Source: Cytobacillus oceanisediminis 2691 (GTDB lineage Bacteria > Bacillota > Bacilli > Bacillales > Cytobacillaceae). From it: DNA of 64,000 nt. This document shows positions 1 through 64,000 of this stretch, in pieces; within the stretch, counting starts at the first letter, position 1, and every line of letters begins with the position of its first letter. The translations under genes and the position numbers were made by a program. A model generated the notes under the pieces. It made no database searches, was not told the DNA's origin, and was given only the letters and a program-made list of their open reading frames with translations. The stretch spans positions 62,001-126,000 of the forward strand of contig NZ_VEEP01000001.1 in NCBI RefSeq assembly GCF_007678455.1. The letters run 5' to 3'.

Positions 1-70
1 TTTTGTAACATATCGATATGTTTAATGGTGTTAAAATTGATGTAAGCCAAATGAAGGGGAGCATGCTGAA

Positions 71-424
71 ATGGAAGGTTTATCTGAAATCGTTAATCTG
101 TTAAAAGGAATCGAAAGTTCAATCGATTCCCTGAATAAACGGACCGAAAGCATAGAAAAGAGACTCGACCGACTTGAGAAAGTGGATAGCATCGAGCATC
201 GCGTAACTTCTAACCAAATCGATATAACAGATATAAAAGACGCACTGGAAAGAATGGAAGAGCTTCAAAGTGCAAAAATCGAAAATATGCTGAAAGAGTT
301 AATGACCCAGACAGAAACGAAGAACAATGCTGAATTCAGCACGATTCATAAACGCCTTGATTCCCATTTGTTGAAATTGGGAAGAGTCGAGGAAGAAATC
401 CTGATCGTTCAGCAAGAAAAATAG
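71..424 (+). CDS. small coiled-coil protein, function unknown
   Basis: 117 residues, almost entirely charged heptad-like sequence (E/K/L/I rich, repeated LNKRTESIEKRLDRLE-type stretches over about residues 15-60 and again near 85-115), so a long alpha-helical coiled coil is expected. No signal peptide, membrane segment or cysteine is visible, so it is probably cytoplasmic and oligomeric. The ATG at 71 follows an AAGGGGA ribosome binding site at about 52-58. It stands alone, with a terminator directly downstream and unrelated genes beyond. I do not recognise a named family; a structural or partner-binding role is only a guess. Confidence 0.75.
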   Translation: MEGLSEIVNLLKGIESSIDSLNKRTESIEKRLDRLEKVDSIEHRVTSNQIDITDIKDALERMEELQSAKIENMLKELMTQTETKNNAEFSTIHKRLDSHLLKLGRVEEEILIVQQEK

Positions 425-432
425 ATTTTGGA

Positions 433-463
433 GAGATTGCCGAAATGCAGTCTCTTTTTGTTT
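433..463 (+). terminator. intrinsic terminator of the coiled-coil gene
   Basis: Stem GAGATTGC / GCAGTCTC (one G-T pair) with a 6-nt loop, followed by TTTTTGTTT. It lies 9 nt after the stop codon at 424. Confidence 0.8.
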
Positions 464-676
464 ATTAAATGGTTTTAGACTTCCACAAAACGTTCATAAA
501 TCTGCAAACGCTTGTCGCACGTGGTTTACAATAAGCTTTTAGAACATTGAATGTTCAGTTGTTCACAAAATATTTACCATTACTGGTCTTGGACGGAGGG
601 GGCCGGAGTTATGATTAAAGTGTAATCAAACATTGTCAGGTATTTAAATAGAGTCTATTTTTTCGAGGTGAGTACT

Positions 677-2473
677 TTGAAATACGATTTAGTTCTTCTC
701 CATGCACCAAGTGTATATGATTTCCGGAAAAATGCATTGCTGGCTGGCCCAATCAGTGATGTTGTTCCGTCATCTCCCGTTTTTGAAATGTATCCTATTG
801 GGCTGACAAGTATTGCGGAATATTTGGAACGTCAGGGACTTCGGGTGAAAATCATCAATATAGCAAACCGGATGCTGATGGATGAGAGCTTCGATGTGGA
901 AAAGAAACTGAAAAAAATCAAGACACGTGCTTTTGGGATTGATCTGCACTGGCTTCCCCATGCTCATGGCAGCATAGAACTTGCCAAAATTGTAAAAAAT
1001 CTTCACCCGCAAACCCCCATCGTTTTTGGCGGACTATCTGCAACCTATTACCATAAAGAATTAATCGAGTATCCCTTCATAGATTTTGTCATGAGAGGCG
1101 ATTCTACCGAAAAATTGATGCTGCTTTTGATTAAGTATTTGAAGTATGGCACACATCAGCCTGGGGGAATTCCAAACTTGACATGGAAGGATGGCAATAC
1201 TCCTGTTTACAATCCTTTAAGCCATGTCCCCGACAGTCTGGATGAATTTGATATACCAGGCTATCGATATACAATCAAGTCTGTGTTCAAGTATAAAAAT
1301 TTCCTGGACCCGCTGCCATACAATGGCTGGCTCCAATATCCGAATACAGCAATACTCACAGCAAAAGGTTGTACACAGGGATGCCTGATTTGCGGAGGCT
1401 CCAAGCAATCATATAAGGATAACTGCAACCGTAAAGTGCTTGCCAAACGGTCTCCACAGAAATTAATAGAGGACATTTTGTTCATTCAGCGCTTCAGCAG
1501 AGCGCCGATTTTCATTCTTCATGATATCCGCCAGGCAGGCAAAGAGTATGTTGATGAGTTTTTTGACCGCCTAAGCCAAATCAACCTTAAGAATGAACTG
1601 GTTTTTGAACTGTTCCAGTATGCCAATGAAGAGTTTTTTAGAAAAATCGAGCAGGCAGTGCCCAAGTACAGCATTGAATTAACCCTGGAAACACATGATG
1701 AAAAGATTCGCCGTTTTAATGGGAAATTCAACTGCACGAATGCGAAAGTAATTGAAACGCTTCAGGCTGCATTGAAGCACAGCTGCAAAAAGATTGATAT
1801 TTTCTTCATGGTTGGCATTCCGCATCAGGATTACCAAAGTGCCCTGGATAATGTTAATTTTTGCGAGGAAATCCACAATGCCTGCGGAGGGGATAAACGG
1901 TTATCATACTTTGTCGCACCGCTTGCGCCGTTCCTCGATCCGGCAAGCCCGGCTTTTGAACAACCGGTGAAATACGGCTATAAAAAGTTCTGCCACACAA
2001 TCGAAGACCATAGAAAAGCAATCACCCAGCCATCCTGGAAATACATGCTCAGCTTTGAAACCGATTATATGACCAGGGATGAAATTGTTCAGTCAACTTA
2101 TGAATCTGCCAGAAACCTGAATGCATTCAAGTTGAAGCATGGCCTTGTCGACAAGAAGACGCATGATGAAGTCAATGAGAAAATTGACAGATCACTTGAG
2201 TATATTGAAAAAATCGATCAAATCGTCGCACTGCCTGAAGAAGAAAAAAATCGCCAGCTGGCCCTGCTCAGCAAGGAAATGGAGGAGGTCAACAAATACA
2301 GTATATGCGGAAAGCATGAACTGAAATGGGAAGTTAAAAAGCATTATGCGGATATATTCTCACTTACTGCGATCGGGATTGAACTATTGGCAGAGGACAT
2401 TTTAATCAATGTCAAGCAGCGGTTCAATGCTTATAATAAACGAGTCGCAGAAGCCTCAAAGACCCGAACATGA
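677..2473 (+). CDS. B12-binding domain radical SAM protein
   Basis: About 598 residues. The N-terminal ~190 residues look like a cobalamin-binding fold (LHAPSVYDF near the start; GIDLHWLPHAHG and IVFGGLSATYY in the middle). A radical SAM core follows with the CxxxCxxC cluster motif CTQGCLIC (Cys 232, 236 and 239 from the chosen start) that would hold the 4Fe-4S cluster. The long C-terminal third contains no motif I recognise. B12-radical SAM enzymes typically methylate or rearrange unactivated carbons; the substrate here is unknown. The in-frame GTG at 668 has no spaced ribosome binding site, whereas the TTG at 677 sits 6 nt after GAGGTG at 665-670, so TTG is preferred. It is monocistronic with its own terminator. 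Confidence 0.85.
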   Translation: MKYDLVLLHAPSVYDFRKNALLAGPISDVVPSSPVFEMYPIGLTSIAEYLERQGLRVKIINIANRMLMDESFDVEKKLKKIKTRAFGIDLHWLPHAHGSIELAKIVKNLHPQTPIVFGGLSATYYHKELIEYPFIDFVMRGDSTEKLMLLLIKYLKYGTHQPGGIPNLTWKDGNTPVYNPLSHVPDSLDEFDIPGYRYTIKSVFKYKNFLDPLPYNGWLQYPNTAILTAKGCTQGCLICGGSKQSYKDNCNRKVLAKRSPQKLIEDILFIQRFSRAPIFILHDIRQAGKEYVDEFFDRLSQINLKNELVFELFQYANEEFFRKIEQAVPKYSIELTLETHDEKIRRFNGKFNCTNAKVIETLQAALKHSCKKIDIFFMVGIPHQDYQSALDNVNFCEEIHNACGGDKRLSYFVAPLAPFLDPASPAFEQPVKYGYKKFCHTIEDHRKAITQPSWKYMLSFETDYMTRDEIVQSTYESARNLNAFKLKHGLVDKKTHDEVNEKIDRSLEYIEKIDQIVALPEEEKNRQLALLSKEMEEVNKYSICGKHELKWEVKKHYADIFSLTAIGIELLAEDILINVKQRFNAYNKRVAEASKTRT

Positions 2474-2483
2474 ACCATGACAA

Positions 2484-2516
2484 AAGGCTGCCAGGATATC
2501 CTGACAGCCTTTTTTG
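2484..2516 (+). terminator. intrinsic terminator of the radical SAM gene
   Basis: Near-perfect stem AGGCTGCCAGG / CCTGACAGCCT with an ATAT loop, followed by TTTTTTG. Confidence 0.9.
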
Positions 2517-2638
2517 TCTGCTGCAAAAAGGGAACGTGTGTACAGGACAATTATAATAAATGTTTAAAGTAGCCAAAAATGTGAAAAATGTAAAAGAAAT
2601 ATCAACACAAGTGATAATCGGATGGAGGAATGTCATCA

Positions 2639-3586
2639 ATGATAGAATTTTTGAAAAGAGGTAACAAGTCTTCCGGGATTGCTGCTCTCGGGAATACATT
2701 CCTTGCAATAATCAAGGGTGTTGCGGCTGCTATTAGCGGAAGTGGCACAATGCTGGCGACAACTCTTCATTCGGTTGCGGATGCATTGAACCAATTTTTC
2801 GTTTTCATTGGCAGTTCCATTTCTGAAAAAGAAGCAACCAAACGGTTCCCAACCGGTTTTGGCAGGGTTGTGAATCTATTTGTACTCATTGCAGTTATCA
2901 TCATTTCGATTATGGCATACGAAACAGTCATCAAAGGATGGGAACTCATCCAGCATCCAAAAGCTTCATCAAATATGTGGCTGAATATCGTGATTATGCT
3001 AGTGGCGGTCCTTGTTGATGGAAGTATACTGGTAAAAGCGATGAAGGAAATTGCCCATGAAACTAGAAGTCAAGCAAGTGGGTTTGGCATCGTGCCGAAT
3101 GCTTTTAAGAATGTCAGTTTCGCTGCACCGCCGACAAGGCTTGTTTTCTATGAAGATTTAATTGCAACATTCGGAGCACTTTTAGCATTGGCTTCTATTG
3201 TACTGGCACAAGTAACTGGTTTTTATTTGCTCGATGGTATCGGAACCTTGCTGATTGGAATCCTGCTGATCGGGATTGCTTTGAAGATTGGTTATGAGAA
3301 TACAGTAGGCCTGATTGGTGTCGCAGCACCAAAGGTTGTTGAGGACCGGATTGCCCAGCTGATCCTGTCCGATCCAGATGTGGTCGACATCAATACACTA
3401 AGGATCGTCCAGGAGGGCAGACAGTATCACGTCGAAAGCTATCTTGAACTTCGTAAGGGACTGACACTGGCAGATGCGGATGATATCAAGTTCAGGGTCA
3501 GGGATAAGGTACTGACTGACCCTGACGTAGACGATGTAGTCATGGGAATCATCGAAGCTGATGATGTGCAGACGTGGAAAGTGTAA
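2639..3586 (+). CDS. cation diffusion facilitator (CDF) family metal exporter
   Basis: 315-residue membrane protein with about six transmembrane segments in the first ~220 residues and a cytoplasmic ferredoxin-like C-terminal domain. The metal-site motif HSVADALNQ is in TM2 and a second acidic site, VDG, follows later. CDF proteins exchange Zn, Mn, Fe or Co for protons across the membrane; the metal cannot be assigned by eye. The upstream ATG at 2630 abuts the GGAGG at 2624-2628, so the ATG at 2639, spaced 10 nt, is the likely start. No metal-regulator site is obvious upstream. It converges on the CNNM gene through a shared terminator. Confidence 0.9.
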   Translation: MIEFLKRGNKSSGIAALGNTFLAIIKGVAAAISGSGTMLATTLHSVADALNQFFVFIGSSISEKEATKRFPTGFGRVVNLFVLIAVIIISIMAYETVIKGWELIQHPKASSNMWLNIVIMLVAVLVDGSILVKAMKEIAHETRSQASGFGIVPNAFKNVSFAAPPTRLVFYEDLIATFGALLALASIVLAQVTGFYLLDGIGTLLIGILLIGIALKIGYENTVGLIGVAAPKVVEDRIAQLILSDPDVVDINTLRIVQEGRQYHVESYLELRKGLTLADADDIKFRVRDKVLTDPDVDDVVMGIIEADDVQTWKV

Positions 3587-3594
3587 ATAACAAT

Positions 3595-3631
3595 GCAAAA
3601 ACCCGGACAGGAAAATATGTCCGGGTTTTGC
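3595..3631. terminator. bidirectional terminator between the CDF and CNNM genes
   Basis: AAAACCCGGACA / TGTCCGGGTTTT perfect 12-bp inverted repeat with an 8-nt loop, A-rich before and T-rich after. It can serve both converging genes. Confidence 0.85.
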
Positions 3632-4981
3632 TTATGAAACGACTTCAGTTTTATTCATAAAAAAACTTTCTGATGGCTTTTCTTGCTCAGGTTGTTTTGT
3701 TACCTCGATATATTTGATATGGTGTTCTTCCATCTCGATGATTTTGAAATGGTAAGTACCGAAGCTGACAACGTCACCCTGTTTTACTTCGTAATTTTCG
3801 GTAAGCATCCAGCCCCCAATGGTATCGACGTCTTCATCGTTGATATCAAGTGAAAGAAGGTCATTTACCTCACTTACAAGTAATTTAGCATCAATGATAT
3901 AGTGGCTTTCTTTGATTTTACGAATCATTGGCACTTCATCCATGTCGAACTCGTCACGAATTTCACCAACAATTTCTTCAAGGATATCTTCTACTGTCAC
4001 CAGACCTGACGTGCCTCCGTATTCATCCATCAAAATCGCCATGTGTATGCGTTCTTTTTGCATCTTGACCAGCAAGTCATGAATCGGAATGCTGTCGATA
4101 ACCCGGATAATGGGGCGAATATAGGAATCTATCGCTTTTTTGCCGCGGTCCTGATCGTGAATCAAATCAGTCATGACCTCCTTGATGTTGACGAGGCCGA
4201 CAATATGGTCCTTGTCACCATCAATGACAGGATATCGGGTAAATTTTTCTTCTTTTACAATCTGGAGGAAAGTCTCCAGCGTATCTTCCAATGACAGGGA
4301 TATGATTTCCGTACGGGGCACCATGATTTCCTTGGCGATCCTGTTGTCGAATTCGAAGATTTTATTTACATACTTAAACTCTGACTGGTTGATTTCACCA
4401 CTTTTAAAGCTTTCAGAAAGAATAATGCGCAGTTCTTCTTCAGAATGAGCCAAATCATTTTCGGAGGCAGGCTTAAGTCCGACAAGCCCAACAGCAAGTC
4501 GGGCAGATCCGTTTAACAGCCAGATAAACGGATACATAATCTTGTAAAACAGGATCAACGGACCTGCGGTATTCAACGACACCCACTCTGCTTTTTGAAT
4601 CGCTAATGTCTTTGGAGCCAATTCTCCGACTACGACGTGAAGGAATGTGATGGTCGCAAAGGCTATCCCGACAGACAAGATATGGCCCAAAGATTCAGAG
4701 ACCTCGAGTCTGATGAATAACGGTTTCAGCAATTCGGCAATTGCCGGTTCTCCAAGCCAGCCGATAGCAAGGGCGGTAATCGTGATTCCCAACTGGCAGG
4801 CTGAAAGATACTCATCCAGATTGGTAATGACTCTTTTTGCCAGTATAGCCTTTTTGCTGCCTTCTTCTATTAATTGATCGATTCTGGAACTTCGCACTTT
4901 AACAATTGCAAATTCTGAAACAACAAAAAATGCCGTTAAAGCAATTAAAATGGCTATCCAAACCAAGTTAAATATGTCCAA
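3632..4981 (-). CDS. CNNM/CorC-HlyC family transmembrane protein (hemolysin-like)
   Basis: 449 residues with the typical order: N-terminal CNNM (DUF21) membrane domain with about four hydrophobic segments (residues 1-150), a CBS pair (about 200-330, including VPRTEI and [16 protein letters not shown]-type sequence), and a CorC_HlyC domain at 345-435. Bacterial relatives such as MpfA/YhdP are linked to Mg2+ efflux; that link is family knowledge and the ion here is an inference. The start codon is TTG with an AAGGGA ribosome binding site 8 nt upstream; no ATG is available near it. A ~240-nt structured leader precedes it (separate entry), suggesting RNA-level control. Confidence 0.9.
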
Positions 4982-5220
4982 ATAAGTTCCCTTAGCCTGC
5001 AGAATTGCAGGTAAGGAGTCACCTCCCAGTAAACTGAAAATTAAGCTTAAATCAAGCTTCCATTTATTAATTTAATTTTCCAAGAAACTGCAACGGCCCA
5101 TTTCCGTGCGGCTGGATCAGCCAGGGCCTACCTCCTGTTAAGCTGTTCCGCCCGCTCAGCAGCTGTTACATTCTTGATACGATAGTTTGCCCCATCATAC
5201 CACCTCTGCTTTACCATTTA
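4982..5220 (-). promoter_or_regulatory. long structured 5' leader, candidate cis-regulatory RNA
   Basis: About 240 nt between an extended -10 promoter and the TTG start. On the minus strand it contains several strong dyads: AGCTG / CAGCT (extending with GT and AT pairs) at 5140-5163, and a GGCCC / GGGCC helix around the inner hairpin GGCTG-atc-CAGCC at about 5095-5128. A purine-rich GGAGGTAGG lies between them, and another hairpin, CCTGCA / TGCAGG, sits just before the ribosome binding site at 4996-5011. The layout resembles a metabolite- or metal-sensing leader. I could not match it to the M-box, yybP-ykoY or ydaO consensus from memory. Confidence 0.55.
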
Positions 5221-5226
5221 AATTTA

Positions 5227-5236
5227 ATTATACCAT
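5227..5236 (-). promoter_or_regulatory. extended -10 promoter for the CNNM gene leader
   Basis: Minus-strand TGGTATAAT, a perfect TATAAT with the TGn extension. No good -35 hexamer is visible 17 bp upstream. It would start transcription near 5219 and create the long leader. Confidence 0.55.
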
Positions 5237-5472
5237 ATCCAGAATAATTCCGGGGAACATTAATGTTGTTGATAACAATGTATGAAAGTGATACATAAAG
5301 TATGAAGTTTATGTTTAATTATATGAGAAAATTCTGATTATAACAATTTAATCGATTTTCAGATTGAAGAAAAATTTCCCAATGTAAAAATTTTACTTTT
5401 AATAATATATTATGCAATTTGGGTTTGAAACTATTTTAAATATTCAGTAAGATTAATGAAAGGAGGGTGGAC
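5237..5472. other. AT-rich intergenic region between divergent genes
   Basis: Contains promoter-like A/T runs for the kinase on the right but no clear -35/-10 pair or Spo0A box that I can defend. No gene was seen. Confidence 0.4.
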
Positions 5473-6540
5473 ATGAGTAATCTTTTATCCAATCTGGAAA
5501 GCAAGCTGCAAAAGCAAGACAAAACAAATGATCAAATCTGGGTGGAACCTTCCACAGATTTTATTTGTAAAAGAACGCCAGACGGCCTCATTAAGTATGT
5601 GACACCATCCGTTCAATCCATGCTAGGTTATGCCCCGGGTGAAATAATCGGAAGATTGTACACCTTATTCGTCCATGGTGAAGATTATAAAAGAATTGCC
5701 AAAATCGCTATGCCTGAAGGGGAAGAGGTGTGCAGCCTGACATACCGGTTAAAGAGAAAAGATGGGGTATACATCTGGGTCAGTTCACAGATTTCTGTCA
5801 CACGTGACCCAAAAACGAATGAGCCTTTTGAGTTGATTTCTGTAACCAGTGATGTTTCCGCGAAAATAAAAGCGGAGCATTTCATCCTGGAATACGAGAA
5901 ATTGAATGTTGTAGGCCAACTTGCAGCAGGGATTGCCCATGAAATTAAAAACCCTTTGACAAGCCTTAAGGGTTTCATCCAGCTTATGAAAGCGGGAAGG
6001 GAACTGAATCAAGGCTATTTAGCTATCATGGAAGAGGAAATCAAACGCATTGAAGCGGTCTCTAAAGAACTGATGCTGATGGCGAAACCGCACAAGTCCG
6101 ATTTTAAAACTTTCAACATGAATGATGTGGTTGATCATGCGATCACCCTTTTGATGGCTGAAGCAGCGAAGAAGTGCGTCGAAATTACCAGGAAATCAAC
6201 ACTTGAGAATGGAATGTTTCTTTGTGACGGAAACAAAATCAAGCAAGTGCTGATCAATTTGCTTATGAACGCGATTGATGCGATGGAGCAGCCGGGCAAG
6301 GTGACCGTGGGGATTTCGAAATCAGAGGAAGTTTTGACTATTATTGTCGCAGACAATGGTAAAGGGATTGCTCAGGAACATATGGATAAGATTGGCAAAC
6401 CTTTTTTTACGACGAAGGAAAACGGTAATGGTCTTGGCCTGATGATATGCCATAAAATTATTGAAGAGCATAATGGCAAGATGAATGTGGAATCGAGTTC
6501 ACAGGGGACAACTTTCACAATAAGTCTGCCGATTCAGTGA
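5473..6540 (+). CDS. PAS-domain sensor histidine kinase (sporulation kinase-like)
   Basis: 355 residues without membrane segments, so cytoplasmic. A PAS domain spans about residues 25-135 (PDGLIKYVTPSVQSMLGY, then WVSSQISVTRDPKTNEPFE). It is followed by HisKA with phospho-acceptor His156 in AGIAHEIKNPLTSLKGF, then a HATPase with N box (NLLMNAIDAM), G1 (DNGKGI) and G2 (GNGLGL) boxes. The GFIQLM sequence after the H box is typical of KinA-KinE-type kinases that feed the Spo0F/Spo0A phosphorelay. No partner response regulator is adjacent, consistent with an orphan sporulation kinase. The GTG at 5467 overlaps the AGGAGGG ribosome binding site, so the ATG at 5473 (6-nt spacing) was chosen. Confidence 0.9.
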   Translation: MSNLLSNLESKLQKQDKTNDQIWVEPSTDFICKRTPDGLIKYVTPSVQSMLGYAPGEIIGRLYTLFVHGEDYKRIAKIAMPEGEEVCSLTYRLKRKDGVYIWVSSQISVTRDPKTNEPFELISVTSDVSAKIKAEHFILEYEKLNVVGQLAAGIAHEIKNPLTSLKGFIQLMKAGRELNQGYLAIMEEEIKRIEAVSKELMLMAKPHKSDFKTFNMNDVVDHAITLLMAEAAKKCVEITRKSTLENGMFLCDGNKIKQVLINLLMNAIDAMEQPGKVTVGISKSEEVLTIIVADNGKGIAQEHMDKIGKPFFTTKENGNGLGLMICHKIIEEHNGKMNVESSSQGTTFTISLPIQ

Positions 6541-6650
6541 ATTGTTCGGCAGCATTAATGAAGATTCTTCCCCCTGCCATTTTTTGCTGTTTCAAGCCAT
6601 TCTTACTGGAAACAACCGGTACATCTTAAGAGCAAATAACCATAAGATGA

Positions 6651-7211
6651 CTAATAGAATGCAGCTGACCGGCCATTCCACTCCCTAGCCAGAAGTCCAT
6701 ATACAATCAAGTCGTGAAAGTTGCCATTCAAGTATTCCCCGTCGCGTATGATTCCTTCCTTGCGAAAACCAAGTTTAACTGGTATAGCCTTGCTTTTTTG
6801 ATTGTCCTTACCGCATCTTATTTCAATTCTGTTTAATCCATGTCCGTAAAAGGCATGGTTAATCACTGCATTTACTGCCCTGATTGTGATGCCCCTGCCT
6901 TGCCATTTTTCACCTAAATAGTAGCCGATGCTTGCCTGTGAGTTGTTCCAGTCAATCGCATGAAGGCTGATACTTCCCGCAAGGACTCCTCTGTATCTAA
7001 TCCCAAAGTGAAAGCTGCTCCCTTCTTGGGAACTTTTCTCCCACATTTGAATAACAGAATGAATTTGTCCCGGTGATTGAATTCCATCTACCCAGGGCAG
7101 CCATTTCCTCAGATAACTTCGGTTTGTATCCAAAAGCCAGAACAATTCCCTGGCGTCCTGTGAACCAAACAGATTAACGCTGATCTCAGAATCGGTCTTT
7201 AAATAAAACAT
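6651..7211 (-). CDS. GNAT acetyltransferase, RimL/YdaF-like
   Basis: 186 residues covering the full GNAT_3 fold: an N-terminal substrate part with YLRKWLPWVD, the acetyl-CoA pyrophosphate loop around GEKWQGRGI, and a C-terminal LNRIEIRCGKDNQKSKAIPVKLGF stretch with GFRKEGIIRDGEYLNG. This is the pattern of ribosomal-protein N-acetyltransferases such as B. subtilis YdaF. The true acceptor is unknown. An upstream in-frame start eight codons earlier has no ribosome binding site; the ATG at 7211 has GGAGG spaced 6 nt. Monocistronic. Confidence 0.85.
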   Translation of the reverse strand: MFYLKTDSEISVNLFGSQDARELFWLLDTNRSYLRKWLPWVDGIQSPGQIHSVIQMWEKSSQEGSSFHFGIRYRGVLAGSISLHAIDWNNSQASIGYYLGEKWQGRGITIRAVNAVINHAFYGHGLNRIEIRCGKDNQKSKAIPVKLGFRKEGIIRDGEYLNGNFHDLIVYGLLAREWNGRSAAFY

Positions 7212-7337
7212 CCTATACCTCCAGTAAGAACCCAAATGGGAATTAATTCTAAATGCCGAAAGGTGGTTTATAGGGAATGAAAGAGGGAAAAAATCTTTAC
7301 ATTCTTTTTTATACTTTTTTAAACTGGGAGGAAGATT

Positions 7338-8606
7338 ATGAAACTGACGACTAAAATATTGATAGGCCTTGGACTTGGTGCCATGACCGGGCTTATCCTT
7401 AACATCTTTTCACCTGAATTGTTCACTATTTTAGATAAATTCTTATTTACGCCACTAGGGAAGATATTTATCAATTTAATTAGTATGCTTGTCGTGCCCA
7501 TTGTCCTGTTTTCAATCATTCTTGGTACCGCAGGACTGGGTGATCCGAAGAAACTCGGCAGGATTGGTTTTAAGACTGTAAGCTTCTTTTTAGCTACAAC
7601 AGCAATTGCAATTATAATAGGCCTTGCTCTTTCCTACCTTATCAAGCCAGGTTTGATGGGCCAGTTTGATACTGCTGGAGCTGAATTCAAAGCTGAAAAA
7701 GCACCGCCAGTAAGTGAAACCTTTTTAAATCTTATTCCGGCGAACCCATTTGAAGCACTGACAACAGGAAATATGCTTCAGGTAATTGTTTTTGCGATTT
7801 TCATCGGTATAGCATTGACTGCCCTGGGTAATAAGACCAAAGGAATTTTGAACCTAATCGAACAGGGCAATGACATTATGATGTATTTAGTAGGACTTGT
7901 AATGAAGTTTGCTCCATACGGAACATTTGGTTTGATTGCAACTGCTATCGGCAGCCAGGGACTTGACGCTATCAAGGCTATGGGTGTATACATGCTCGTT
8001 GTAGTTCTTGCTTTAGTAATCCATGCTGTGATGACTTATGGATCAAGTGTATACTTCCTGGGGAAAATGAATCCTTTCAAGTTCTTCAAAGGATTCTCTC
8101 CGGCTATGGGGGTTGCGTTCAGTACATCAAGCAGCAACGCAACGCTTCCTGTATCAATGGAAACTGCCCAGAAGAATCTTCGCGTTCCTGAATCTGTTTC
8201 AAGCTTTGTCCAGCCGCTTGGCGCTACGATCAATATGGACGGAACTGCAATCATGCAGGGTGTAGCGACTGTCTTTATTGCCCAGGTTTATGGAGTAGAC
8301 CTTTCAATGACTGAGCTGTTGACAGTCGTTTTAACGGCTGTACTTGCAAGTATTGGAACAGCAGGTGTGCCGGGCGTAGGCTTGATCATGCTGGCAATGG
8401 TTCTCCAGTCTGTCGGCCTGCCTGTTGAAGGCATCGGGTTGATCCTGGGAATTGACCGTCTTCTTGATATGGCGCGAACAGCTGTGAATATCACAGGAGA
8501 TGCAGCATGTGCAGTCATTGTTGCTGAAACGGAGAAAAAACATGTTGTTCAAAAAGAGAAAAGAAGAATCACAAGTACAGAGGACAATCGTACACTTGAA
8601 TATTAA
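7338..8606 (+). CDS. dicarboxylate/amino acid:cation symporter (DAACS family)
   Basis: 422 residues, the usual length for GltP/GltT-type proteins, with about eight hydrophobic segments and two re-entrant loops. It shows the HP1 serine motif STSSSNATLP, the TM7 ion motif NMDGT, the HP2 loop GTAGVPGVG, and the TM8 substrate site DRLLDMARTAVNITGD. Every acidic and Arg position used by GltPh (Asp390, Asp394, Arg397, Asn401 and Asp405 equivalents) is present. The Arg points to an acidic substrate (glutamate, aspartate or C4-dicarboxylate) and the Asp394 equivalent to one with an amino group. A GGGAGGAAG ribosome binding site is well placed. A dispersed repeat begins 11 nt after the stop. Confidence 0.92.
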   Translation: MKLTTKILIGLGLGAMTGLILNIFSPELFTILDKFLFTPLGKIFINLISMLVVPIVLFSIILGTAGLGDPKKLGRIGFKTVSFFLATTAIAIIIGLALSYLIKPGLMGQFDTAGAEFKAEKAPPVSETFLNLIPANPFEALTTGNMLQVIVFAIFIGIALTALGNKTKGILNLIEQGNDIMMYLVGLVMKFAPYGTFGLIATAIGSQGLDAIKAMGVYMLVVVLALVIHAVMTYGSSVYFLGKMNPFKFFKGFSPAMGVAFSTSSSNATLPVSMETAQKNLRVPESVSSFVQPLGATINMDGTAIMQGVATVFIAQVYGVDLSMTELLTVVLTAVLASIGTAGVPGVGLIMLAMVLQSVGLPVEGIGLILGIDRLLDMARTAVNITGDAACAVIVAETEKKHVVQKEKRRITSTEDNRTLEY

Positions 8607-8616
8607 GAATAAATAA

Positions 8617-8801
8617 AGGCTGTTTTCGTAAAGATTGTTGTTAAAATCTTAAAGCCGATTTTAACGTGCTATAAGCAATTTTGCAGTTCGTTTTTAAGTG
8701 TGCAAGCTCTTTTCTCATAATAAGCTTGAATTTTATAAAGAAAACTAGGTCATTCAATCCAATTTAGTAGTCAATAGCAACAAAGTTTGAGAAAAGAGCC
8801 T
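8617..8801 (+). repeat. dispersed 185-bp intergenic element, copy A
   Basis: Runs from AGGCTGTTTTCGTAAAG to GAGAAAAGAGCCT. The first ~51 bp and last ~38 bp are nearly identical to copy B at 41306-41491, while the interior differs. The outer ends are imperfect inverted repeats (AGGCTnTTTTC / GAAAAnAGCCT). Inside are a perfect TTAAAATC / GATTTTAA hairpin and a 12-bp inverted pair GCTCTTTTCTCA / TGAGAAAAGAGC. No ORF. It looks MITE-like or like a structured noncoding RNA unit. Confidence 0.8.
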
Positions 8802-8805
8802 AAAT

Positions 8806-8839
8806 AAAAGACCCTGCCGGCACCGGCAAGGGTCTTTTT
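8806..8839. terminator. bidirectional terminator between the symporter and kinase genes
   Basis: AAAAGACCCT / AGGGTCTTTTT with an inner CCGG / CCGG pairing, between converging genes. Confidence 0.85.
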
Positions 8840-8845
8840 GTGATG

Positions 8846-9976
8846 TTAGTTCTCCATCCTTATTAATGGCAAAAGCATGATGAATGAAGTTTTATCTGGC
8901 TCTGATGAGCATGCAAGTATGCCTTTGTGCTTCTCGATTATTTCCCGGCAGACAAATAACCCTAGGCCGGTTCCGAGCGTTTTTGTTGTGACGAATGGCT
9001 CGAAAATCGTCTTCAGCAACTGGTCGGGAATGACCGGTCCATTATTGGAAATCTCGATTTTTATATGTGTATCATTCACGAAGTATCCCTTGATTTCAAT
9101 TTTAGGGTCAGCACGATACTGGCTCAACACATCAATTGCATTAAAGATGATATTGATCAAGACCTGTCTGATTTCATCGGAATATCCATACAATTCCATG
9201 TCATCTGCTACTTCCTTGGCAATCCGTACATTGGTGTCGAGGATGCTGGGATAAAGGAAATTTAAAACCTCATCAATCATTCTGTTTAATGAGAAAAGTT
9301 TTTTTTCCTTTCCAATTAGTTCTTTTTTAGAAAGAAGCAGAAATTGAGAGATCCGGAAATTGAGTTGTTCAAGCTCCCCGGAAATGATATCAAGATACTT
9401 CATATCCTCGTGTTCGGATCTCAACAGCTGGATAAATCCCTGGATAGAAGTCAGCGGATTGCGGAATTCATGGATAAAACTTGACGTCATCTGGCCGAGC
9501 AATGTCAGCCGGTCCTTATGGGTGGAGTCGATGAATTGGTTTTTTTCCTCAATGATTTTGTTTTTCTGTTCATTGTAGTAAGATACTGCGTAATACAGGA
9601 AGGTATCAAAACAGTAATTGATTCGGTTGATGGACTCCTGCATATCTTCCCATTCCATTTTCATTTTGTGCAGGTGCTTGTAAAGTACAGATCGTCCTGA
9701 ATTGACATTGTAGACAAAATCCCCAATATTGATGTCTGCGCGAACTCGTTCTTCTCCTACCATAAAGGCAAGTTTTTGGAGGTGGTCCTCCAGTTCTTCA
9801 TTTGTCTTGGAAAAAACAGAGAGAATGATTTCATACATTTTCTCAGCGTTCTTGGTTATTTTTTCTTTATATGGATCATCTTCCGAGACGATGATTTTTA
9901 CAGCCCAGTCGGCAATGAGTTGTTCCCTTTCACTAGTCAGGAAGCTAAGCAAACGGTTATCCGTGATTGGCAGCAT
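8846..9976 (-). CDS. sporulation-type sensor histidine kinase
   Basis: 376 residues, no membrane segment. The first ~150 residues are all-helical and resemble the RsbR/RsbRD non-haem globin-like sensor (FLTSEREQLIADWA at the start, FDTFLYYAVSYYNEQ at the end); that assignment is an inference. A linker helix leads to HisKA with His169 in SFIHEFRNPLTSIQGF, then a HATPase with N box IFNAID and G2 box GTGLGL. The H-box context again matches the KinA-KinE group. No response regulator is adjacent. The ATG has a GGGGGA ribosome binding site about 9 nt upstream. Two perfect Spo0A boxes upstream suggest control by the very regulator it may feed. Confidence 0.88.
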   Translation of the reverse strand: MLPITDNRLLSFLTSEREQLIADWAVKIIVSEDDPYKEKITKNAEKMYEIILSVFSKTNEELEDHLQKLAFMVGEERVRADINIGDFVYNVNSGRSVLYKHLHKMKMEWEDMQESINRINYCFDTFLYYAVSYYNEQKNKIIEEKNQFIDSTHKDRLTLLGQMTSSFIHEFRNPLTSIQGFIQLLRSEHEDMKYLDIISGELEQLNFRISQFLLLSKKELIGKEKKLFSLNRMIDEVLNFLYPSILDTNVRIAKEVADDMELYGYSDEIRQVLINIIFNAIDVLSQYRADPKIEIKGYFVNDTHIKIEISNNGPVIPDQLLKTIFEPFVTTKTLGTGLGLFVCREIIEKHKGILACSSEPDKTSFIMLLPLIRMEN

Positions 9977-10039
9977 TTTATTAAGTCCCCCAGTTTTTCT
10001 TTTCGATATTAAAGATTCGAGGTGCAGCTCGAAATCCCT

Positions 10040-10047
10040 TTGTCGAA
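10040..10047 (+). promoter_or_regulatory. Spo0A box (TTGTCGAA), proximal
   Basis: Perfect match to the Spo0A binding core TTGTCGAA, 64 bp upstream of the kinase start. On the minus strand it is followed immediately by AGGGATT and, after 14 nt, GAAT, which resembles a sigma-H promoter overlapping the box. The promoter reading is tentative. Confidence 0.65.
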
Positions 10048-10141
10048 AATTGAGAACATCCGCTGAATAGCGTCGAATCGATAAAAACGTGACAAAAGAC
10101 CGATATTTTTAGCAACTTGAGGTGAGATTTGTCTTTTTTGA

Positions 10142-10149
10142 TTCGACAA
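10142..10149 (-). promoter_or_regulatory. Spo0A box (TTGTCGAA on minus strand), distal
   Basis: TTCGACAA on the plus strand, a second perfect 8-mer in opposite orientation and 102 bp from the first. It lies between the kinase and the thiT riboswitch and could affect either direction. Confidence 0.6.
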
Positions 10150-10224
10150 GGATTGGAAAAATAATATTTAACTTGTGATAAGAAAGAAGAAGTAGTATAT
10201 TCATAGTGTAGAAACTAAATAATA

Positions 10225-10316
10225 ACCACAAGGGGAGCTGCCAGAGAGCAGCTGAGAGTGAGCGGCCGAGTTCTTACCCTTTGAACCTGTTAGTTAATGC
10301 TAGCGAAGGAATGTGG
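10225..10316 (+). ncRNA. TPP riboswitch (THI element)
   Basis: The conserved THI elements are present in order: ACCACAAGGGGAGCTG, GCTGAGAGTGAGCGG, ACCCTTTGAACCTG, and the closing GTTAGTTAATGCTAGCGAAGGAATGTGG. It lies upstream of thiT with an intrinsic terminator between, so it should terminate transcription when thiamine pyrophosphate is bound. Confidence 0.97.
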
Positions 10317-10327
10317 ATGCGATAGGA

Positions 10328-10372
10328 AAGCAATCATGGGAATCCTATATCGATCCCCTGATTGCTTTTTTT
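10328..10372 (+). terminator. riboswitch-controlled intrinsic terminator
   Basis: AAGCAATCA / TGATTGCTT stem extended inside by GGG/CCC, followed by seven or more T residues, between the TPP aptamer and thiT. Confidence 0.9.
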
Positions 10373-10435
10373 GTTTCTGAAGCAGAAAAGGCGTGTTGAA
10401 AACGGACCTCATTCTGGAAAGAAGGAGGAACAGTT

Positions 10436-11032
10436 ATGAAGCAAAAACAAACATTATTTTTAGTGGAAGTGGCAGTGTTTTCCGCACTGGCTTATTTGTT
10501 GGATTTATTCTCGGGATTTTTATTTTCTCGAATCTGGCCGCAGGGCGGTTCAGTATCAATCGCGATGGTACCGGTTTTCCTGATGGCATTTCGCTGGGGA
10601 ATCAAGGGAGGAGCCATCACAGGGCTTCTGCTGGGACTACTGCAATTCATCCTGGGATTCTCGCAAATATTCCATCCTGTCCAGGGAATCATCGATTATT
10701 TGGTGGCCTTCACTGTATTAGGGTTTGCCGGTATTTTTGCAAGACAGATCCAAGAGAATATCAGGAATGGATATAAAAAGAGGTGGATAGGATTGATCAT
10801 CGCGGGGACCTTCCTTGGAAGCCTGCTTCGCTTTATCGCCCATTTCTTTTCCGGCTGGGTCTTTTTCGGAGTTTGGGCGCCAGAAGGACAGCCGGCTTGG
10901 CTGTATTCACTCATCTATAACGGAACCTATATGATTCCAAGTATGATTTTAAGCGCAATTATCATTATTCTTGTCATTGGCTATGCTCCATCAAGGATGG
11001 TCAAATCGACACTTGTAAGCAATAAAATGTGA
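10436..11032 (+). CDS. thiT: thiamine ECF transporter substrate-binding (S) component ThiT
   Basis: 198 residues, six hydrophobic segments. It carries the family features of ThiT/YuaJ: an aromatic-rich C-terminal half with GWVFFGVWAPEG and LYSLIYNGTYMIPS (thiamine-binding aromatic residues in the known structure), and an N-terminal ALAYLLDLF segment. It would bind thiamine in the membrane and dock to the shared EcfAA'T module encoded elsewhere. The ribosome binding site GAAGGAGGAACAG is strong. Expression is predicted to be shut off by the TPP riboswitch directly upstream, which confirms the substrate. Confidence 0.97.
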   Translation: MKQKQTLFLVEVAVFSALAYLLDLFSGFLFSRIWPQGGSVSIAMVPVFLMAFRWGIKGGAITGLLLGLLQFILGFSQIFHPVQGIIDYLVAFTVLGFAGIFARQIQENIRNGYKKRWIGLIIAGTFLGSLLRFIAHFFSGWVFFGVWAPEGQPAWLYSLIYNGTYMIPSMILSAIIIILVIGYAPSRMVKSTLVSNKM

Positions 11033-11038
11033 TATATC

Positions 11039-11073
11039 AAGGAGAGCTGACAATTCATTCAGCTCTCCTTTTT
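11039..11073 (+). terminator. intrinsic terminator after thiT
   Basis: AGGAGAGCTGA / TCAGCTCTCCT, 8-nt loop, then TTTTTC. Confidence 0.9.
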
Positions 11074-11227
11074 CACCTTTATAATATACCCGTTAAGGTA
11101 TGTGATGAGCGTGAAACTGAAACTCGGAAAAATTGTCAATTCTATGGAGTTTTCCATATTCTCATATGTTATAAGTGTGTTTTGTGATTTATGTCACAGT
11201 GAAAGTGACCTGAAACTGATTAAATAA

Positions 11228-11242
11228 AGATAATCATTCTCA
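11228..11242 (+). promoter_or_regulatory. Fur box upstream of feoAB
   Basis: AGATAATCATTCTCA matches the 7-1-7 Fur consensus TGATAATnATTATCA at 13 of 15 positions, 43 bp before the feoA start. Iron-dependent repression is expected. Confidence 0.8.
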
Positions 11243-11284
11243 ATTAGATATAAAAAACTAACAAACTGAAAAAAGGTGATGGCT

Positions 11285-11509
11285 ATGCTGGGAAAATTAA
11301 AGACTGGTGAAAAAGGCCGGATCATGAATATTGCTGGAACTGACAAATATGTCAGAAGAAGATTGCTTGATTTCGGGATTTCTGAAGGATCGGAAGTATG
11401 CATAAAATGCATTCTGCCTTTTGGCGGCCCGGTCATGGTTGAATCATGCGGCCAATGCATAGGTATCCGCCGCAAGGAAGCATTACGGATCGAAGTGGAG
11501 CGAGTATGA
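11285..11509 (+). CDS. feoA: ferrous iron transport protein A (FeoA, SH3-like)
   Basis: 74 residues forming a single FeoA SH3-like domain: LKTGEKGRI at the start, VRRRLLDFGISEGSEV in the middle and IGIRRKEALRIEVERV at the end. It is a small cytoplasmic partner of FeoB. In-frame GTG/ATG codons at 11276 and 11279 overlap the AAAAGGTG ribosome binding site, so the ATG at 11285 was chosen. Its stop overlaps the feoB start (GTATGATG), giving translational coupling. Confidence 0.95.
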   Translation: MLGKLKTGEKGRIMNIAGTDKYVRRRLLDFGISEGSEVCIKCILPFGGPVMVESCGQCIGIRRKEALRIEVERV

Positions 11510-13518
11510 TGAACATAGCGCTTATCGGCAATCCGAATACCGGAAAAACTTCGTTATTTAATAACTTAACAGGATCATATGAATATGTTGGCAACTGGAG
11601 CGGAGTAACGGTCGAAAAGAAAGTTGGCCTTTTCAAGAATGGAAAGGATCAGCTGATTGATTTACCAGGAGTCTATACGCTCAATCCATTGTCGAAGGAT
11701 GAGGGTGTGGTTACGAACTTTTTCCTGGAGGATTCGTTCGAGAAACTTTTGAATATCCTCGATGCGTCGCAATTAAGGCGTAATTTGCACCTTACCCTGC
11801 AGCTTCTGGAATATGGCGCCCCGATCACTATTGGTTTGAATATGCTTGACGTTGCAAAAAACAGGGGCATACAAGTCGATATTGAACAGTTGTCAAAATC
11901 ATTAGGGGTCCATGTTGCTCCTGTCGTGGCAAGATCAGGAAAGGGCTGTAACGAACTTGCTGAACTTGCGACAAGAGAACCGTCAGGAACTGGCAAAACA
12001 AATCTTGTGTATTATGGAAAAGCAATAGAGGAGGGAATCCTCCAGCTGGGGCTGAAATTGGATGGGAGGACACGATTTCCTGTTCGCTGGCTGGCCATTC
12101 AATTGTTTGAAGGGAATCCCTATGTTAAAAACTATTTGACTGCCTTTTTGCCATCGGAAGAAATCGAATCACTTGTCGACTCTATCATTGTTACAGAGCA
12201 ACAACAATCAGGGAGCAAACAAGCGCTGGACCAGGTAATACATCGCAAAAGAAGTGAAGCGATCGATAAAATTGTATCTGCTGCTACAACGAGACCGGAA
12301 AATGGAAAAATACCATTGACTGAGAAAGTTGATATGATTGTGACGAATAAATTCCTCGGGATTCCGATCTTCCTTGTCATGATGTATATCATGTTCATGC
12401 TTACCTTTGACTGGCTTGGCTTCCCGCTTTCAGATAAACTGGACACAATCTTATCCGGACCTGTGACAGCTGGTATCGCGGCGGCACTGAACTGGGCAGG
12501 AGCATCCTCATTTATAAAAGACCTTGTGCTTGATGGAATTGTGGCCGGGGTAGGTGGAGTTCTTGTCTTTGTACCACAAATCTTCATTTTGTTCTTTTTC
12601 ATTTCCCTGCTCGAGGATTCAGGGTATATGGCCCGTGTCGCGCTAGTCATGGACAGGTTGATGGAATCTGTAGGCCTCAACGGGAAGGCTTTCATCCCGA
12701 TGATGATCGGTTTCGGCTGCAATGTGCCAGGCATCATGGCGGCAAGGACGATTGAGACACCAAAAGAGAGATTAATGACCATCCTGCTGACGCCGCTGAT
12801 GTCATGTTCAGCCAGGCTTCCTGTATATGCTTTGTTTGTCGGTGCTTTTTTTACAGGGCATAAGGCCGCTGTGGTTCTTAGTTTGTATGTACTAGGGGTG
12901 GCAATCGCCCTTATTCTGGCCAAGGTCTTTTCAAAGACACTGTTGAAAGGGGAAAGCTCCGTTTTCGTCATAGAGCTGCCTCCATACAGAATGCCGCAGG
13001 CAAAAGCGCTTTGGAGAAGCACTTGGGATAAGGGAAAAGGATTCGTAAAAAAAGCCGGTACTTTCATCTTTGCAGGCTCTGTCCTGATCTGGCTGCTCGC
13101 CTATGCCGGTCCAGACGGCATGAATGTCAGCATGGATGAAAGCTATCTGGCGCTTCTGGGGGGAATCTTTGCTCCTCTGCTGGCTCCTATAGGATTCGGA
13201 ACCTGGCAGGCAAGTGCTTCACTTTTCACTGGTTTCCTGGCTAAAGAAGCGATTATTTCAACGATGAACATCATCTACTTTGTCCCGGATGAAGCAAGCC
13301 TCCAGGGGCTGCTGGCGATTCATTATACACCACTTGCTGCATACAGCTTCATGGTGTTCATCCTGCTGTATATTCCTTGCCTCGCGACTACTGCGACCAT
13401 TTATAAGGAAACAGGCTCAAAACGCTGGACCGCTTTTTCAATCGGTTATGCACTTGTCATCGCTTACCTTTTGTCACTGGCCATCTACCAGGGCGGAATG
13501 CTGATGGGATTCAGCTAA
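11506..13518 (+). CDS. feoB: ferrous iron transport protein B (FeoB)
   Basis: 670 residues. The N-terminal G domain has the P-loop GNPNTGKTSLFN (about residue 8), G3 DLPG and G4 NMLD, followed by a helical GDI-like region to about residue 270. The membrane part has two gate domains: FFISLLEDSGYMARVAL and FIPMMIGFGCNVPGIMAARTIE with the conserved Cys, then the second Gate region with FLAKEAIISTMN. It imports Fe2+ across the cytoplasmic membrane. A longer reading frame extends upstream into feoA, but the G domain begins right after the ATGATG at 11506-11511, preceded by GTGGAG; 11506 is used and 11509 is possible. Confidence 0.97.
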   Translation: MMNIALIGNPNTGKTSLFNNLTGSYEYVGNWSGVTVEKKVGLFKNGKDQLIDLPGVYTLNPLSKDEGVVTNFFLEDSFEKLLNILDASQLRRNLHLTLQLLEYGAPITIGLNMLDVAKNRGIQVDIEQLSKSLGVHVAPVVARSGKGCNELAELATREPSGTGKTNLVYYGKAIEEGILQLGLKLDGRTRFPVRWLAIQLFEGNPYVKNYLTAFLPSEEIESLVDSIIVTEQQQSGSKQALDQVIHRKRSEAIDKIVSAATTRPENGKIPLTEKVDMIVTNKFLGIPIFLVMMYIMFMLTFDWLGFPLSDKLDTILSGPVTAGIAAALNWAGASSFIKDLVLDGIVAGVGGVLVFVPQIFILFFFISLLEDSGYMARVALVMDRLMESVGLNGKAFIPMMIGFGCNVPGIMAARTIETPKERLMTILLTPLMSCSARLPVYALFVGAFFTGHKAAVVLSLYVLGVAIALILAKVFSKTLLKGESSVFVIELPPYRMPQAKALWRSTWDKGKGFVKKAGTFIFAGSVLIWLLAYAGPDGMNVSMDESYLALLGGIFAPLLAPIGFGTWQASASLFTGFLAKEAIISTMNIIYFVPDEASLQGLLAIHYTPLAAYSFMVFILLYIPCLATTATIYKETGSKRWTAFSIGYALVIAYLLSLAIYQGGMLMGFS

Positions 13519-13543
13519 AAGAAGCTCGAAGGAGGAAGGGAAC

Positions 13544-13705
13544 ATGATCGCAAATATTTTGATCGGCGGGGCCATATTCGGCTATGCCGGCTGGGCCTTC
13601 TACCGATTCATCAAGAAGTCAAAAGAAGGAAAATGCGCTGCCTGCTCCATCCAGAGCTCGTGCTCCAGCAGCTGCGGCATCAGCCAGAAAAAACAAATCA
13701 AATAA
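13544..13705 (+). CDS. FeoB-associated Cys-rich membrane protein
   Basis: 53 residues: one N-terminal transmembrane helix (ANILIGGAIFGYAGWAFYRF), then a basic linker and a cysteine cluster KCAACSIQSSCSSSCG (four Cys). This is the layout of the small FeoB-associated proteins found as the third gene of feo operons. It may help FeoB assembly or metal handling, but the mechanism is not settled. GGAGG lies 8 nt before the ATG, 25 nt after feoB, before the operon terminator. Confidence 0.9.
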   Translation: MIANILIGGAIFGYAGWAFYRFIKKSKEGKCAACSIQSSCSSSCGISQKKQIK

Positions 13706-13709
13706 GAAA

Positions 13710-13746
13710 AAGGGGTTCGGAATCATCAAATTCTGAACCTTTTTAT
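13710..13746 (+). terminator. terminator of the feo operon
   Basis: AGGGGTTCGGAAT / ATTCTGAACCTTT stem with one G-T pair, 6-nt loop, then TTTTTATTT. Confidence 0.85.
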
Positions 13747-13826
13747 TTAAATCCGGGAAAAATTATGCTTCTTTTCTATCATTTCAGTATGAAATGATAA
13801 AAAGTATTTTGAATTTCGAATAAACA

Positions 13827-13842
13827 AGTGTAAAATTACACT
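13827..13842 (+). promoter_or_regulatory. dyad operator upstream of the XRE regulator
   Basis: AGTGTAA-AA-TTACACT, perfect 7-bp arms with a 2-bp spacer, 25 bp before the regulator start. The position suits autorepression. The binding protein is inferred. Confidence 0.55.
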
Positions 13843-13867
13843 TAAAGAACTAAAAAGGATGAAGCGG

Positions 13868-14332
13868 ATGACGAGAGATGAAATTATAAGCAGGGTATCG
13901 GAGAAATTGAGAGTGCTGCGAGCAGAGGTTGGTTATACCCAGGATAAAATGGCTGACATCATCGGAATCTCCAAAAAGACACTTGTCCAGATTGAAAAAG
14001 GCAGGGTTCAGGCCGGATGGTCAACAGTCGTGACAATCAGTGCCTTGTTCAGGGAAACGGAGACGATTCAGTTTTTGTTCGGCAACGAACCACTTGAGGT
14101 CCTTGAAACGATCGCCCATGAAGGTACGGATTACCGAAAAGAAAAGACATTGGGAGGAAAAGTCTGGTGGCGGGAAGTAGCCAGGGATGGCGGCTTTGTC
14201 ATGCAGCAAAATATTCTGAGTCAGCATTACAGGATTCTCGACGAAGATGATTTCCGGATTTTCAGCAGTTTTGAAGAAACAGAAACCAGGGAGCGTTTGG
14301 AGGAACTTGCCTCCCAAGCGATGAATGAATAA
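13868..14332 (+). CDS. XRE-family helix-turn-helix regulator
   Basis: 154 residues. The N-terminal HTH_XRE (residues about 8-65) is clear: KLRVLRAEVGYTQDKMADI then GISKKTLVQIEKGR. The C-terminal ~85 residues (GGKVWWREVARDGGFVMQQNI, then HYRILDEDDFRIFSSF) form a second domain I cannot name. The upstream ATG at 13859 abuts AAGG, while the ATG at 13868 is spaced about 9 nt and is preferred. A perfect dyad just upstream suggests autoregulation. It lies between the feo operon and a convergent stress gene, with no evident dedicated target. Confidence 0.85.
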   Translation: MTRDEIISRVSEKLRVLRAEVGYTQDKMADIIGISKKTLVQIEKGRVQAGWSTVVTISALFRETETIQFLFGNEPLEVLETIAHEGTDYRKEKTLGGKVWWREVARDGGFVMQQNILSQHYRILDEDDFRIFSSFEETETRERLEELASQAMNE

Positions 14333-14341
14333 TTCAGACAG

Positions 14342-14375
14342 CAAGAGCCGGGCAGCCTTTACCCGGCTCTTGCTT
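14342..14375. terminator. bidirectional terminator
   Basis: GCAAGAGCCGGG / CCCGGCTCTTGC perfect 12-bp stem, 9-nt loop, T-rich on the plus side, between converging genes. Confidence 0.85.
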
Positions 14376-14378
14376 TGT

Positions 14379-14897
14379 TTATTTTGCTATAAGTACATGG
14401 CAATGGGCATTATTTGCAACTTTTTGGCTTACGCCTCCGAGTAGCTTTCGCTTGATTCCTTCGTTCCCGGACTGGCCGATGATAATTAAATCTGCATCGA
14501 CATCCCTGGCGAATTCCAATATACCTTCTGCCGGGTTTCCTTCCAGGATTGAAAAATCAGTGTCAATATTAAGGACTTCAAGTTCAGCCTTTGCGTTATT
14601 GAAGGCTGTTTCAGCGCTATGAGTAATGATTGCGTGCTCTGATTTATCAAAAGCACCTTGTTCTGTTGCCAATGGAGGCACCTGGACCCCATCCGCGGGA
14701 AAGCTGTTAATCGGCAGGGGCTCGATTGGGCGGTCAGTAGATTCCACCAGTTCATTTTTTACCTTTTCTTCATATACATGACCGACAAACAGTTTGACTC
14801 CGTCTATGTTTCTTGTGAACTCCTTCGTCAATTGAAGGGCTTTCCGTGCACCCTCGGAATCATCATAAGCGAGAACCACATTTTTTATTCCAGCCAT
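14379..14897 (-). CDS. universal stress protein (UspA domain)
   Basis: 172 residues, a single Usp fold: NVVLAYDDSEGARKALQL at the N terminus and LIIGQSGNEGIKRKLLGGVS near the C terminus. The latter follows the ATP-binding pattern G-2x-G-9x-G, but the usual next Ser/Thr is Gly. Many such proteins bind ATP or AMP and respond to stress; the role here is not specified by context. A 25-residue hydrophilic insert (STDRPIEPLPINSFP) lies mid-protein. The upstream ATG at 14903 is 3 nt from GGAGG, and the ATG at 14897 has the better 9-nt spacing. Confidence 0.88.
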   Translation of the reverse strand: MAGIKNVVLAYDDSEGARKALQLTKEFTRNIDGVKLFVGHVYEEKVKNELVESTDRPIEPLPINSFPADGVQVPPLATEQGAFDKSEHAIITHSAETAFNNAKAELEVLNIDTDFSILEGNPAEGILEFARDVDADLIIIGQSGNEGIKRKLLGGVSQKVANNAHCHVLIAK

Positions 14898-15055
14898 ATT
14901 CATCTACCTCCAGGGTTAGTACTTCTTATCTATTGTTCATTACCCTTTTTCAAAAAGAACTAACGCTTTAAAATAATCCAGCATACCCTCATAAGTCATC
15001 AAAGACTGGCGAACATTTTTATAAATCTTTCATTAAGAGATAAGGAGTGGCCAAT

Positions 15056-15244
15056 ATGGGAATGAATTCTCAAATGGCAATGCATCCGACAATACGGAAA
15101 TGCCTGCAGCACCTTGATGTCATACAAGCTGATGATAAAACAAAGCAGATCGTTTATATGTATATGGAGACGCTTCTTCGGGATAAGGACATGGCTTCTG
15201 CCAGTCAGCAGCAAATAATAAATGATGACTATAATAATCAATGA
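15056..15244 (+). CDS. small protein, function unknown
   Basis: 62 residues, Met/Gln rich with a short helical centre (CLQHLDVIQADDKTKQIVYMY) and no membrane segment. The ATG at 15056 is 8 nt from AAGGAG; an in-frame GTG overlaps that site. Its own terminator follows directly, which supports a real gene. I do not recognise a family. Confidence 0.65.
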   Translation: MGMNSQMAMHPTIRKCLQHLDVIQADDKTKQIVYMYMETLLRDKDMASASQQQIINDDYNNQ

Positions 15245-15278
15245 TAGGCCAATCGTACATTTGTCGATTGGTCTTTTT
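15245..15278 (+). terminator. intrinsic terminator
   Basis: AGGCCAATCG / CGATTGGTCT stem with a TACATTTGT loop, then TTTTTTA. Confidence 0.8.
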
Positions 15279-15450
15279 TATATTCCTGTACGTGCACAAC
15301 CAATTAAAAAATCCCGCTGGCAAATGATAGAAATATTGCCGTATTATGTCTTTTTTCCTTGTTATTAGCCAATATGTGTTAATCCTTTTGAAAAATGGGT
15401 AAAAGAAAGTGTCATATTTCTAAACTATTTTTAAAAGGTTGGGGTGCTCA

Positions 15451-17789
<2,339 letters not shown>

Positions 17790-17799
17790 CTAAATTTAA

Positions 17800-17829
17800 A
17801 CAGCGCAGGATTACTGCGCTGTTTTTTTT
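17800..17829 (+). terminator. terminator of the PBP gene
   Basis: ACAGCGCAG / CTGCGCTGT perfect stem with a GATTA loop, then eight T residues. Confidence 0.92.
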
Positions 17830-17915
17830 GTGCCGTTTTCGCAGGCTTTGTTGCTATTAAACCACAACCGTGCAAATCCATTGTAGAAGCATCTTCGAAA
17901 AGAATGAGGAGCCCA
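17829..17915. repeat. possible degenerate copy of the 185-bp dispersed element end
   Basis: GCCGTTTTCGCAGGCTTTGTTGCTATT resembles the reverse complement of the right end of copies A and B, sharing TTTGTTGCTATT exactly. The rest is not alignable by eye. The surrounding 17779-18089 stretch holds only this and two terminators. Confidence 0.3.
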
Positions 17916-18031
17916 GACAGAAAGTATTCGGGTCATAGCATGAGATTGTAACTTACTGTGATAAATGAAAAGTTATCCTATCAGCATGTGCCGATTCATC
18001 CCCTGCCAGGCCGCCAACCAGATGCCGGCAT

Positions 18032-18078
18032 AAAAAAGAGGCTGCCTGCGGTCTAGTTTTTGACCATTGGCAGCCCCT
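18032..18078 (-). terminator. terminator of the 22-residue membrane peptide gene
   Basis: Minus strand GGGGCTGCC / GGCAGCCTC with a ~24-nt loop, then TTTTTT. Confidence 0.7.
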
Positions 18079-18089
18079 TTGAAACGTCA

Positions 18090-18158
18090 TTATAGTAATC
18101 TTAATAGGAAACCGATCACGACGATTGCGCCGACGATCATCAGTATTGTTCTTACCAC
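18090..18158 (-). CDS. 22-residue hydrophobic peptide
   Basis: A GTG start preceded by GAGGTG with 7-nt spacing encodes a single transmembrane helix with basic ends: MVRTILMIVGAIVVIGF then LLRLL. A terminator follows 12 nt after the stop. The combination of ribosome binding site, one clean membrane helix and terminator supports a translated micro-protein. Function unknown; it may act on a membrane complex or be a spore/stress peptide. Confidence 0.55.
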   Translation of the reverse strand: MVRTILMIVGAIVVIGFLLRLL

Positions 18159-18197
18159 GAAAATTCACCTCAACTATTCTATGTTCAGTTACTATGA

Positions 18198-18521
18198 TTA
18201 TATTTGAAAAGATTCTGTAGTTTCGATTAGTTGCTTGCGCTTCACCCGAAGTACAGAAGCTTCGTTTGTTAACAGTTTTGTCAGCTGGTTCAATTTAGGT
18301 TCTACATCGTTACCTTCCATAATAATTTTTAAAGTTGTATTTGGTTCGACAGTCAGCAGGAAGGATACTAGTTTGGACAATGAGGTTGCCTCTACTGCCT
18401 TCTGACGGCTGTATAAGTAAGTGGCACCATCCAATCTATTAGCAGCCTGATAGATTTCAAGCATTTTCTTCATTGTAAATCTCTTTTGAACCATTACATT
18501 CGATGACATAATCTCTTTCAT
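18198..18521 (-). CDS. HPr-like small protein, function unknown
   Basis: 107 residues. Spacing and hydrophobic pattern from about residue 30 to 85 (ANRLDGATYLYS, then VEATSLSKLVSFLLTVEPN, then TTLKIIMEGNDVEPKLNQL) recall the HPr/Crh fold of the phosphotransferase system. The His15 region is absent, so it could not carry PTS phosphate at that position. The fold call is an inference. An AAAGGAG site lies 10 nt before the ATG. It stands next to the 22-residue peptide gene, on the same strand. Confidence 0.55.
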   Translation of the reverse strand: MKEIMSSNVMVQKRFTMKKMLEIYQAANRLDGATYLYSRQKAVEATSLSKLVSFLLTVEPNTTLKIIMEGNDVEPKLNQLTKLLTNEASVLRVKRKQLIETTESFQI

Positions 18522-18661
18522 TTATAATTAACTCCTTTAAAAAACTTTTTTTAGTAGGTTAGTTGATTATTACCCCGTAATCGCGATTTGAAAACCTTCA
18601 CGGTGTGAAATGGGCGATGTTGGCAGAAATGGTGACTGCGAATTCCTGGGATCGGAAAAGA

Positions 18662-19240
18662 AGGACGCCAATGAGCCGGATTGAAGCTCTAGAAATCCAG
18701 AAACTGGAGAAATGGGTCACCAATAAGCCGGATTGGAGCACTGTAAATCCAGAAAATGGAGAATCAGGTCACCAATAAGGCGGATTGGAGTCATGAAAAT
18801 CCAGAAAATGGAGAATCAGGTCATCAATAAGCCTGATTGGAGCACTGGGAGACCAGAAACTGGAAAAAGAGGTCACCAATAAGCCTGATAGGAGCACTTG
18901 ATACCCAGAAACTGGAGAAAAAGGTCACCAATAAGCCGGATTAGATCAATATTCATCCAAAAAAATGGAAAAAGAGGTCGCCGATACGCCTGATTGGAGC
19001 ACCGGATATCCAGAAACTGGAGAAATGGGTTGCAAATGAGCCGTATTGGTGCCATAAAAGTCCAGAAACTGGAGAAAAAGGTCACCAATGAGCTGTATTG
19101 GTGACCGAAAAATCCAGAAACCGGAAAGAGAGGACACCAATAAGCCGTATTGGTGACCAAAAACGCCAGAAACAAGTAAAAAAGGTCACCAATGAATCAG
19201 CTTGGCGCTCAAATACTCCTAAAACAGGCAAATCCCAATG
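18662..19240 (+). repeat. 52-bp tandem repeat array, 11 units
   Basis: The mark AGGTCACCAATAAGCC (or close variants) recurs with starts at 18662, 18714, 18766, 18818, 18870, 18922, 18975, 19027, 19079, 19131 and 19183, a period of 52 with one 53. Each unit is a 27-nt part (10-nt arm, 7-nt loop, 10-nt arm) plus a 25-nt spacer with CCAG-AAA-CTGG. In units 9 and 10 the arms GGTCACCAAT and ATTGGTGACC pair perfectly, while left units pair only at CCAAT/ATTGG. 52 is not a multiple of 3, so it is not a coding repeat. It fills most of the 18522-19432 gap; 19240-19432 shows only the MFS upstream region. Confidence 0.9.
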
Positions 19241-19432
19241 AGTTGGCTATAGCATAAAAGCCTGCAGAAAAAGCTTTCCATGGAAAAGGAGCCGAAACAG
19301 CAACAGCATACGACCTCCGCACGGTTCTTATCCGCCTCAAGCAGGAGAAGGAAACGGCCAGGAGAAAGTTTTTTGGCACTGGGAAGATGCGATACCATGA
19401 AGATACTAAATGAGTTGTGAGGAGAAATAGTT

Positions 19433-20713
19433 ATGAAAAACTTTGCGGATATTTTCAGGAATGGCAGCTTCACCAAGTTGTTTTTGGCAAATTTCACTTC
19501 CCAAATGGGCAGTACAATCGGCTTGACGGCCTTTATGTTTTACCTGCTTGACCGGTTCGGCTCCCAGCCTGCTTATGCGACAATTACTGAATTGATGTAT
19601 TCTTTGCCCATGCTGGCTGTGTTTTTCTTGATTGGGGTTTTCGCTGACAGGATGGACCGGCAAAAGATTGCCGTGTATTGTGATTGGACTAGCGCTGGTT
19701 TATCGCTTGCGTTGATTGCGGCCATTTTTGTTGGCTGGATGCCGTTGGTCTTTACGGTACTGTTTTTAAGGAGCGCCATTCAAAAGTTCTTTTTCCCCGC
19801 TGAGCATGGAATGGTGCAGGGAATTCTGAAGAAAGAGGATTTTACGACTGCTGCGGGATTGAACCAGCTCGTCATGAGTTTGTTCATGCTATTCGGCAAT
19901 GGTCTTGGAGTTTTGGCTTACTGGTCGATTGGAATTTATGGCGCTATTTTGATTGATACATTATCGTTCATCATCAGTGCTCTTTTGATTCAGAAAACGG
20001 CGGTTTCACTTGAGGCTAGACTACCAAATGGTCCACACAAACTGAAGGAACTGAATATCAAGATGGTCTTCAGTGATTTTAAAGAGGGGTTTTCCTACGT
20101 ATTGAGCAACAGGTTGCTATTTACTTTGATCATCGGCTTCTTTATTTTCGGTATCGTCAATGGAGGTTTCTCGGTCATGCCGATCTTTATCCTGAAGTAT
20201 AAGCTTGCGCCAGAATCCTATGAGCAATACTCGATTGTTATCGGTTTGGTGTTCGGATTCGGTGTATTGATTGGCAGCTTCATCGCTTCACTGCTTTCAC
20301 AAAAAGTTAAGCTATATCACCTGATTTCAGCGGGACTATTGATTGCTGGCAGTTTCACGGCTCTTGCTTCACTTCCTAATAATATCTACATATTCCTCGG
20401 CATTCTCTTTATCTCTGCCTTGGCACTGCCGCTTATCAATGTTGGGATTGGCGGATGGCTGCCAAGCATCATCGATCCTAAAATGATGGGGAGGGTCCAG
20501 GGGCTGATCAGTCCGCTGACCATGCTCTCCCAGTCGCTGACGCTTGCTTTCATTGCCTATAGCTTCCCGGTTTTGCTGACAATTGAAATGCTCTATTGGA
20601 TTGTTGGCGGCTGTCTTGCATTAGTAGGTTTATTTTATCTGATTGCCCTGCCAAAACTTGCCGAAGAACAGACTGCTGGAGTCGAAAAAGCCGCAGCAGA
20701 GTCAGGAGTATAG
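19433..20713 (+). CDS. major facilitator superfamily transporter (MFS_3 type)
   Basis: 426 residues with 12 predicted membrane segments. The loop after TM2 carries GVFADRMDRQKIAVYCD, matching the MFS signature GxxxDRxxR. The N-terminal FRNGSFTKLFLANFTSQMGS is typical of the MFS_3 group that includes macrolide-type effluxers. The substrate is not predictable. TGAGGAGAAATAG provides the ribosome binding site. It lies alone between the 52-bp array and the sigY operon, with its own terminator. Confidence 0.88.
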   Translation: MKNFADIFRNGSFTKLFLANFTSQMGSTIGLTAFMFYLLDRFGSQPAYATITELMYSLPMLAVFFLIGVFADRMDRQKIAVYCDWTSAGLSLALIAAIFVGWMPLVFTVLFLRSAIQKFFFPAEHGMVQGILKKEDFTTAAGLNQLVMSLFMLFGNGLGVLAYWSIGIYGAILIDTLSFIISALLIQKTAVSLEARLPNGPHKLKELNIKMVFSDFKEGFSYVLSNRLLFTLIIGFFIFGIVNGGFSVMPIFILKYKLAPESYEQYSIVIGLVFGFGVLIGSFIASLLSQKVKLYHLISAGLLIAGSFTALASLPNNIYIFLGILFISALALPLINVGIGGWLPSIIDPKMMGRVQGLISPLTMLSQSLTLAFIAYSFPVLLTIEMLYWIVGGCLALVGLFYLIALPKLAEEQTAGVEKAAAESGV

Positions 20714-20742
20714 AAGAAAGTCCTTTGTGGGCTTTCTTTTTT
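20713..20742 (+). terminator. terminator of the MFS gene
   Basis: AGAAAGTCC / GGGCTTTCT stem, TTTGT loop, then TTTTTT. Confidence 0.8.
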
Positions 20743-20762
20743 TGAGCCAATAAAAACTTTTT

Positions 20763-20787
20763 TGAACGATTCTTTACTTCCGTCGTC
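20763..20787 (+). promoter_or_regulatory. candidate ECF (sigma-Y-type) autoregulatory promoter
   Basis: TGAACG, 15 nt, then CGTC, resembling the B. subtilis sigma-Y promoter elements, about 70 bp before the sigY start. The spacing is slightly short, so this is tentative. Confidence 0.5.
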
Positions 20788-20854
20788 TTATGAATAAATA
20801 ATAAAAGATAGAGATGAATTTATAGGGTGGCGGGGAAAGCGAGGCATGCTTTTT

Positions 20855-21406
20855 ATGGATGAAATAGAGTTAATTACTGAAGCGAAAAAAGGTGACCACC
20901 GTTCGTTCGCTGTGCTTTTCAGGAATCATTATCCCCTGCTGGTGAAATACCTGATGAAGATTACGATGAATCCTGATCTCTCAGAAGAACTGGCACAGGC
21001 AACAATGGCAAAATGTGTGGAGAAGATACACTTATTCAATGGGAAATCCAAGTTCTCCTCGTGGCTCATCAGCATCGCAACAAATATGTATATCGACCAG
21101 CACCGAAAGAAGAAGCGCGAAAGTGAGTGGAACGATGGAGAAGCAAGGTCTCGCAAGCTTCAATGGCATATGGAATCCAGGAATGAGGAATGGACAGATG
21201 CACTTGCCGCCTTATCCAGACTGTCAGATGAAATGAGGATCCCGCTCATTCTTAAGCACTATTATGGATATTCATATGATGAGATAGGTGAAATCCTGAA
21301 TATCGCCGCTGGTACTGCAAAGTCTAGAGTCCACCACGGGCTTTTAGCCGTTAGAAGGGAGCTGAAAGTTGATGAAAAACCAAAAGGGAATCTTGTCAAA
21401 CGATGA
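20855..21406 (+). CDS. sigY: ECF sigma factor, SigY-like
   Basis: 183 residues. Region 2 runs about 10-85 (FAVLFRNHYPLLVKYLMKI, FSSWLISIATNMYIDQHR) and region 4 about 120-170 (LILKHYYGYSYDEIGEILN then GTAKSRVHHGL). The two next genes match the YxlC and YxlD accessory proteins that follow sigY in B. subtilis, which fixes the identity beyond a generic ECF factor. The ATG at 20846 abuts GAGG, while ATG 20855 is spaced 10 nt. Its end overlaps the yxlC start. It probably drives its own operon from the candidate promoter upstream and is held inactive by YxlD/YxlC. Confidence 0.85.
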   Translation: MDEIELITEAKKGDHRSFAVLFRNHYPLLVKYLMKITMNPDLSEELAQATMAKCVEKIHLFNGKSKFSSWLISIATNMYIDQHRKKKRESEWNDGEARSRKLQWHMESRNEEWTDALAALSRLSDEMRIPLILKHYYGYSYDEIGEILNIAAGTAKSRVHHGLLAVRRELKVDEKPKGNLVKR

Positions 21407-21716
21407 TCAAATGGATAAGGAATTAATTGAAACCATCAGCGCGATTCATAATGGACTGGACAAATTGGATTCCATGGACACCTTTACTCCTGATGAAAAG
21501 TGGTTTGAACAAATGGTGCTGAATCAGCAGAAGGTTCAAAAAAAGAAATTCCTCAAGGAGCTGACATGGTTCATTTTGTGTGCCGGGCTGATCCTTACAA
21601 TGGTCATCTTCACAATGCTGGAAGTGCCGATACTATTCTATATGCTCCAGGCTGTTACAGTGGCTATCGCCGCTTTTTCTGGATACAAAGGAATGCAGAA
21701 GCAGGTGGACAGCTGA
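21372..21716 (+). CDS. yxlC: YxlC-like membrane protein of the sigma-Y operon
   Basis: 114 residues: a soluble N-terminal helix-rich part (LIETISAIHNGLDKLDSM and TPDEKWFEQMVLNQQKVQKK) and two C-terminal transmembrane segments (LTWFILCAGLILTMVIF and FYMLQAVTVAIAAFSGY). The layout and position match YxlC, which together with YxlD restrains SigY in B. subtilis. The ATG at 21372 has GGGAG about 10 nt upstream. The gene overlaps sigY by 35 nt and yxlD by 1 nt, so all three are translationally coupled. Confidence 0.8.
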   Translation: MKNQKGILSNDDQMDKELIETISAIHNGLDKLDSMDTFTPDEKWFEQMVLNQQKVQKKKFLKELTWFILCAGLILTMVIFTMLEVPILFYMLQAVTVAIAAFSGYKGMQKQVDS

Positions 21717-21922
21717 TGAACGAAGAACTGTCACCACTCATGCTGGCTGTCGTTATCGTAATCTTATTAATGCAGAGCATTTTTCTGTTTACCAATGCCC
21801 GGAAGCATGGCCATAATTATTGGCTATGGGGGATATTGGGATTGATCCAGGCTCCCATGCCGCTGCTTTTTTACCTGCTGTTTGTTAGAAAGATTTGGCA
21901 CAAGAAATCGGCAAATCATTAA
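21716..21922 (+). CDS. yxlD: YxlD-like anti-sigma-Y membrane protein
   Basis: 68 residues with two membrane segments (LMLAVVIVILLMQSIFLF and LWGILGLIQAPMPLLFYLLF) separated by NARKHGHNYW, the PLD-nuclease-N-like fold of YxlD. In B. subtilis YxlD is the main negative regulator of SigY. A longer frame exists upstream, but the ATG at 21716 with AGGTGG upstream and the TGATG coupling to yxlC fix the start. The downstream yxlEFG genes known from B. subtilis are not present. Confidence 0.8.
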   Translation: MNEELSPLMLAVVIVILLMQSIFLFTNARKHGHNYWLWGILGLIQAPMPLLFYLLFVRKIWHKKSANH

Positions 21923-21951
21923 AAATGATGAAAAATATCGAAAAGTTAGAA

Positions 21952-21983
21952 TTGACACAATTGCCCTTAAGGTGATAACCTTA
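21952..21983 (+). promoter_or_regulatory. promoter with overlapping dyad operator upstream of the bmrCD leader
   Basis: TTGACA at 21952-21957, a weak -10 GATAAC at 21974, and a perfect dyad TAAGGT-GATA-ACCTTA at 21968-21983 overlapping the -10. This suits a repressor or MerR-type activator. The bound protein is unknown. Confidence 0.55.
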
Positions 21984-22023
21984 CAAAGTAATGGAAAAAA
22001 TAACTAAAAGGAGGGTTACTGAT

Positions 22024-22092
22024 ATGAACATTGTAAAAATCGCCAACTACGATCAACTGAATACTTGTAACCCATCCTTTTACGATAATTGA
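22024..22092 (+). CDS. 22-residue leader peptide of the bmrCD-like operon
   Basis: MNIVKIANYDQLNTCNPSFY plus DN, behind a very strong AAGGAGGG site. Its codons for Cys-Asn-Pro (GTAACCCAT, 22067-22075) can pair with ATGGGTTGC at 22127-22135 (8 Watson-Crick plus one G-U, extended by CCTT/AAGG across a bulge). A ribosome stalled on this ORF would break that pairing and free the second strand to compete with the terminator at 22181. In B. subtilis bmrCD is controlled by a leader peptide (BmrB) and drug-induced ribosome stalling. The mechanism here is inferred from layout. Confidence 0.7.
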   Translation: MNIVKIANYDQLNTCNPSFYDN

Positions 22093-22180
22093 CTTGTTAA
22101 TCAATTTTATCTATTAAGCTGAAGGCATGGGTTGCGCATCCGCGTGACGTGTGCTTTTTCTGTCTTTATCAAGTGATTCA

Positions 22181-22213
22181 AGACATATCGCATGCTGCGG
22201 TATGTCTTTTTTC
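22181..22213 (+). terminator. attenuator terminator upstream of bmrCD
   Basis: AGACATAtCGC / GCGgTATGTCT stem (one T-G pair) with an ATGCT loop, then TTTTTTC. It sits between the leader peptide and the transporter genes. Confidence 0.85.
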
Positions 22214-22259
22214 ATGTCCAGCGAAGTTCCATTCCAAAAATATTTAAGGAGGAAACAAA

Positions 22260-22316
22260 ATGGTCAACGCAAATGTAAAGAAATTAGTAAAAGAGGAACA
22301 TCTGGAAAGCGGCTAG
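22260..22316 (+). CDS. second short ORF (18 residues) before bmrC
   Basis: MVNANVKKLVKEEHLESG behind a perfect AAGGAGG spaced 8 nt, after the attenuator terminator and 34 nt before bmrC. It is a strongly charged helix-like peptide. It could be a translated small protein or a translational coupler for bmrC. It has the best ribosome binding site in the operon, so translation is likely. Confidence 0.55.
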   Translation: MVNANVKKLVKEEHLESG

Positions 22317-22350
22317 TCAGTTTTTACAACAGAGAGGAGAGTGACTGACC

Positions 22351-24108
22351 ATGTTATCGGTATTATCAAAGTTAAGCTGGTTTTTCAAAGAAAACTGGAA
22401 AAGGTACAGTGTTGCAATTTCATTGCTGATTTTTGTCGGCATACTCGATGTACTTCCGCCAAAAATCGTTGGGATGGCCATTGATTCCATCCAACTGGGC
22501 TCCATAAATAAGCAATTGATCTTTAAGTATATTGGCGCGCTGGCGCTGATTACAGTTGTCTCATATTTCATCACTTATATTTGGATGTATCAGTTATTCG
22601 GCGGGGCTTTCCTGATTGAGAGGAAGCTGAGGACCCGCTTCATGAAACATATGCTTAAAATGACTCCGGCTTTTTTTGAAAAGAACCGGACAGGGGACTT
22701 GATGGCAAGAGCGACGAACGATCTAAAGGCCATTTCCATCACGGCCGGTTTCGGCGTCTTGACTCTGGTCGATTCAAGCATTTTTATGCTGACCATTGTG
22801 CTTACGATGGGCATTTTCATCAGCTGGGAACTGACACTTGTCTCCATTATCCCGCTGCCCATCATGGCCTATCTGATCAATCTATATGGGAAGAGGATTC
22901 ATTCCAAATTCACGTCCGCCCAGGATGCATTCGGGGAGCTGAATGACCGGGTGCTTGAATCTGTATCAGGAGTAAGGGTCATCAGGGCCTATGTTCAGGA
23001 AAAAGCCGATGAGTCAAGATTCCATGAGTTGACGGAAGACGTCTATCGCAAAAATGTGGAAGTCGCAAAAATTGATTCTTTATTTGAACCGACGATTAAA
23101 ATTCTTGTCGGGCTGAGTTACCTTATTGGCCTGGGCTATGGAGCCTTCCTCGTATTCCAGCAGAAGCTGACGCTGGGTGAACTGGTGAGTTTCAATGTTT
23201 ATCTGGGAATGCTCATCTGGCCAATGTTCGCAATTGGAGAACTGATTAATGTCATGCAGCGCGGCAACGCTTCTCTTGACCGCCTGAACGAAACATTGTC
23301 CTACAAGGAAGATGTTGCTGATCCGATTAAGCCGGTAGAGGGCAATGAGCCTGAATCTATACAGATGTCTGAGTTGACATTCAAATATCCTTCTTCAAAA
23401 GTGAATAATCTTGATCAAATTAAGCTGCATTTGAATCGCGGCCAAACACTCGGTATTGTTGGCAAGACAGGAAGCGGCAAAACGACTTTGATCAAACAGC
23501 TGCTCAGGGAATATCCTGAAGGCAGCGGAAATCTGCTTGTGTCCGGTGTGCCAATCCAGGAACACAGCTTGAGGCAGACAAGGAGCTGGATGGGCTATGT
23601 CCCGCAGGAAAACATCCTTTTTTCCCGTTCGGTGAAAGAAAACATCCTGTTCGGAAACCCGCTGGCAACGGATAAGGAGTTGCAGGATATTATTGATTTG
23701 TCGGCTTTCCGCAAGGATTTGGAAATGCTTCCTGAAGGCTTGGAAACCCTTGTCGGTGAAAAGGGAGTTGCCCTTTCTGGGGGACAAAAACAGCGGATTT
23801 CGATTGCACGCGCTTTGATCAAGGATCCGGAAATTCTGATTCTTGATGACTCGCTTTCGGCAGTCGATGCCAAAACTGAGAAAAAGATCATAGATAATAT
23901 CCGCAGAGAGCGGAATGCCAAAACAACCATCATCACGACACACCGATTATCTGCTGTGGAGCATGCAGACCATATCGTTGTCCTGGAAGATGGAAAAATC
24001 GTTGAGGAAGGTACTCATGAACAATTGATGGAGGCCAAAGGCTGGTACCACGCTCAATATATCATGCAGCTGGCAGAAGCAGTCGAAGAGGAGGTGCACT
24101 CCCAATGA
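22351..24108 (+). CDS. bmrC: ABC exporter half-transporter, BmrC/YheI-like
   Basis: 585 residues: six membrane helices (about 15-310), then an ATP-binding domain with Walker A GKTGSGKTT, signature LSGGQKQR and Walker B ILILDDSLSAVD. The residue after the Walker B Asp is Asp rather than the catalytic Glu, the hallmark of the degenerate half of heterodimeric exporters such as BmrC. It pairs with the next gene, which has a normal Glu. The pair exports drugs or other hydrophobic compounds. The stop overlaps the next start by 4 nt (ATGA). Expression is predicted to be attenuated by the upstream leader. Confidence 0.9.
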   Translation: MLSVLSKLSWFFKENWKRYSVAISLLIFVGILDVLPPKIVGMAIDSIQLGSINKQLIFKYIGALALITVVSYFITYIWMYQLFGGAFLIERKLRTRFMKHMLKMTPAFFEKNRTGDLMARATNDLKAISITAGFGVLTLVDSSIFMLTIVLTMGIFISWELTLVSIIPLPIMAYLINLYGKRIHSKFTSAQDAFGELNDRVLESVSGVRVIRAYVQEKADESRFHELTEDVYRKNVEVAKIDSLFEPTIKILVGLSYLIGLGYGAFLVFQQKLTLGELVSFNVYLGMLIWPMFAIGELINVMQRGNASLDRLNETLSYKEDVADPIKPVEGNEPESIQMSELTFKYPSSKVNNLDQIKLHLNRGQTLGIVGKTGSGKTTLIKQLLREYPEGSGNLLVSGVPIQEHSLRQTRSWMGYVPQENILFSRSVKENILFGNPLATDKELQDIIDLSAFRKDLEMLPEGLETLVGEKGVALSGGQKQRISIARALIKDPEILILDDSLSAVDAKTEKKIIDNIRRERNAKTTIITTHRLSAVEHADHIVVLEDGKIVEEGTHEQLMEAKGWYHAQYIMQLAEAVEEEVHSQ

Positions 24109-26108
24109 GTACAGGAAAAAGACTGTTCCAATATGCATTAAATTATAAAAGAATCATTTTAGTGGCGCTGGCCATGTTGACTGTCGCTGTCGTCGCTGAT
24201 CTTGCTGGCCCGTTCATCGCCAAGCGGATGATCGACCACCATATCCTTGGGATTGAATCGGTCTGGCATACGACAGACGAACAAAGCGGGGCTGTAAAAT
24301 ATAAAGGCAACTTATATACAAAAGAAGATATGGAGCAGGAAACGGACTCTGCCCAAATTCTTCAGGTAGGCAGGAATTTTGTGTTTGTCGATGCAAAGAT
24401 TGAATTTGACGGCAACCGCAGTTATGAGGATGGGGTCTTGACGATCAACAAAGGAGCTAAGGCTGCCCAGTATGAAGCTGAACTGCTGTCAGGCGAGGAG
24501 TTGATGGGTTTTTACCGGCCTGAAATTCCGGGTATTATTAAGCTGCTGGCCTTCTATTTCGGTTTGCTGATCATTGCTGCAATCTTTCAGTATGGCCAGA
24601 GATTCTATCTGCAAAAGTCAGCTAACAGGATCATTCAGAAGCTGAGGGAGGATGTTTTCCGGCAGATTCAGCGGCTGCCAATCCGTTATTTTGATAATTT
24701 GCCAGCTGGAAAGGTCGTCGCCAGGATCACGAACGATACAGAAGCGATACGTGAACTTTATGTAACCGTACTGTCCACGTTCTTTACTAGTTTCATCTAT
24801 ATTACCGGCATCTATATTGCCTTGTTCATTCTGAATGCCAGGCTTGCGGCAATCTGCTTGCTGTTATTGCCAGTTCTGTTCGTGTGGGCAAAGCTATACC
24901 GCAAATATGCATCGAAGTATAATCATGTCATTCGCTCACGGGTAAGCGACATCAACGGAGTGATCAATGAATCAATACAGGGTATGAGCATCATCCAGGC
25001 GTTCGGCCGGGAAAAAGAAACACAAAAGGATTTCGAGAAGCTCAACAACGAGCATTTCACCTATCAGAATAAACTGCTGAGCCTGAATTCATCGACTTCT
25101 CATAACCTTGTCGCAGTGTTGAGGAATATCGTTTTTGTTGCGTTCATCTGGTATTTCGGCGGCGAGGCCCTGCAGCCTTCATCTGCTATCTCACTGGGGA
25201 TGCTTTATGCGTTCGTCGATTATATCAACCGGCTTTTCAATCCTGTCCAGGGGATCGTCAACCAGCTGGCTAATCTGGAGCAGGCATTGGTTGCCGGGGA
25301 GCGAGTTTTCAAACTGATGGATGAGGAAGGAATTGATGTCAGCGAGGAAGAGATTCCGCGCTATAAAGGAAATGTAACTTTCGATCATGTTTCCTTCGGT
25401 TATAAAGAAGGCGAATATGTCCTGAAAGATCTTAACTTTGAAGCTAAACAAGGAGAAACCGTAGCACTCGTCGGTCATACAGGATCCGGCAAAAGCTCGA
25501 TCATGAATCTGCTGTTCAGATTTTACGATCCACAGGAAGGTAAGATCTTGATTGATGGCATGGATATTTCAGAAATGCCCCGGCAGACCTTGCGTAAGTA
25601 TATGGGCATTGTCCTTCAGGATCCGTTCCTCTTCACTGGGACGATCGCTTCCAATGTCAGCCTTGATCACCCTTCGATCTCAAGGGATACTGTCGAGAAA
25701 GCACTGCAAAGCGTTGGAGCTGACCGCGTCCTGAAAAACCTTGAAAATGGTTATGATGAGCCGGTGATTGAGAAGGGAAGTACACTTTCCAGCGGGCAAA
25801 GGCAGTTGATCTCTTTTGCCAGGGCCCTGGCTTTTGACCCAGCCATCCTGATCCTTGATGAGGCAACCTCAAGCATTGATACTGAGACCGAGGCAATCAT
25901 CCAGGATGCGATGGATGTCCTGAAGGAAGGAAGAACGACCTTCATCATTGCCCACAGGCTGTCGACCATCCGCAATGCCGACCAAATCCTTGTATTGGAT
26001 CGCGGCCGTATTGTGGAAAAAGGCAACCATGATCAATTAATGGAATCTAAAGGGAAGTATTATCAAATGTACCAGCTGCAGCTTGGAAACAAATCGAAGG
26101 CAGGTTAA
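24105..26108 (+). CDS. bmrD: ABC exporter half-transporter, BmrD/YheH-like
   Basis: 667 residues. TM1 is followed by an extracellular insert (about residues 45-140: YKGNLYTKEDMEQE, then INKGAKAAQYEAELLSGEE) before TM2, characteristic of BmrD/YheH. The ATP-binding domain has Walker A GHTGSGKSS, Walker B LILDEATSSID with catalytic Glu, and the signature LSSGQRQ (Ser for the first Gly). The complementary substitutions in the two subunits leave one consensus and one degenerate ATP site. It is the functional partner of the upstream BmrC-like protein. Confidence 0.9.
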   Translation: MSTGKRLFQYALNYKRIILVALAMLTVAVVADLAGPFIAKRMIDHHILGIESVWHTTDEQSGAVKYKGNLYTKEDMEQETDSAQILQVGRNFVFVDAKIEFDGNRSYEDGVLTINKGAKAAQYEAELLSGEELMGFYRPEIPGIIKLLAFYFGLLIIAAIFQYGQRFYLQKSANRIIQKLREDVFRQIQRLPIRYFDNLPAGKVVARITNDTEAIRELYVTVLSTFFTSFIYITGIYIALFILNARLAAICLLLLPVLFVWAKLYRKYASKYNHVIRSRVSDINGVINESIQGMSIIQAFGREKETQKDFEKLNNEHFTYQNKLLSLNSSTSHNLVAVLRNIVFVAFIWYFGGEALQPSSAISLGMLYAFVDYINRLFNPVQGIVNQLANLEQALVAGERVFKLMDEEGIDVSEEEIPRYKGNVTFDHVSFGYKEGEYVLKDLNFEAKQGETVALVGHTGSGKSSIMNLLFRFYDPQEGKILIDGMDISEMPRQTLRKYMGIVLQDPFLFTGTIASNVSLDHPSISRDTVEKALQSVGADRVLKNLENGYDEPVIEKGSTLSSGQRQLISFARALAFDPAILILDEATSSIDTETEAIIQDAMDVLKEGRTTFIIAHRLSTIRNADQILVLDRGRIVEKGNHDQLMESKGKYYQMYQLQLGNKSKAG

Positions 26109-26110
26109 AA

Positions 26111-26148
26111 AGAGATCCACACTCATTCTTAAGGGGTGTGGATCTTTT
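26111..26148 (+). terminator. terminator of the bmrCD operon
   Basis: AGATCCACAC / GTGTGGATCT, ~13-nt loop, then TTTTTATG. Confidence 0.85.
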
Positions 26149-26291
26149 TATGTCCTCAGCTGCCTTATCTCTGTGTGATAACTCACTATAATCCCTGTTT
26201 TTGTCACAGAACGTTGCGAAACATCCCCGTTGACTCACGTTTTCCTGTGGTAGTTTAATAATAACTAAATTAATTTCAGGAGGTTGTTTAG

Positions 26292-26375
26292 ATGGCGGAA
26301 CTCACAGTAACTTTAAGCATCGCGAGCATCATGATCCTGGGCTATTATATCGGATATGCAATTTATAAAGCATAA
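26292..26375 (+). CDS. 27-residue single-span membrane peptide
   Basis: MAELTVTLSIASIMILGYY then IGYAIYKA: one membrane helix rich in Ile/Tyr/Gly. AGGAGG lies 9 nt before the ATG and a strong terminator lies 24 nt after the stop, so it is an independent transcript. Not recognised; function unknown. Confidence 0.65.
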   Translation: MAELTVTLSIASIMILGYYIGYAIYKA

Positions 26376-26398
26376 CCCTGGGCAAAAAAAGACATAAT

Positions 26399-26437
26399 GA
26401 AAGCGGAAGCAGCACTCATGACTGCTTCCGCTTTTTG
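26399..26437 (+). terminator. intrinsic terminator
   Basis: AAAGCGGAAGCAG / CTGCTTCCGCTTT perfect stem, 9-nt loop, T tail. Confidence 0.88.
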
Positions 26438-26549
26438 CATTTGAGGCAAATGCACTTTTCTGTTATTCCAGCTTTAAAAAAGGTATCCTGAAAGCGGAAA
26501 TGTTTGAAATGTTTAGATAAGTAAATAATTAGATTGAGGAGGGATCGTT

Positions 26550-27929
26550 TTGTCAGATTATCGGATTGAAAGGGATACGATCGGTGAAATTAAGGTGCCA
26601 TCAGATAAATACTGGGGTGCACAAACTCAGCGAAGCAAACAGAATTTCAAGATTGGAACGGAAAAAATGCCAATAGAAGTGATCTATGCTTTTGCTGAAG
26701 TAAAGAAAGCGGCAGCCAGAGTGAATGCTGCTTCTGGAAAGCTATCGGAAACAAAAGCAAAGGCGATTGAGACGGCCTGTGATGAAGTTCTTGCCGGGCA
26801 ATTCGATACGCATTTTCCATTGGTCGTGTGGCAGACAGGAAGCGGAACGCAGTCTAATATGAACGTCAACGAAGTAGTCGCCAGGAGAGCGAATGAACTG
26901 CTTGCAGAGCAGCAGGCGGAAGAAAAAGTCCATCCGAATGATGATGTGAATATGTCACAGAGTTCGAACGATACTTTCCCGACAGCGATGCATATTGCAG
27001 CTGTAAAAAAAGTGGCGGCTGAAGTATTGCCTGCGCTCGAGCTCCTAAAGGAGACGTTAAGGAAAAAAGAACAGGAATTCAATGAAATCATCAAAATCGG
27101 CAGAACCCATCTCCAGGATGCGACCCCGCTTACATTGGGGCAGGAAATAAGCGGATGGAAAGCGATGCTCGAAAAAGATAAACAAATGATCGAGGATGGC
27201 CTCAAATATGTGAGAGATCTGGCAATAGGCGGGACAGCTGTCGGAACAGGAATAAATGCAGCGAAAGACTTCGGTGACCAGGTAGCAAGCCAGCTTTCCA
27301 GCCAGACAGGAGAAACGTTCCGTTCGGCACCGAATAAATTCCAGGCACTGACATCGCATGATGAGATTGTCTTCCTTCACGGTGCATTAAAAGGACTGGC
27401 AGCTGACTTGATGAAAATTGCTAATGATGTTCGCTGGCTTGCCAGCGGCCCAAGAAGCGGGATTGGTGAGCTCTCCATACCTGCAAATGAACCAGGCAGC
27501 TCCATCATGCCCGGCAAAGTCAACCCAACGCAAAGTGAGGCACTGACAATGGTGGCAACCCAGGTTTTCGGAAATGATGCGACAATCGGATTCGCGGCAA
27601 GTCAGGGTAATTTTGAGTTGAATGTATTCAAGCCTGTCATCATCTATAACTTCCTGCAAAGCGCGAGACTGCTGGCAGATGGAATGAGATCCTTCAATGA
27701 TAACTGTGCAGAAGGCATTGAAGCGAATCTGGATGTCATTGCTGGGCATGTTGACCGGTCACTTATGCTTGTCACGTCCTTGAATCCTCATATTGGTTAT
27801 GAAAAAGCAGCTGAAATCGCCAAGCTTGCTTTCAAGGAAAACACTACTCTGAAGGAAGCGGCAATCAAGACAGGGTATTTGTCCCCAGAACAATATGATG
27901 AGTGGGTCAAGCCTGAAAAGATGATTTGA
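26550..27929 (+). CDS. fumC: class II fumarate hydratase
   Basis: 459 residues, the usual length. It interconverts fumarate and L-malate in the TCA cycle. The three conserved superfamily regions are present: [15 protein letters not shown] (about residue 97), [10 protein letters not shown], and the lyase signature [13 protein letters not shown] (about residue 318), whose flexible loop carries the catalytic Ser. The tetrameric, iron-free class is clear from the motif set. The start codon is TTG with GAGGAGGG upstream. It is known as citG in B. subtilis. Monocistronic. Confidence 0.97.
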
Positions 27930-27999
27930 TGGAGAGTATACTCATTGGTACTCTTCCAGGGGCCATGTGAAGATACGTAGTAAGTGAACTGGACAAAAG

Positions 28000-28027
28000 T
28001 AAAGGCCCCCTGATGAAGGGGGCCTAA
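28000..28027. terminator. bidirectional terminator between fumC and the SASP gene
   Basis: AAGGCCCCCT / AGGGGGCCT stem with a short GATGA loop between converging genes. Its T tail is better for neither side than the other; the T-rich TTATTTTATT follows at 28034. Confidence 0.65.
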
Positions 28028-28056
28028 GCCATTCTTATTTTATTGTTTAATGCAAT

Positions 28057-28260
28057 TTAGCGTGCAGATCCGCCAAGTTGTTGCTCAGCCATTTGCACAA
28101 GGCGCTTAGTGATTTCTCCACCAACTGAACCGTTAGCACGAGAAGTCGTTTCGCCGCCAAGCTGTACGCCAAATTCTGTTGCGATTTCGTACTTCATTTG
28201 ATCAAGAGCTTGTTGAACACCGGGAACTAATAATTGATTAGAGTTGTTGCTACTAGCCAT
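28057..28260 (-). CDS. alpha/beta-type small acid-soluble spore protein
   Basis: 67 residues, full length for the family. It coats and protects spore DNA. The germination protease site YEIATEFGV is present, as are the DNA-binding motifs [20 protein letters not shown]. The ATG at 28260 is preceded by AAAGGAGG; an apparent N-terminal extension in the same frame is the structured leader, not protein. A sigma-G promoter lies about 230 nt upstream and two tRNA-like folds lie in between (separate entries). Expression is expected in the forespore. Confidence 0.97.
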
Positions 28261-28296
28261 TAATATTTCCTCCTTTGTGTTTTTCAGAGTTGTATT

Positions 28297-28356
28297 TGGG
28301 TTAGTATTGGAGTCGAACCAATCATGGCTTTTGCCATGCCGCCTGGGGTTAACCCA
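28297..28356 (-). ncRNA. tRNA-like element 2 in the SASP leader
   Basis: Minus strand: TGGGTTA and TAACCCA form a perfect 7-bp acceptor-like stem. Inside are a hairpin CATGGC-AAAA-GCCATG and a canonical T arm, ATTGG-TTCGACT-CCAAT (5-bp stem, 7-nt loop with TTCGA). Two nt separate the T arm from the acceptor strand, and there is no CCA. Total 60 nt, with no normal anticodon arm. Confidence 0.6.
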
Positions 28357-28367
28357 TGATGAGGAAT

Positions 28368-28427
28368 TGGCTGGGCTAGCCGGAATTGCACCGGCTCGCG
28401 TCATAGCTGCCTTCTAGGCTTAACCCA
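28368..28427 (-). ncRNA. tRNA-like element 1 in the SASP leader, with encoded CCA
   Basis: Minus strand: TGGGTTA pairs with TAGCCCA (7 bp, one G-U), followed by a discriminator G and CCA. The T arm GCCGG-TGCAATT-CCGGC is directly contiguous with the acceptor strand as in a real tRNA. Between acceptor and T arm are only 25 nt with a GCC-TAGAA-GGC mini-hairpin, so there is no room for D plus anticodon arms. It may be a tRNA mimic or pseudo-tRNA. Its 5' strand could alternatively pair with the 3' strand of element 2. Confidence 0.6.
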
Positions 28428-28484
28428 ATGTCTTTATTCGTTTGCTGACCTGCGTTTTTTCTTTGCTGCTGCTTTATTAATAAC

Positions 28485-28514
28485 TAGTATGTTTTGTTTC
28501 GAAAAGTTTATTCG
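28485..28514 (-). promoter_or_regulatory. sigma-G promoter of the SASP gene
   Basis: Minus strand CGAATA, 17 bp, CATACTA: a perfect -10 and a near-perfect -35 for forespore sigma-G. It predicts a ~218-nt leader. Confidence 0.8.
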
Positions 28515-28605
28515 CTGATCAATAAAGGTAATTAATACCATTATTATCACATTACATAACCAATTTTAATCAACACAAACTATTGTTAGCGATACAGGAG
28601 AAAGG

Positions 28606-28857
28606 ATGAAAAAGATGGGGATGTGCCCGATTTGCAATGGCTTCAGAAACGTTGCTCTGCCATGTCCTAACTGCAGCGGCAGCATGGAGGACAGCGGGAG
28701 GGAAGCAGACTTTTATGATGATTACAGCCCGTATATGCCAATTGATCAAATGAAACTGGAGGATGGTTATCCTGCTGACTTTACAGAGGAGGAATGCCCG
28801 CACTTGTTCAAATGTCCAAACTGCGGGACAAGCCAGGTATTTTTAATCAAAGAATGA
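28606..28857 (+). CDS. small zinc-ribbon protein, function unknown
   Basis: 83 residues with several CxxC knuckles: CPICNG near the start, CPNCSGS about residue 25, and CPHLFKCPNCG near the end, enough for one or two zinc-ribbon sites. The centre is acidic (DYSPYMPIDQMKLEDGYPADF). GGAGAAAGG supports the ATG at 28606; ATG 28615 is an alternative. Divergent from the SASP gene. Probably a small metal-binding cytoplasmic protein. Confidence 0.75.
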   Translation: MKKMGMCPICNGFRNVALPCPNCSGSMEDSGREADFYDDYSPYMPIDQMKLEDGYPADFTEEECPHLFKCPNCGTSQVFLIKE

Positions 28858-28876
28858 TAGATCTTCAAGAAAGCAA

Positions 28877-28906
28877 AAAAAGCAACCGCAATGGTTGCTT
28901 TTTCAT
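28877..28906. terminator. bidirectional terminator
   Basis: AAAAAGCAACC / GGTTGCTTTTT perfect stem with a GCAAT loop between converging genes. Confidence 0.9.
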
Positions 28907-28909
28907 GTA

Positions 28910-30010
28910 TTAAGGACGGATCCTTACTTCTGTTTCTGCATCGAAGAAGTGGACCTTGTTCATATCGAATGCCAATTCAATCACCTGGCCTGGAGTTACA
29001 TCTGTGCGGGAATCAACACGAGCAACGAAATCCTGGCCTTCTAATTGAGAATAGATCATAGTTTCTGCACCAGTCAATTCAGATACCTCAACAGTTGCTT
29101 TGATTGTAGCTCCCTGGGAAGCATCGATGAACACTGGCTCGTCATGCAGGTCTTCCGGTCTTACGCCGAGGATGAGGTCTTTGCCAACATAACCCTGTGC
29201 GCGAAGAACTTTCATCTTTCCTTCTGGAACGGCGATAGAAGAGTTGTTGATTGTGAACTTTCCTTCTTCAAGCTTTCCAGTGAAGAAGTTCATGGAAGGA
29301 GATCCGATGAATCCGCCTACGAAGACGTTTTCTGGATTTTCGTAAACTTCTTTTGGCGCTCCAACCTGCTGGATGACACCGTCCTTCATGACTACCAGGC
29401 GTGTTGCCATTGTCATCGCTTCAGTCTGGTCGTGTGTTACGTAAATAGTTGTTGTATTCAAGCGGCGGTGAAGCTTAGCGATTTCTGCACGCATTTGTAC
29501 ACGCAGCTTTGCATCAAGGTTCGATAAAGGTTCGTCCATCAAGAACACCTTAGCGTCACGGACGATAGCACGTCCTAAAGCAACACGCTGGCGCTGACCG
29601 CCTGAAAGTGCCTTTGGCTTGCGGTCTAAATATGGCTCAAGACCAAGAATCTTCGCAGCTTCTTTAACGCGGCGGTCGATTTCGTCCTTAGCAAACTTAC
29701 GAAGCTTCAATCCGAATGCCATGTTATCGTATACAGTCATATGCGGATATAGAGCGTAGTTCTGGAAAACCATCGCGATGTCACGGTCTTTAGGAGGTAC
29801 GTCGTTCACACGCTTTCCGTCGATGTAGAAATCACCCTTGGAAATTTCCTCTAGGCCAGCGATCATCCGAAGAGTTGTGGATTTACCGCAGCCAGATGGT
29901 CCGACGAATACGATGAATTCTTTGTCTTCGATGTGAAGGTTGAAATCTTCTACTGCTGTGACTTTGTTATCATAAATTTTATAAATGTGGTCTAATTTTA
30001 ACTCGGCCAT
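28910..30010 (-). CDS. msmX: sugar ABC transporter ATPase MsmX/UgpC type
   Basis: 366 residues. The ATPase domain has Walker A GPSGCGKSTT, Q-loop FQNYALYPHM, signature LSGGQRQR, Walker B VFLMDEPLSNLD and the H-loop VTHDQTEAM. A C-terminal regulatory domain (residues ~240-366, TOBE-like with GVRPEDLHDEP) follows. MsmX is the shared ATPase for several oligosaccharide importers in B. subtilis, which explains the lack of permease genes nearby. Strong GGGAGG ribosome binding site. It sits downstream of the YxkF-like regulator on the same strand, as in B. subtilis. Confidence 0.95.
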   Translation of the reverse strand: MAELKLDHIYKIYDNKVTAVEDFNLHIEDKEFIVFVGPSGCGKSTTLRMIAGLEEISKGDFYIDGKRVNDVPPKDRDIAMVFQNYALYPHMTVYDNMAFGLKLRKFAKDEIDRRVKEAAKILGLEPYLDRKPKALSGGQRQRVALGRAIVRDAKVFLMDEPLSNLDAKLRVQMRAEIAKLHRRLNTTTIYVTHDQTEAMTMATRLVVMKDGVIQQVGAPKEVYENPENVFVGGFIGSPSMNFFTGKLEEGKFTINNSSIAVPEGKMKVLRAQGYVGKDLILGVRPEDLHDEPVFIDASQGATIKATVEVSELTGAETMIYSQLEGQDFVARVDSRTDVTPGQVIELAFDMNKVHFFDAETEVRIRP

Positions 30011-30132
30011 TTTTTAAGCCTCCCTGATTGTTTGTCTACATGAACAGTTTAGCGAAAAGGCCAGCCACTTATCATCAGCAGGATGCACAAAAAAATGAAA
30101 GCCCTTTTATGCAATTTGTTCAAATTGTGAAA

Positions 30133-31032
30133 TCAGCCCATTTCTTTAAAAAGGCCGGCAAGATAAACAACGATGGCTGCGTCAAAATCCTTCAGCTGCA
30201 CGCCGGTTTTTTCGGTGAACTTGTCCAGTCTGTATTGCAGGGTATTACGGTGTACATACAATTTTTTAGCTGCAAGCGAGACATTCGAATTGGTTTCCAG
30301 GAACGTTTTAATAGTAGCCATTAACTCTTTGTCATCGCCAAATGCCTCGAGAATCGAATGGGAGAGAATATCCTGTAAGTGATTTGGCAGCTGTGTTGCC
30401 AGAAGCATCGGGAAGGCTTTTTCAAAGGTGAAGACATCACCGCGATTGGTAAGTTTCGATAATTTCAGGAATACCTGCTTTTCGTTTGTGAAAAAGTCTG
30501 GGAGCTTTCGGGAAATAGTCTGGAACTTGCCGATATAAAAAGATATTTTAATGAAAAAGTCACTTTCGAATGTTGCAGAAATGGATTGAAGCTCGTCCGC
30601 ATCTTCGATGATTTCCTTCTTTTCTTGAACGATCATTCCATAGGAATCCCTCATCCAGAGGATAGTATGGTCTGGGAAAAAGCCTTGCAACGCTTCATTG
30701 ACTTCTTCTTGTTCAATGTGTTTTGCCTGCATCCGAAATTGAATGAAACGGACCTCATCATTTGCAGCCGGCGGTATTGCTCCTCCATGGAAAAGAAAAT
30801 CATTCCAAGCAAGTGCTTTGCCAGAAAGGGAAGTGTGCTGATCGGTTTCAATATACTGAAGCAAATTTTTCAGCAAGTCAAGCTGGTCTTCCGATATGAC
30901 TTCCTTAGGAATGCTGATCCACGGCGGCTCCTGCCCTGTAGAATGGAACCAGTGGAAGTCGAGTGATGGATTGGCTGGAAAATGATTGTGCGTGACAGAA
31001 TCAGGGAAATAAGCTAATATTTTATTAATCAT
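30133..31032 (-). CDS. yxkF: CdaR/PucR-type helix-turn-helix regulator, YxkF-like
   Basis: 299 residues. The C-terminal ~60 residues hold a PucR-type HTH: FLETNSNVSLAAKKLYVHRNTLQYRLDKF is split by the classic NVSLAAKKLYVHRNTLQYR pattern. The rest is a variable N-terminal domain without recognisable ligand motifs. A longer frame begins upstream, but the ATG at 31032, with GAGGATA upstream, starts the conserved part. The order yxkF-msmX matches B. subtilis, hence the symbol. It may regulate msmX or sugar uptake; that is inferred from position only. Confidence 0.8.
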   Translation of the reverse strand: MINKILAYFPDSVTHNHFPANPSLDFHWFHSTGQEPPWISIPKEVISEDQLDLLKNLLQYIETDQHTSLSGKALAWNDFLFHGGAIPPAANDEVRFIQFRMQAKHIEQEEVNEALQGFFPDHTILWMRDSYGMIVQEKKEIIEDADELQSISATFESDFFIKISFYIGKFQTISRKLPDFFTNEKQVFLKLSKLTNRGDVFTFEKAFPMLLATQLPNHLQDILSHSILEAFGDDKELMATIKTFLETNSNVSLAAKKLYVHRNTLQYRLDKFTEKTGVQLKDFDAAIVVYLAGLFKEMG

Positions 31033-31166
31033 ATAAGTATCCTCAGATTTAGTTTGATAAAAGCTGACATATCTTTTATTATAACAGGTGTGGCTTTTAA
31101 ATGTGAATTTACTCCAGGGGATAAACTGGTAGAAAAAAGGAAAAAATATTGGTATTATAGATACAA

Positions 31167-31180
31167 TACGGGGTACCGTA
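31167..31180 (+). promoter_or_regulatory. dyad operator upstream of the CstR-like gene
   Basis: TACGG-GGTA-CCGTA, perfect 5-bp arms around a G-rich centre, ending 18 bp before the start codon. G-tract dyads are typical CsoR/CstR sites, so autoregulation is plausible. Confidence 0.5.
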
Positions 31181-31198
31181 GGAGAGAGGTGCAGGGAA

Positions 31199-31459
31199 AT
31201 GGAATACACACCAGAAATGAAAAATCGCTTGAAGCGTTTGGAAGGTCAAGTCCGCGGCGTTATCCGGATGATGGAAGAAGAAAATCACTGCAAGGATGTT
31301 GTCACACAATTATCGGCAGTCCGTTCTGCAGTAGACCGTGCAATTGGTTTCATCGTGGCAAAGAACCTGGAATCATGCATCACGGAAGCAGCCAAGGAAG
31401 GCAAAGAAGCCGACGAAGCGATCAAAGATGCAGTCAATATGATTGTTAAAAGCAGATAA
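31199..31459 (+). CDS. CsoR-family regulator, CstR-like (persulfide sensor type)
   Basis: 86 residues, all-helical DUF156 fold (RLKRLEGQVRGVIRMMEE at the start). Copper-sensing CsoR uses Cys-His-Cys. Here Cys31 and Cys60 are present but the His position is Asn56 (NLESC), and the Cys numbering matches S. aureus CstR, which senses sulfane sulfur through a Cys31-Cys60 polysulfide bridge. So a reactive-sulfur sensor is more likely than a copper sensor. No rhodanese or sulfide oxidase gene is adjacent, so its targets lie elsewhere. A dyad directly upstream suggests autoregulation. Confidence 0.85.
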   Translation: MEYTPEMKNRLKRLEGQVRGVIRMMEEENHCKDVVTQLSAVRSAVDRAIGFIVAKNLESCITEAAKEGKEADEAIKDAVNMIVKSR

Positions 31460-31500
31460 GACACCAGCATCCTTTTTAGGATGTGGTGTCTTTTTTTTTG
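31456..31500 (+). terminator. terminator of the CstR-like gene
   Basis: AGACACCAGCATCC / GGATGTGGTGTCT stem with a TTTTTA loop, then eight or more T residues. Confidence 0.9.
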
Positions 31501-31530
31501 TGATTTATTTCGATGGAGCTCATGCTTTTC

Positions 31531-31716
31531 CTATTCATTAGGCGGATCTTCAGGCGGGAGGTCATGGCTTTCCCCTATATTAGGAGTATCGTCCAATCGA
31601 TGGACAGTCCCGCCTGCCATCCCCTCATTGATCATCCTGTCGACATCGACATATACTTTGTCCCGGCCCTCATATTGCAGGTCCTCGGCGAACTTTTTCT
31701 GGTCCTTTTGTTTCAT
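31531..31716 (-). CDS. small acidic protein, function unknown
   Basis: 61 residues, hydrophilic: basic start MKQKDQKKFAEDLQYEGRDK, a central VDVDRMINEGMAGGTV, and an acidic proline-rich tail DLPPEDPPNE. GAAGGAGG lies 7 nt before the ATG at 31716; upstream codons in frame lack a site. It is the last gene on the minus strand of the yhe cluster. Unknown role; possibly a spore small protein given its neighbours. Confidence 0.7.
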   Translation of the reverse strand: MKQKDQKKFAEDLQYEGRDKVYVDVDRMINEGMAGGTVHRLDDTPNIGESHDLPPEDPPNE

Positions 31717-31776
31717 GGTTACCTCCTTCAATCCTTTTACGCTTAGAATGTCGGAAAGGCACAAAAAACATACGGA

Positions 31777-31989
31777 TTATTTATCATATACATGGAAAAG
31801 CATCAACTCGTGAACCCGTTCCTTCAGCTGGTCGATATCCCCGTCAAGGGGCTGTTCGGAAGTCCATTGAATATCTCCGTTTTGGTGATAGATTCCCGTA
31901 TACTTCTGCTTTTTGAAATAAAAGGAAAAATGCCAGCCGGGCATTTCTTTATTTTCGAATAATGATTTGAATTGGAAATGAGTGATCAC
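31777..31989 (-). CDS. yheE: YheE family small protein
   Basis: 70 residues: ITHFQFKSLFENKEMPGWHFSF is split by a conserved aromatic core, then YTGIYHQNGDIQWTSEQP and LKERVHELMLFHVYDK. Length, start and position below yheC/yheD match B. subtilis YheE (DUF5342). The start is GTG at 31989 with AAGGGGG spaced 8 nt; the frame extends upstream without a site. Function unknown. Confidence 0.8.
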   Translation of the reverse strand: MITHFQFKSLFENKEMPGWHFSFYFKKQKYTGIYHQNGDIQWTSEQPLDGDIDQLKERVHELMLFHVYDK

Positions 31990-32059
31990 TGCGATACCCC
32001 CTTTTAGATAATCTATACCACTATTATATAGCAATAGAGGAAGGGGAGGGACCTCAAAC

Positions 32060-33244
32060 TTAAAAACCAGTTTTCCTGAGAAATAGATCCACAAGTGTAA
32101 TGATTCTCTTTTCTTCGATTTGGGATTCATCAAAGCTCATTGGTTTTGAGTTTACTTCAAAAATGGCATATTCTCCTTCTTCAGTGAGCCCGGCATCTAG
32201 CGAGAATTCCCCGAAATATCCCAATTCTTCTGTCAGCAACTGTCCGATTTCCTTCACGGCCCAGGCGAAAAATGCATCATGCCTGGGATTCTTCACAATA
32301 TTATAGGGAAGCACGATTCCGCCTTTCGGCACGTGGGTGGTCAAGTCTTGTTTCTCTGATTGGCGGATGCCGATGCCAGTTACTTCATATCCATTTAGTC
32401 CATCATGCGCATGGACGCGGAAGTCATAGCGCTTTCCGCCAATGGCTGCAGGCCTGATTTCCTTTTGGGCGATATAATCGTACTCTAACAGATGCCTGGA
32501 TTTTGCTAACCAAAATTCCTTTAAACCCGGAAATTCAAGACGATGGGAATGGCTTTCCAACTCAATTCGTCCGTTCCTATGCCGCAGCCGGAAAATCCCG
32601 ATGCCTTTGGACGAAGAAGCTGGCTTCAGATAAATCCCCTGATGTTTTTCAAGAAATGCAGCTAGCTGAATCAACGTCTTTACGCAAATGCTTTCAGGCA
32701 ATAGTTTGTTTAATTGATCATGTCTTGCAAAAATGGAGTATAGCTTGTTTTTGTTGATGAAGGCAGGATTGAAAAATGGGACACCGAGAGCGCAAAAGTA
32801 ATCAATCGCATCCTTGAAAGCCTGCTGCTGTTCGGCATTTCGGAATGGCACGCGATTGAAAACAATATGCGGCAGCGGCGTCTTTACAGGTATCCATTTG
32901 TTGGCTTCAGGTGAAAATGTGACCCCGGTAAGCCCATCCTTGACAACTGTTTCCGGAGGGAAAACAACTGCCATTCCATTGCGCTTCACCAGCTCATCCT
33001 GCAGTGATTTGAAAAGTGATCCGTTGCCTGCAAGTGCCATTTCTTTGCTCATGGAGGTCATGATTCCAACCAGCGGGCCGAGATTTCCCTGTTTGTTTTT
33101 TAAGGTGAATAAGTGTGTTTGCTGTGGGACAGAGCTTGAAGGGGTGGGTCTGATTTGGATTTTATTAAAGCCAAAGCTGATTTTTTCATCAGCTTTGGCT
33201 TCATAGGTCCATTCCTTCGATTCGATGTGATAGCGAAGGTTCAT
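32060..33244 (-). CDS. YheC/YheD-type ATP-grasp protein, paralogue 4
   Basis: 394 residues. The N-terminal ~130 residues are specific to the family (VGIMTS, VFNRVPFRN), then an ATP-grasp fold: substrate/ATP part around VKTLIQLAAFLEKHQGIYLKPASSSKGIGIFRL and the metal-binding end EYAIFEVNSKPMSFDE with Glu and Asn. B. subtilis YheC and YheD are spore-associated; ATP-grasp enzymes form carboxylate-amine bonds, but no reaction is established for this group. It overlaps the next gene upstream by 4 nt (ATGA). It is the last of four tandem paralogues, so co-translation is expected. Confidence 0.88.
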   Translation of the reverse strand: MNLRYHIESKEWTYEAKADEKISFGFNKIQIRPTPSSSVPQQTHLFTLKNKQGNLGPLVGIMTSMSKEMALAGNGSLFKSLQDELVKRNGMAVVFPPETVVKDGLTGVTFSPEANKWIPVKTPLPHIVFNRVPFRNAEQQQAFKDAIDYFCALGVPFFNPAFINKNKLYSIFARHDQLNKLLPESICVKTLIQLAAFLEKHQGIYLKPASSSKGIGIFRLRHRNGRIELESHSHRLEFPGLKEFWLAKSRHLLEYDYIAQKEIRPAAIGGKRYDFRVHAHDGLNGYEVTGIGIRQSEKQDLTTHVPKGGIVLPYNIVKNPRHDAFFAWAVKEIGQLLTEELGYFGEFSLDAGLTEEGEYAIFEVNSKPMSFDESQIEEKRIITLVDLFLRKTGF

Positions 33245-34608
33245 TGGAAAAGTTCCTCAGGTGCTGTAATGGCTTTTTCCGCTAAAAATATGCCAAAGGA
33301 AAGGGAAAGCTTTCGGGTGAGCAGATCGAAATTTTTCAGCTTCGGATGCTTGAAAATCGACCGGCCAGGCTTTGAGTTTGCCTCGAAAAGCCAGACTTTT
33401 CCTGACTTATCAATCCCCAGGTCAAAACCAATCTCCCCGATGATTCCTTCCATGTTTTTTTCTAAAATGGTGCTCAGGATCAGGGCAGCCTCAGTTAGTT
33501 TCTTTTCACAGGACTCACGCTCTTCCTGGTCCTCGAATAACTCATCAAGTGATTTAACGATGCCGCCGTTGTTCACGTGAGTCGTCACACTGCCCTGGCC
33601 AGCAATCTTTGCGGCTATCGCAGCGAGCTGCCACTGTCCATATTCATCTTTATTGGTATGAACCCTGAAATCGATCAGTCGTTTGTCTGACCTCAGCAGG
33701 CTGATGCCCTGCTGGACAATCATCTGTGATAAGTTCCGCTTGTAAAAGACCTTCTTCATCAGTTTTTCAAGACTGTCAAATTTCGTTAACTTATTGACTC
33801 CTTGCTGGTCCCGGTACCGGCAATAATAGTAGCCATTATGCTTATCGAACAGGATTTGATGGATTCCCAGGCCGAGGCTTCCATTGGCTGGTTTGACATA
33901 GACATTTCCGTAGTTTGAGAGCATACGTTCAATAACGGAAAAAGAAGAAAATTGATGGGTTTCAGGCAAGTATTCAACGGCCCGATCATCCTGCTGCAGC
34001 CGTTCGAAAACATCCAGCTTGCTGAAAAAGCCGGGATTGTACCAAGGAATCAGATAATCGGTCTGCATTCTCGCTTTTAAACTGCGAAGCTCTGATTTTC
34101 TTTCTGTCTTTCTGTTTGGCAGGCGATCGTATACGACATTCGGGAAAGGAACTTTAATTTTCTTCCACCCACCCTCTACAAAGAAATAACCGTCAATCAA
34201 CCCTTGTTCCCAATCGATATGCTCCTCGCCAAAAACAAACGGCAGGGCGCCTACTGATTTATTGACTGAAAGCAGCTTGGCGAAGAACATCGAGCGCTCG
34301 CCGATCGGTCTTAAAGGGTAGGGTGTGAAACCGGAGGTCAGGATGCCGATCAGCGGACCGATAAATAATGTTTGCTGGTCAATGAAAACATGCAGGGGAA
34401 TCGACAAATCCGGCATGGACAGCTCTTTCTGCACGTCATTGCTGAGGACAATCACATTCCTCCTTTTTGGATGGGGCGCGACAGTGACATCAAGCAGCTT
34501 GTTGCCGAAAACGACTCTTCTGATATCCTTGCTATTGGGAAGGTCGGCAGGGATGAAGACGAGCTGCTTGGAGTGGGTGATGATTTCCACAGGATATTTC
34601 TTTCTCAT
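33241..34608 (-). CDS. yheD: YheC/YheD-type ATP-grasp protein, paralogue 3 (YheD-like length)
   Basis: 455 residues, close to B. subtilis YheD (about 453). An extra N-terminal ~90-residue domain (VIVLSNDVQKELSMPDLSIP) precedes the common core: GILTSGF, NVVYDRLPNRK, the glycine loop KPANGSLGLGIHQI, and the C-terminal metal site VWLFEANSKPGRSIF. It is flanked on both sides by 4-nt ATGA overlaps. The size makes yheD the best symbol; the others are closer to YheC. Probable role in spore maturation; reaction unknown. Confidence 0.85.
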   Translation of the reverse strand: MRKKYPVEIITHSKQLVFIPADLPNSKDIRRVVFGNKLLDVTVAPHPKRRNVIVLSNDVQKELSMPDLSIPLHVFIDQQTLFIGPLIGILTSGFTPYPLRPIGERSMFFAKLLSVNKSVGALPFVFGEEHIDWEQGLIDGYFFVEGGWKKIKVPFPNVVYDRLPNRKTERKSELRSLKARMQTDYLIPWYNPGFFSKLDVFERLQQDDRAVEYLPETHQFSSFSVIERMLSNYGNVYVKPANGSLGLGIHQILFDKHNGYYYCRYRDQQGVNKLTKFDSLEKLMKKVFYKRNLSQMIVQQGISLLRSDKRLIDFRVHTNKDEYGQWQLAAIAAKIAGQGSVTTHVNNGGIVKSLDELFEDQEERESCEKKLTEAALILSTILEKNMEGIIGEIGFDLGIDKSGKVWLFEANSKPGRSIFKHPKLKNFDLLTRKLSLSFGIFLAEKAITAPEELFQ

Positions 34609-35690
34609 AAATGCTGTCCCTCTCTTTCTGGCAGAATTTCTGAAAGTGTCATGGCATATTCAAGCGGAGCTTTATAGAGAATTTCCTTCAGGTCGGGATT
34701 GAGTGATGTGATGACTTTTCTGCCGGGCTTTGAATTCGTATCCAGCACCCATAATGCTTTATCTTTTGAGACGCCGATATCGATGCCGAGCTCGAATAAC
34801 CTTGGGAAGGATGCTTCAAGGATGCCCGGCAGCATTGAGAGGATCTCTTCTAATTCAAGTGAAAGAAATTTTCTCGTGCGGAAATCCAGCGAACCTGCAT
34901 AGTCTTCGAATGCCTGAATTTCACCGCCTGCAGCCAGATTCGACAGGATGCCATCCTTATGGCCGCGGCGTATTCCCTTTCCTCGCATAATCCATTTATC
35001 TCCCCGGTCCTTTTGCAGCAGCACCCTGATATCAAAAGGACAGTTATGTGAATCAGAAAGTTCGAGATAAGGCTGCATCATGTATTCGTTTTTGCTGCAA
35101 AGTCTGTCGAGCCAAGCCTCTGTCTCACTAGTCGATAAAAATACTTTCTCTGACAATCTGCCATCAGCTTCTGCCAGGATTGTAAATTCTCTTCCGGAAT
35201 TTTTAATTTTATAGATTCCGGCGCCGCCAGAACCAAAAACAGGTTTTAATATGGCAGTGCTCCACTTTTTCAGCTGCACTATTACAGCTTTTCCGCTTGG
35301 CACAAGGATGGTCTCTGGGATATATGGAGCAAGTGCGGATCTGGATAGGACCTCATAAATGCTCCATTTATTTGGCAGGCCGTTTCCCAGGAAGGTAATA
35401 TCTTCTCGGTTTTTCAGCCATTTCACAATCGCCATCGACTGTTTCGATTCATGGTCATTTGCATAAAAACAACGGTCATATATTACCTTTGGCAGCAGGA
35501 ACTCGGCCTTTACCCACTTTTCTTTTTCGTGATCGAATTTTTCTCCTGCCACCATTTCGGTGATCGGATGGATTTTTGCCGGTGCGAACCTGTAGCAGGT
35601 AAAGATGTCAGGATTCGCCCGTTTCGCAATTTCGGTAAAATAAGTACGCTCACTATTAAACGAGCGAGACATCATTCCAAATGAAATCAT
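34605..35690 (-). CDS. YheC/YheD-type ATP-grasp protein, paralogue 2
   Basis: 361 residues. The core is complete: YDRCFYANDHESKQS, glycine loop KPVFGSGGAGIYKI, YMMQPYLELSD, and the C-terminal motif ALWVLDTNSKPGRKV. In this copy the first metal ligand is Asp (D-T-N) where the other three have Glu (E-x-N), which may change or weaken activity. The frame extends 32 codons upstream over the end of the previous gene, but AAAGGAG lies 8 nt before the ATG at 35690, leaving a 19-nt gap, so that start was chosen. Confidence 0.83.
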   Translation of the reverse strand: MISFGMMSRSFNSERTYFTEIAKRANPDIFTCYRFAPAKIHPITEMVAGEKFDHEKEKWVKAEFLLPKVIYDRCFYANDHESKQSMAIVKWLKNREDITFLGNGLPNKWSIYEVLSRSALAPYIPETILVPSGKAVIVQLKKWSTAILKPVFGSGGAGIYKIKNSGREFTILAEADGRLSEKVFLSTSETEAWLDRLCSKNEYMMQPYLELSDSHNCPFDIRVLLQKDRGDKWIMRGKGIRRGHKDGILSNLAAGGEIQAFEDYAGSLDFRTRKFLSLELEEILSMLPGILEASFPRLFELGIDIGVSKDKALWVLDTNSKPGRKVITSLNPDLKEILYKAPLEYAMTLSEILPEREGQHL

Positions 35691-35709
35691 CTGCATATCT
35701 CCTTTTGGA

Positions 35710-36813
35710 CTAGCGCTCACAAAGTCCATAACAATGGTCAATGATGGCTTTAGTCGAAGGTCTGATTTTAGAGCCGCGCTCCTCAAAATTCTTGGAGGGT
35801 TTGGAGTTGGCTTCGATCAGCCACAAACTTCCTTTAATGTCGATTCCAATATCGATTCCAAGCTCTGCATTGTGTCCCTCGGCATGCCGGCTGATCGTTT
35901 CGGCTGTTTCCAGTGCCAGCTCCTTCATCAGTGCCAGTTGATGACGGGCCTGATCCTTTCCAAAAATCAACGCCAGCGTGTGAGCAGGCTTCATGACTTC
36001 GCCACCGCGCGCAATATTGGAAACAAAATACTGTTCGGCTGAAACCCTGGCTACAATTGAAGTTACCTTCCAGAACTGCTGGGCATTTTTATGGCAGAGA
36101 ACTCTGAAATCCATTGTACGGCCATTCAATTCGGACAGCTGTACCCCTTGCTGGATGATGCAAAGCCTTTTTTCGACCAGAGGCGCAATTGTGCGTGCCA
36201 ACTCCCCAATTTTTTGAAAAGGTGATAAGTCCTTTGCCGGCAAAGAGGATAATGAGACCTTGACCAAGCCTTCTGATTGGACGAGCTGAATGATATTGCG
36301 CCCCTGGCTTCCATGGACGGGCTTGATGTACAATTCATCATACTTCTGCAGCATTTTTTCAAGCATGCTTTCGCTGTAAAGATGTGTTTCCGGTATGAAG
36401 GACTGCAAATGCTCCTCTATCATTAAAAATTCATGGATTTCCCATTTGGAAAGAAAGCGATGATTAAATATCTTTATTCCCAGAGTATCCAATTTATTTA
36501 AAAAACCCTTAAATCCTTTGCTGAATTCAGTTCTTCGTGAAGAGACACGGTTATAGATGACATTGGGTAAGGGGAGGGAACCCTTTTTCCATTCCTCGGT
36601 ATCCTGATCGTAAAAAAAGCCCTCGACTCCATCATCAGAAAAGCCTTTCAGTGAAAAAACATAGAAGCTTCCGCCTGTTTCCGAAATTCCCTGGTGGAGC
36701 TCTTCGCAAAAGGAATGGACCTTGCCGAAGTCCGGTCCGCTGTCTTCTTTTATCTCAGTCAGCAAAGCGATGACGGGCTGTGTTGATTGGCCTTCAAATT
36801 TAGCTGGCGTCAT
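35710..36813 (-). CDS. YheC/YheD-type ATP-grasp protein, paralogue 1
   Basis: 367 residues, first gene of the four-gene run. N-terminal VIALLTEIKEDSG, then VIYNRVSSRR, glycine loop KPVHGSQGRNIIQL, IIQQGVQLSELNGRTMDFR, and metal site LWLIEANSKPSKNFEE. GAGGGGAAGCT upstream of the ATG. The promoter probably lies in 36814-36940, divergent from yheA. Same family caveats as its neighbours: spore association is known for B. subtilis relatives, the reaction is not. Confidence 0.85.
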   Translation of the reverse strand: MTPAKFEGQSTQPVIALLTEIKEDSGPDFGKVHSFCEELHQGISETGGSFYVFSLKGFSDDGVEGFFYDQDTEEWKKGSLPLPNVIYNRVSSRRTEFSKGFKGFLNKLDTLGIKIFNHRFLSKWEIHEFLMIEEHLQSFIPETHLYSESMLEKMLQKYDELYIKPVHGSQGRNIIQLVQSEGLVKVSLSSLPAKDLSPFQKIGELARTIAPLVEKRLCIIQQGVQLSELNGRTMDFRVLCHKNAQQFWKVTSIVARVSAEQYFVSNIARGGEVMKPAHTLALIFGKDQARHQLALMKELALETAETISRHAEGHNAELGIDIGIDIKGSLWLIEANSKPSKNFEERGSKIRPSTKAIIDHCYGLCER

Positions 36814-36949
36814 AGCTTCCCCTCATTTTCTTTTGGCTGCATAAGGAAACAATACATAAAAATAGGCAAACACACATATTCCATGTTATGAATAGTTGTG
36901 GTTATTGGTGATTTTCATGGCAAGGGAAGTTTTCTTGTAACCTGAACTT

Positions 36950-36979
36950 TTGGCATTGAGCAACATAGTTTGTTATAGT
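36950..36979 (+). promoter_or_regulatory. sigma-A promoter of yheA
   Basis: TTGGCA, 18 bp, TATAGT, with the yheA start 36 nt after the -10. Confidence 0.65.
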
Positions 36980-37014
36980 GTAGTGGAGTGTTTAACGGAG
37001 AAGGAGTGATTTGA

Positions 37015-37374
37015 ATGGCAGTCAATCTTTACGATTCAGCCTACGAATTAGAAAAAGCAATCAGAAACAGTACGGAATACGCAGAATTGAAACGACTTTA
37101 TGATGCTGTGAACAACGACCCATCGGCAAAAGCGATGTTTGAGAACTTCCGCAATATCCAGATGCAGCTTCAGGAAAAGCAGATGACTGGACAGCAAATT
37201 ACCCAGGAAGAAGTAGAACAGGCACAAAAGACTGTTGCACTTGTCCAGCAGCATGAACTGATTTCCAAGCTCATGGAAGCTGAGCAAAGAATGAGCATGG
37301 TCATCTCCGAGCTTAACCAGATCATCATGAAGCCTCTTGAAGAGTTATACGGAAACCCGAACCAGCAGCAATAA
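37015..37374 (+). CDS. yheA: YlbF/YmcA-type protein YheA
   Basis: 119 residues, all-helical Com_YlbF fold: LYDSAYELEKAIRNSTEYAELK, then AMFENFRNIQMQLQEKQM, then LISKLMEAEQRMSMVISELNQ. No membrane segment. YlbF and YmcA relatives form a complex that helps RNase Y process mRNA; for YheA itself the role is not settled. Good AGGAG ribosome binding site, own promoter and terminator, and divergent from the ATP-grasp genes as in B. subtilis. Confidence 0.93.
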   Translation: MAVNLYDSAYELEKAIRNSTEYAELKRLYDAVNNDPSAKAMFENFRNIQMQLQEKQMTGQQITQEEVEQAQKTVALVQQHELISKLMEAEQRMSMVISELNQIIMKPLEELYGNPNQQQ

Positions 37375-37384
37375 GATTGAAAGG

Positions 37385-37420
37385 ACTCCCGGCAGACAAT
37401 GGCCGGGAGTTTTTTTTACA
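37385..37420 (+). terminator. terminator of yheA
   Basis: ACTCCCGGC / GCCGGGAGT perfect stem, 8-nt loop, then TTTTTTTT. Confidence 0.92.
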
Positions 37421-37503
37421 GTTTGCCCCCTTGTTCTATTCTTTCGCTTTCTATCATACAAGTTAAATAAGGACAAAAACACCGAAGAAATGGGGGCATA
37501 AAA

Positions 37504-38376
37504 ATGATTTACCGTCTTCTTGCGCTTAACGTGGATGGCACGATTCTCCAATCAAATGAAAGGCTCCATAAATCCACAAGGGATGCAATCGAGTACGTCC
37601 AGCAAAAGGGAGTTTACGTGACTCTAGTAACTTCCAGAAGCTTTCCATCAGCCAAAAAAGTGGCGAAAGCGCTGAAAATAAATTCATTGCTGGTAACCCA
37701 TCTCGGATCCTATATTTCGCATGACCTTCGCAGTGACCCTGTGTTTGAAAAAAGGATCCCAGAGGATGTCACTTTCCAGCTTGTCAGATTCCTCGAAAGC
37801 TTTCCATGTCAGATCAGACTGGTCCATGAAAAGTTTTCGCTGGCTAATAAGTATAAATTGAATCATAATCTGCTGGCCAAAACGGTATTCACTTCAGGTG
37901 ATCCGATTTTCTATTCACAGCAATTCACTGATTCTATCAGCGAGACACTTGTCAATGACCCGGTATCACCGCCAAAGATCGAAGTCTACTTCGAGTATGA
38001 AGAAGACCTGGCAGATGCACAGCAGGCGATAAATGGGATGTTCTCAGAAGTCTCACTTTCCAGGTTGAATGACTATCGACTCGATATCATGCCAGAAGGC
38101 GTGTCAAAGCTTAACGGCCTGATCCAGCTGGGCGAGCATCTAGGCATTCCATTGAAAGAAATGGTCGCAATTGGCGACGGCACAGACGATATTGATATGA
38201 TTGAGGCATGCGGTTTGGGAGTCGCAATGGGGAACGCATCTCCAGAAGTGAAGAAGGCTGCGGACTGGGTGACCCGATCAAACAACCAGCATGGCGTCAG
38301 CTACATGGTAAAGGAACACTTCCGCAAACAGCAGCCAATCGAGTTCCTGCGGAAAATGAATATTATAAAAATGTGA
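37504..38376 (+). CDS. yhaX: HAD superfamily Cof-type protein YhaX, nucleophile Asp replaced by Asn
   Basis: 290 residues with the Cof-type (C2B cap) layout. Motif I reads LNVDGT where active phosphatases have DxDGT, so the nucleophile Asp is Asn8. Motif II is TLVTSRS, and motif IV GDGTDDIDMIEACGLGVAMGN is intact. It may be catalytically weak or a binding protein, unless the Asn is deamidated. Position before hemZ matches B. subtilis YhaX, a sporulation/stress-related protein. The ATG is preceded by GGGGGC; there is no partner in the operon. Confidence 0.88.
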   Translation: MIYRLLALNVDGTILQSNERLHKSTRDAIEYVQQKGVYVTLVTSRSFPSAKKVAKALKINSLLVTHLGSYISHDLRSDPVFEKRIPEDVTFQLVRFLESFPCQIRLVHEKFSLANKYKLNHNLLAKTVFTSGDPIFYSQQFTDSISETLVNDPVSPPKIEVYFEYEEDLADAQQAINGMFSEVSLSRLNDYRLDIMPEGVSKLNGLIQLGEHLGIPLKEMVAIGDGTDDIDMIEACGLGVAMGNASPEVKKAADWVTRSNNQHGVSYMVKEHFRKQQPIEFLRKMNIIKM

Positions 38377-38385
38377 AAATAGTAA

Positions 38386-38425
38386 GCATGCCTGATGATT
38401 GAAAATCAGGCATGCTTTTGTTGTT
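38386..38425 (+). terminator. terminator of yhaX
   Basis: AAGCATGCCTGAT / ATCAGGCATGCTT perfect 13-bp stem, then TTTG. Confidence 0.88.
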
Positions 38426-38440
38426 TTTTCATGAGTTTCA

Positions 38441-38560
38441 GGAATATATGAGTTTTCTTCGGAAAATAAGCATTGAATTAAGGAATATATGAGTTTTTTT
38501 CGGAATATAAGTGCTGAATTAAGGAATATATCTTTTTTCTAAGGAAAATAAATGATACTA
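38441..38560 (+). repeat. 41-bp tandem repeat, three units
   Basis: GGAATATATGAGTTTT recurs at 38441, 38482 and 38523 (period 41). The third unit decays after ~35 bp. Unit 1 has a TTTTC-TTCG-GAAAA hairpin. Noncoding, between yhaX and hemZ. Confidence 0.85.
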
Positions 38561-38665
38561 AGTCGGGCCTAAGCCGAAAACTGGTAGCTTTTGCACTGTC
38601 TTGACCAGGGAATCATAATTCTATTACACTTATTGAAGCATGTTTAATTGAAAAGGTGAGGTTAC

Positions 38666-40174
38666 ATGAGAATTCATATAAAAGGTATAGATGATGAAAG
38701 GTTTCAGAGGCCGCTGGAGTTGATTGCGAATCTGTTTTTTGAGGAATCAGAAGTGGTTCTGGGAGAAACAGGTTCAGAATTTGATGCGACAATAGAATTT
38801 GAGGTTCAAACTGAAGGTACTATCCTTGTAAAAGCAGACCTGACAACTAAGAATGAAGACGTTTTTTCAGTGCATGCCGATAAAGAAGTGCCAGCAGGCC
38901 TAAGCGAAAAAGAAGAATTCAAACTGCTTAAAACCGTTGTTTCAAGAGCTTATTTAAAAGTGCTGCAGGACTGGACAGGTATCATCCAGAAGTGGGGGAT
39001 CCTTACAGGTGTACGCCCAACAAAGCTTCTGCACAAGAAACTTCGTGAAGGAAAAGAGCAAGTAACAGCACATAAAGAACTGAAGGAGCAGTACCTGATT
39101 TCAGATGAGAAAATCCAGCTCATGCAGCAGATTGTGGACCGTCAGCTTGCTGTCCTTCCAGATTTGTACGATTTGAAAAATGGTGTCAGCATTTATATTG
39201 GCATCCCTTTCTGCCCGACGAAATGTGCATATTGTACGTTCCCGGCTTACGCGATCAATGGGCGTCAAGGTTCAGTTGATTCCTTCCTGGGCGGCCTCCA
39301 CTATGAAGTTCGCAAAATTGGTGATTGGCTGAAGAAAAATGATATGAAAATCACGACTGTTTATTATGGAGGCGGCACGCCAACTTCAATAACAGCGGAA
39401 GAGATGGACATGCTCTATGAAGAGGTCCATCAATCATTTCCAGATGTCGAAAACATCAGGGAAGTAACAGTCGAAGCTGGCCGTCCTGATACGATCACGC
39501 CTGAAAAGCTTGAAGTGCTTAAGAAGTGGAATATTGACCGGATCAGCATCAATCCGCAGTCTTACATCCAGGAAACATTGAAGGCAATCGGCCGTCATCA
39601 TACGGTGGAAGAAACGATTGAAAAATTCCATCTCGCCCGCGAAATGGGGATGAACAATATCAACATGGACCTGATCATCGGCCTTCCAGGTGAAGGGACG
39701 GAGGAATTCGCGCATACTCTTGATGAAACAAAGAAACTGATGCCGGAATCACTGACAGTCCATACGCTTTCTTTTAAAAGAGCATCGGAAATGACAAGGA
39801 ACAAGCAGAAATATAAAGTCGCTGACCGCGCCGAGATCGAAAAGATGATGAATATGGCCGAAACATGGACGACAGAGCAGGACTATGTACCATATTATCT
39901 ATACAGACAGAAGAACATTCTCGGAAACCTGGAGAATGTAGGCTATTCATTCCCAGGGCAGGAAAGCCTGTACAATATTATCATCATGGAAGAACAGCAG
40001 ACGATTATCGGCCTTGGCTGCGGTGCATCAAGCAAATTCATCGATCCGGATACCGGCGTGATCACCCAGTTTTCAAATCCTAAAGATCCGAAGTCATATA
40101 ACGACAGTTTTGAAGAGTATGCTGATAAAAAAATTGAAATTCTTGATTCATTGTTCAACAAAGCGAAGATTTAA
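38666..40174 (+). CDS. hemZ: oxygen-independent coproporphyrinogen III oxidase-like HemZ
   Basis: 502 residues. A ~170-residue N-terminal domain specific to HemZ precedes a radical SAM core with the cluster motif CPTKCAYCTFP, the glycine-rich YYGGGTPTS, and the HemW/HemN-type C-terminal segment ENVGYSFPGQES. It takes part in anaerobic haem synthesis (coproporphyrinogen III to protoporphyrinogen, or haem handling). It has the position and length of B. subtilis HemZ. AAAGGTGAGG supports the ATG. Own terminator. Confidence 0.93.
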   Translation: MRIHIKGIDDERFQRPLELIANLFFEESEVVLGETGSEFDATIEFEVQTEGTILVKADLTTKNEDVFSVHADKEVPAGLSEKEEFKLLKTVVSRAYLKVLQDWTGIIQKWGILTGVRPTKLLHKKLREGKEQVTAHKELKEQYLISDEKIQLMQQIVDRQLAVLPDLYDLKNGVSIYIGIPFCPTKCAYCTFPAYAINGRQGSVDSFLGGLHYEVRKIGDWLKKNDMKITTVYYGGGTPTSITAEEMDMLYEEVHQSFPDVENIREVTVEAGRPDTITPEKLEVLKKWNIDRISINPQSYIQETLKAIGRHHTVEETIEKFHLAREMGMNNINMDLIIGLPGEGTEEFAHTLDETKKLMPESLTVHTLSFKRASEMTRNKQKYKVADRAEIEKMMNMAETWTTEQDYVPYYLYRQKNILGNLENVGYSFPGQESLYNIIIMEEQQTIIGLGCGASSKFIDPDTGVITQFSNPKDPKSYNDSFEEYADKKIEILDSLFNKAKI

Positions 40175-40177
40175 CGT

Positions 40178-40215
40178 GGAAAGCTCCCGAAGGGTTTATT
40201 TCGGGAGCTTTTTTG
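40178..40215 (+). terminator. terminator of hemZ
   Basis: AAAGCTCCCGAA / TTCGGGAGCTTT perfect stem, then TTTTG. Confidence 0.9.
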
Positions 40216-40281
40216 ATGGGTTTGACATTTTTTTAGGAGGGATTGTGCGTAAAAGAAGGATGATTTAGCTATTCAACCATG

Positions 40282-40390
40282 GAATTCCGCGAAAACCCAA
40301 GTTGATTCCGAGAAAAAGGTAAAGGATTCCGCGAAATTCCCCAATAATCCCGCGAAAAAGATATGGGATTCCGCTAACTGGAAAATACAG
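40282..40390 (+). repeat. 21-bp tandem repeat, five units
   Basis: ATTCCGCGAAAA-type marks at 40284, 40305, 40326, 40347 (ATCCCGCG) and 40368: period exactly 21. The core TTC-CGC-GAA is a short dyad. Noncoding; with the flanking A/T-rich leader it fills the 40175-40513 gap. Confidence 0.85.
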
Positions 40391-40513
40391 AAGATTTTCC
40401 AGCCTGAGACCAGAAAATTTCTTTAGAAAAGTCTAAATAGTGAGAAAAAAGGTTTTTAAATATAACATCTCACTATATAATAAAAATATACGGACTTATT
40501 GGAGGGGATGAAG

Positions 40514-41305
40514 GTGGCGATTGAGTTTTCAACAGACACTGTAAAGTTAGGCATTGACGGGCGGGTAGCTGTTCTTGAATTGAATAGGCCTGAAGCACTG
40601 AATGCCCTGGATGTGGAAATGATCAGGGGAATTACGATGAATCTTAAAGAAATTTGCAAATCGGATGAAATTGACATCGTGGTGATAAAAGGTGCAGGCC
40701 GTGCGTTTTCTGCTGGCGGCGATATCAAGACAATGCTTTCGAATGCAAATGAAAGCGATTTCTACCATGTGATGGATGATATTCACGACATGATTGTCAC
40801 CCTTTACAGCATGCCAAAGTTAACAATCAGCGCTGTAACAGGAGCTGCAGCTGGCCTGGGCTTCAGCCTTGCGCTTGCGACGGACTACATTATCGCTGAG
40901 CCGTCTAGCAAGATTGCGATGAACTTTATTGGCATTGGATTGATTCCTGATGGCGGAGGCCACTTCTTCATGGAAGAGCGGCTGGGGGAAACAAAGGCGA
41001 AGCAGATGATTTGGGACGGCAAAACACTATCGGCCGGAGAGGCACTCAGTCTCGGACTCGTTGATGAAGTACCGGCAGATGAATTTAAAACAGCAGTCGA
41101 CCAGAAAGTGCAGGAATGGCTGAACAAACCGGTCCAGGCAATGGTCAAAACCAAGAAAATCCTTGCCGAAAAAAATCGCCCTTCATTACTGAAAATTCTA
41201 GAACTTGAAAAATACGGACAATCCAAAATGCGTCAGACAGAGGATCATCAGGAAGGGATCAAAGCTTTTCTCGAAAAGAGAAAGCCAAATTTCAAAGGTA
41301 AATAA
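40514..41305 (+). CDS. yhaR: enoyl-CoA hydratase/isomerase family protein YhaR
   Basis: 263 residues, crotonase fold: LNRPEALNALDVEMI, oxyanion-hole loop AFSAGGDIKTM and GAAAGLGFSLALATDYII, then GLIPDGGGHFFMEERLG. The second catalytic Glu position falls in the GLIPDGGG region, where a Pro-Asp pair is seen, so hydratase chemistry is uncertain and isomerase or hydrolase activity is possible. The ATG at 40508 abuts GGAGGGG; GTG 40514 is correctly spaced. Copy B of the dispersed element starts on the base after the stop. Confidence 0.88.
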   Translation: MAIEFSTDTVKLGIDGRVAVLELNRPEALNALDVEMIRGITMNLKEICKSDEIDIVVIKGAGRAFSAGGDIKTMLSNANESDFYHVMDDIHDMIVTLYSMPKLTISAVTGAAAGLGFSLALATDYIIAEPSSKIAMNFIGIGLIPDGGGHFFMEERLGETKAKQMIWDGKTLSAGEALSLGLVDEVPADEFKTAVDQKVQEWLNKPVQAMVKTKKILAEKNRPSLLKILELEKYGQSKMRQTEDHQEGIKAFLEKRKPNFKGK

Positions 41306-41491
41306 AGGCTGTTTTCGTAAAGATTGTTGTTAAAATCCTAAAGCCGATTTTAACGTAATATATACCGATTTCGGAGGACGGTATGAAGTTTACATGCTCT
41401 TTTCTCATAAAAAGCACCTTCTTTACGAAGGTAAACAGCTAATTCAGTCCAATTTTGTATTCAATAGCAACAAAGTTTGAGAAAAGAGCCT
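41306..41491 (+). repeat. dispersed 186-bp intergenic element, copy B
   Basis: Same ends as copy A: first ~51 bp differ at one base, last ~38 bp identical. The interior differs but keeps GCTCTTTTCTCATAA and CAGTCCAATTT-like marks, and forms its own hairpins (ACCGATTTCGG..CGGT and ACCTT-CTTTACG-AAGGT). It begins immediately after the yhaR stop. No ORF. Confidence 0.85.
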
Positions 41492-41498
41492 AAATAAA

Positions 41499-41531
41499 GA
41501 AGCGAAGAGGAATTTTCCTCTTCGCTTTTTT
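41499..41531. terminator. bidirectional terminator between yhaR and yhzD
   Basis: AAGCGAAGAGGA / TCCTCTTCGCTT perfect stem, ATTT loop, then TTTTT. Overlaps the last bases of yhzD. Confidence 0.85.
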
Positions 41532-41715
41532 ATGGATGAAACAATATCAACTTTCCTCTTGGTGAAGTGCAGCGGTGTGTTTTGTCGCTTAAGTTCTTTT
41601 CTTCAAGCATTCGGGCGCCGATTTCCTTTGCTTCGTCATCGTTCCCAGCCTGGAACGATTCATCAACAAGTTTTTCCCCGTTTGGTTCAAAGGCTGTCAA
41701 TTTGTAAGTATCCAT
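41530..41715 (-). CDS. yhzD: YhzD family small protein
   Basis: 61 residues: YKLTAFEPNGEKLVDESFQA, EAKEIGARMLEEKNL and C-terminal THRCTSPRGKLILFHP, the pattern of the YhzD family found at this place in Bacillus. Cytoplasmic, function unknown. AAAGGGGAT precedes the ATG. Confidence 0.85.
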   Translation of the reverse strand: MDTYKLTAFEPNGEKLVDESFQAGNDDEAKEIGARMLEEKNLSDKTHRCTSPRGKLILFHP

Positions 41716-41862
41716 AACAAAATCCCCTTTGTTATAAAATTCAGATGATTACTATTATTTTTGCATAATTTTTTCAAATTTGCAAAACAAAAAAACATCA
41801 GAATATGAAACTATTTCCATTCAAAAATCGTAGTATTTTTATGGAGAAGGAGGAGAGCGAGT

Positions 41863-42762
41863 ATGGTACTGCAGATCGATTGTGTCACAAAGAGATTTGG
41901 AAGCTTTACAGCGGTGAACAATCTTTCACTAAATATTCCGGAAAAGGAAATGTTCGGATTCCTCGGTGCGAATGGTGCTGGTAAAACGACGACCTTCCGG
42001 ATGATCCTTGGCCTGTTGGATGCATCAGAAGGCAGGATTTCATGGGACGGCAAGCCGATCAATTATGAAACCAGCAGCATTATTGGCTATCTGCCGGAGG
42101 AAAGGGGGCTTTATCCGAAGCTCAAGGTCCGCGATCAGATTGTCTATCTTGCCAGATTAAGAGGCATGCAGAAACAGGCTGCCCTGAAGGAACTTGATTA
42201 CTGGCTGAACCGGTTCAAGGTTCCTGAATATGCAGATAAAAAGGTAGAGGAGCTTTCGAAGGGGAATCAGCAGAAAATCCAGTTCATTGCGGCGGTCATC
42301 CATAAACCGAAGCTGCTGATCCTTGATGAGCCATTCAGCGGCCTGGATCCTGTGAATGTTGAACAGTTGAAGGAAGCGGTAGTTGAATTGAAGAATACAG
42401 GGACGACCATTGTTTTTGCCAGCCATCGCATGGAGCATGTGGAGGAAATGTGTGAGCATATTTGCATCATGCATAAAGGCAGCCCTGTTGTCCACGGGTC
42501 GCTAAAGGAGATCAAAAGATCCTTTGGTAAAAAGAACCTTGTCATTCATGCGGATTTTGATACAGCTTTCCTAAAGGAGTATCCTGGCGTGACAAAGTCA
42601 AAGTTGACAGCCGAGGGGATTCATCTGCAAATCACCGGTGAGCAAGCAGCGCAGGATATCCTAAAAGAGATAGTAGGGAAAGGATTCATCCGCAAGTTTG
42701 TCCTTGAAGAGCCAAGCTTGAACGATATTTTCATAGAGAAGGTAGGTGCTTCATATGAATAA
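41863..42762 (+). CDS. yhaQ: ABC transporter ATP-binding protein YhaQ
   Basis: 299 residues. Walker A GANGAGKTT, signature LSKGNQQK, Walker B LLILDEPFSGLDP, and a C-terminal DUF4162-like extension (about 225-299) as in NatA/YhaQ exporters. It works with YhaP as an export-type transporter; relatives move Na+ or antimicrobial compounds, substrate unproven. GGAGGAGAG supports the ATG. Overlaps yhaP by 8 nt. Confidence 0.92.
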   Translation: MVLQIDCVTKRFGSFTAVNNLSLNIPEKEMFGFLGANGAGKTTTFRMILGLLDASEGRISWDGKPINYETSSIIGYLPEERGLYPKLKVRDQIVYLARLRGMQKQAALKELDYWLNRFKVPEYADKKVEELSKGNQQKIQFIAAVIHKPKLLILDEPFSGLDPVNVEQLKEAVVELKNTGTTIVFASHRMEHVEEMCEHICIMHKGSPVVHGSLKEIKRSFGKKNLVIHADFDTAFLKEYPGVTKSKLTAEGIHLQITGEQAAQDILKEIVGKGFIRKFVLEEPSLNDIFIEKVGASYE

Positions 42763-44008
42763 TTTCTTAATCATCCTCAAGCATACATATATGAGCAAGC
42801 TTAAAACAAAATCCTTTCTGGTTACGACCATACTGACCGTCGGAATTATGCTGGCACTGACCAACATGACCAATATTATCGACTTTTTCAATAAGGGCGG
42901 TGACGCCGACAAAATTGCGGTGATTGATGGAACCGGAAAACTGTATGACCCCCTGAAAGAGCAGATGAAGATTATTAATGATGAACTTGTCCTGGAGAAG
43001 TACGATGGGAATGAAAAAAACGCCAGGAAAGCAGTGGAGGAAGGGAAATATAAGGGGCTTCTTGAATTAAGATTGAATGACGACGAGCTTCCGGCTGCTT
43101 CATACAAAGCAATGAGCATTGCTGATTCTGCCATTCCTGCAGACCTGCAGGCAGCATTGCAGCAGCTGAAAACGGCTATTGCTTCCACTCAGATCAACAT
43201 CGAGCCTGAACAATTGGAAAAATTATATGCACCGGTTGAATTCGAAAAAGCGGCTTTGGAAGAAGACGCCAAGACAGAAGAGGAATTGAATCAGGCACGA
43301 GGGCTTGTCTACGTCCTGCTCTTTATCATTTATTTTGCCGTCATCATGTACGCGAACATGATCGCCATGGAAGTCGCGACTGAAAAATCTTCACGAGTGA
43401 TGGAAATCATGATATCCAGTGTTTCGCCGATAAAACAAATGTTTGCGAAGATCCTCGGAATTGGGCTGTTAAGCCTGACTCAGCTCGCTGCCCTTCTGTT
43501 AGTCGGATATTTTTCAATCAAACAGAATCTTGAGAACATGGAAGGCGGGTTCTTCGAGTTTTTTGGCTTTGGAAATGTAGCGGGCAGCACGATTGCTTAC
43601 GCAGTGATTTTCTTCATATTAGGCTATTTCCTGTATGCGACAATGGCTGCGTTCCTGGGTTCCCTCGTAAGCAGGATCGAAGACGTTCAGCAAATGATCA
43701 CGCCAATGACACTGCTTGTGGTCGCCGGATTCATGATGGCGATGTTTGGCTTAGGCCAGCCTGAGGCACCGTTCGTAAAATATACATCGTTCATTCCGTT
43801 CTTCTCGCCGATGCTGATGTTCCTGCGGGTAGGAATGCTCAATATCCCTTTCTGGGAAATTGCCCTTTCAATCGGCATCCTGGTAGCGACAATTGCTTTC
43901 CTTGCCGTATTTGGTGCAAGGGTATACCGGGGAGGAGTGCTTATGTACGGTAAATCGAATTCCTTTAAGGATATTAAAAAGGCGCTTCAGTTAACGAGAA
44001 ACGAATAA
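42755..44008 (+). CDS. yhaP: ABC transporter permease YhaP (NatB-like)
   Basis: 417 residues. TM1 (about 15-35), then a large extracytoplasmic loop (~40-180) rich in acidic residues, then about five membrane segments from residue 185 (YVLLFIIYFAVIMYANMIAM onward) with MEVATEKSSRVMEIMISS, the ABC2_membrane_3 hallmark. Forms the channel for YhaQ. GTG 42746 upstream is too close to the site; ATG 42755 follows GTAGGTG by 6 nt. Confidence 0.9.
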   Translation: MNNFLIILKHTYMSKLKTKSFLVTTILTVGIMLALTNMTNIIDFFNKGGDADKIAVIDGTGKLYDPLKEQMKIINDELVLEKYDGNEKNARKAVEEGKYKGLLELRLNDDELPAASYKAMSIADSAIPADLQAALQQLKTAIASTQINIEPEQLEKLYAPVEFEKAALEEDAKTEEELNQARGLVYVLLFIIYFAVIMYANMIAMEVATEKSSRVMEIMISSVSPIKQMFAKILGIGLLSLTQLAALLLVGYFSIKQNLENMEGGFFEFFGFGNVAGSTIAYAVIFFILGYFLYATMAAFLGSLVSRIEDVQQMITPMTLLVVAGFMMAMFGLGQPEAPFVKYTSFIPFFSPMLMFLRVGMLNIPFWEIALSIGILVATIAFLAVFGARVYRGGVLMYGKSNSFKDIKKALQLTRNE

Positions 44009-44017
44009 TCGGACAAA

Positions 44018-44047
44018 AGCTGCAATTCATTTTGGATTGCGGTTTTT
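44018..44047 (+). terminator. terminator of yhaQP
   Basis: CTGCAATTC / GGATTGCGG imperfect stem, then TTTTTTAA. Confidence 0.7.
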
Positions 44048-44135
44048 TAATACAGGAATTCCGATATGCCTGGTTGAATATTTAATGATATTCATTAATG
44101 TTAATTATCCATTTAAATGAAGGAGAGTGTGCGAG

Positions 44136-44831
44136 TTGAAACAAATCATTGCAATGGGGGGCGGGGGATTCTCAATGGAACCGGAGAACCCGCTATTAGA
44201 TTTATATATACTTGGCCAGTCAGAAAAACAGAAGCCCAAGGTTTGCTTTGTTCCTACTGCAAGCGGGGATGCGGATGGTTATATTGAGAGATTTTATACC
44301 GCTTTCCAATCACATGAATGCATCCCTTCGCATCTATCCTTATTCAGACCGCCGTCTAGAGACCTGGAAGCCTTTGTGATGGGTCAGGACATTATATATG
44401 TCGGGGGAGGCAGCACAAAGAATCTCCTTGCGCTTTGGAAGGAATGGGAATTGGATAGCATCCTGCTCAAGGCCTGGGAGCAGGGCATCATCATGGCAGG
44501 AGTCAGTGCTGGATCGATTTGCTGGTTTGAAGAAGGTGTGACGGATTCCTATGGAGACGGCATGGAACCGCTGAAGAGCCTTGGCTTTTTAAAAGGAAGC
44601 AATTGCCCCCATTATGATGGAGAAGCGGAACGGCGTCCGGCTTATGAACAATTTGTCGCTTCAGGGAAGATTGCTGGCGGGTTCGCAGCCGATGATAGCG
44701 CGGCTTTGCATTTTATCGGTGAAGAACTGCTCAGGGTTGTGAGTTCAAGGACGGAGGCAAAAGCCTATCAAGTAAGTCTGGAAAATGGGAAATTCAAAGA
44801 AAGAGTGCTGGATACAATCTATCTTGGTTAA
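44136..44831 (+). CDS. peptidase S51 (peptidase E-like) protein
   Basis: 231 residues, class I glutamine-amidotransferase-like fold. The nucleophile motif GVSAGSICWF is present with Ser, plus VGGGSTKNLL (oxyanion side) and CPHYDGEAERR carrying the His. Peptidase E cleaves Asp-X dipeptides; relatives include cyanophycinase. The frame begins at GTG 44127, which overlaps AGGAGAG, so TTG 44136 with ~10-nt spacing was chosen. Stand-alone gene with its own terminator. Confidence 0.85.
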   Translation: MKQIIAMGGGGFSMEPENPLLDLYILGQSEKQKPKVCFVPTASGDADGYIERFYTAFQSHECIPSHLSLFRPPSRDLEAFVMGQDIIYVGGGSTKNLLALWKEWELDSILLKAWEQGIIMAGVSAGSICWFEEGVTDSYGDGMEPLKSLGFLKGSNCPHYDGEAERRPAYEQFVASGKIAGGFAADDSAALHFIGEELLRVVSSRTEAKAYQVSLENGKFKERVLDTIYLG

Positions 44832-44836
44832 AGCTG

Positions 44837-44870
44837 AACTGCAGTTCTCGAAAGGACTGCAGTTTTTTTG
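44837..44870 (+). terminator. intrinsic terminator
   Basis: AACTGCAGT / ACTGCAGTT perfect stem, ~10-nt loop, seven T. Confidence 0.9.
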
Positions 44871-44950
44871 CTGCAATCGGTATAAGAACGTGCATTCGTA
44901 TTTTTGGAATGGTAAAATAAACTTAAATATGAGGGGAAAGGAATATTCCA

Positions 44951-46174
44951 ATGAAACAGGTGAAGTTTTTACATACAGCCGACCTCCATCTGGACAGCCC
45001 GATGGTCGGCCTGAGGCATCTGCCCAAAGCCATTTTTCACCGGCTTCAGGAGAGCACTTTTAAAGCATTGAGCAATATTACGGATACAGCAATCAAACAG
45101 GAAGTGGATTTTGTTGTAATCGCCGGGGATCTGTATGATTCTGAAGACAGGAGCATTCGCGCCCAGGCTTTTTTCCGAAATGAAATGGCCAGGCTTGGCG
45201 AAAAAGGAATCAAGGTCTTTGCGATACACGGGAACCATGACCATCTTGGATCCCGCTCGATTACAATCGATTTTCCTGACAATGTGCATTTCTTTAATGA
45301 TCAGGTGGAAACAGCCGTCTTCAGCAAAGATGATGGCACACTCGTCCATTTATACGGTTTCAGCTATCCGGAGAGACATGTAATGGAACGGTGGATTGAG
45401 AAATATAAGAAGTCTGATGGCGCTGACTTTCACATTGGGCTGCTTCATGGACATTTTGAAGGGGCCAGTGACCATGGAAAATACGCACCCTTCAGGTTAG
45501 GGGATCTTATCGGCAAAGGATATGATTACTGGGCCCTTGGCCATATTCATAAAAGAGCGGTTTTATCTGAACAGCCATATATTGTCTATCCAGGTAACCC
45601 TCAGGGACGAAATAGGAAGGAACTGGGAGACAAGGGGGCTGCGATTGTCCAATTGACAGACACAGGTTCCGAAGTTTCTTTCATTGAAAGCGCTGATGTG
45701 ATCTGGGATGAACTGGTGATTGATGCCCAGGAGGCTGTGGGATTCAATATCCTTTATGACCAATGCCTCGCAGCCATTGATGGTAAAAGAACAGAAGGAA
45801 AAGGAGTTTTGCTTGATATCCACATAGAACGCCTTAATTCCAATCTTACAGATGTCATCGATAAAATAGCCAGTGGTGAATTGCTTGAACTGCTCCAGGA
45901 GAATGAAAAGGAAGAGGATTCTTTTGTCTGGGTCCACAGGCTCCGGTTTTCAGAAGAACTTGTGATTGATCGTGGGAACTTGATTAAACAAAGTGATTTT
46001 TATGAGGAATTATTCAGGACAATTGAACAGTATGGCGACTTAAATGAACCGTTGTCTCCATTATTCCGGCACAGTCAGGCACGAAGGCATCTGGATGTGT
46101 TGTCTGAAAACGAAAAAGAACAGCTGATCAAGGATGCTGAGCATCTCCTGCTCCGGCAGATGCTGGAAAAATAG
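44951..46174 (+). CDS. yhaO: SbcD-like DNA repair exonuclease YhaO
   Basis: 407 residues, calcineurin-type phosphoesterase with all metal motifs: TADLHLD, GDLYDSE, GNHDHLG, LLHGHFEG, and GHIHK. A C-terminal capping/accessory part (about 270-407) follows. With YhaN it forms an SbcCD/Mre11-Rad50-like nuclease that processes DNA ends and hairpins. The stop is 17 nt before the yhaN start, so the two are coupled. Confidence 0.92.
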   Translation: MKQVKFLHTADLHLDSPMVGLRHLPKAIFHRLQESTFKALSNITDTAIKQEVDFVVIAGDLYDSEDRSIRAQAFFRNEMARLGEKGIKVFAIHGNHDHLGSRSITIDFPDNVHFFNDQVETAVFSKDDGTLVHLYGFSYPERHVMERWIEKYKKSDGADFHIGLLHGHFEGASDHGKYAPFRLGDLIGKGYDYWALGHIHKRAVLSEQPYIVYPGNPQGRNRKELGDKGAAIVQLTDTGSEVSFIESADVIWDELVIDAQEAVGFNILYDQCLAAIDGKRTEGKGVLLDIHIERLNSNLTDVIDKIASGELLELLQENEKEEDSFVWVHRLRFSEELVIDRGNLIKQSDFYEELFRTIEQYGDLNEPLSPLFRHSQARRHLDVLSENEKEQLIKDAEHLLLRQMLEK

Positions 46175-46191
46175 TGAAAGGAGGCAATGTG

Positions 46192-49100
46192 ATGAAGCTT
46201 ATTGAATTGCATATATACGGGTACGGCAAGCTTGAGGATTATGTGATCAAGTCGATGGATCGATTTGAGGTTTTTTATGGCGAAAATGAAGCTGGAAAGT
46301 CCACGATCATGTCATTCATCCACAGTATCCTGTTCGGTTTCCCGGCCAGGCAGAGTTCAGAAATCCGCTATGAGCCGAAAAATAACCCTAAGTATGGTGG
46401 GAAGATTAAAGCCTTTTTTCCTGAAAGAGGAGTCGCGGTCATCGAAAGGGTGAAAGGAAAGGCCGCAGGGGATGTAACTGTATCGCTTGAAGATGGGACA
46501 ATCGGTGGGGAAGAGCTGCTGAAGGATCTGTTGAAAAGAATGGATAAAGGCATCTTTCAGGCGATCTTTTCTTTTAATGTTCATGGACTGCAAAATATAC
46601 ATGCGCTGAAGGGGGAAGATCTCGGCAGATATTTATTTTCTGCGGGAACGATTGGTACGGATAAACTCTTCAATACTGAAAGCTATCTGCTAAAGGAAAT
46701 GGAGCAGCGTTTCAAACCAGGCGGGAGACGGCCTCTGTTAAATGAAAAAATGAAGGAACTGAAGGAAGTCCAGGCTTCGCTAAAAAATGCTGAGCAGCAA
46801 AATGATCAGTATTCACAGTGGGTGAAAGATAAAGAAGAACTTGAAAACAATATAGCCAGGCTCGAGGGCGAAATTGGCCGGCTGGAGCAAATAGGAGTGA
46901 AGCTGCGTGAATACAAGCGAAACGAAAAGCTTGTCATTGAAGCTGCTGCATTAGAGAGAAAAATCCAGGAGCTGGATCAATCATTTTTTCCGGAAGACGG
47001 CCTTAACCGACTTGAGAAATTGGACGAGAAGCTTAAGCAAATCCATACAAGAATACTGACACTGAAAGAAAAACAGCAAAAGGGTCAGGCTGATTTGGAA
47101 AAAAACAGGCCGGACTTCGAACTGATTGGGATGGAAACGGAAATCAACGCCCGGGTCGAGAATCTTCCATTATATGATCAGCTAAATCAGGAAAAAAGAC
47201 TGCTAGAATCAAAAGTTGAAGAAATATCCGAAGAAATCAGCTTGATTAATGACCAGCTCCATGCAGATTTCGACGAAGAAAGTATACAGGATATCAACAC
47301 GAGCATTTTTATTAAGGATGAGGTTGAAAAACTGCAACAGGCGCAACAGAGATCAAGTGATAAGAAACTGCAGCTGGAAGAAGATTTTGACGAGGAAAAA
47401 CGCGCACTCGCGGAACTGGAAGAACATGCTGATACCGTAAAAGGACAATTGCTTGATGAAGTTAGGCGCAATCAGCTGATGAAAGAACTGGACCTGCTTG
47501 AAAATAGAGAGAGAATCCGTTCTGAATGGCAGCATGTCACAGACCAGATTGAAGGAGTCAAAGCCCGGGAGGCAACAGAGCAAACCAGGAATAAAAAGCA
47601 ACAAAAGAATGCACGTAAGCAATCGCTCCTTCTTGGGGGAATCTTCCTCATTGTTTTAATCTGGGGAATTGCTAATGGAACTTGGCTTTTGGCTGGTGTA
47701 GGGGTTGCCGGCTTGATTTTTCTGGCGGTTGGGCTGCTCAAGTCAGCAGATGATACAGAAGGAGACCATTCTGCGGATGCAGTGTTCCTGTCAAAGTTGA
47801 TTGAGCGGGAAAGGTCGTTGAAAGAAATTTTGAACAGCCAGCCGGGAGGCAATCTATTTTCAATTAAGAGCCTGTTGGCGAAGGACGAAGAAGCACAGCT
47901 TCTCCACCGCGAGCTGCAAGTTAAGATTGGGCAGCAGCAGCAACGTTTTGAAAAGGTTGTTCAGCAATTTGAAGTGTGGGAAGCAGATAACGTCTCTTTG
48001 AGCCAGAAAAAGGGCGAATTATTGAGGCAATTCGGACTGGAAGAGATTGACGGTCCAATAAAGTTATTGGATGCTTTTCAGTTACTGGAAAAGCAAAAAC
48101 AATACTTCCGTGATCGAAAGCGAACAAGAGAAAACCTGAAGAAAGTTACCCTATCATTGAAAGATATGGAAGACAGCCTTAAAGTGCTTGCTGAGCGTTT
48201 TCTGCAAAATGTCAATCTTCCTCCAGTGGAAGCAGCAGGGTTATTGAAGCGGGCTTTGCGTGAAGCATTGGAGCAGCAGACGGAATATCGTGAATTGGAA
48301 GCAAAACTGGCTGAGCTTGGAGAAGAGCTCGCTGCACTTGAAAAGGAAGAATTGATCTTAAGCGAAGAGAAGGCAGGATTATTGGCTCAGGCTGATACGG
48401 AGCGTGAGGATGAATTCAGGCTGAAAGCGAAAAATGCTGAACTGCTGAAAGGCTGGTCAGCAAGGCATGAGGATATCGTTCATCAATTGTTCGCTTCGGG
48501 CATAAGCGAAGAGGACAGGGAGAAAATCCTGACAGGCATTTCGCTTGAGGAACAAATAGAGGGAAATTCAGTGAAGCTGGAAGCGTGCAAGCGGGATCTG
48601 ACGCAGCAGTTTGATTCCATTGCTGATGTGAAGCATAAGATGAAGATAATCGAAGAGGGAGGCATATATAGCGAACTTCTCCATAAATATCGGCAGCTGC
48701 AGCATGAATTTGCTGAAGATGCAAAGGAATGGGGAAAGTTTGCAGTCGCCGGGGACATGCTCTCGAAAACAATCGGGCGGTATAAAGAAGAACGGATGCC
48801 GAGGATGCTTGCCAAGGCAGAAAGTTTCCTATCGATTTTGACAGATGGCGTTTATGGGAAAATCATACCCCAGCCTTCTGGCAGCGGTTTTCTGATAGAA
48901 AGGGAGGATCATGCATTATTTGAAGCGAATGAGCTAAGCCAGGCGACGGCAGAACAAGTATATGTGTCGATCAGGCTGGCACTTGCCGCTGTGCATCATG
49001 ACCGTTATCCATTTCCGATCATCATTGATGACAGCTTTGTCAATTTTGATCATAAGAGGACAGCCCGCGTGATCCAACTGCTTAGGGAAATGAGCAATCA

Positions 49101-49200
49101 AAACCAGATTTTGATATTTACATGCCATCGCCATCTTTTGGACTATTTTTCAGGTAATGAAATTGTGCATATGGGAGAAACAAGCAAAAATACAGTTTAA
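46192..49200 (+). CDS. yhaN: SbcC/Rad50-like ATPase YhaN
   Basis: 1002 residues. Walker A GENEAGKST at about residue 30, long coiled coils (about 170-450 and 540-820), a hydrophobic pair of segments near 480-520 (LLLGGIFLIVLIWGIANGTW), then the C-terminal signature and Walker B IIIDDSFVNFDHKR. The membrane-like segments inside the coiled coil distinguish YhaN from classical SbcC and suggest membrane-anchored DNA processing. Partner of YhaO. GGAGG 8 nt before ATG 46192; the earlier ATG at 46174 lies in the yhaO stop. Confidence 0.9.
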   Translation: MKLIELHIYGYGKLEDYVIKSMDRFEVFYGENEAGKSTIMSFIHSILFGFPARQSSEIRYEPKNNPKYGGKIKAFFPERGVAVIERVKGKAAGDVTVSLEDGTIGGEELLKDLLKRMDKGIFQAIFSFNVHGLQNIHALKGEDLGRYLFSAGTIGTDKLFNTESYLLKEMEQRFKPGGRRPLLNEKMKELKEVQASLKNAEQQNDQYSQWVKDKEELENNIARLEGEIGRLEQIGVKLREYKRNEKLVIEAAALERKIQELDQSFFPEDGLNRLEKLDEKLKQIHTRILTLKEKQQKGQADLEKNRPDFELIGMETEINARVENLPLYDQLNQEKRLLESKVEEISEEISLINDQLHADFDEESIQDINTSIFIKDEVEKLQQAQQRSSDKKLQLEEDFDEEKRALAELEEHADTVKGQLLDEVRRNQLMKELDLLENRERIRSEWQHVTDQIEGVKAREATEQTRNKKQQKNARKQSLLLGGIFLIVLIWGIANGTWLLAGVGVAGLIFLAVGLLKSADDTEGDHSADAVFLSKLIERERSLKEILNSQPGGNLFSIKSLLAKDEEAQLLHRELQVKIGQQQQRFEKVVQQFEVWEADNVSLSQKKGELLRQFGLEEIDGPIKLLDAFQLLEKQKQYFRDRKRTRENLKKVTLSLKDMEDSLKVLAERFLQNVNLPPVEAAGLLKRALREALEQQTEYRELEAKLAELGEELAALEKEELILSEEKAGLLAQADTEREDEFRLKAKNAELLKGWSARHEDIVHQLFASGISEEDREKILTGISLEEQIEGNSVKLEACKRDLTQQFDSIADVKHKMKIIEEGGIYSELLHKYRQLQHEFAEDAKEWGKFAVAGDMLSKTIGRYKEERMPRMLAKAESFLSILTDGVYGKIIPQPSGSGFLIEREDHALFEANELSQATAEQVYVSIRLALAAVHHDRYPFPIIIDDSFVNFDHKRTARVIQLLREMSNQNQILIFTCHRHLLDYFSGNEIVHMGETSKNTV

Positions 49201-49274
49201 AATAGCAGGGTCAGAGAATCAGAACAATAGATTCTGTATGTTATACTGTTGCAGAGAGGAGAGGGCGGTTAACG

Positions 49275-50219
49275 ATGAATAAAGGAATTTTGAATCACGA
49301 AACAGGGGAACAGGTTGAGCTGTTTTTACTGGTAAAACACTCGTCAAAAGGGATTGCCAGCAATGGTAAGCCATTTTTGACACTTATCCTCCAGGACCAG
49401 AGCGGAGACATCGAGGCGAAACTATGGGATGTTTCACCGGAAGATGAAACGATGTATGCTGCCGAAAGCATTGTAAAGGTACAGGGGGACATCCAGAACT
49501 ATCGGGGGCGTAATCAGCTGAAGATCAGGCAAATTCGTCCGGCTTCCGAAGCTGACTCTGTAAAACTCTCGGATTTCCTTGAAACAGCTCCTGTCAGCCA
49601 GGACGAAATGAGCAGCAAGCTTACGCAATATATTTTCGAAATGAAAAATCCAAATATCCAGAGAATCACCAGACATTTATTGAAAAAGAACATGAACGCA
49701 TTCATGGAGTATCCGGCAGCGACAAAGAATCATCATGAATTTGTATCAGGTCTTGCCTACCATGTGACCTCCATGCTGGACCTAGCAAAGTCAATCGCAA
49801 CACTCTACCCGAGTCTTGATAAGGACCTTTTGTACGCTGGAGTCATCCTTCATGATCTCGGAAAAGTCATAGAGCTTTCCGGACCTATTTCAACGACATA
49901 CACAGTAGAAGGCAATCTTCTCGGACATATATCGATCATGGTCAACGAAATTGGCAAGGCAGCGGATGAATTGGGGATCTCAGGTGAAGAAGTAATGATC
50001 CTTCAGCATATGGTCCTCAGTCATCACGGCAAAGCAGAATGGGGCAGTCCAAAACCTCCGATGATCAAAGAGGCGGAAATCCTGCATTATATCGATAATC
50101 TCGATGCGAAAATGAACATGCTCGACCGAGCGCTTTCAAGGGTGAAACCAGGTGAGTTTTCTGAAAGAGTGTTTGCACTTGATAACCGGTCATTTTATAA
50201 GCCTGTATTCCATAAGTAA
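49275..50219 (+). CDS. yhaM: 3'-5' exonuclease YhaM
   Basis: 314 residues: an N-terminal OB-fold ([20 protein letters not shown]) and a C-terminal HD domain with [11 protein letters not shown] and VILHDLGK plus a later [10 protein letters not shown]. It degrades RNA and single-stranded DNA 3' to 5' in B. subtilis. Transcribed after yhaN with a 74-nt gap; GGAGAGGGCGG supports the ATG. Its operon partners are DNA-end enzymes. Confidence 0.93.
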
Positions 50220-50225
50220 GAATCT

Positions 50226-50252
50226 AAACCCCTGCCAAACTGTGCAGGGGTT
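50226..50252 (+). terminator. terminator after yhaM
   Basis: AACCCCTGC / GCAGGGGTT stem, then TCTTCTT. Confidence 0.75.
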
Positions 50253-50397
50253 TCTTCTTCATTGAAGGGGATAAAGGTTATAACCGTCTTTAACTATCAA
50301 CGCTAATTTCTGCGGCAATGGCATATTCTTAATTAAAGCCACATATGTTTTCTGTAAGAGTTCAATTTGGACAACCTTTAAATGGAGGGTATGAAAA

Positions 50398-50580
50398 ATG
50401 TCAATTCCAATCTGGGTAATAGCAGTCGCAGCAGGGATCGTATTCAGCGCGTTCATGGCGGTCAAAACAGGAAAAGAGGAAAGAGAACAAGAAATGGAAA
50501 GCATTGAACGAGAGGGCGAGCTCTATATGAAACGGCTCGAGCGGGAAAAAGAACGACGTGAAAATTCGGCAGAAGCATAA
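50398..50580 (+). CDS. yhaL: sporulation protein YhaL
   Basis: 60 residues: one N-terminal membrane helix (IWVIAVAAGIVFSAFMAV) and a highly charged helical tail (EREQEMESIEREGELYMKRL). Matches the YhaL family in size, layout and place between yhaM and prsA. It is sporulation-linked in B. subtilis; role unknown. GGAGGG site upstream. Confidence 0.85.
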   Translation: MSIPIWVIAVAAGIVFSAFMAVKTGKEEREQEMESIEREGELYMKRLEREKERRENSAEA

Positions 50581-50620
50581 AAAAGCACTGGCTCCAGAAT
50601 TTCGGAGCCAGTGCTTTTTT
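50580..50620. terminator. bidirectional terminator between yhaL and prsA
   Basis: AAAAGCACTGGCTCC / GGAGCCAGTGCTTTT perfect 15-bp stem with A and T tails. Confidence 0.93.
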
Positions 50621-50640
50621 TATGAGATCAGCCTGTCTAA

Positions 50641-51522
50641 TTATGGCTGTGTTGGTGCTTCTGCTTCAGGGAACTCTGCAGCGCCTTTAAGGTCTTTATC
50701 CTTGATCTTAACATTTGCTTTGTCAAGCTCACGCTTCAGTACTTCCTGGATTTTATTAGAGTCAAGCTGTGCTAGCTTTAGGTCATACTCTAATTTGTCC
50801 TTCATTTTATCGTATGATTCTTTTTCTTTCTTCTCTGTGACCTTGATGATGTGGAAGCCGTGCTGTGATTTGACAGGTCCACTGATTTCATTCACGTCAA
50901 GAGCATAGGCAGCCTCTTCGAATTCAGGAACCATTTTGCCAGGTCCGAAGAACCCAAGGTCTCCGCCATTTGCAGCTGAACCAGGGTCTTGAGAATACTC
51001 CTTCGCCAGGTCTTCGAACTTCGCGCCTTCATCGAGCTTTTTCTTGACTTCCTTAGCAGTCGCTTCATCTTTTACAAGGATGTGGCTCGCCTTGATTTCA
51101 GGCTTGTACTCCTCATAACGTTTCTTGACCTCTGCTTCACTAACCTTTACATCTTTAAGGGCTGCTTTTTCCATAAGCAGCTGGTCTTTAAGCACTGCTT
51201 TTAACTCTTCCTCATCCTTAAGCTGGTTCTGCTGAAGTACTAGCTCAAAGTTATCTCCTAGCTCTTCTTTAAGCTCGGCCACTTTTTGTTCAACTTCTTT
51301 GTCAGTTACCTTATAGTTCTTTGAAAGAACTTTTTGGTAAAGCATTTCCTGGAGCGCTTGCTCCCCATATTTTTCCTTCATTGATTGATAAAGTTCTTCT
51401 TTAGTAATATTACCTGCTTTTGACTCAACGATTACTTCAGAAGAATCTGCATTATCATTACTGCATGCGCCTAATCCCATGACTCCGGCCGCAACCGTGA
51501 GGGAAATGATCATTTTTTTCAT
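50641..51522 (-). CDS. prsA: foldase lipoprotein PrsA
   Basis: 293 residues. Lipoprotein signal MKKMIISLTVAAGVMGLGAC with lipobox LGAC (Cys20), an N-terminal chaperone-like helical part, a central parvulin PPIase domain (about 135-225: IKASHILVKDEATAKEV, FGPGKMVPEFEEAAYAL, HGFHIIKV), and a Pro-rich C terminus. It folds secreted proteins outside the membrane. ATG 51522 has AGGAG 9 nt upstream. Position next to yhaL as in B. subtilis, where it is essential. Confidence 0.96.
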   Translation of the reverse strand: MKKMIISLTVAAGVMGLGACSNDNADSSEVIVESKAGNITKEELYQSMKEKYGEQALQEMLYQKVLSKNYKVTDKEVEQKVAELKEELGDNFELVLQQNQLKDEEELKAVLKDQLLMEKAALKDVKVSEAEVKKRYEEYKPEIKASHILVKDEATAKEVKKKLDEGAKFEDLAKEYSQDPGSAANGGDLGFFGPGKMVPEFEEAAYALDVNEISGPVKSQHGFHIIKVTEKKEKESYDKMKDKLEYDLKLAQLDSNKIQEVLKRELDKANVKIKDKDLKGAAEFPEAEAPTQP

Positions 51523-51712
51523 GGTGAACAACTCCTAAAAAGAAAATTCGAGTGGCCGTTTTTATCCACAAAGTCTACTATACCATATTTTTAATTTTCC
51601 ACAAAAAATAAACACTGGATTTATTTTACTATTCTGGAGGGATGGGCGGATATCTATACCGTTTGTTCACATGTGCATAGGATGTAAGGAAGAGAAAAAG
51701 GAGGTATTTGTC

Positions 51713-51793
51713 ATGGGCCACTATAATTCAGGATTTGCCTTGATAGTTGTCTTGTTCATTTTGCTGATTGTTGTTGGTGCAGCTTACCTTTAA
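51713..51793 (+). CDS. YjcZ-family sporulation peptide 1
   Basis: 26 residues: MGHYNSGFALIVVLFILL then IVVGAAYL, a single membrane helix after a short polar start. GGAGG 7 nt upstream. Near-identical in its core to the next two peptides, showing recent tandem duplication. YjcZ-family peptides are spore-associated in Bacillus. Confidence 0.8.
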   Translation: MGHYNSGFALIVVLFILLIVVGAAYL

Positions 51794-51886
51794 ACAACAA
51801 AATGCATGGAAAGCAGGATAACTGCCTATGCGGAAATGAACTTGCTTGAATAAGATATCATAACCACTTTGGAAGGAGGTGTTAAT

Positions 51887-51970
51887 ATGGGTGCAGGATA
51901 CGGCGGCGGCTTTGCGTTAATTGTCGTGTTATTCATTCTGTTAATCATCGTGGGTGCAGCTTGGCTTTAA
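51887..51970 (+). CDS. YjcZ-family sporulation peptide 2
   Basis: 27 residues: MGAGYGGGFALIVVLFILL then IIVGAAWL. GGAAGGAGG upstream. The GYGGGFAL start is the family hallmark. Confidence 0.85.
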   Translation: MGAGYGGGFALIVVLFILLIIVGAAWL

Positions 51971-52061
51971 TTTCTGAGTAGAGTATGGGGGTGCTCTCGT
52001 CCCCCATATTTCTGACACATGTTATTAAAGCAAGTTCTTAAAGCAGAAAGGAGGAACCTCA

Positions 52062-52154
52062 ATGTCTGGAGGAGGCTTTGGATACGGCGGCGGCTTTGCA
52101 TTGCTAGTTGTCTTGTTCATTCTGTTAATCATCATCGGTGCATCTTGGCTGTAA
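52062..52154 (+). CDS. YjcZ-family sporulation peptide 3
   Basis: 30 residues: MSGGGFGYGGGFALLVVLF then ILLIIIGASWL. AAAGGAGG upstream. Ends the three-gene run; the longest Gly-rich start of the three. Confidence 0.85.
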   Translation: MSGGGFGYGGGFALLVVLFILLIIIGASWL

Positions 52155-52219
52155 GATTTGATGAGGCGATGCTTTCTGCATGCCTGATTAATAAAAATAG
52201 TCTTTGTGGAGACCGAAAA

Positions 52220-52251
52220 TAAAAAGCGGTGAGGATGTCCTCACCGCTTAA
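52220..52251. terminator. terminator after the YjcZ genes
   Basis: AAAGCGGTGAGGA / TCCTCACCGCTT perfect stem with a 2-nt centre, A-rich before, weak TTAATTT tail. Confidence 0.7.
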
Positions 52252-52284
52252 TTTATGTTAATAGTATTTTATGATTTCAACTTC

Positions 52285-52538
52285 GAGAAATGTCTAGTTC
52301 CAGCGCCTAGCACCTCGAGACGCTTGGCTAGTGTCGCCTCCTAGAAACTCCGAAACTTCAACTCCGTCGGCAGAAGCAAAAAGCGCTTCTTTGTCGGACT
52401 CTCCAGTTTCTGCGTTTCTGAACAGTCGGCTATACTTTTCGGTTTCGGTCCTGCCAATGAAGTCAAAGAACGACTTCACTGTCATGCCCTCCAGCGCTTG
52501 TCGAAGCTGACCACGGCGCTTACGCTTTTCGTATGTAG
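52285..52538. repeat. dispersed Bacillus-type intergenic repeat with inverted ends
   Basis: Left end TGTCTAGTTCCAGCGCCTAG and right end CCAGCGCTTGTCGAAGCTGA followed by CCACGGCGCTTACGCTTTT resemble a GC-rich repeat common in Bacillus/Geobacillus intergenic DNA (recalled, not searched). Inner hairpins: GAAGC-AAAAA-GCGCTTC and GAAGTC-AAAGAAC-GACTTC. An 82-codon minus-strand frame across it is Arg/Lys rich at one end and is judged not to be a gene. Confidence 0.6.
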
Positions 52539-52727
52539 TCACGTATACAAAATTTCAACGAAAGATGAAATAAGCAAAATTGTAACTAGGATATTGATCG
52601 TCCTGAAAATTTTAGCATGTTTGTCTTCCGGGATTTCCTTCTGGATGCAGAGGGAATCTGTTAGCTTATTTATATAGAAAAGAATGAAGGCTGCAAAAAG
52701 GACAAACACAAATAAAATGGAGATCAT
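52539..52727 (-). CDS. small two-span membrane protein, function unknown
   Basis: 62 residues with two membrane helices (ISILFVFVLFAAFILFYI and TINILVTILLISSFVEIL) and a charged loop QKEIPEDKHAKIF. ATG 52727 has AAGGAGGG 9 nt upstream; the longer frame overlaps that site. No family recognised. Confidence 0.7.
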   Translation of the reverse strand: MISILFVFVLFAAFILFYINKLTDSLCIQKEIPEDKHAKIFRTINILVTILLISSFVEILYT

Positions 52728-52920
52728 CGAAGAATCCCTCCTTATCAATCTTTTTATCTTAAATACAATAACAAATATTCAAGGAAAAAGATAGTTTTTT
52801 ATAAAGCGGATGATTAGTAAGTTAGTGGAGGGTGAGAATGAATTTTTTAAATTCATTGCAAAGATAATATAAAGTTTGAATTTTTCGAAATGTGAGATAA
52901 TGAGCATTTAAATGGAAGAA

Positions 52921-52960
52921 CAAAAAGCGGAAGGATTCATTTTTACAACCGCTTTATAGG
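52921..52960 (-). terminator. candidate terminator downstream of hpr
   Basis: Minus strand AAAGCGG / CCGCTTT with ~18-nt loop, then TTGTTC. The remaining 52728-53073 stretch holds a further GGCTGAAA / TTTCAGCC hairpin at 52969-52996 and a 9-codon ORF at 52838; nothing else was seen. Confidence 0.5.
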
Positions 52961-53073
52961 ATGTTGTCGGCTGAAAGCGAAACCGTTTTTCAGCCAGAGG
53001 AAGTGAACAATGCTAGTGTATCTTGGAAGTAATCCCTTCCTCTATTTACGGAGCGAAACTGTGTTTGTCTATC

Positions 53074-53649
53074 TTAAGCATACTCCTTCTCGGCTGGATC
53101 GATCTTTTTAAGCGTTCCGTCCTCGTCTGTAAACTTTCTGTCAATATTCGAGAATGATTTCTCGAATATCTCCATGAAATCATCGCCATAAATATTCCTG
53201 ACAATCGCCATGATTTCAATAATATCAGGGAATTTTCCATAGAGTTCCTTTAAGGGCATAGCACCTGAAAAAACTGCATTCTTATCAGGTTCGTAGCTTT
53301 CCATTAAAGCGAGCAATACGCCTTCGCCTTCTTCGGTTAACTGGATATACGTATTCCTTTTGTCGCTTTCCTTTTTGGAAAACTTTAGATAGCCACGTTC
53401 TTCAAGTTTCTTAGAAAAGTTGAAGGCAGTGGATACATGCATCACGCCAAATTTGGCTACATCAGAAATCGAAGCACCATTCAAGTGATAAGCAATCCAT
53501 AAAATATGATGCTCATTGATATTCAGGTCGAATGGCTTGATCCATTGCTGCCAATCCTTTTCGACAGACTTCCAAAGGGCTTTACTTAACTGGGCAACTC
53601 TCTGGCTAAACATCATCGCTTCTTTCATAGTATAATTTTTATCTCCCAT
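53074..53649 (-). CDS. hpr: transition-state regulator Hpr (ScoC), MarR family
   Basis: 191 residues. The N-terminal block [20 protein letters not shown] and the winged helix around [24 protein letters not shown] are nearly the same as B. subtilis Hpr. It represses exoprotease and sporulation genes. The C-terminal ~40 residues are family specific. Of three starts, ATG 53649 has AGGTG spaced 9 nt. Sits between the prsA region and yhaH as in B. subtilis. Confidence 0.96.
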
Positions 53650-53834
53650 TCTCATATTCACCTACTTTATTATTTCTATTTTCATTATGCCAATAAAACA
53701 AAAATTAATAAAGATATAAATTTACTAAATTTTTAGAATTTGTTATTTTCCCACTGTAGTCTGGTGTAATTATGTAAAAATTGATAGGTCATAATAAAAA
53801 TGCCATTTGCATAGTATATTTTTTCTTCAAAAAA

Positions 53835-53885
53835 TAGGAAAATCCTTCCCGATGAAAAAATTTAGTTGGAGGGAAGGATTTCTCC
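53835..53885 (-). terminator. terminator of yhaH
   Basis: Minus strand AAATCCTTCCC / GGGAAGGATTT with a ~21-nt loop, then TCCTATTTTTTG. Confidence 0.65.
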
Positions 53886-53887
53886 TT

Positions 53888-54256
53888 TTATTTTTCTTCT
53901 GAATTGGCAGCCAATTCAGATTCAAGATCTGAAATGGATTCCTCCAGCTCTTTGATATCTTCCTGAAGGGCCATTTTATTTTCCTCTGTTTCAAGTTTCC
54001 ATTCCCAAAGAGCGGTTTTTACATCGGTGACAAAAGTTTGGATGGAAGCCTTTCCTTCTTTGGAAGCAGTTGCCACCGTATTTTTTAATTCCACAACGGA
54101 ATCCTTGATGTCTTTAAGAGACCCGATATACTCATCCTTATTCGCCTTAAGTGTCCTTCTTGTCTCATAACCAGACTTTGGCGCTGCGAGCAGCGTTGCA
54201 ATTCCAGCTGCCACTCCTCCAACAACCATTCCCATTAAAACTGATTTTGCTTTCAT
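53888..54256 (-). CDS. yhaH: YtxH-domain protein YhaH
   Basis: 122 residues: a short glycine-rich membrane segment (LMGMVVGGVAAGIATLLAAP) followed by PKSGYETR, the YtxH hallmark, then a long charged helix to the end (EDIKELEESISDLESEL). Stress-related family, role unclear. GAGGTGG upstream of the ATG. Place between hpr and trpP as in B. subtilis. Confidence 0.9.
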   Translation of the reverse strand: MKAKSVLMGMVVGGVAAGIATLLAAPKSGYETRRTLKANKDEYIGSLKDIKDSVVELKNTVATASKEGKASIQTFVTDVKTALWEWKLETEENKMALQEDIKELEESISDLESELAANSEEK

Positions 54257-54417
54257 GATTTGACCACCTCGTCATTTTTCTGTATATGTTCTGCAAAAGG
54301 ATTCAAATTCCTCTATTCCTTCTATATTTAATTTCCTATTCTCGGGCAAATAAACGTTTTATGCTTCATAGGCTCAATTTAACAGGCATAAAGATAAATT
54401 AGGTTCATGTACAGAGG

Positions 54418-54624
54418 ATGGAGAGGAGGGGAGCGGGGATTTTTGTTAGTATCGTATTTTTCATCAGTATTGCTTTCTTTTTGGGGGCAGTCCATAATCT
54501 CCTTGCATTGAAGAAACCAGGCATGTATCCTCCGAAGATGCATCTGCGAAAAAGGGCTGGCACGTTCGCAGGCGGGGGAGCCATTTTTCTATTGCTCGGG
54601 ATTATCTTTTATTCATTTCAGTAA
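54418..54624 (+). CDS. small two-span membrane protein, function unknown
   Basis: 68 residues: two membrane helices (IFVSIVFFISIAFFLGAV and FAGGGAIFLLLGIIFYSF) joined by ALKKPGMYPPKMHLRKRAG. The ATG at 54418 has only AGAGG directly before it, and a strong GGAGGGG lies just inside the frame, so the real start could be a rarer codon near 54439; 54418 is kept. No family recognised. Confidence 0.65.
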   Translation: MERRGAGIFVSIVFFISIAFFLGAVHNLLALKKPGMYPPKMHLRKRAGTFAGGGAIFLLLGIIFYSFQ

Positions 54625-54627
54625 TGT

Positions 54628-54664
54628 AAAAAAGCCCCTGTCCTCAAGCTTAGGACAGGGGCTC
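54628..54664. terminator. bidirectional terminator
   Basis: AGCCCCTGTCCT / AGGACAGGGGCT perfect stem, 7-nt loop, A run before; between converging genes. Confidence 0.9.
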
Positions 54665-54670
54665 TATGAT

Positions 54671-55189
54671 TTAATTGATTTCTGCAAGTTTTGCTCGTTT
54701 AAAGATATTGGTTGCCACTGGATAAAGAATGGCCATGAATACTGTGTTAAAGGCAGCTGCAGGCAGAACGACTCCCGCGAAAAGGGCGATGAATGGTCCA
54801 GGAAGGCCCACTAGGAAGTAAGCTGCTCCAAGGAAAACAATCCCGGAAACAATGGTTCCGATTGCCGTCAGGCCAGCTGCGATATATACTGATGACTTGA
54901 ATTTTTTCAACGCCAGCAGGAGTGCCAAAAAGACAAATGCCGTTACAGGCTTGTCGATGATATTTGGAATAAGTCCGCCAGGGAACGTTGTAGTCAATCC
55001 AGAAATCAAACCAGTTACAGCTCCGATCAAAAATACACTTTTCTTGTCAGGAAACATAAGGACCCCAAGGAACATCATGGTAAGCATCATATCTGGCTTC
55101 ATTCCAAGGATAAATCCGGGTACAACAGTGTGCAGCACTGCACCCATCCCAACTAATAGTGATAAGGCTACAAGGTTTTTCGTATTCAA
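54671..55189 (-). CDS. trpP: tryptophan transporter TrpP
   Basis: 172 residues, about five membrane segments with ECF-S-like layout: LSLLVGMGAVLHTVVPGF, GMKPDMMLTMMFLGVLMFP, TTTFPGGLIPNIIDKP. Imports tryptophan. Start is TTG at 55189; the ATG at 55196 region is out of frame. The (G/U)AG-rich stretch overlapping its ribosome binding site (separate entry) indicates TRAP-mediated translational repression, as known for B. subtilis trpP. Confidence 0.94.
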   Translation of the reverse strand: MNTKNLVALSLLVGMGAVLHTVVPGFILGMKPDMMLTMMFLGVLMFPDKKSVFLIGAVTGLISGLTTTFPGGLIPNIIDKPVTAFVFLALLLALKKFKSSVYIAAGLTAIGTIVSGIVFLGAAYFLVGLPGPFIALFAGVVLPAAAFNTVFMAILYPVATNIFKRAKLAEIN

Positions 55190-55191
55190 TT

Positions 55192-55244
55192 CTCATCTCT
55201 CCTCTGCTATTCTAGCTAACTATAGCTCCTCCTGCAGTGCTCTC
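55192..55244 (-). promoter_or_regulatory. TRAP-binding site overlapping the trpP ribosome binding site
   Basis: Minus strand carries a run of about ten GAG/UAG triplets (GAG, GAG, GAG, UAG, UAG, UAG, UAG, GAG, GAG, GAG) separated by 0-4 nt, including the GGAG ribosome binding site itself. Tryptophan-bound TRAP wrapping this RNA would block initiation at the TTG. Confidence 0.8.
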
Positions 55245-55313
55245 AATGCCTGCAGCGAAAAGCTTGCTACTATTATAACATATATTTTAGGTGAGTAAAG
55301 GGATAATATTCTG

Positions 55314-56396
55314 TTAATTTCTTAGCCTGAAATCATTCATGAATTTAGCCAGTTTTTCGACATGGCCGAGCGGGACGGCATTGTATATGGAAGCCCTGCA
55401 GCCGCCAACAGATCTATGGCCGGCCAAACCAATAAAGCCTGCTTCCTCTGCCTCATGCAGGAAGGAGTCGGTCAAGTCTTCGTTTTCCAGCGTAAAGGTG
55501 ATATTCATTAAAGAGCGGCTCTCTTTTTCAGCATGGCCCTTATAGAATCCATTACTGCTGTCGATTGCTTCATAAAGCATTGCTGCCTTCTGCTTGTTTT
55601 GCAGTTCTAGCTGTTTTACCCCGCCAATGGATTCGGCCCATTCGAGGACTAGCATCAGAAAATAAACGGACAGAGTAGGCGGAGTGTTGTATAGCGATTT
55701 GGAGTCAGCCTGCACCTGATAATTGAGCATTGCAGGCAAATCCGGCCTTGAACGTTTGATCAAATCCTTATGTATGATCACTACTGTGACACCGGATGGA
55801 CCCAGATTTTTCTGCGCACCAGCGTATATGAGCCCATAGGAAGATATATTGACAGGACGGCTTAAAATGTCACTTGACATGTCCGCAACAAGCGGAACGT
55901 TAACTTTTTCAGGCAGGTTATGCCACTGGGTACCGAAGATCGTGTTGTTCGTCGTGATGTGGAGGTATGAAGAGCCAGGTTTTAAATTGATTTCTGAGAA
56001 GCTGGGGATTGATTTATAGTTAGAAGATTTTGATGAAGCAATTGCCTCCGCACTCCCGATTTTTTGTGCCTCCTTTAATGCTTTTTCAGACCATGTGCCA
56101 GTCATGACATATCCTGCAGTCGATCCTTCTTCAAGAAGATTCATCGGTACCATGGTGAATTGAAGACTTGCACCACCCTGGAGGAGAAGCACTTCGTAAC
56201 CATCCGGAATGTGGAGGAGGTTGCGCAGCAATGACTTTGTCCGGTCATTGAGTGCTTCGAATTGCTTGCTGCGGTGGCTAAGTTCCATGACTCCCATCCC
56301 GCTGCCCTGGTAATTCATCATTTCTTTTTCGGCCCTCGCCAGCACAGCCTCAGGCAAGGCGGCAGGTCCGGCATTAAAATTCAGTGCACGTTTCAA
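55314..56396 (-). CDS. serC: phosphoserine aminotransferase
   Basis: 360 residues, class V aminotransferase fold with NFNAGPAALP at the start, GGASLQFTMVPMNLL (cofactor phosphate site), and the PLP Lys in YAGAQKNLGPSGV. Converts 3-phosphohydroxypyruvate to phosphoserine in serine synthesis. ATG 56402 lies directly on GGAGGG, so TTG 56396 with 6-nt spacing is the likely start, giving the family's usual MKR-type beginning. serA is not adjacent. Confidence 0.95.
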   Translation of the reverse strand: MKRALNFNAGPAALPEAVLARAEKEMMNYQGSGMGVMELSHRSKQFEALNDRTKSLLRNLLHIPDGYEVLLLQGGASLQFTMVPMNLLEEGSTAGYVMTGTWSEKALKEAQKIGSAEAIASSKSSNYKSIPSFSEINLKPGSSYLHITTNNTIFGTQWHNLPEKVNVPLVADMSSDILSRPVNISSYGLIYAGAQKNLGPSGVTVVIIHKDLIKRSRPDLPAMLNYQVQADSKSLYNTPPTLSVYFLMLVLEWAESIGGVKQLELQNKQKAAMLYEAIDSSNGFYKGHAEKESRSLMNITFTLENEDLTDSFLHEAEEAGFIGLAGHRSVGGCRASIYNAVPLGHVEKLAKFMNDFRLRN

Positions 56397-56591
56397 GATC
56401 ATCCCTCCGGAAAAATAAAATTGCAGTGTTTCGTTAATGCATTAAAGTTATTATCATGCTAACAGAAAAAGAAGGGAATTTCTAATGTTTTCAGAAAAGT
56501 TTAAACAAATTTCAAGAAGTTCGTTTTGCCTTACATATGACGAAAAGAGCAAAATAGCTGTATGGACAAGTTCTCCATTGCTTTTCAGAGA

Positions 56592-56745
56592 AGGTCAATT
56601 GGACAAAAACGATGGAAGAGCGGCAAAAAGTGTCCGATAGGAAAGCTCTATCGGACAAACACGAGGGGAAAACGGCAAAAAGTGTTCGATAGGAAAGCTT
56701 AATCGGACAAACACAAAGTGGGCAGCCAGAAAATTGTCCAATATA
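56592..56745 (+). repeat. second 52-bp tandem repeat array, two full units plus decayed flanks
   Basis: CGGCAAAAAGTGT recurs at 56621 and 56673 (period 52). Each unit is a hairpin TGTCCGATAG-GAAAGCT-CTATCGGACA (10-7-10 nt, perfect in unit 1) plus a 25-nt spacer. A decayed hairpin half precedes (TTGGACA at 56599) and follows (TTGTCCAATAT at 56734). Sequence differs from the 18662-19240 array, but unit geometry is the same. Noncoding. Confidence 0.85.
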
Positions 56746-56763
56746 AAAGTTGTTTCTAACCAA

Positions 56764-56793
56764 TAAAAAAACTCCCGCAAGTGCGGAAGTCTA
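56764..56793 (-). terminator. terminator of hit
   Basis: Minus strand ACTTCCGC / GCGGGAGT stem with a short loop, then TTTTTTTATT. Confidence 0.75.
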
Positions 56794-57210
56794 GATTTTA
56801 CTGTTGATCTCGGCAGCGATTTTCTGGTAGTCGTCTGCAGTATATTGATCCTGGTGTGTTTTCCAGACAGCCCCGAAACCGTCTCCATTGCCGTAGCGAG
56901 GAATCAGATGCATATGGAAGTGGAAAACAGATTGGCCGGCTGCTTCGCCGTTGTTCTGAAGGACATTCAGCCCGATTGGCTCATAGGCAGCCTTGATCGC
57001 ATTGGCGACTTTAGGAACAGCCTTAAAAACATTAGCTGCCACTTCATCCGTTAACTCATACACATTTTCTTTATGTACTTTTGGGATGACAAGTGTATGT
57101 CCTTTCGTTACCTGGCTGATATCAAGGAATGCCAAAACGTTTTCATCCTCATATACCTTTGCTGAGGGAATGTCGCCATTGATGATTTTACAAAAAATAC
57201 AATCATTCAT
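56791..57210 (-). CDS. hit: HIT family nucleotide-binding protein
   Basis: 139 residues. CIFCKIINGDIPSAKVYED at the start with zinc Cys pair, GHTLVIPKVH, and the histidine triad HFHMHLIPR. Hydrolyses or binds nucleotides such as AMP-conjugates. The upstream in-frame start lacks spacing; ATG 57210 follows GGGTGG. Divergent from ecsA across a 581-bp gap, as in B. subtilis but with an unusual filling. Confidence 0.93.
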   Translation of the reverse strand: MNDCIFCKIINGDIPSAKVYEDENVLAFLDISQVTKGHTLVIPKVHKENVYELTDEVAANVFKAVPKVANAIKAAYEPIGLNVLQNNGEAAGQSVFHFHMHLIPRYGNGDGFGAVWKTHQDQYTADDYQKIAAEINSKI

Positions 57211-57344
57211 ATGTTCCACCCTTTCCATTAATCATGTTTCTGGTATTTTATCATATTTTGCCAATAAACATAAAGAAAGAAAGGACAGGATCCGTATGGA
57301 TTCCTGTCCCTGAAGGGGGAACTGATTACTGTTTATTGACGTTC

Positions 57345-57690
57345 TTTAGCAGGTTTACCTTTGATAAACACCTCATTTTCAATTCATTCGAATCAAAAGA
57401 ATGATGGGTTATTTCTCAGTACCTGGTTCAATCGGACCATCCCCTGTCTGCTTTAGTCGGTTTCACAACTTATAAAGCGGGAAGTGATCTGCGACACACA
57501 CCTCATTTCAAAATGTGGAGTGATGTTACTGAACGGCTGGGTTAACATTTACGTAGCGCAATGCAACCATCCCCTTGTTTGAACGTGGTAAATCAGTGTG
57601 CTTATAAATCGAATAATATGTCTTTTACAGACACCTCATTTCGAATTATTGCTCGTTCCCCTTCAAAAATTATGATGCCCCGACTGGCAG
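57345..57690 (+). repeat. triplicated ~131-bp noncoding unit between hit and ecsA
   Basis: ACACCTCATT occurs at 57368, 57498 and 57631 (spacing 130 and 133). Each interval also carries ACCATCCCCT at a similar offset (57454 and 57574), GGGTTA, and CTTATAAA before the next unit. A third C-rich mark, GTTCCCCTTC, follows the last one. Similarity is spread over the unit but diverged. CACCTCATTT resembles the 16S rRNA 3' end. No ORF with a ribosome binding site crosses the units. It fills the 57211-57791 gap. Confidence 0.6.
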
Positions 57691-57791
57691 TTTATATGTA
57701 AAAAAGTTCACCACTTACTTGAAACTTTTCTTAAATGAGATGCATTTGTTAAAATAACGGTACACGACTATGAACTGGAAGGGCGTTGCAC

Positions 57792-58532
57792 ATGTCTTTA
57801 TTGGAAATAAACCAGGTTACCGGCGGATACACGAGGAATCCTGTGCTGAAAAATGTAAGCTTCACAGTCAATAATAATGAAATTGTTGGATTGATTGGCC
57901 TAAACGGCGCTGGAAAAAGTACGACGATCAAGCATGTGATTGGATTGATGGAACCTCAAAAGGGTGATATCAAAATCAATGGAAAGACATTCATTGAAGG
58001 GAAGGAAGAGTACAGAAAGCAATTCACTTTTGTACCTGAAACGCCTATCCTGTATGATGAATTGACGCTCGAGGAACACCTTCGATTGACAGCGATGGCC
58101 TATGGCCTTAAGGAACAAGAGTATGAACAGCGCATTGAAGCTTTGTTAAAAGAGTTCAGGATGAGTAAAAGGCTGAAATGGTTCCCTGCCCATTTCTCAA
58201 AAGGAATGAAGCAAAAGGTGATGATCATGTGCGCATTCCTTGTACAGCCATCACTCTATATCGTTGATGAGCCATTTGTTGGCCTTGATCCTCTAGGAAT
58301 TCAATCTTTGCTGGATTTAATGGACAAGATGAAGCGAAATGGTGCGGGCATTTTGATGTCGACACACATCCTGGCTACGGCTGAACGGTATTGCGATCGT
58401 TTTGTGATTCTCCATAATGGAGAGGTACGGGCACAGGGGACACTTGAGGAATTACGGGAACAGTTCAATATGCCCGGCGCTACACTTGATGACCTGTATA
58501 TCCAGCTGACAAAGGAAGAAGACTATGTTTAA
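57792..58532 (+). CDS. ecsA: ABC transporter ATP-binding protein EcsA
   Basis: 246 residues: Walker A GLNGAGKST, the EcsA-type signature FSKGMKQK, Walker B YIVDEPFVGLDP. With EcsB it forms a membrane transporter needed for secretion, competence and membrane-protease function in B. subtilis. TTG 57786 is in frame, but ATG 57792 has GGAAGGG 8 nt upstream. Overlaps ecsB by 8 nt. Confidence 0.95.
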   Translation: MSLLEINQVTGGYTRNPVLKNVSFTVNNNEIVGLIGLNGAGKSTTIKHVIGLMEPQKGDIKINGKTFIEGKEEYRKQFTFVPETPILYDELTLEEHLRLTAMAYGLKEQEYEQRIEALLKEFRMSKRLKWFPAHFSKGMKQKVMIMCAFLVQPSLYIVDEPFVGLDPLGIQSLLDLMDKMKRNGAGILMSTHILATAERYCDRFVILHNGEVRAQGTLEELREQFNMPGATLDDLYIQLTKEEDYV

Positions 58533-59736
58533 TCCGCAAGACTTATGGAAGGAGCGCTTCGGGACTTTTGCGAAGGAAACCGGGAGCTATCTCCGTTATA
58601 TCTTCAATGGCCATTTAATGATTGTCGTCCTGTTTTTATTGGGAACAGCGGCGTTCTACTATCAAGATTGGATAAAAACACTGCAGTCCGATTTTCCGGC
58701 TGCGTGGATCATTGCGTTTATTCTCGCAGCTGTACTTACATATAGCCCTGTCCAGACATTCCTGACCGAAGCGGATAAAATCTTTCTTTTGCCGCTCGAA
58801 ACAAAGCTGGGTGATTATTTCAGGAAATCGGTCATTTTCAGCCTGAGCCTGCAGTCTTATCTTTTGCTTATGGTGCTTGCGGTTTTAATGCCTCTTCACG
58901 TAAAAGTGCATGGTGCAGACTTCAAGTCGTTTTTCATCCTGCTGATTGCTGTGATCCTGATAAAACTGGTCAATCTATTGATTCGCTGGCATGTCCAGCA
59001 TTATATTGAATCAAGCGTGAAAATGATGGACAGCATCATTCGTTTTTTTATCAACACGGTGCTGATTTATTTCATCTTCTCAGGGGCTCAAATTCTATTT
59101 GCAATAGTTCCTGCACTGATTTTCGTTTTCCTATATCTGTATTATAAAAAACAGACTGCGGACAAGGGACTGAAATGGGAGCAATTGATTGAGGATGAAG
59201 AGCGGAGGATGAATGCCTTTTACCGTGTTGCCAATATGTTTACGGATGTTCCAAAGCTCCGTGGCAGGACCAGAAGGCGGAAATGGCTTGACTGGCTGGT
59301 CAATAGGATTCCTTACCGACAGGACCTTGCATTCAGCCACCTTTATATAAGGACATTCGCAAGAGCCGGGGATTATTTTGGCTTGCTCGTCCGTCTTACC
59401 GCAATTGGAGGAGCTGCGCTTTACTTCCTCACATACGGGCCAGGCCAAATTTTGTTCGCCTTGCTTTTCATGTATTTGACAGGGTTTCAGCTCTTGCCGT
59501 TATGGAACCATCATGAAAATAAACTTTGGGTCAGTCTTTATCCTTTATCGGAAAAGTCGAGGCGGAAATCCTTTACGAGCCTGCTGTTGGGCATATTGAT
59601 TTTTCAGACGGCCGTGTTTGCAGGAATGGTCCTGATTAAAGGAGAGCTCGTATTTGGCGCCATCATTTTGGCTGCAGGCGTCGCTTTTGCATTGTTTTTT
59701 GTCTATTTTTACAGCATCAACAAACTTAAATCATGA
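58525..59736 (+). CDS. ecsB: ABC transporter permease EcsB
   Basis: 403 residues with about eight to ten membrane segments and a cytoplasmic basic loop (RTRRRKWLDWLVNRIPYRQD). Begins MFNPQDLWKERFG. Membrane partner of EcsA. GGAAGAAGA lies before the ATG inside the ecsA end, so translation is coupled. Confidence 0.94.
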   Translation: MFNPQDLWKERFGTFAKETGSYLRYIFNGHLMIVVLFLLGTAAFYYQDWIKTLQSDFPAAWIIAFILAAVLTYSPVQTFLTEADKIFLLPLETKLGDYFRKSVIFSLSLQSYLLLMVLAVLMPLHVKVHGADFKSFFILLIAVILIKLVNLLIRWHVQHYIESSVKMMDSIIRFFINTVLIYFIFSGAQILFAIVPALIFVFLYLYYKKQTADKGLKWEQLIEDEERRMNAFYRVANMFTDVPKLRGRTRRRKWLDWLVNRIPYRQDLAFSHLYIRTFARAGDYFGLLVRLTAIGGAALYFLTYGPGQILFALLFMYLTGFQLLPLWNHHENKLWVSLYPLSEKSRRKSFTSLLLGILIFQTAVFAGMVLIKGELVFGAIILAAGVAFALFFVYFYSINKLKS

Positions 59737-59842
59737 TCATAAATCCTTTTCATAATGGCTCCCAGGCTTTTATGAAGAGGATTTTTTTGCAACAAATGTG
59801 ATTTAAATACGTAAGTATTAGTACGAAAAGGAGTGAAGAGAC

Positions 59843-60565
59843 TTGAATGAGTATGAACTGAGGGCATTTGATGAGGTAATTGCCTGGAAGCGGAAGCTGA
59901 ATAAACGATCTGGAATATTGGCGCGTGCCTCAAAAAAAGCTCAGACAAAAGTGAACCAGCTAATCCCGGAAAAAGTCCATCAAATCCTCACGGAAAGTAT
60001 TAAAAACATGGTCAAAGCAACACTTGCTGGCTCGAATTTAACGACGAAAAAGCAGCAGGGAACCGGTTTGACACTTGCCAGCAAGGACGAATTGCTGAAC
60101 AAGAAACTATCAGGATATAAAAGGACGGCAGCTGTCGAAGGGGCAGGCACTGGTGCTGGCGGAATATTGCTTGGAATGGCAGACTTTCCGCTGCTGTTAT
60201 CGATTAAAATGAAATTTTTGTTTGAAGCTGCCTCCATATATGGTTTTGACCTTTCGAAATATGAAGAAAGGCTGTTCATCCTCTATGTATTCCAGCTGGC
60301 ATTTTCGAGCGATGCCCAAAGGAAGCAGACATTGGATGTGCTTGAAAATTGGGAAAGCCGAAAATCAGAGTTGCTGGAACTGGATTGGCAGCAATTTCAA
60401 CAGGAATACAGAGATTATATTGATTTTGCCAAAATGCTGCAGATGATGCCGGGGATTGGAGCGGTGGTAGGTGCCTATGCTAATTACAATTTGCTTGACC
60501 AGCTTGGAGAAACAGCGATGAATGCCTACCGGATGAGGATCCTGCAGACACCGCCACAGATGTGA
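59843..60565 (+). CDS. ecsC: EcsC family protein
   Basis: 240 residues. LTLASKDELLNKKLSGYKRTA then VEGAGTGAGGILLGMADFPLLLSIKM, the EcsC glycine-rich hydrophobic core, followed by helical MMPGIGAVVGAYANYNLLDQ. Third gene of the ecs operon, dispensable in B. subtilis and of unknown role. Starts at TTG with AAAAGGAG 9 nt upstream. Confidence 0.93.
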   Translation: MNEYELRAFDEVIAWKRKLNKRSGILARASKKAQTKVNQLIPEKVHQILTESIKNMVKATLAGSNLTTKKQQGTGLTLASKDELLNKKLSGYKRTAAVEGAGTGAGGILLGMADFPLLLSIKMKFLFEAASIYGFDLSKYEERLFILYVFQLAFSSDAQRKQTLDVLENWESRKSELLELDWQQFQQEYRDYIDFAKMLQMMPGIGAVVGAYANYNLLDQLGETAMNAYRMRILQTPPQM

Positions 60566-60735
60566 GAGGCTGGGTTAACGGGCAGGCCTGAAATTATTTC
60601 GTGAGCCCGACACCAAAGCGCCTATGAAGCCTGTAGGAAGGCAAAAGGGTGTTGGTCCGTTAACAGGACCCTTATCGGCCATTAAGCAGCTCTGGGTGAA
60701 CACGAAATTATGTTTTTCTTCGATTTCTGTCCCAA
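60566..60735. repeat. possible intergenic repeat element
   Basis: Left end AGAGGCTGGGTTAACGG and right end CGATTTCTGTCCCAATAA resemble the inverted ends (AGGCTGGGACAGAAAT type) of a common Firmicutes intergenic repeat. It has inner GGTCCGTTAACAGGACC pairing. Only an improbable minus-strand frame crosses it. No second copy is in the window. Confidence 0.35.
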
Positions 60736-60738
60736 TAA

Positions 60739-60779
60739 AAAATCTGACTGCAGCCAAGTGATTTGTCTGCAGTCAGATA
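60739..60779 (-). terminator. terminator of yhaA
   Basis: ATCTGACTGCAG / CTGCAGTCAGAT perfect 12-bp stem, ~14-nt loop; on the minus strand followed by TTTTTTATT. Confidence 0.88.
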
Positions 60780-60792
60780 TAGTAAGATTTTT

Positions 60793-61995
60793 TTACGCTA
60801 ATGTTTCTTGATGGTTATGCTGTTCCTTCGTCTGGTAGTTCAATGCGGCTGAGCAAAGCGCTTTTGCGGCAATGAGCATTGCTTTTTCATCAATGTCGAA
60901 CCTTGGATGGTGGTGGGGGTAAGATTCAGCACTTTCCGGTTTTGCTCCAGTGAAAAAGAACGTCCCTTTCACATGCTGGAGGTAGTAGGCAAAGTCTTCA
61001 CCACCCATTTGCAGGTCGCTTTCTTCAATTTTGGTCACTTCCGGCACTTTTGAAGCGCAATCAATCAGGAACTCGGTTTCTGCTGCATGGTTCACTACAG
61101 CTGGATAGCCCTTATCATACAAATACTCATAGGTACAGTCGGATGCCAGACATGTTCCCTGAACAACTTTTTCGATTTCGGCCGCGATAAAATCGCGGGT
61201 GTTTTCATTGAATGTCCTCACTGTACCAACCAGTCTGGCTTTATCGGCGATGACATTGAAAGCATTATCTGCCACAAACGAGCCCACGGTTACAACGGCA
61301 GAATCGACGGGATCCACACGCCTGCTTACGATTTGCTGCAAGTTGGAAACCAGCTGTGCTCCAGCCACAATGGCATCCTTTGTTTTATGTGGCTGGGCAC
61401 CGTGTCCGCCTTTGCCCTGGATTGATATCTCAAAGCGGTCTGCTGCTGCCATGATCGGACCGATGCGATATTGGACAGTACCTGTCGTCTCACTGGCCCA
61501 CAGGTGGGTGCCAAAAATGACGTCAACACCTTCGAGGCAGCCGTCTTCAATCATCGAAATGGCGCCGCCTGGTGCATACTCCTCAGCGTGCTGGTGAATC
61601 ATCACATAAGTTCCGTGAAGATTTTCCCTTGCTTCATGCAATACCTTTGCCAGGACCAGCAATGTCGCTGTATGGCCATCATGTCCACATGCATGCATAA
61701 CGCCCGGAACGAGGGATTTGTATGGGACATCCTTTTCATCCTGGATTGGAAGGGCATCAAAATCAGCTCTAAGTGCAACTGTTTTGCCCGGTTTGGCTCC
61801 ATATATTTTTGCGACTACCCCGTTGCCGCCAACATTGGTGCGCACTTCAACCCCAAGCTTCTCATAAAAGGCTGCGATATACCTCGCAGTGTTCTCTTCC
61901 TGGAAAGACAATTCTGGATGTTGGTGCATAAAGCGGCGGATTTCCACCATTTCCGGATAAAGATCTTCTATTTTCCTAAAAAGCTGATCCTGCAA
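60793..61995 (-). CDS. yhaA: M20 family amidohydrolase (N-acyl amino acid hydrolase) YhaA
   Basis: 400 residues, M20D fold: HQHPELSFQEENTARY, metal site MHACGHDGHTATLL, HQHAEEYAPGGAISMIEDG, dimerisation domain with GKGGHGAQPH, and final MGGEDFAYYL. Hydrolyses N-acyl or amide bonds of amino acids. Position after ecsC matches B. subtilis YhaA. ATG 62004 has no gap from AGGAG, so TTG 61995 (9-nt spacing) is preferred. Confidence 0.9.
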   Translation of the reverse strand: MQDQLFRKIEDLYPEMVEIRRFMHQHPELSFQEENTARYIAAFYEKLGVEVRTNVGGNGVVAKIYGAKPGKTVALRADFDALPIQDEKDVPYKSLVPGVMHACGHDGHTATLLVLAKVLHEARENLHGTYVMIHQHAEEYAPGGAISMIEDGCLEGVDVIFGTHLWASETTGTVQYRIGPIMAAADRFEISIQGKGGHGAQPHKTKDAIVAGAQLVSNLQQIVSRRVDPVDSAVVTVGSFVADNAFNVIADKARLVGTVRTFNENTRDFIAAEIEKVVQGTCLASDCTYEYLYDKGYPAVVNHAAETEFLIDCASKVPEVTKIEESDLQMGGEDFAYYLQHVKGTFFFTGAKPESAESYPHHHPRFDIDEKAMLIAAKALCSAALNYQTKEQHNHQETLA

Positions 61996-62084
61996 TTGGT
62001 TCATCTCCTTATGTATAATAGTTTGATAATTTTAATAATTATAACATGATTAGAGAATAATAACATTCAAGAATAACAGCAAAA

Positions 62085-62112
62085 GAAGCTCCCTGATAAA
62101 GGAGCTTCATAT
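62085..62112 (-). terminator. terminator of the permease gene
   Basis: Minus strand GAAGCTCC / GGGAGCTTC with TTTATCA loop, then TTTTGC. Confidence 0.85.
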
Positions 62113-62150
62113 ATAAATGGTGCCATTGAATGGCAGCCAGTGTTTTCAAG

Positions 62151-63542
62151 CTAAATCAGGAACATTGCCACAATCGTGGTTACGATTAGTCCGATGGTGA
62201 CAGGCAGGAGGTTGCGCCTTGCCAGCTCGAATGGATCCACACCGCAAATAGCGGCTGCCGGAATAAGTGCCCAGGGTACGAGGGTGCCGCCGCCGACCCA
62301 AATTGCGGCAATCTGTCCGAGTGCAGTCAGGGTTGCTGCACCGGCGCCTATGGCAGTCGAGAAAATTGCTGCGACCGATCCAGCCAGGGATATGCCGGAA
62401 AATCCTGAGCCATCCAGACCGGTTATCGCTCCCACTGCTGTAAGTGTCACGGCTCCGACTTCGGCATTAAGGGGTACGACAGAAGCCAGCGCCACCCCCA
62501 GGTCATTGACGATTCCCTGGGACGTCTCCGGAAGGAACTCACCAATGATTTTCATGAAGCCGGAGTCGCCGAGATAGAAGAAGGCGGCAATCGGGATGAC
62601 AGCCCCAAAAACCTTGAATCCAAACTGAAAGCCTTCAATGAGGTAGCTGGTCGTTTTTTCAAGACCTTTGTTCTTGTGAGCTGCAAGGGAAATTAGAAGC
62701 AGGATAAAAATCGAGGTTCCGCCAACAAGAGCAGTCGCATCGCCGCCCTGAAGGTCAAGGATGGACATTGCGGCAACATCCGCTGCGAACAAAACCGGTA
62801 CCAGGAGAGCGAAGAACTTCTTCGCACCATCTGTCAGCAAGGTTGGATCACTAGTTTGTTTTAATTCAACATCAACGGAACCGCTGCTTACTAATTTGCC
62901 GCTTTTCATATCCCTTTTTAACAGATAAAATGCGGTCACCGTCGTAACAACCCCCATGACAATGACCAATGGGATACTTGCCTGAACCACCGAACTGACG
63001 GGTATGCCGGCAGCATCAGCTGTCAGTTTTGGAGCAGCCTGAATGACAAAGTCCCCGGAAAGGGCAATTCCGTGTCCAAAGAGATTCATAGCGACCGCTA
63101 CGCCAAGGGCAGGAAGCCCGACTCTTACCGCGACTGGCAAAAGGACAGCGCCCATCAAGGCTACTGCTGGAGATGGCCAGAAAAACCAGGATATGCACAT
63201 CATGACGATCCCAATCGTCCAGTATGCCAGCGCTGGTGTTTTAATCAACCTGGCGAAAGGCGAGATCATCGCATCGTTTATCCCCGTCACGGTAAGCGTC
63301 CTGCTCATCGCCACAATGATGGAAATTACAAGAATGGTAGGCAATAGCTCAGTGATGGCATATATGAAACTATTGAAAACACTGCTGACCGAGCCGCTCA
63401 AAGAGCCTGTCGCGACGATGGCCAATAAAAAGATTCCGAGGATCGATACAAGCGTTGTATCTCTTTTCATGACCATGAACCCGATGATCAGGAAGATGAA
63501 TAATACATATATCCAATGAAGTGCTGTTAATTCTATAATCAT
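62151..63542 (-). CDS. large ion-transporter-like permease, substrate unknown
   Basis: 463 residues, 11-13 membrane segments. It has the repeat feel of the ion-transporter superfamily (NhaC/CitM/TRAP-large type): an early SSVFNSFIYAITELLPTILV segment and paired glycine-rich loops FGHGIALSGDF and AIGAGAATLTALGQ. I cannot assign the substrate; organic acids or Na+/H+ exchange are both possible. The in-frame upstream start lacks a site; ATG 63542 has AAGGGAG 10 nt upstream. Monocistronic. Confidence 0.8.
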   Translation of the reverse strand: MIIELTALHWIYVLFIFLIIGFMVMKRDTTLVSILGIFLLAIVATGSLSGSVSSVFNSFIYAITELLPTILVISIIVAMSRTLTVTGINDAMISPFARLIKTPALAYWTIGIVMMCISWFFWPSPAVALMGAVLLPVAVRVGLPALGVAVAMNLFGHGIALSGDFVIQAAPKLTADAAGIPVSSVVQASIPLVIVMGVVTTVTAFYLLKRDMKSGKLVSSGSVDVELKQTSDPTLLTDGAKKFFALLVPVLFAADVAAMSILDLQGGDATALVGGTSIFILLLISLAAHKNKGLEKTTSYLIEGFQFGFKVFGAVIPIAAFFYLGDSGFMKIIGEFLPETSQGIVNDLGVALASVVPLNAEVGAVTLTAVGAITGLDGSGFSGISLAGSVAAIFSTAIGAGAATLTALGQIAAIWVGGGTLVPWALIPAAAICGVDPFELARRNLLPVTIGLIVTTIVAMFLI

Positions 63543-63828
63543 AAAATATTGCTCCCTTCTGAATGACGTACTGTTATCTGCCTGCACTGAATAGGCAAAT
63601 TTCCTAATTAAGTACTACAGAATATGATGGAAGCAGAAAGGTGTGAGAAGGATCCTGTAAAAAAATTATCAGTCCCGGGACGGAGGCGAAAAACTTCTCT
63701 GGAGGGGAGAAATAAGCTTTTCCTTTTCTTAAAATAGTTATATCAAGCAAGTTTACTAGTGAATTAAAGGGATTTTTTCGAATGAAAAAGAATAATAGAG
63801 TAGGAAAGCAAGAAAGAAGGGGAAAGTG

Positions 63829-64000
63829 TTGCGTACTCGATCGGTGAATCAAATAGCAATGGCTATTGGGCTGGCAGGCGTGGGAATCATTCTTTTGCTC
63901 GTCAATTTAGGTGTAATTTCCTTGGAAATAAAAGAGCTTTTTGTCGTTTCTTATCCTTTCGTGCTGTTGGTTTATGGGCTGGTGGCTCTTCTGAAAAAGC
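63829..64000 (+). CDS. membrane protein, N-terminal part (cut by window end)
   Basis: 57 residues visible: a basic start MRTRSVNQIAMA, then helix IGLAGVGIILLLVNLGVI and a second YPFVLLVYGLVALLKK. The two-helix pattern resembles the N-terminal membrane part of LiaF/VraT-type proteins, but too little is seen to name it. TTG 63829 is 6 nt from AAGGGG; GTG 63826 is an alternative. The 63543-63828 stretch upstream holds no gene that I can support. Confidence 0.6.
   Translation, partial: MRTRSVNQIAMAIGLAGVGIILLLVNLGVISLEIKELFVVSYPFVLLVYGLVALLKK

Follow-up and report, generated by a model that had tools for sequence, protein, structure and literature searches.

The leader analyzed here lies on the minus strand of a 64,000-nt stretch of DNA (the window; GC content 43%) and extends over about 220 nt from a promoter to a gene, between the open reading frames 28606-28857, which we take from its sequence to be zinc-finger-like, and 26550-27929, which from its sequence is presumably fumC-like. 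Read along this strand, the order of the features is GAATA, 17 nt, CATACTA, a first tRNA-like element (E1), a second one (E2), AGGAGG, and the ATG of an alpha/beta-type SASP gene. GAATA (28509..28513, -) was read from the sequence as the -35 motif and CATACTA (28485..28491, -) as the -10 motif, the latter being the same in all 20 aligned leaders of the genus; we call the promoter sigma-G-like by comparison with the sigma-G consensus. The Shine-Dalgarno motif AGGAGG (28269..28274, -) was likewise read from the sequence. The open reading frame at 28057..28260 (-) translates into 67 aa, which, to judge by their SASP motifs, are an alpha/beta-type SASP, and it is followed by a terminator-like hairpin with a T-rich tail (27994..28024, -; read from the sequence). 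The only Rfam family that reached its gathering score in the window was a TPP riboswitch at 10221-10328 (+; 68.5 bits), far from the leader.

According to the initial annotation, a sigma-G promoter and the SASP gene enclose two tRNA-like folds, and the two folds were borne out by alignment, conservation and shuffled controls. The span it had given, 28297-28514, contains both elements, but its end at 28514 takes in the promoter as well. E1 (28368..28427, -) has an acceptor of seven pairs, one of them G-U, formed by the 5' strand TGGGTTA (28421..28427, -) and the 3' strand TAGCCCA (28372..28378, -). The T-arm GCCGG-TGCAATT-CCGGC (28379..28395, -) lies flush against the acceptor, which is followed by the discriminator and an encoded CCA, G-CCA (28368..28371, -). 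The 5' half contains a D-arm, GCC-TAGAA-GGC (28409..28419, -), the pairs of which covary in relatives, and the vestige of an anticodon arm without an anticodon (28396..28408, -). E2 (28297..28356, -) carries no CCA and consists of the acceptor TGGGTTA/TAACCCA, a hairpin, CATGGC-AAAA-GCCATG (28323..28338, -), and a T-arm, ATTGG-TTCGACT-CCAAT (28306..28322, -). Two nucleotides (AC) stand between its T-arm and acceptor, and E2 is therefore not flush as a tRNA would be. Thus, the 7-bp stems starting with TGGGTTA and the T-arms of 5 bp with 7-nt loops that had been described are present in both elements, apart from the G-U pair of E1 and the offset of E2, whereas the canonical set of 7-bp acceptor, 5-bp/7-nt T-arm and NCCA end was found complete in E1 only. 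Folded alone, both elements were mildly unusual in stability (E1, -22.9 kcal/mol, z -1.6; E2, -18.7 kcal/mol, z -1.8). The absence of room for a normal anticodon arm had also been noted. Indeed, an anticodon arm with a 7-nt anticodon loop is vestigial in the window and absent or replaced by a variable hairpin in relatives, but E1 has a short D-arm like that of tRNA-Gln, and many relatives possess a third arm where the anticodon arm would be, though without an anticodon.

Standard tools did not recognize the elements as tRNAs, in agreement with the earlier view that they are not ordinary ones. ARAGORN reported no tRNA or tmRNA gene in the window or in 28 loci. The Rfam tRNA model did not match the element at gathering score (window and 10 loci) or at E ≤ 0.01 (20 loci), and over the same three sets no T-box, cobalamin or other leader or riboswitch of Rfam coincided with it. 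A lax Rfam search of the leader returned only matches far below gathering, including tRNA-Sec at E2 (18.0 bits; gathering 47). A known Rfam leader was therefore rejected. The T-loop of E1 bears a resemblance to the cobalamin riboswitch, and this candidate was also dropped, as no Rfam search that was run gave a cobalamin match. The negative ARAGORN result and the compensatory changes reported below led to the rejection of an ordinary or decaying tRNA gene. To judge from these searches, E1 is a member of an unannotated RNA family. In one locus (L202), a Bacillaceae-1 RNA (RF01690; 72-133, +; 36.7 bits) is situated upstream of the E1 leader.

The origin of the elements was traced with the tRNA set of the genome, in which 65 places match the Rfam tRNA model and for which ARAGORN yielded 45 different sequences, the ends of some being frayed. 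The best alignment of E1 was to the tRNA-Gln(UUG) of its own genome (score 59.6; next other tRNA 39.4), and the same tRNA was best for E2 (51.3; next 38.7). Against all tRNAs, shuffled versions of E1 scored 26.4 on average (sd 4.0, best 41.8) and those of E2 24.4 (sd 3.9, best 34.0). On the basis of these shuffle scores and of the compensatory changes, a chance origin was rejected. tRNA-Gln was also the best of 28 well-formed tRNAs for 113 of the 121 distinct E1 sequences. After removal of the acceptor strands, 46 of the 121 chose Gln and 38 Cys, and with the D region alone 23 chose Gln and 32 Cys. On the strength of the scores with and without the acceptor strands, the elements are descendants or close copies of tRNA-Gln as far as alignment can tell, and the acceptor is the carrier of most of this signal. 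E1 shares with tRNA-Gln(UUG) the acceptor TGGGYTA/TARCCCA, the GCCA end, the D-arm GCC...GGC and the position of the T-arm. In contrast to it, E1 lacks an anticodon, is 60 nt long in the window, resides in an mRNA leader and is missed by ARAGORN.

By a DNA search, 20 of the 21 genomes in the same genus, that of the window included, were found to carry the leader; the other copies are 82-99% identical, the one in G011 falling into two pieces, and G013 is the sole genome without it. In the alignment of these leaders, the promoter, E1 and E2 are near-identical islands, while the spacer from the promoter to E1 differs among the genomes both in sequence and in length. None of the 33 predicted pairs had changed on both sides. 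The pairs hardly vary within the genus, and therefore covariation says nothing at this level. For wider searches, a covariance model (R1) was built from 30 E1 sequences that had been found by similarity to the window, so that the searches with it favour copies resembling the window at positions 1-3 and in the T-loop. R1 separated E1-like matches of various lengths (41.6-73.7 bits) from tRNA-length ones (75 nt, about 38-40 bits among the matches listed), which were dropped as tRNA-Gln genes. E1 of the window scored 69.5 bits. E1-like matches of at least 41.6 bits were present in 114 of the 193 genomes of the GTDB family and in 15 of its 25 genera. In the sample of the order, 108 of 397 genomes matched at E ≤ 4e-6, and 104 remained when the four with 75-nt matches only (G387, G408, G430 and G522) were dropped; the values of 114 and 104 are tallies of listed matches by score and length. 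The phylum-wide sample gave 4 of 398 genomes at E ≤ 1e-6, all inside the order. BLAST found matches in 81 of the 193 genomes of the family; many of those in genus g18 at query positions 44-71 proved to be genuine tRNA-Gln genes and were set aside. The stems are thus conserved in related species across much of the order.

A pattern for the 3' half of the element, which selects for a TGC loop, CTARCCCA and RCCA, retrieved 83 stretches in named genomes, all of which were read. One of them (L264) is a tRNA-Gln gene and the other 82 are elements, found among others in Mesobacillus, Cytobacillus, Neobacillus, Rossellomorea, Heyndrickxia, Anoxybacillus, Parageobacillus, Aeribacillus, Lederbergia, Robertmurraya, Niallia, Siminovitchia, Metabacillus and Bacillus methanolicus. 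A SASP gene is next downstream in 81 of the 82 (judged by eye in L266, L279 and L296); the sequence of the remaining one (L244) ends just past a start that reads MAN. Among all 121 distinct leaders, a SASP gene follows in 115. The exact pattern had no match in viral contigs. As this was the case and both acceptor strands are present, a remnant of a tRNA-Gln attachment site was rejected. In the genome of the window, three alpha/beta SASP genes were found at E ≤ 0.001, and the element precedes one of them and, by eye, not the other two. A SASP paralogue (L321) that is 95% identical to the SASP of the window has, also by eye, no tRNA-like element in its upstream region.

The covariance model of related leaders that the initial annotation had suggested revealed compensatory changes in all three scored helices. 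In 88 distinct E1 sequences, aligned by fitting to the model, 96.5% of the cells were paired (acceptor 98.4%, T-arm 99.8%), with acceptor pair 7 unpaired in 9 of the 88, and pairing fell to 10-53% when the partner was slid by 1-3 columns. Changes on both sides occurred in 9 of the 15 pairs and in 101 cells, compared with shuffled means of 4.7 and 25.0, and none of 500 shuffles reached either value. A smaller MAFFT alignment gave 93.1% pairing and 15 doubly changed cells (5.0 on average after shuffling; 0 of 500), but only 3 pairs had such changes, where shuffling gave 2.6 on average and at least as many in 271 of 500 runs. Acceptor pairs 4-6 swap across lineages, as in TGGACCA/TGGTCCA, TGGATGA/TCATCCA and TGGGCTA/TAGCCCA. 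In contrast, U1-A72 was present in 87 and both G2-C71 and G3-C70 in all of the 88 sequences, a fixity that is partly ascertained, as R1 and the pattern favour TGG/CCA. The conservation of the 3' end was taken from 74 matches found without the 3'-half pattern, since that pattern had selected RCCA. An xCCA end was present in 73 of these, and the discriminator was A in 42 and G in 32. The encoded CCA reported for E1 is thus a conserved feature; within the genus of the window, two E1 copies end in GCCG and GCCT.

Total element length ranged from 52 to 128 nt, and 14 single copies that were folded had z-scores of -1.3 to -4.6. In seven of them (L061, L075, L208, L238, L239, L245 and L285), the minimum-energy structure was a four-armed cloverleaf with an acceptor of 7 or 6 bp, a D-arm, an anticodon-less hairpin in place of the anticodon arm, and a T-arm, followed by NCCA. 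The others were less complete: the third arm has 2 bp in E1 of the window and in L053, the D-arm is missing in the g8 copies L057, L059 and L194, L211 has no third arm, and E2 has a 2-bp stub where the D-arm would be. The distance from the end of the element to the SASP start was nearly constant, with a median of 33 nt (interquartile range 30-34) in 97 single-element leaders, among which L181 (11 nt) and L066 (227 nt) are probably parse errors, and with 29-38 nt in 18 two-element leaders. A CATANTA motif stands 8-135 nt before E1 in 96 leaders.

The outer strands of E1 and E2 can also pair with each other, for which reason a switch had been envisaged. In the window copy, folding indeed predicts the long-range pairing of the 5' strand of E1 with the 3' strand of E2 as optimal (151 nt, -49.2 kcal/mol), and the folding z-scores were -3.0 for the 151-nt double element and -1.5 for the 233-nt leader. 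Because E1 and E2 have one common acceptor sequence, 34 of 41 two-element entries, which count some genomes twice, cannot discriminate between own and cross pairing. In five leaders with diverged acceptors (L211, L215, L216, L054 and L076), 12 of 12 own pairs were kept versus 9 of 12 cross pairs; L206 had 11 own versus 9 cross pairs, and L019 was a tie (11 versus 11). Many species possess one element only, and most E2 copies have no CCA, no U1-A72 and an offset acceptor. Because diverged leaders favour pairing within each element, the switch does not appear to be general, but it could still form in the window copy.

Genus g8 offers a different situation. The element precedes a SASP gene in three of its genomes (G039, G042 and G044), whereas in five of eight (G037, G038, G040, G041 and G043) the element and its GCCA are kept while a SASP ORF is absent at this place. 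At the five orphan loci (L055, L056, L059, L060 and L194), a terminator lies within about 15 nt of the element. By eye, the third-arm stems of the orphans differ by paired changes (GCCGGG/CCCGGC, GCCAGG/CCTGGC and GCCTGG/CCAGGC). If the gene loss was shared, this suggests that the RNA itself remained under selection afterwards. In three orphans (L055, L059 and L060), GAATA-17-CAAACTA stands 107-147 nt upstream; it departs by one mismatch from the consensus applied, and 0 to 2 of 300 shuffles were as good. For L056 and L194, only sites with two mismatches were present (25 and 17 of 300 shuffles as good), and likewise for the SASP-bearing L057 and L065 (30 and 34 of 300).

Taken together, E1 and its looser copy E2 are almost certainly a domesticated tRNA-Gln-like element in the leader of one alpha/beta SASP gene in much of the order. 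The acceptor pairs 1-3 of tRNA-Gln, the T-arm and the RCCA end were kept, the anticodon arm was reworked without an anticodon, and the shape and the CCA end appear to be held by selection. Descent from tRNA-Gln is also what one would expect of a decaying tRNA gene, as the initial annotation had considered, or of an attachment-site fragment of an integrated element. While the tRNA-Gln ancestry is clear, the presence of both acceptor strands, the compensatory changes, the retention before the same kind of gene throughout the order and the lack of a viral contig with the exact pattern speak against decay, an attachment site or chance, and these explanations are very improbable. The features of the element point in different directions with respect to its role: the acceptor/T helix with RCCA to RNase P, the fixed pairs 1-3 to a partner specific for Gln-tRNA, the fixed spacing to an action at or near the start of translation, and the orphans to an RNA product. 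We hypothesize, giving it about even chances, that a tRNA-Gln gene was captured early in the order into a sporulation leader and became a control element that, via RNase P or via GatCAB/GluRS reading U1-A72, sets the life or the translation of the SASP mRNA in the forespore, and that in one genus it may have become a stand-alone RNA.

Among the individual mechanisms, we tentatively rank RNase P-type processing first, because it accounts for the CCA and for a top half that is intact while the rest is free to vary. The forespore transcript would offer the top half of a tRNA (acceptor and T-stem with R73-CCA) to RNase P, cleavage 5' of U1 would remove the short 5' leader, and a closed tRNA-like fold with a CCA end would then form the beginning of the SASP mRNA, some 33 nt ahead of the start codon. 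With its CCA encoded, E1 would escape RNase Z, so that the fold would remain attached and could shield the 5' end from RNase J1, which would result in a long-lived SASP mRNA. Cleavage of a pseudoknot substrate by RNase P is described as requiring a 3' RCCA motif (PMC12710915), RNase Z substrates as CCA-less precursors and RNase J1 as a 5' exonuclease, and the pbuE mRNA as affected by the RNase P of B. subtilis (PMC2777011). In congruence with this, the acceptor and T-arm are kept while the total length varies more than twofold, the end is xCCA with a purine discriminator in practically all matches (73 and 74 of 74), and the near-constant spacing is compatible with a folded 5' end by which the SD motif is not occluded. 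RNase P favours U-1, but the base before U1 shows no such preference (A 74, T 26, C 15 and G 6 among 121). RNase P can also work without a D-arm and a third arm, which are nevertheless often kept as stems, and the two variants within the genus that end in GCCG and GCCT do not fit either. Nor does it need U1-A72, G2-C71 and G3-C70, and yet pairs 1-3 are fixed while pairs 4-6 swap. This fixity suits the main rival, which we consider somewhat unlikely, namely a sensor of the Gln-tRNA pathway, in which GatCAB or a non-discriminating GluRS would most probably bind the element and tie the translation of a Gln-rich SASP to the supply of Gln-tRNA.

In PMC9976931, the three pairs are described as bacterial Gln identity pairs and amidotransferases as dependent on U1-A72, the latter also, for tRNA-Asn, in PMC4206432. 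As a sequence feature of this putative ligand they are found in E1 only. A sensor would also agree with the near-constant spacing to the start codon and with the 8 Gln among the 67 residues of the window SASP. However, the anticodon has been lost, A is commoner than the Gln-identity G at the discriminator, the element is, by eye, absent from the other two SASP genes of this genome, and the fixity of the pairs was, as stated, partly ascertained. The spacing would also be expected if the fold contacted the 30S subunit beside the SD motif and promoted or timed SASP translation without any tRNA enzyme. The distance to the ATG is near-constant whichever element is last, while that from promoter to E1 is not, but the conserved CCA and U1-A72 would be left unexplained, as would orphan copies without a SASP ORF, and such an initiation element is improbable. 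The orphans, with their nearby terminators, the paired changes in their third arms and the one-mismatch promoter sites of three of them, would suggest that the locus is the source of a small tRNA-like RNA acting in trans, for which the SASP mRNA is merely the carrier. Yet a SASP gene follows in nearly all leaders, its loss in g8 may be recent, and the other two orphans offer only two-mismatch sites, though two SASP-bearing relatives do no better; this reading is quite improbable.

CCA-ended tRNA-like folds are known from viral genomes and from tmRNA, the tRNA-like domain of which has an acceptor and a T-arm with CCA and no anticodon. In contrast to tmRNA, which ARAGORN did not find, the element precedes an mRNA. 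We know of no CCA-ended tRNA-like fold that has been conserved as the 5' leader in a bacterial mRNA, and a search of open-licence papers revealed no earlier report of a tRNA-like SASP leader. tRNA-like structures in RNAs are already known, and what is new here is an anticodon-less, CCA-ended, tRNA-Gln-like fold in a bacterial mRNA leader. It marks a gene of spore DNA protection across much of the order and joins sporulation to tRNA biology, and it would offer a natural system for the action of tRNA enzymes on mRNAs as well as a new RNA family. Plant viral tRNA-like structures also end in CCA and in some cases have no anticodon, but they are pseudoknotted and located at the 3' end of viral RNAs, whereas here a bacterial 5' leader is concerned and no pseudoknot is needed. 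The thrS operator of E. coli, too, resembles a tRNA and lies in a 5' leader close to the ribosome site; according to PMC9976931, however, it mimics anticodon arms and has no equivalent of the acceptor, the reverse of the acceptor/T half with CCA and without anticodon found here. The pseudo-tRNA tRNA-Other of Bacillus cereus differs in that PMC3399842 describes it with a Trp anticodon and next to a pathogenicity island rather than in the leader of a SASP gene.

A minor observation concerns the T-loop, in which U55 is replaced by G in 116 of the 121 distinct E1 sequences, part of this set having been selected by the TGC pattern. The 75-nt tRNA-Gln gene at L264 (1750-1824, +; Alkalihalobacillus) has an unusual G55 T-loop, TGCGAAT, that was otherwise seen in E1. 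In E1 and E2, the D-loop changes along with this position: G55 occurs with AG and U55 mostly with GG, as judged from five U55 copies of E1 and related sequences. We make no claim on this co-change, which is a possible sign of an altered tertiary contact.
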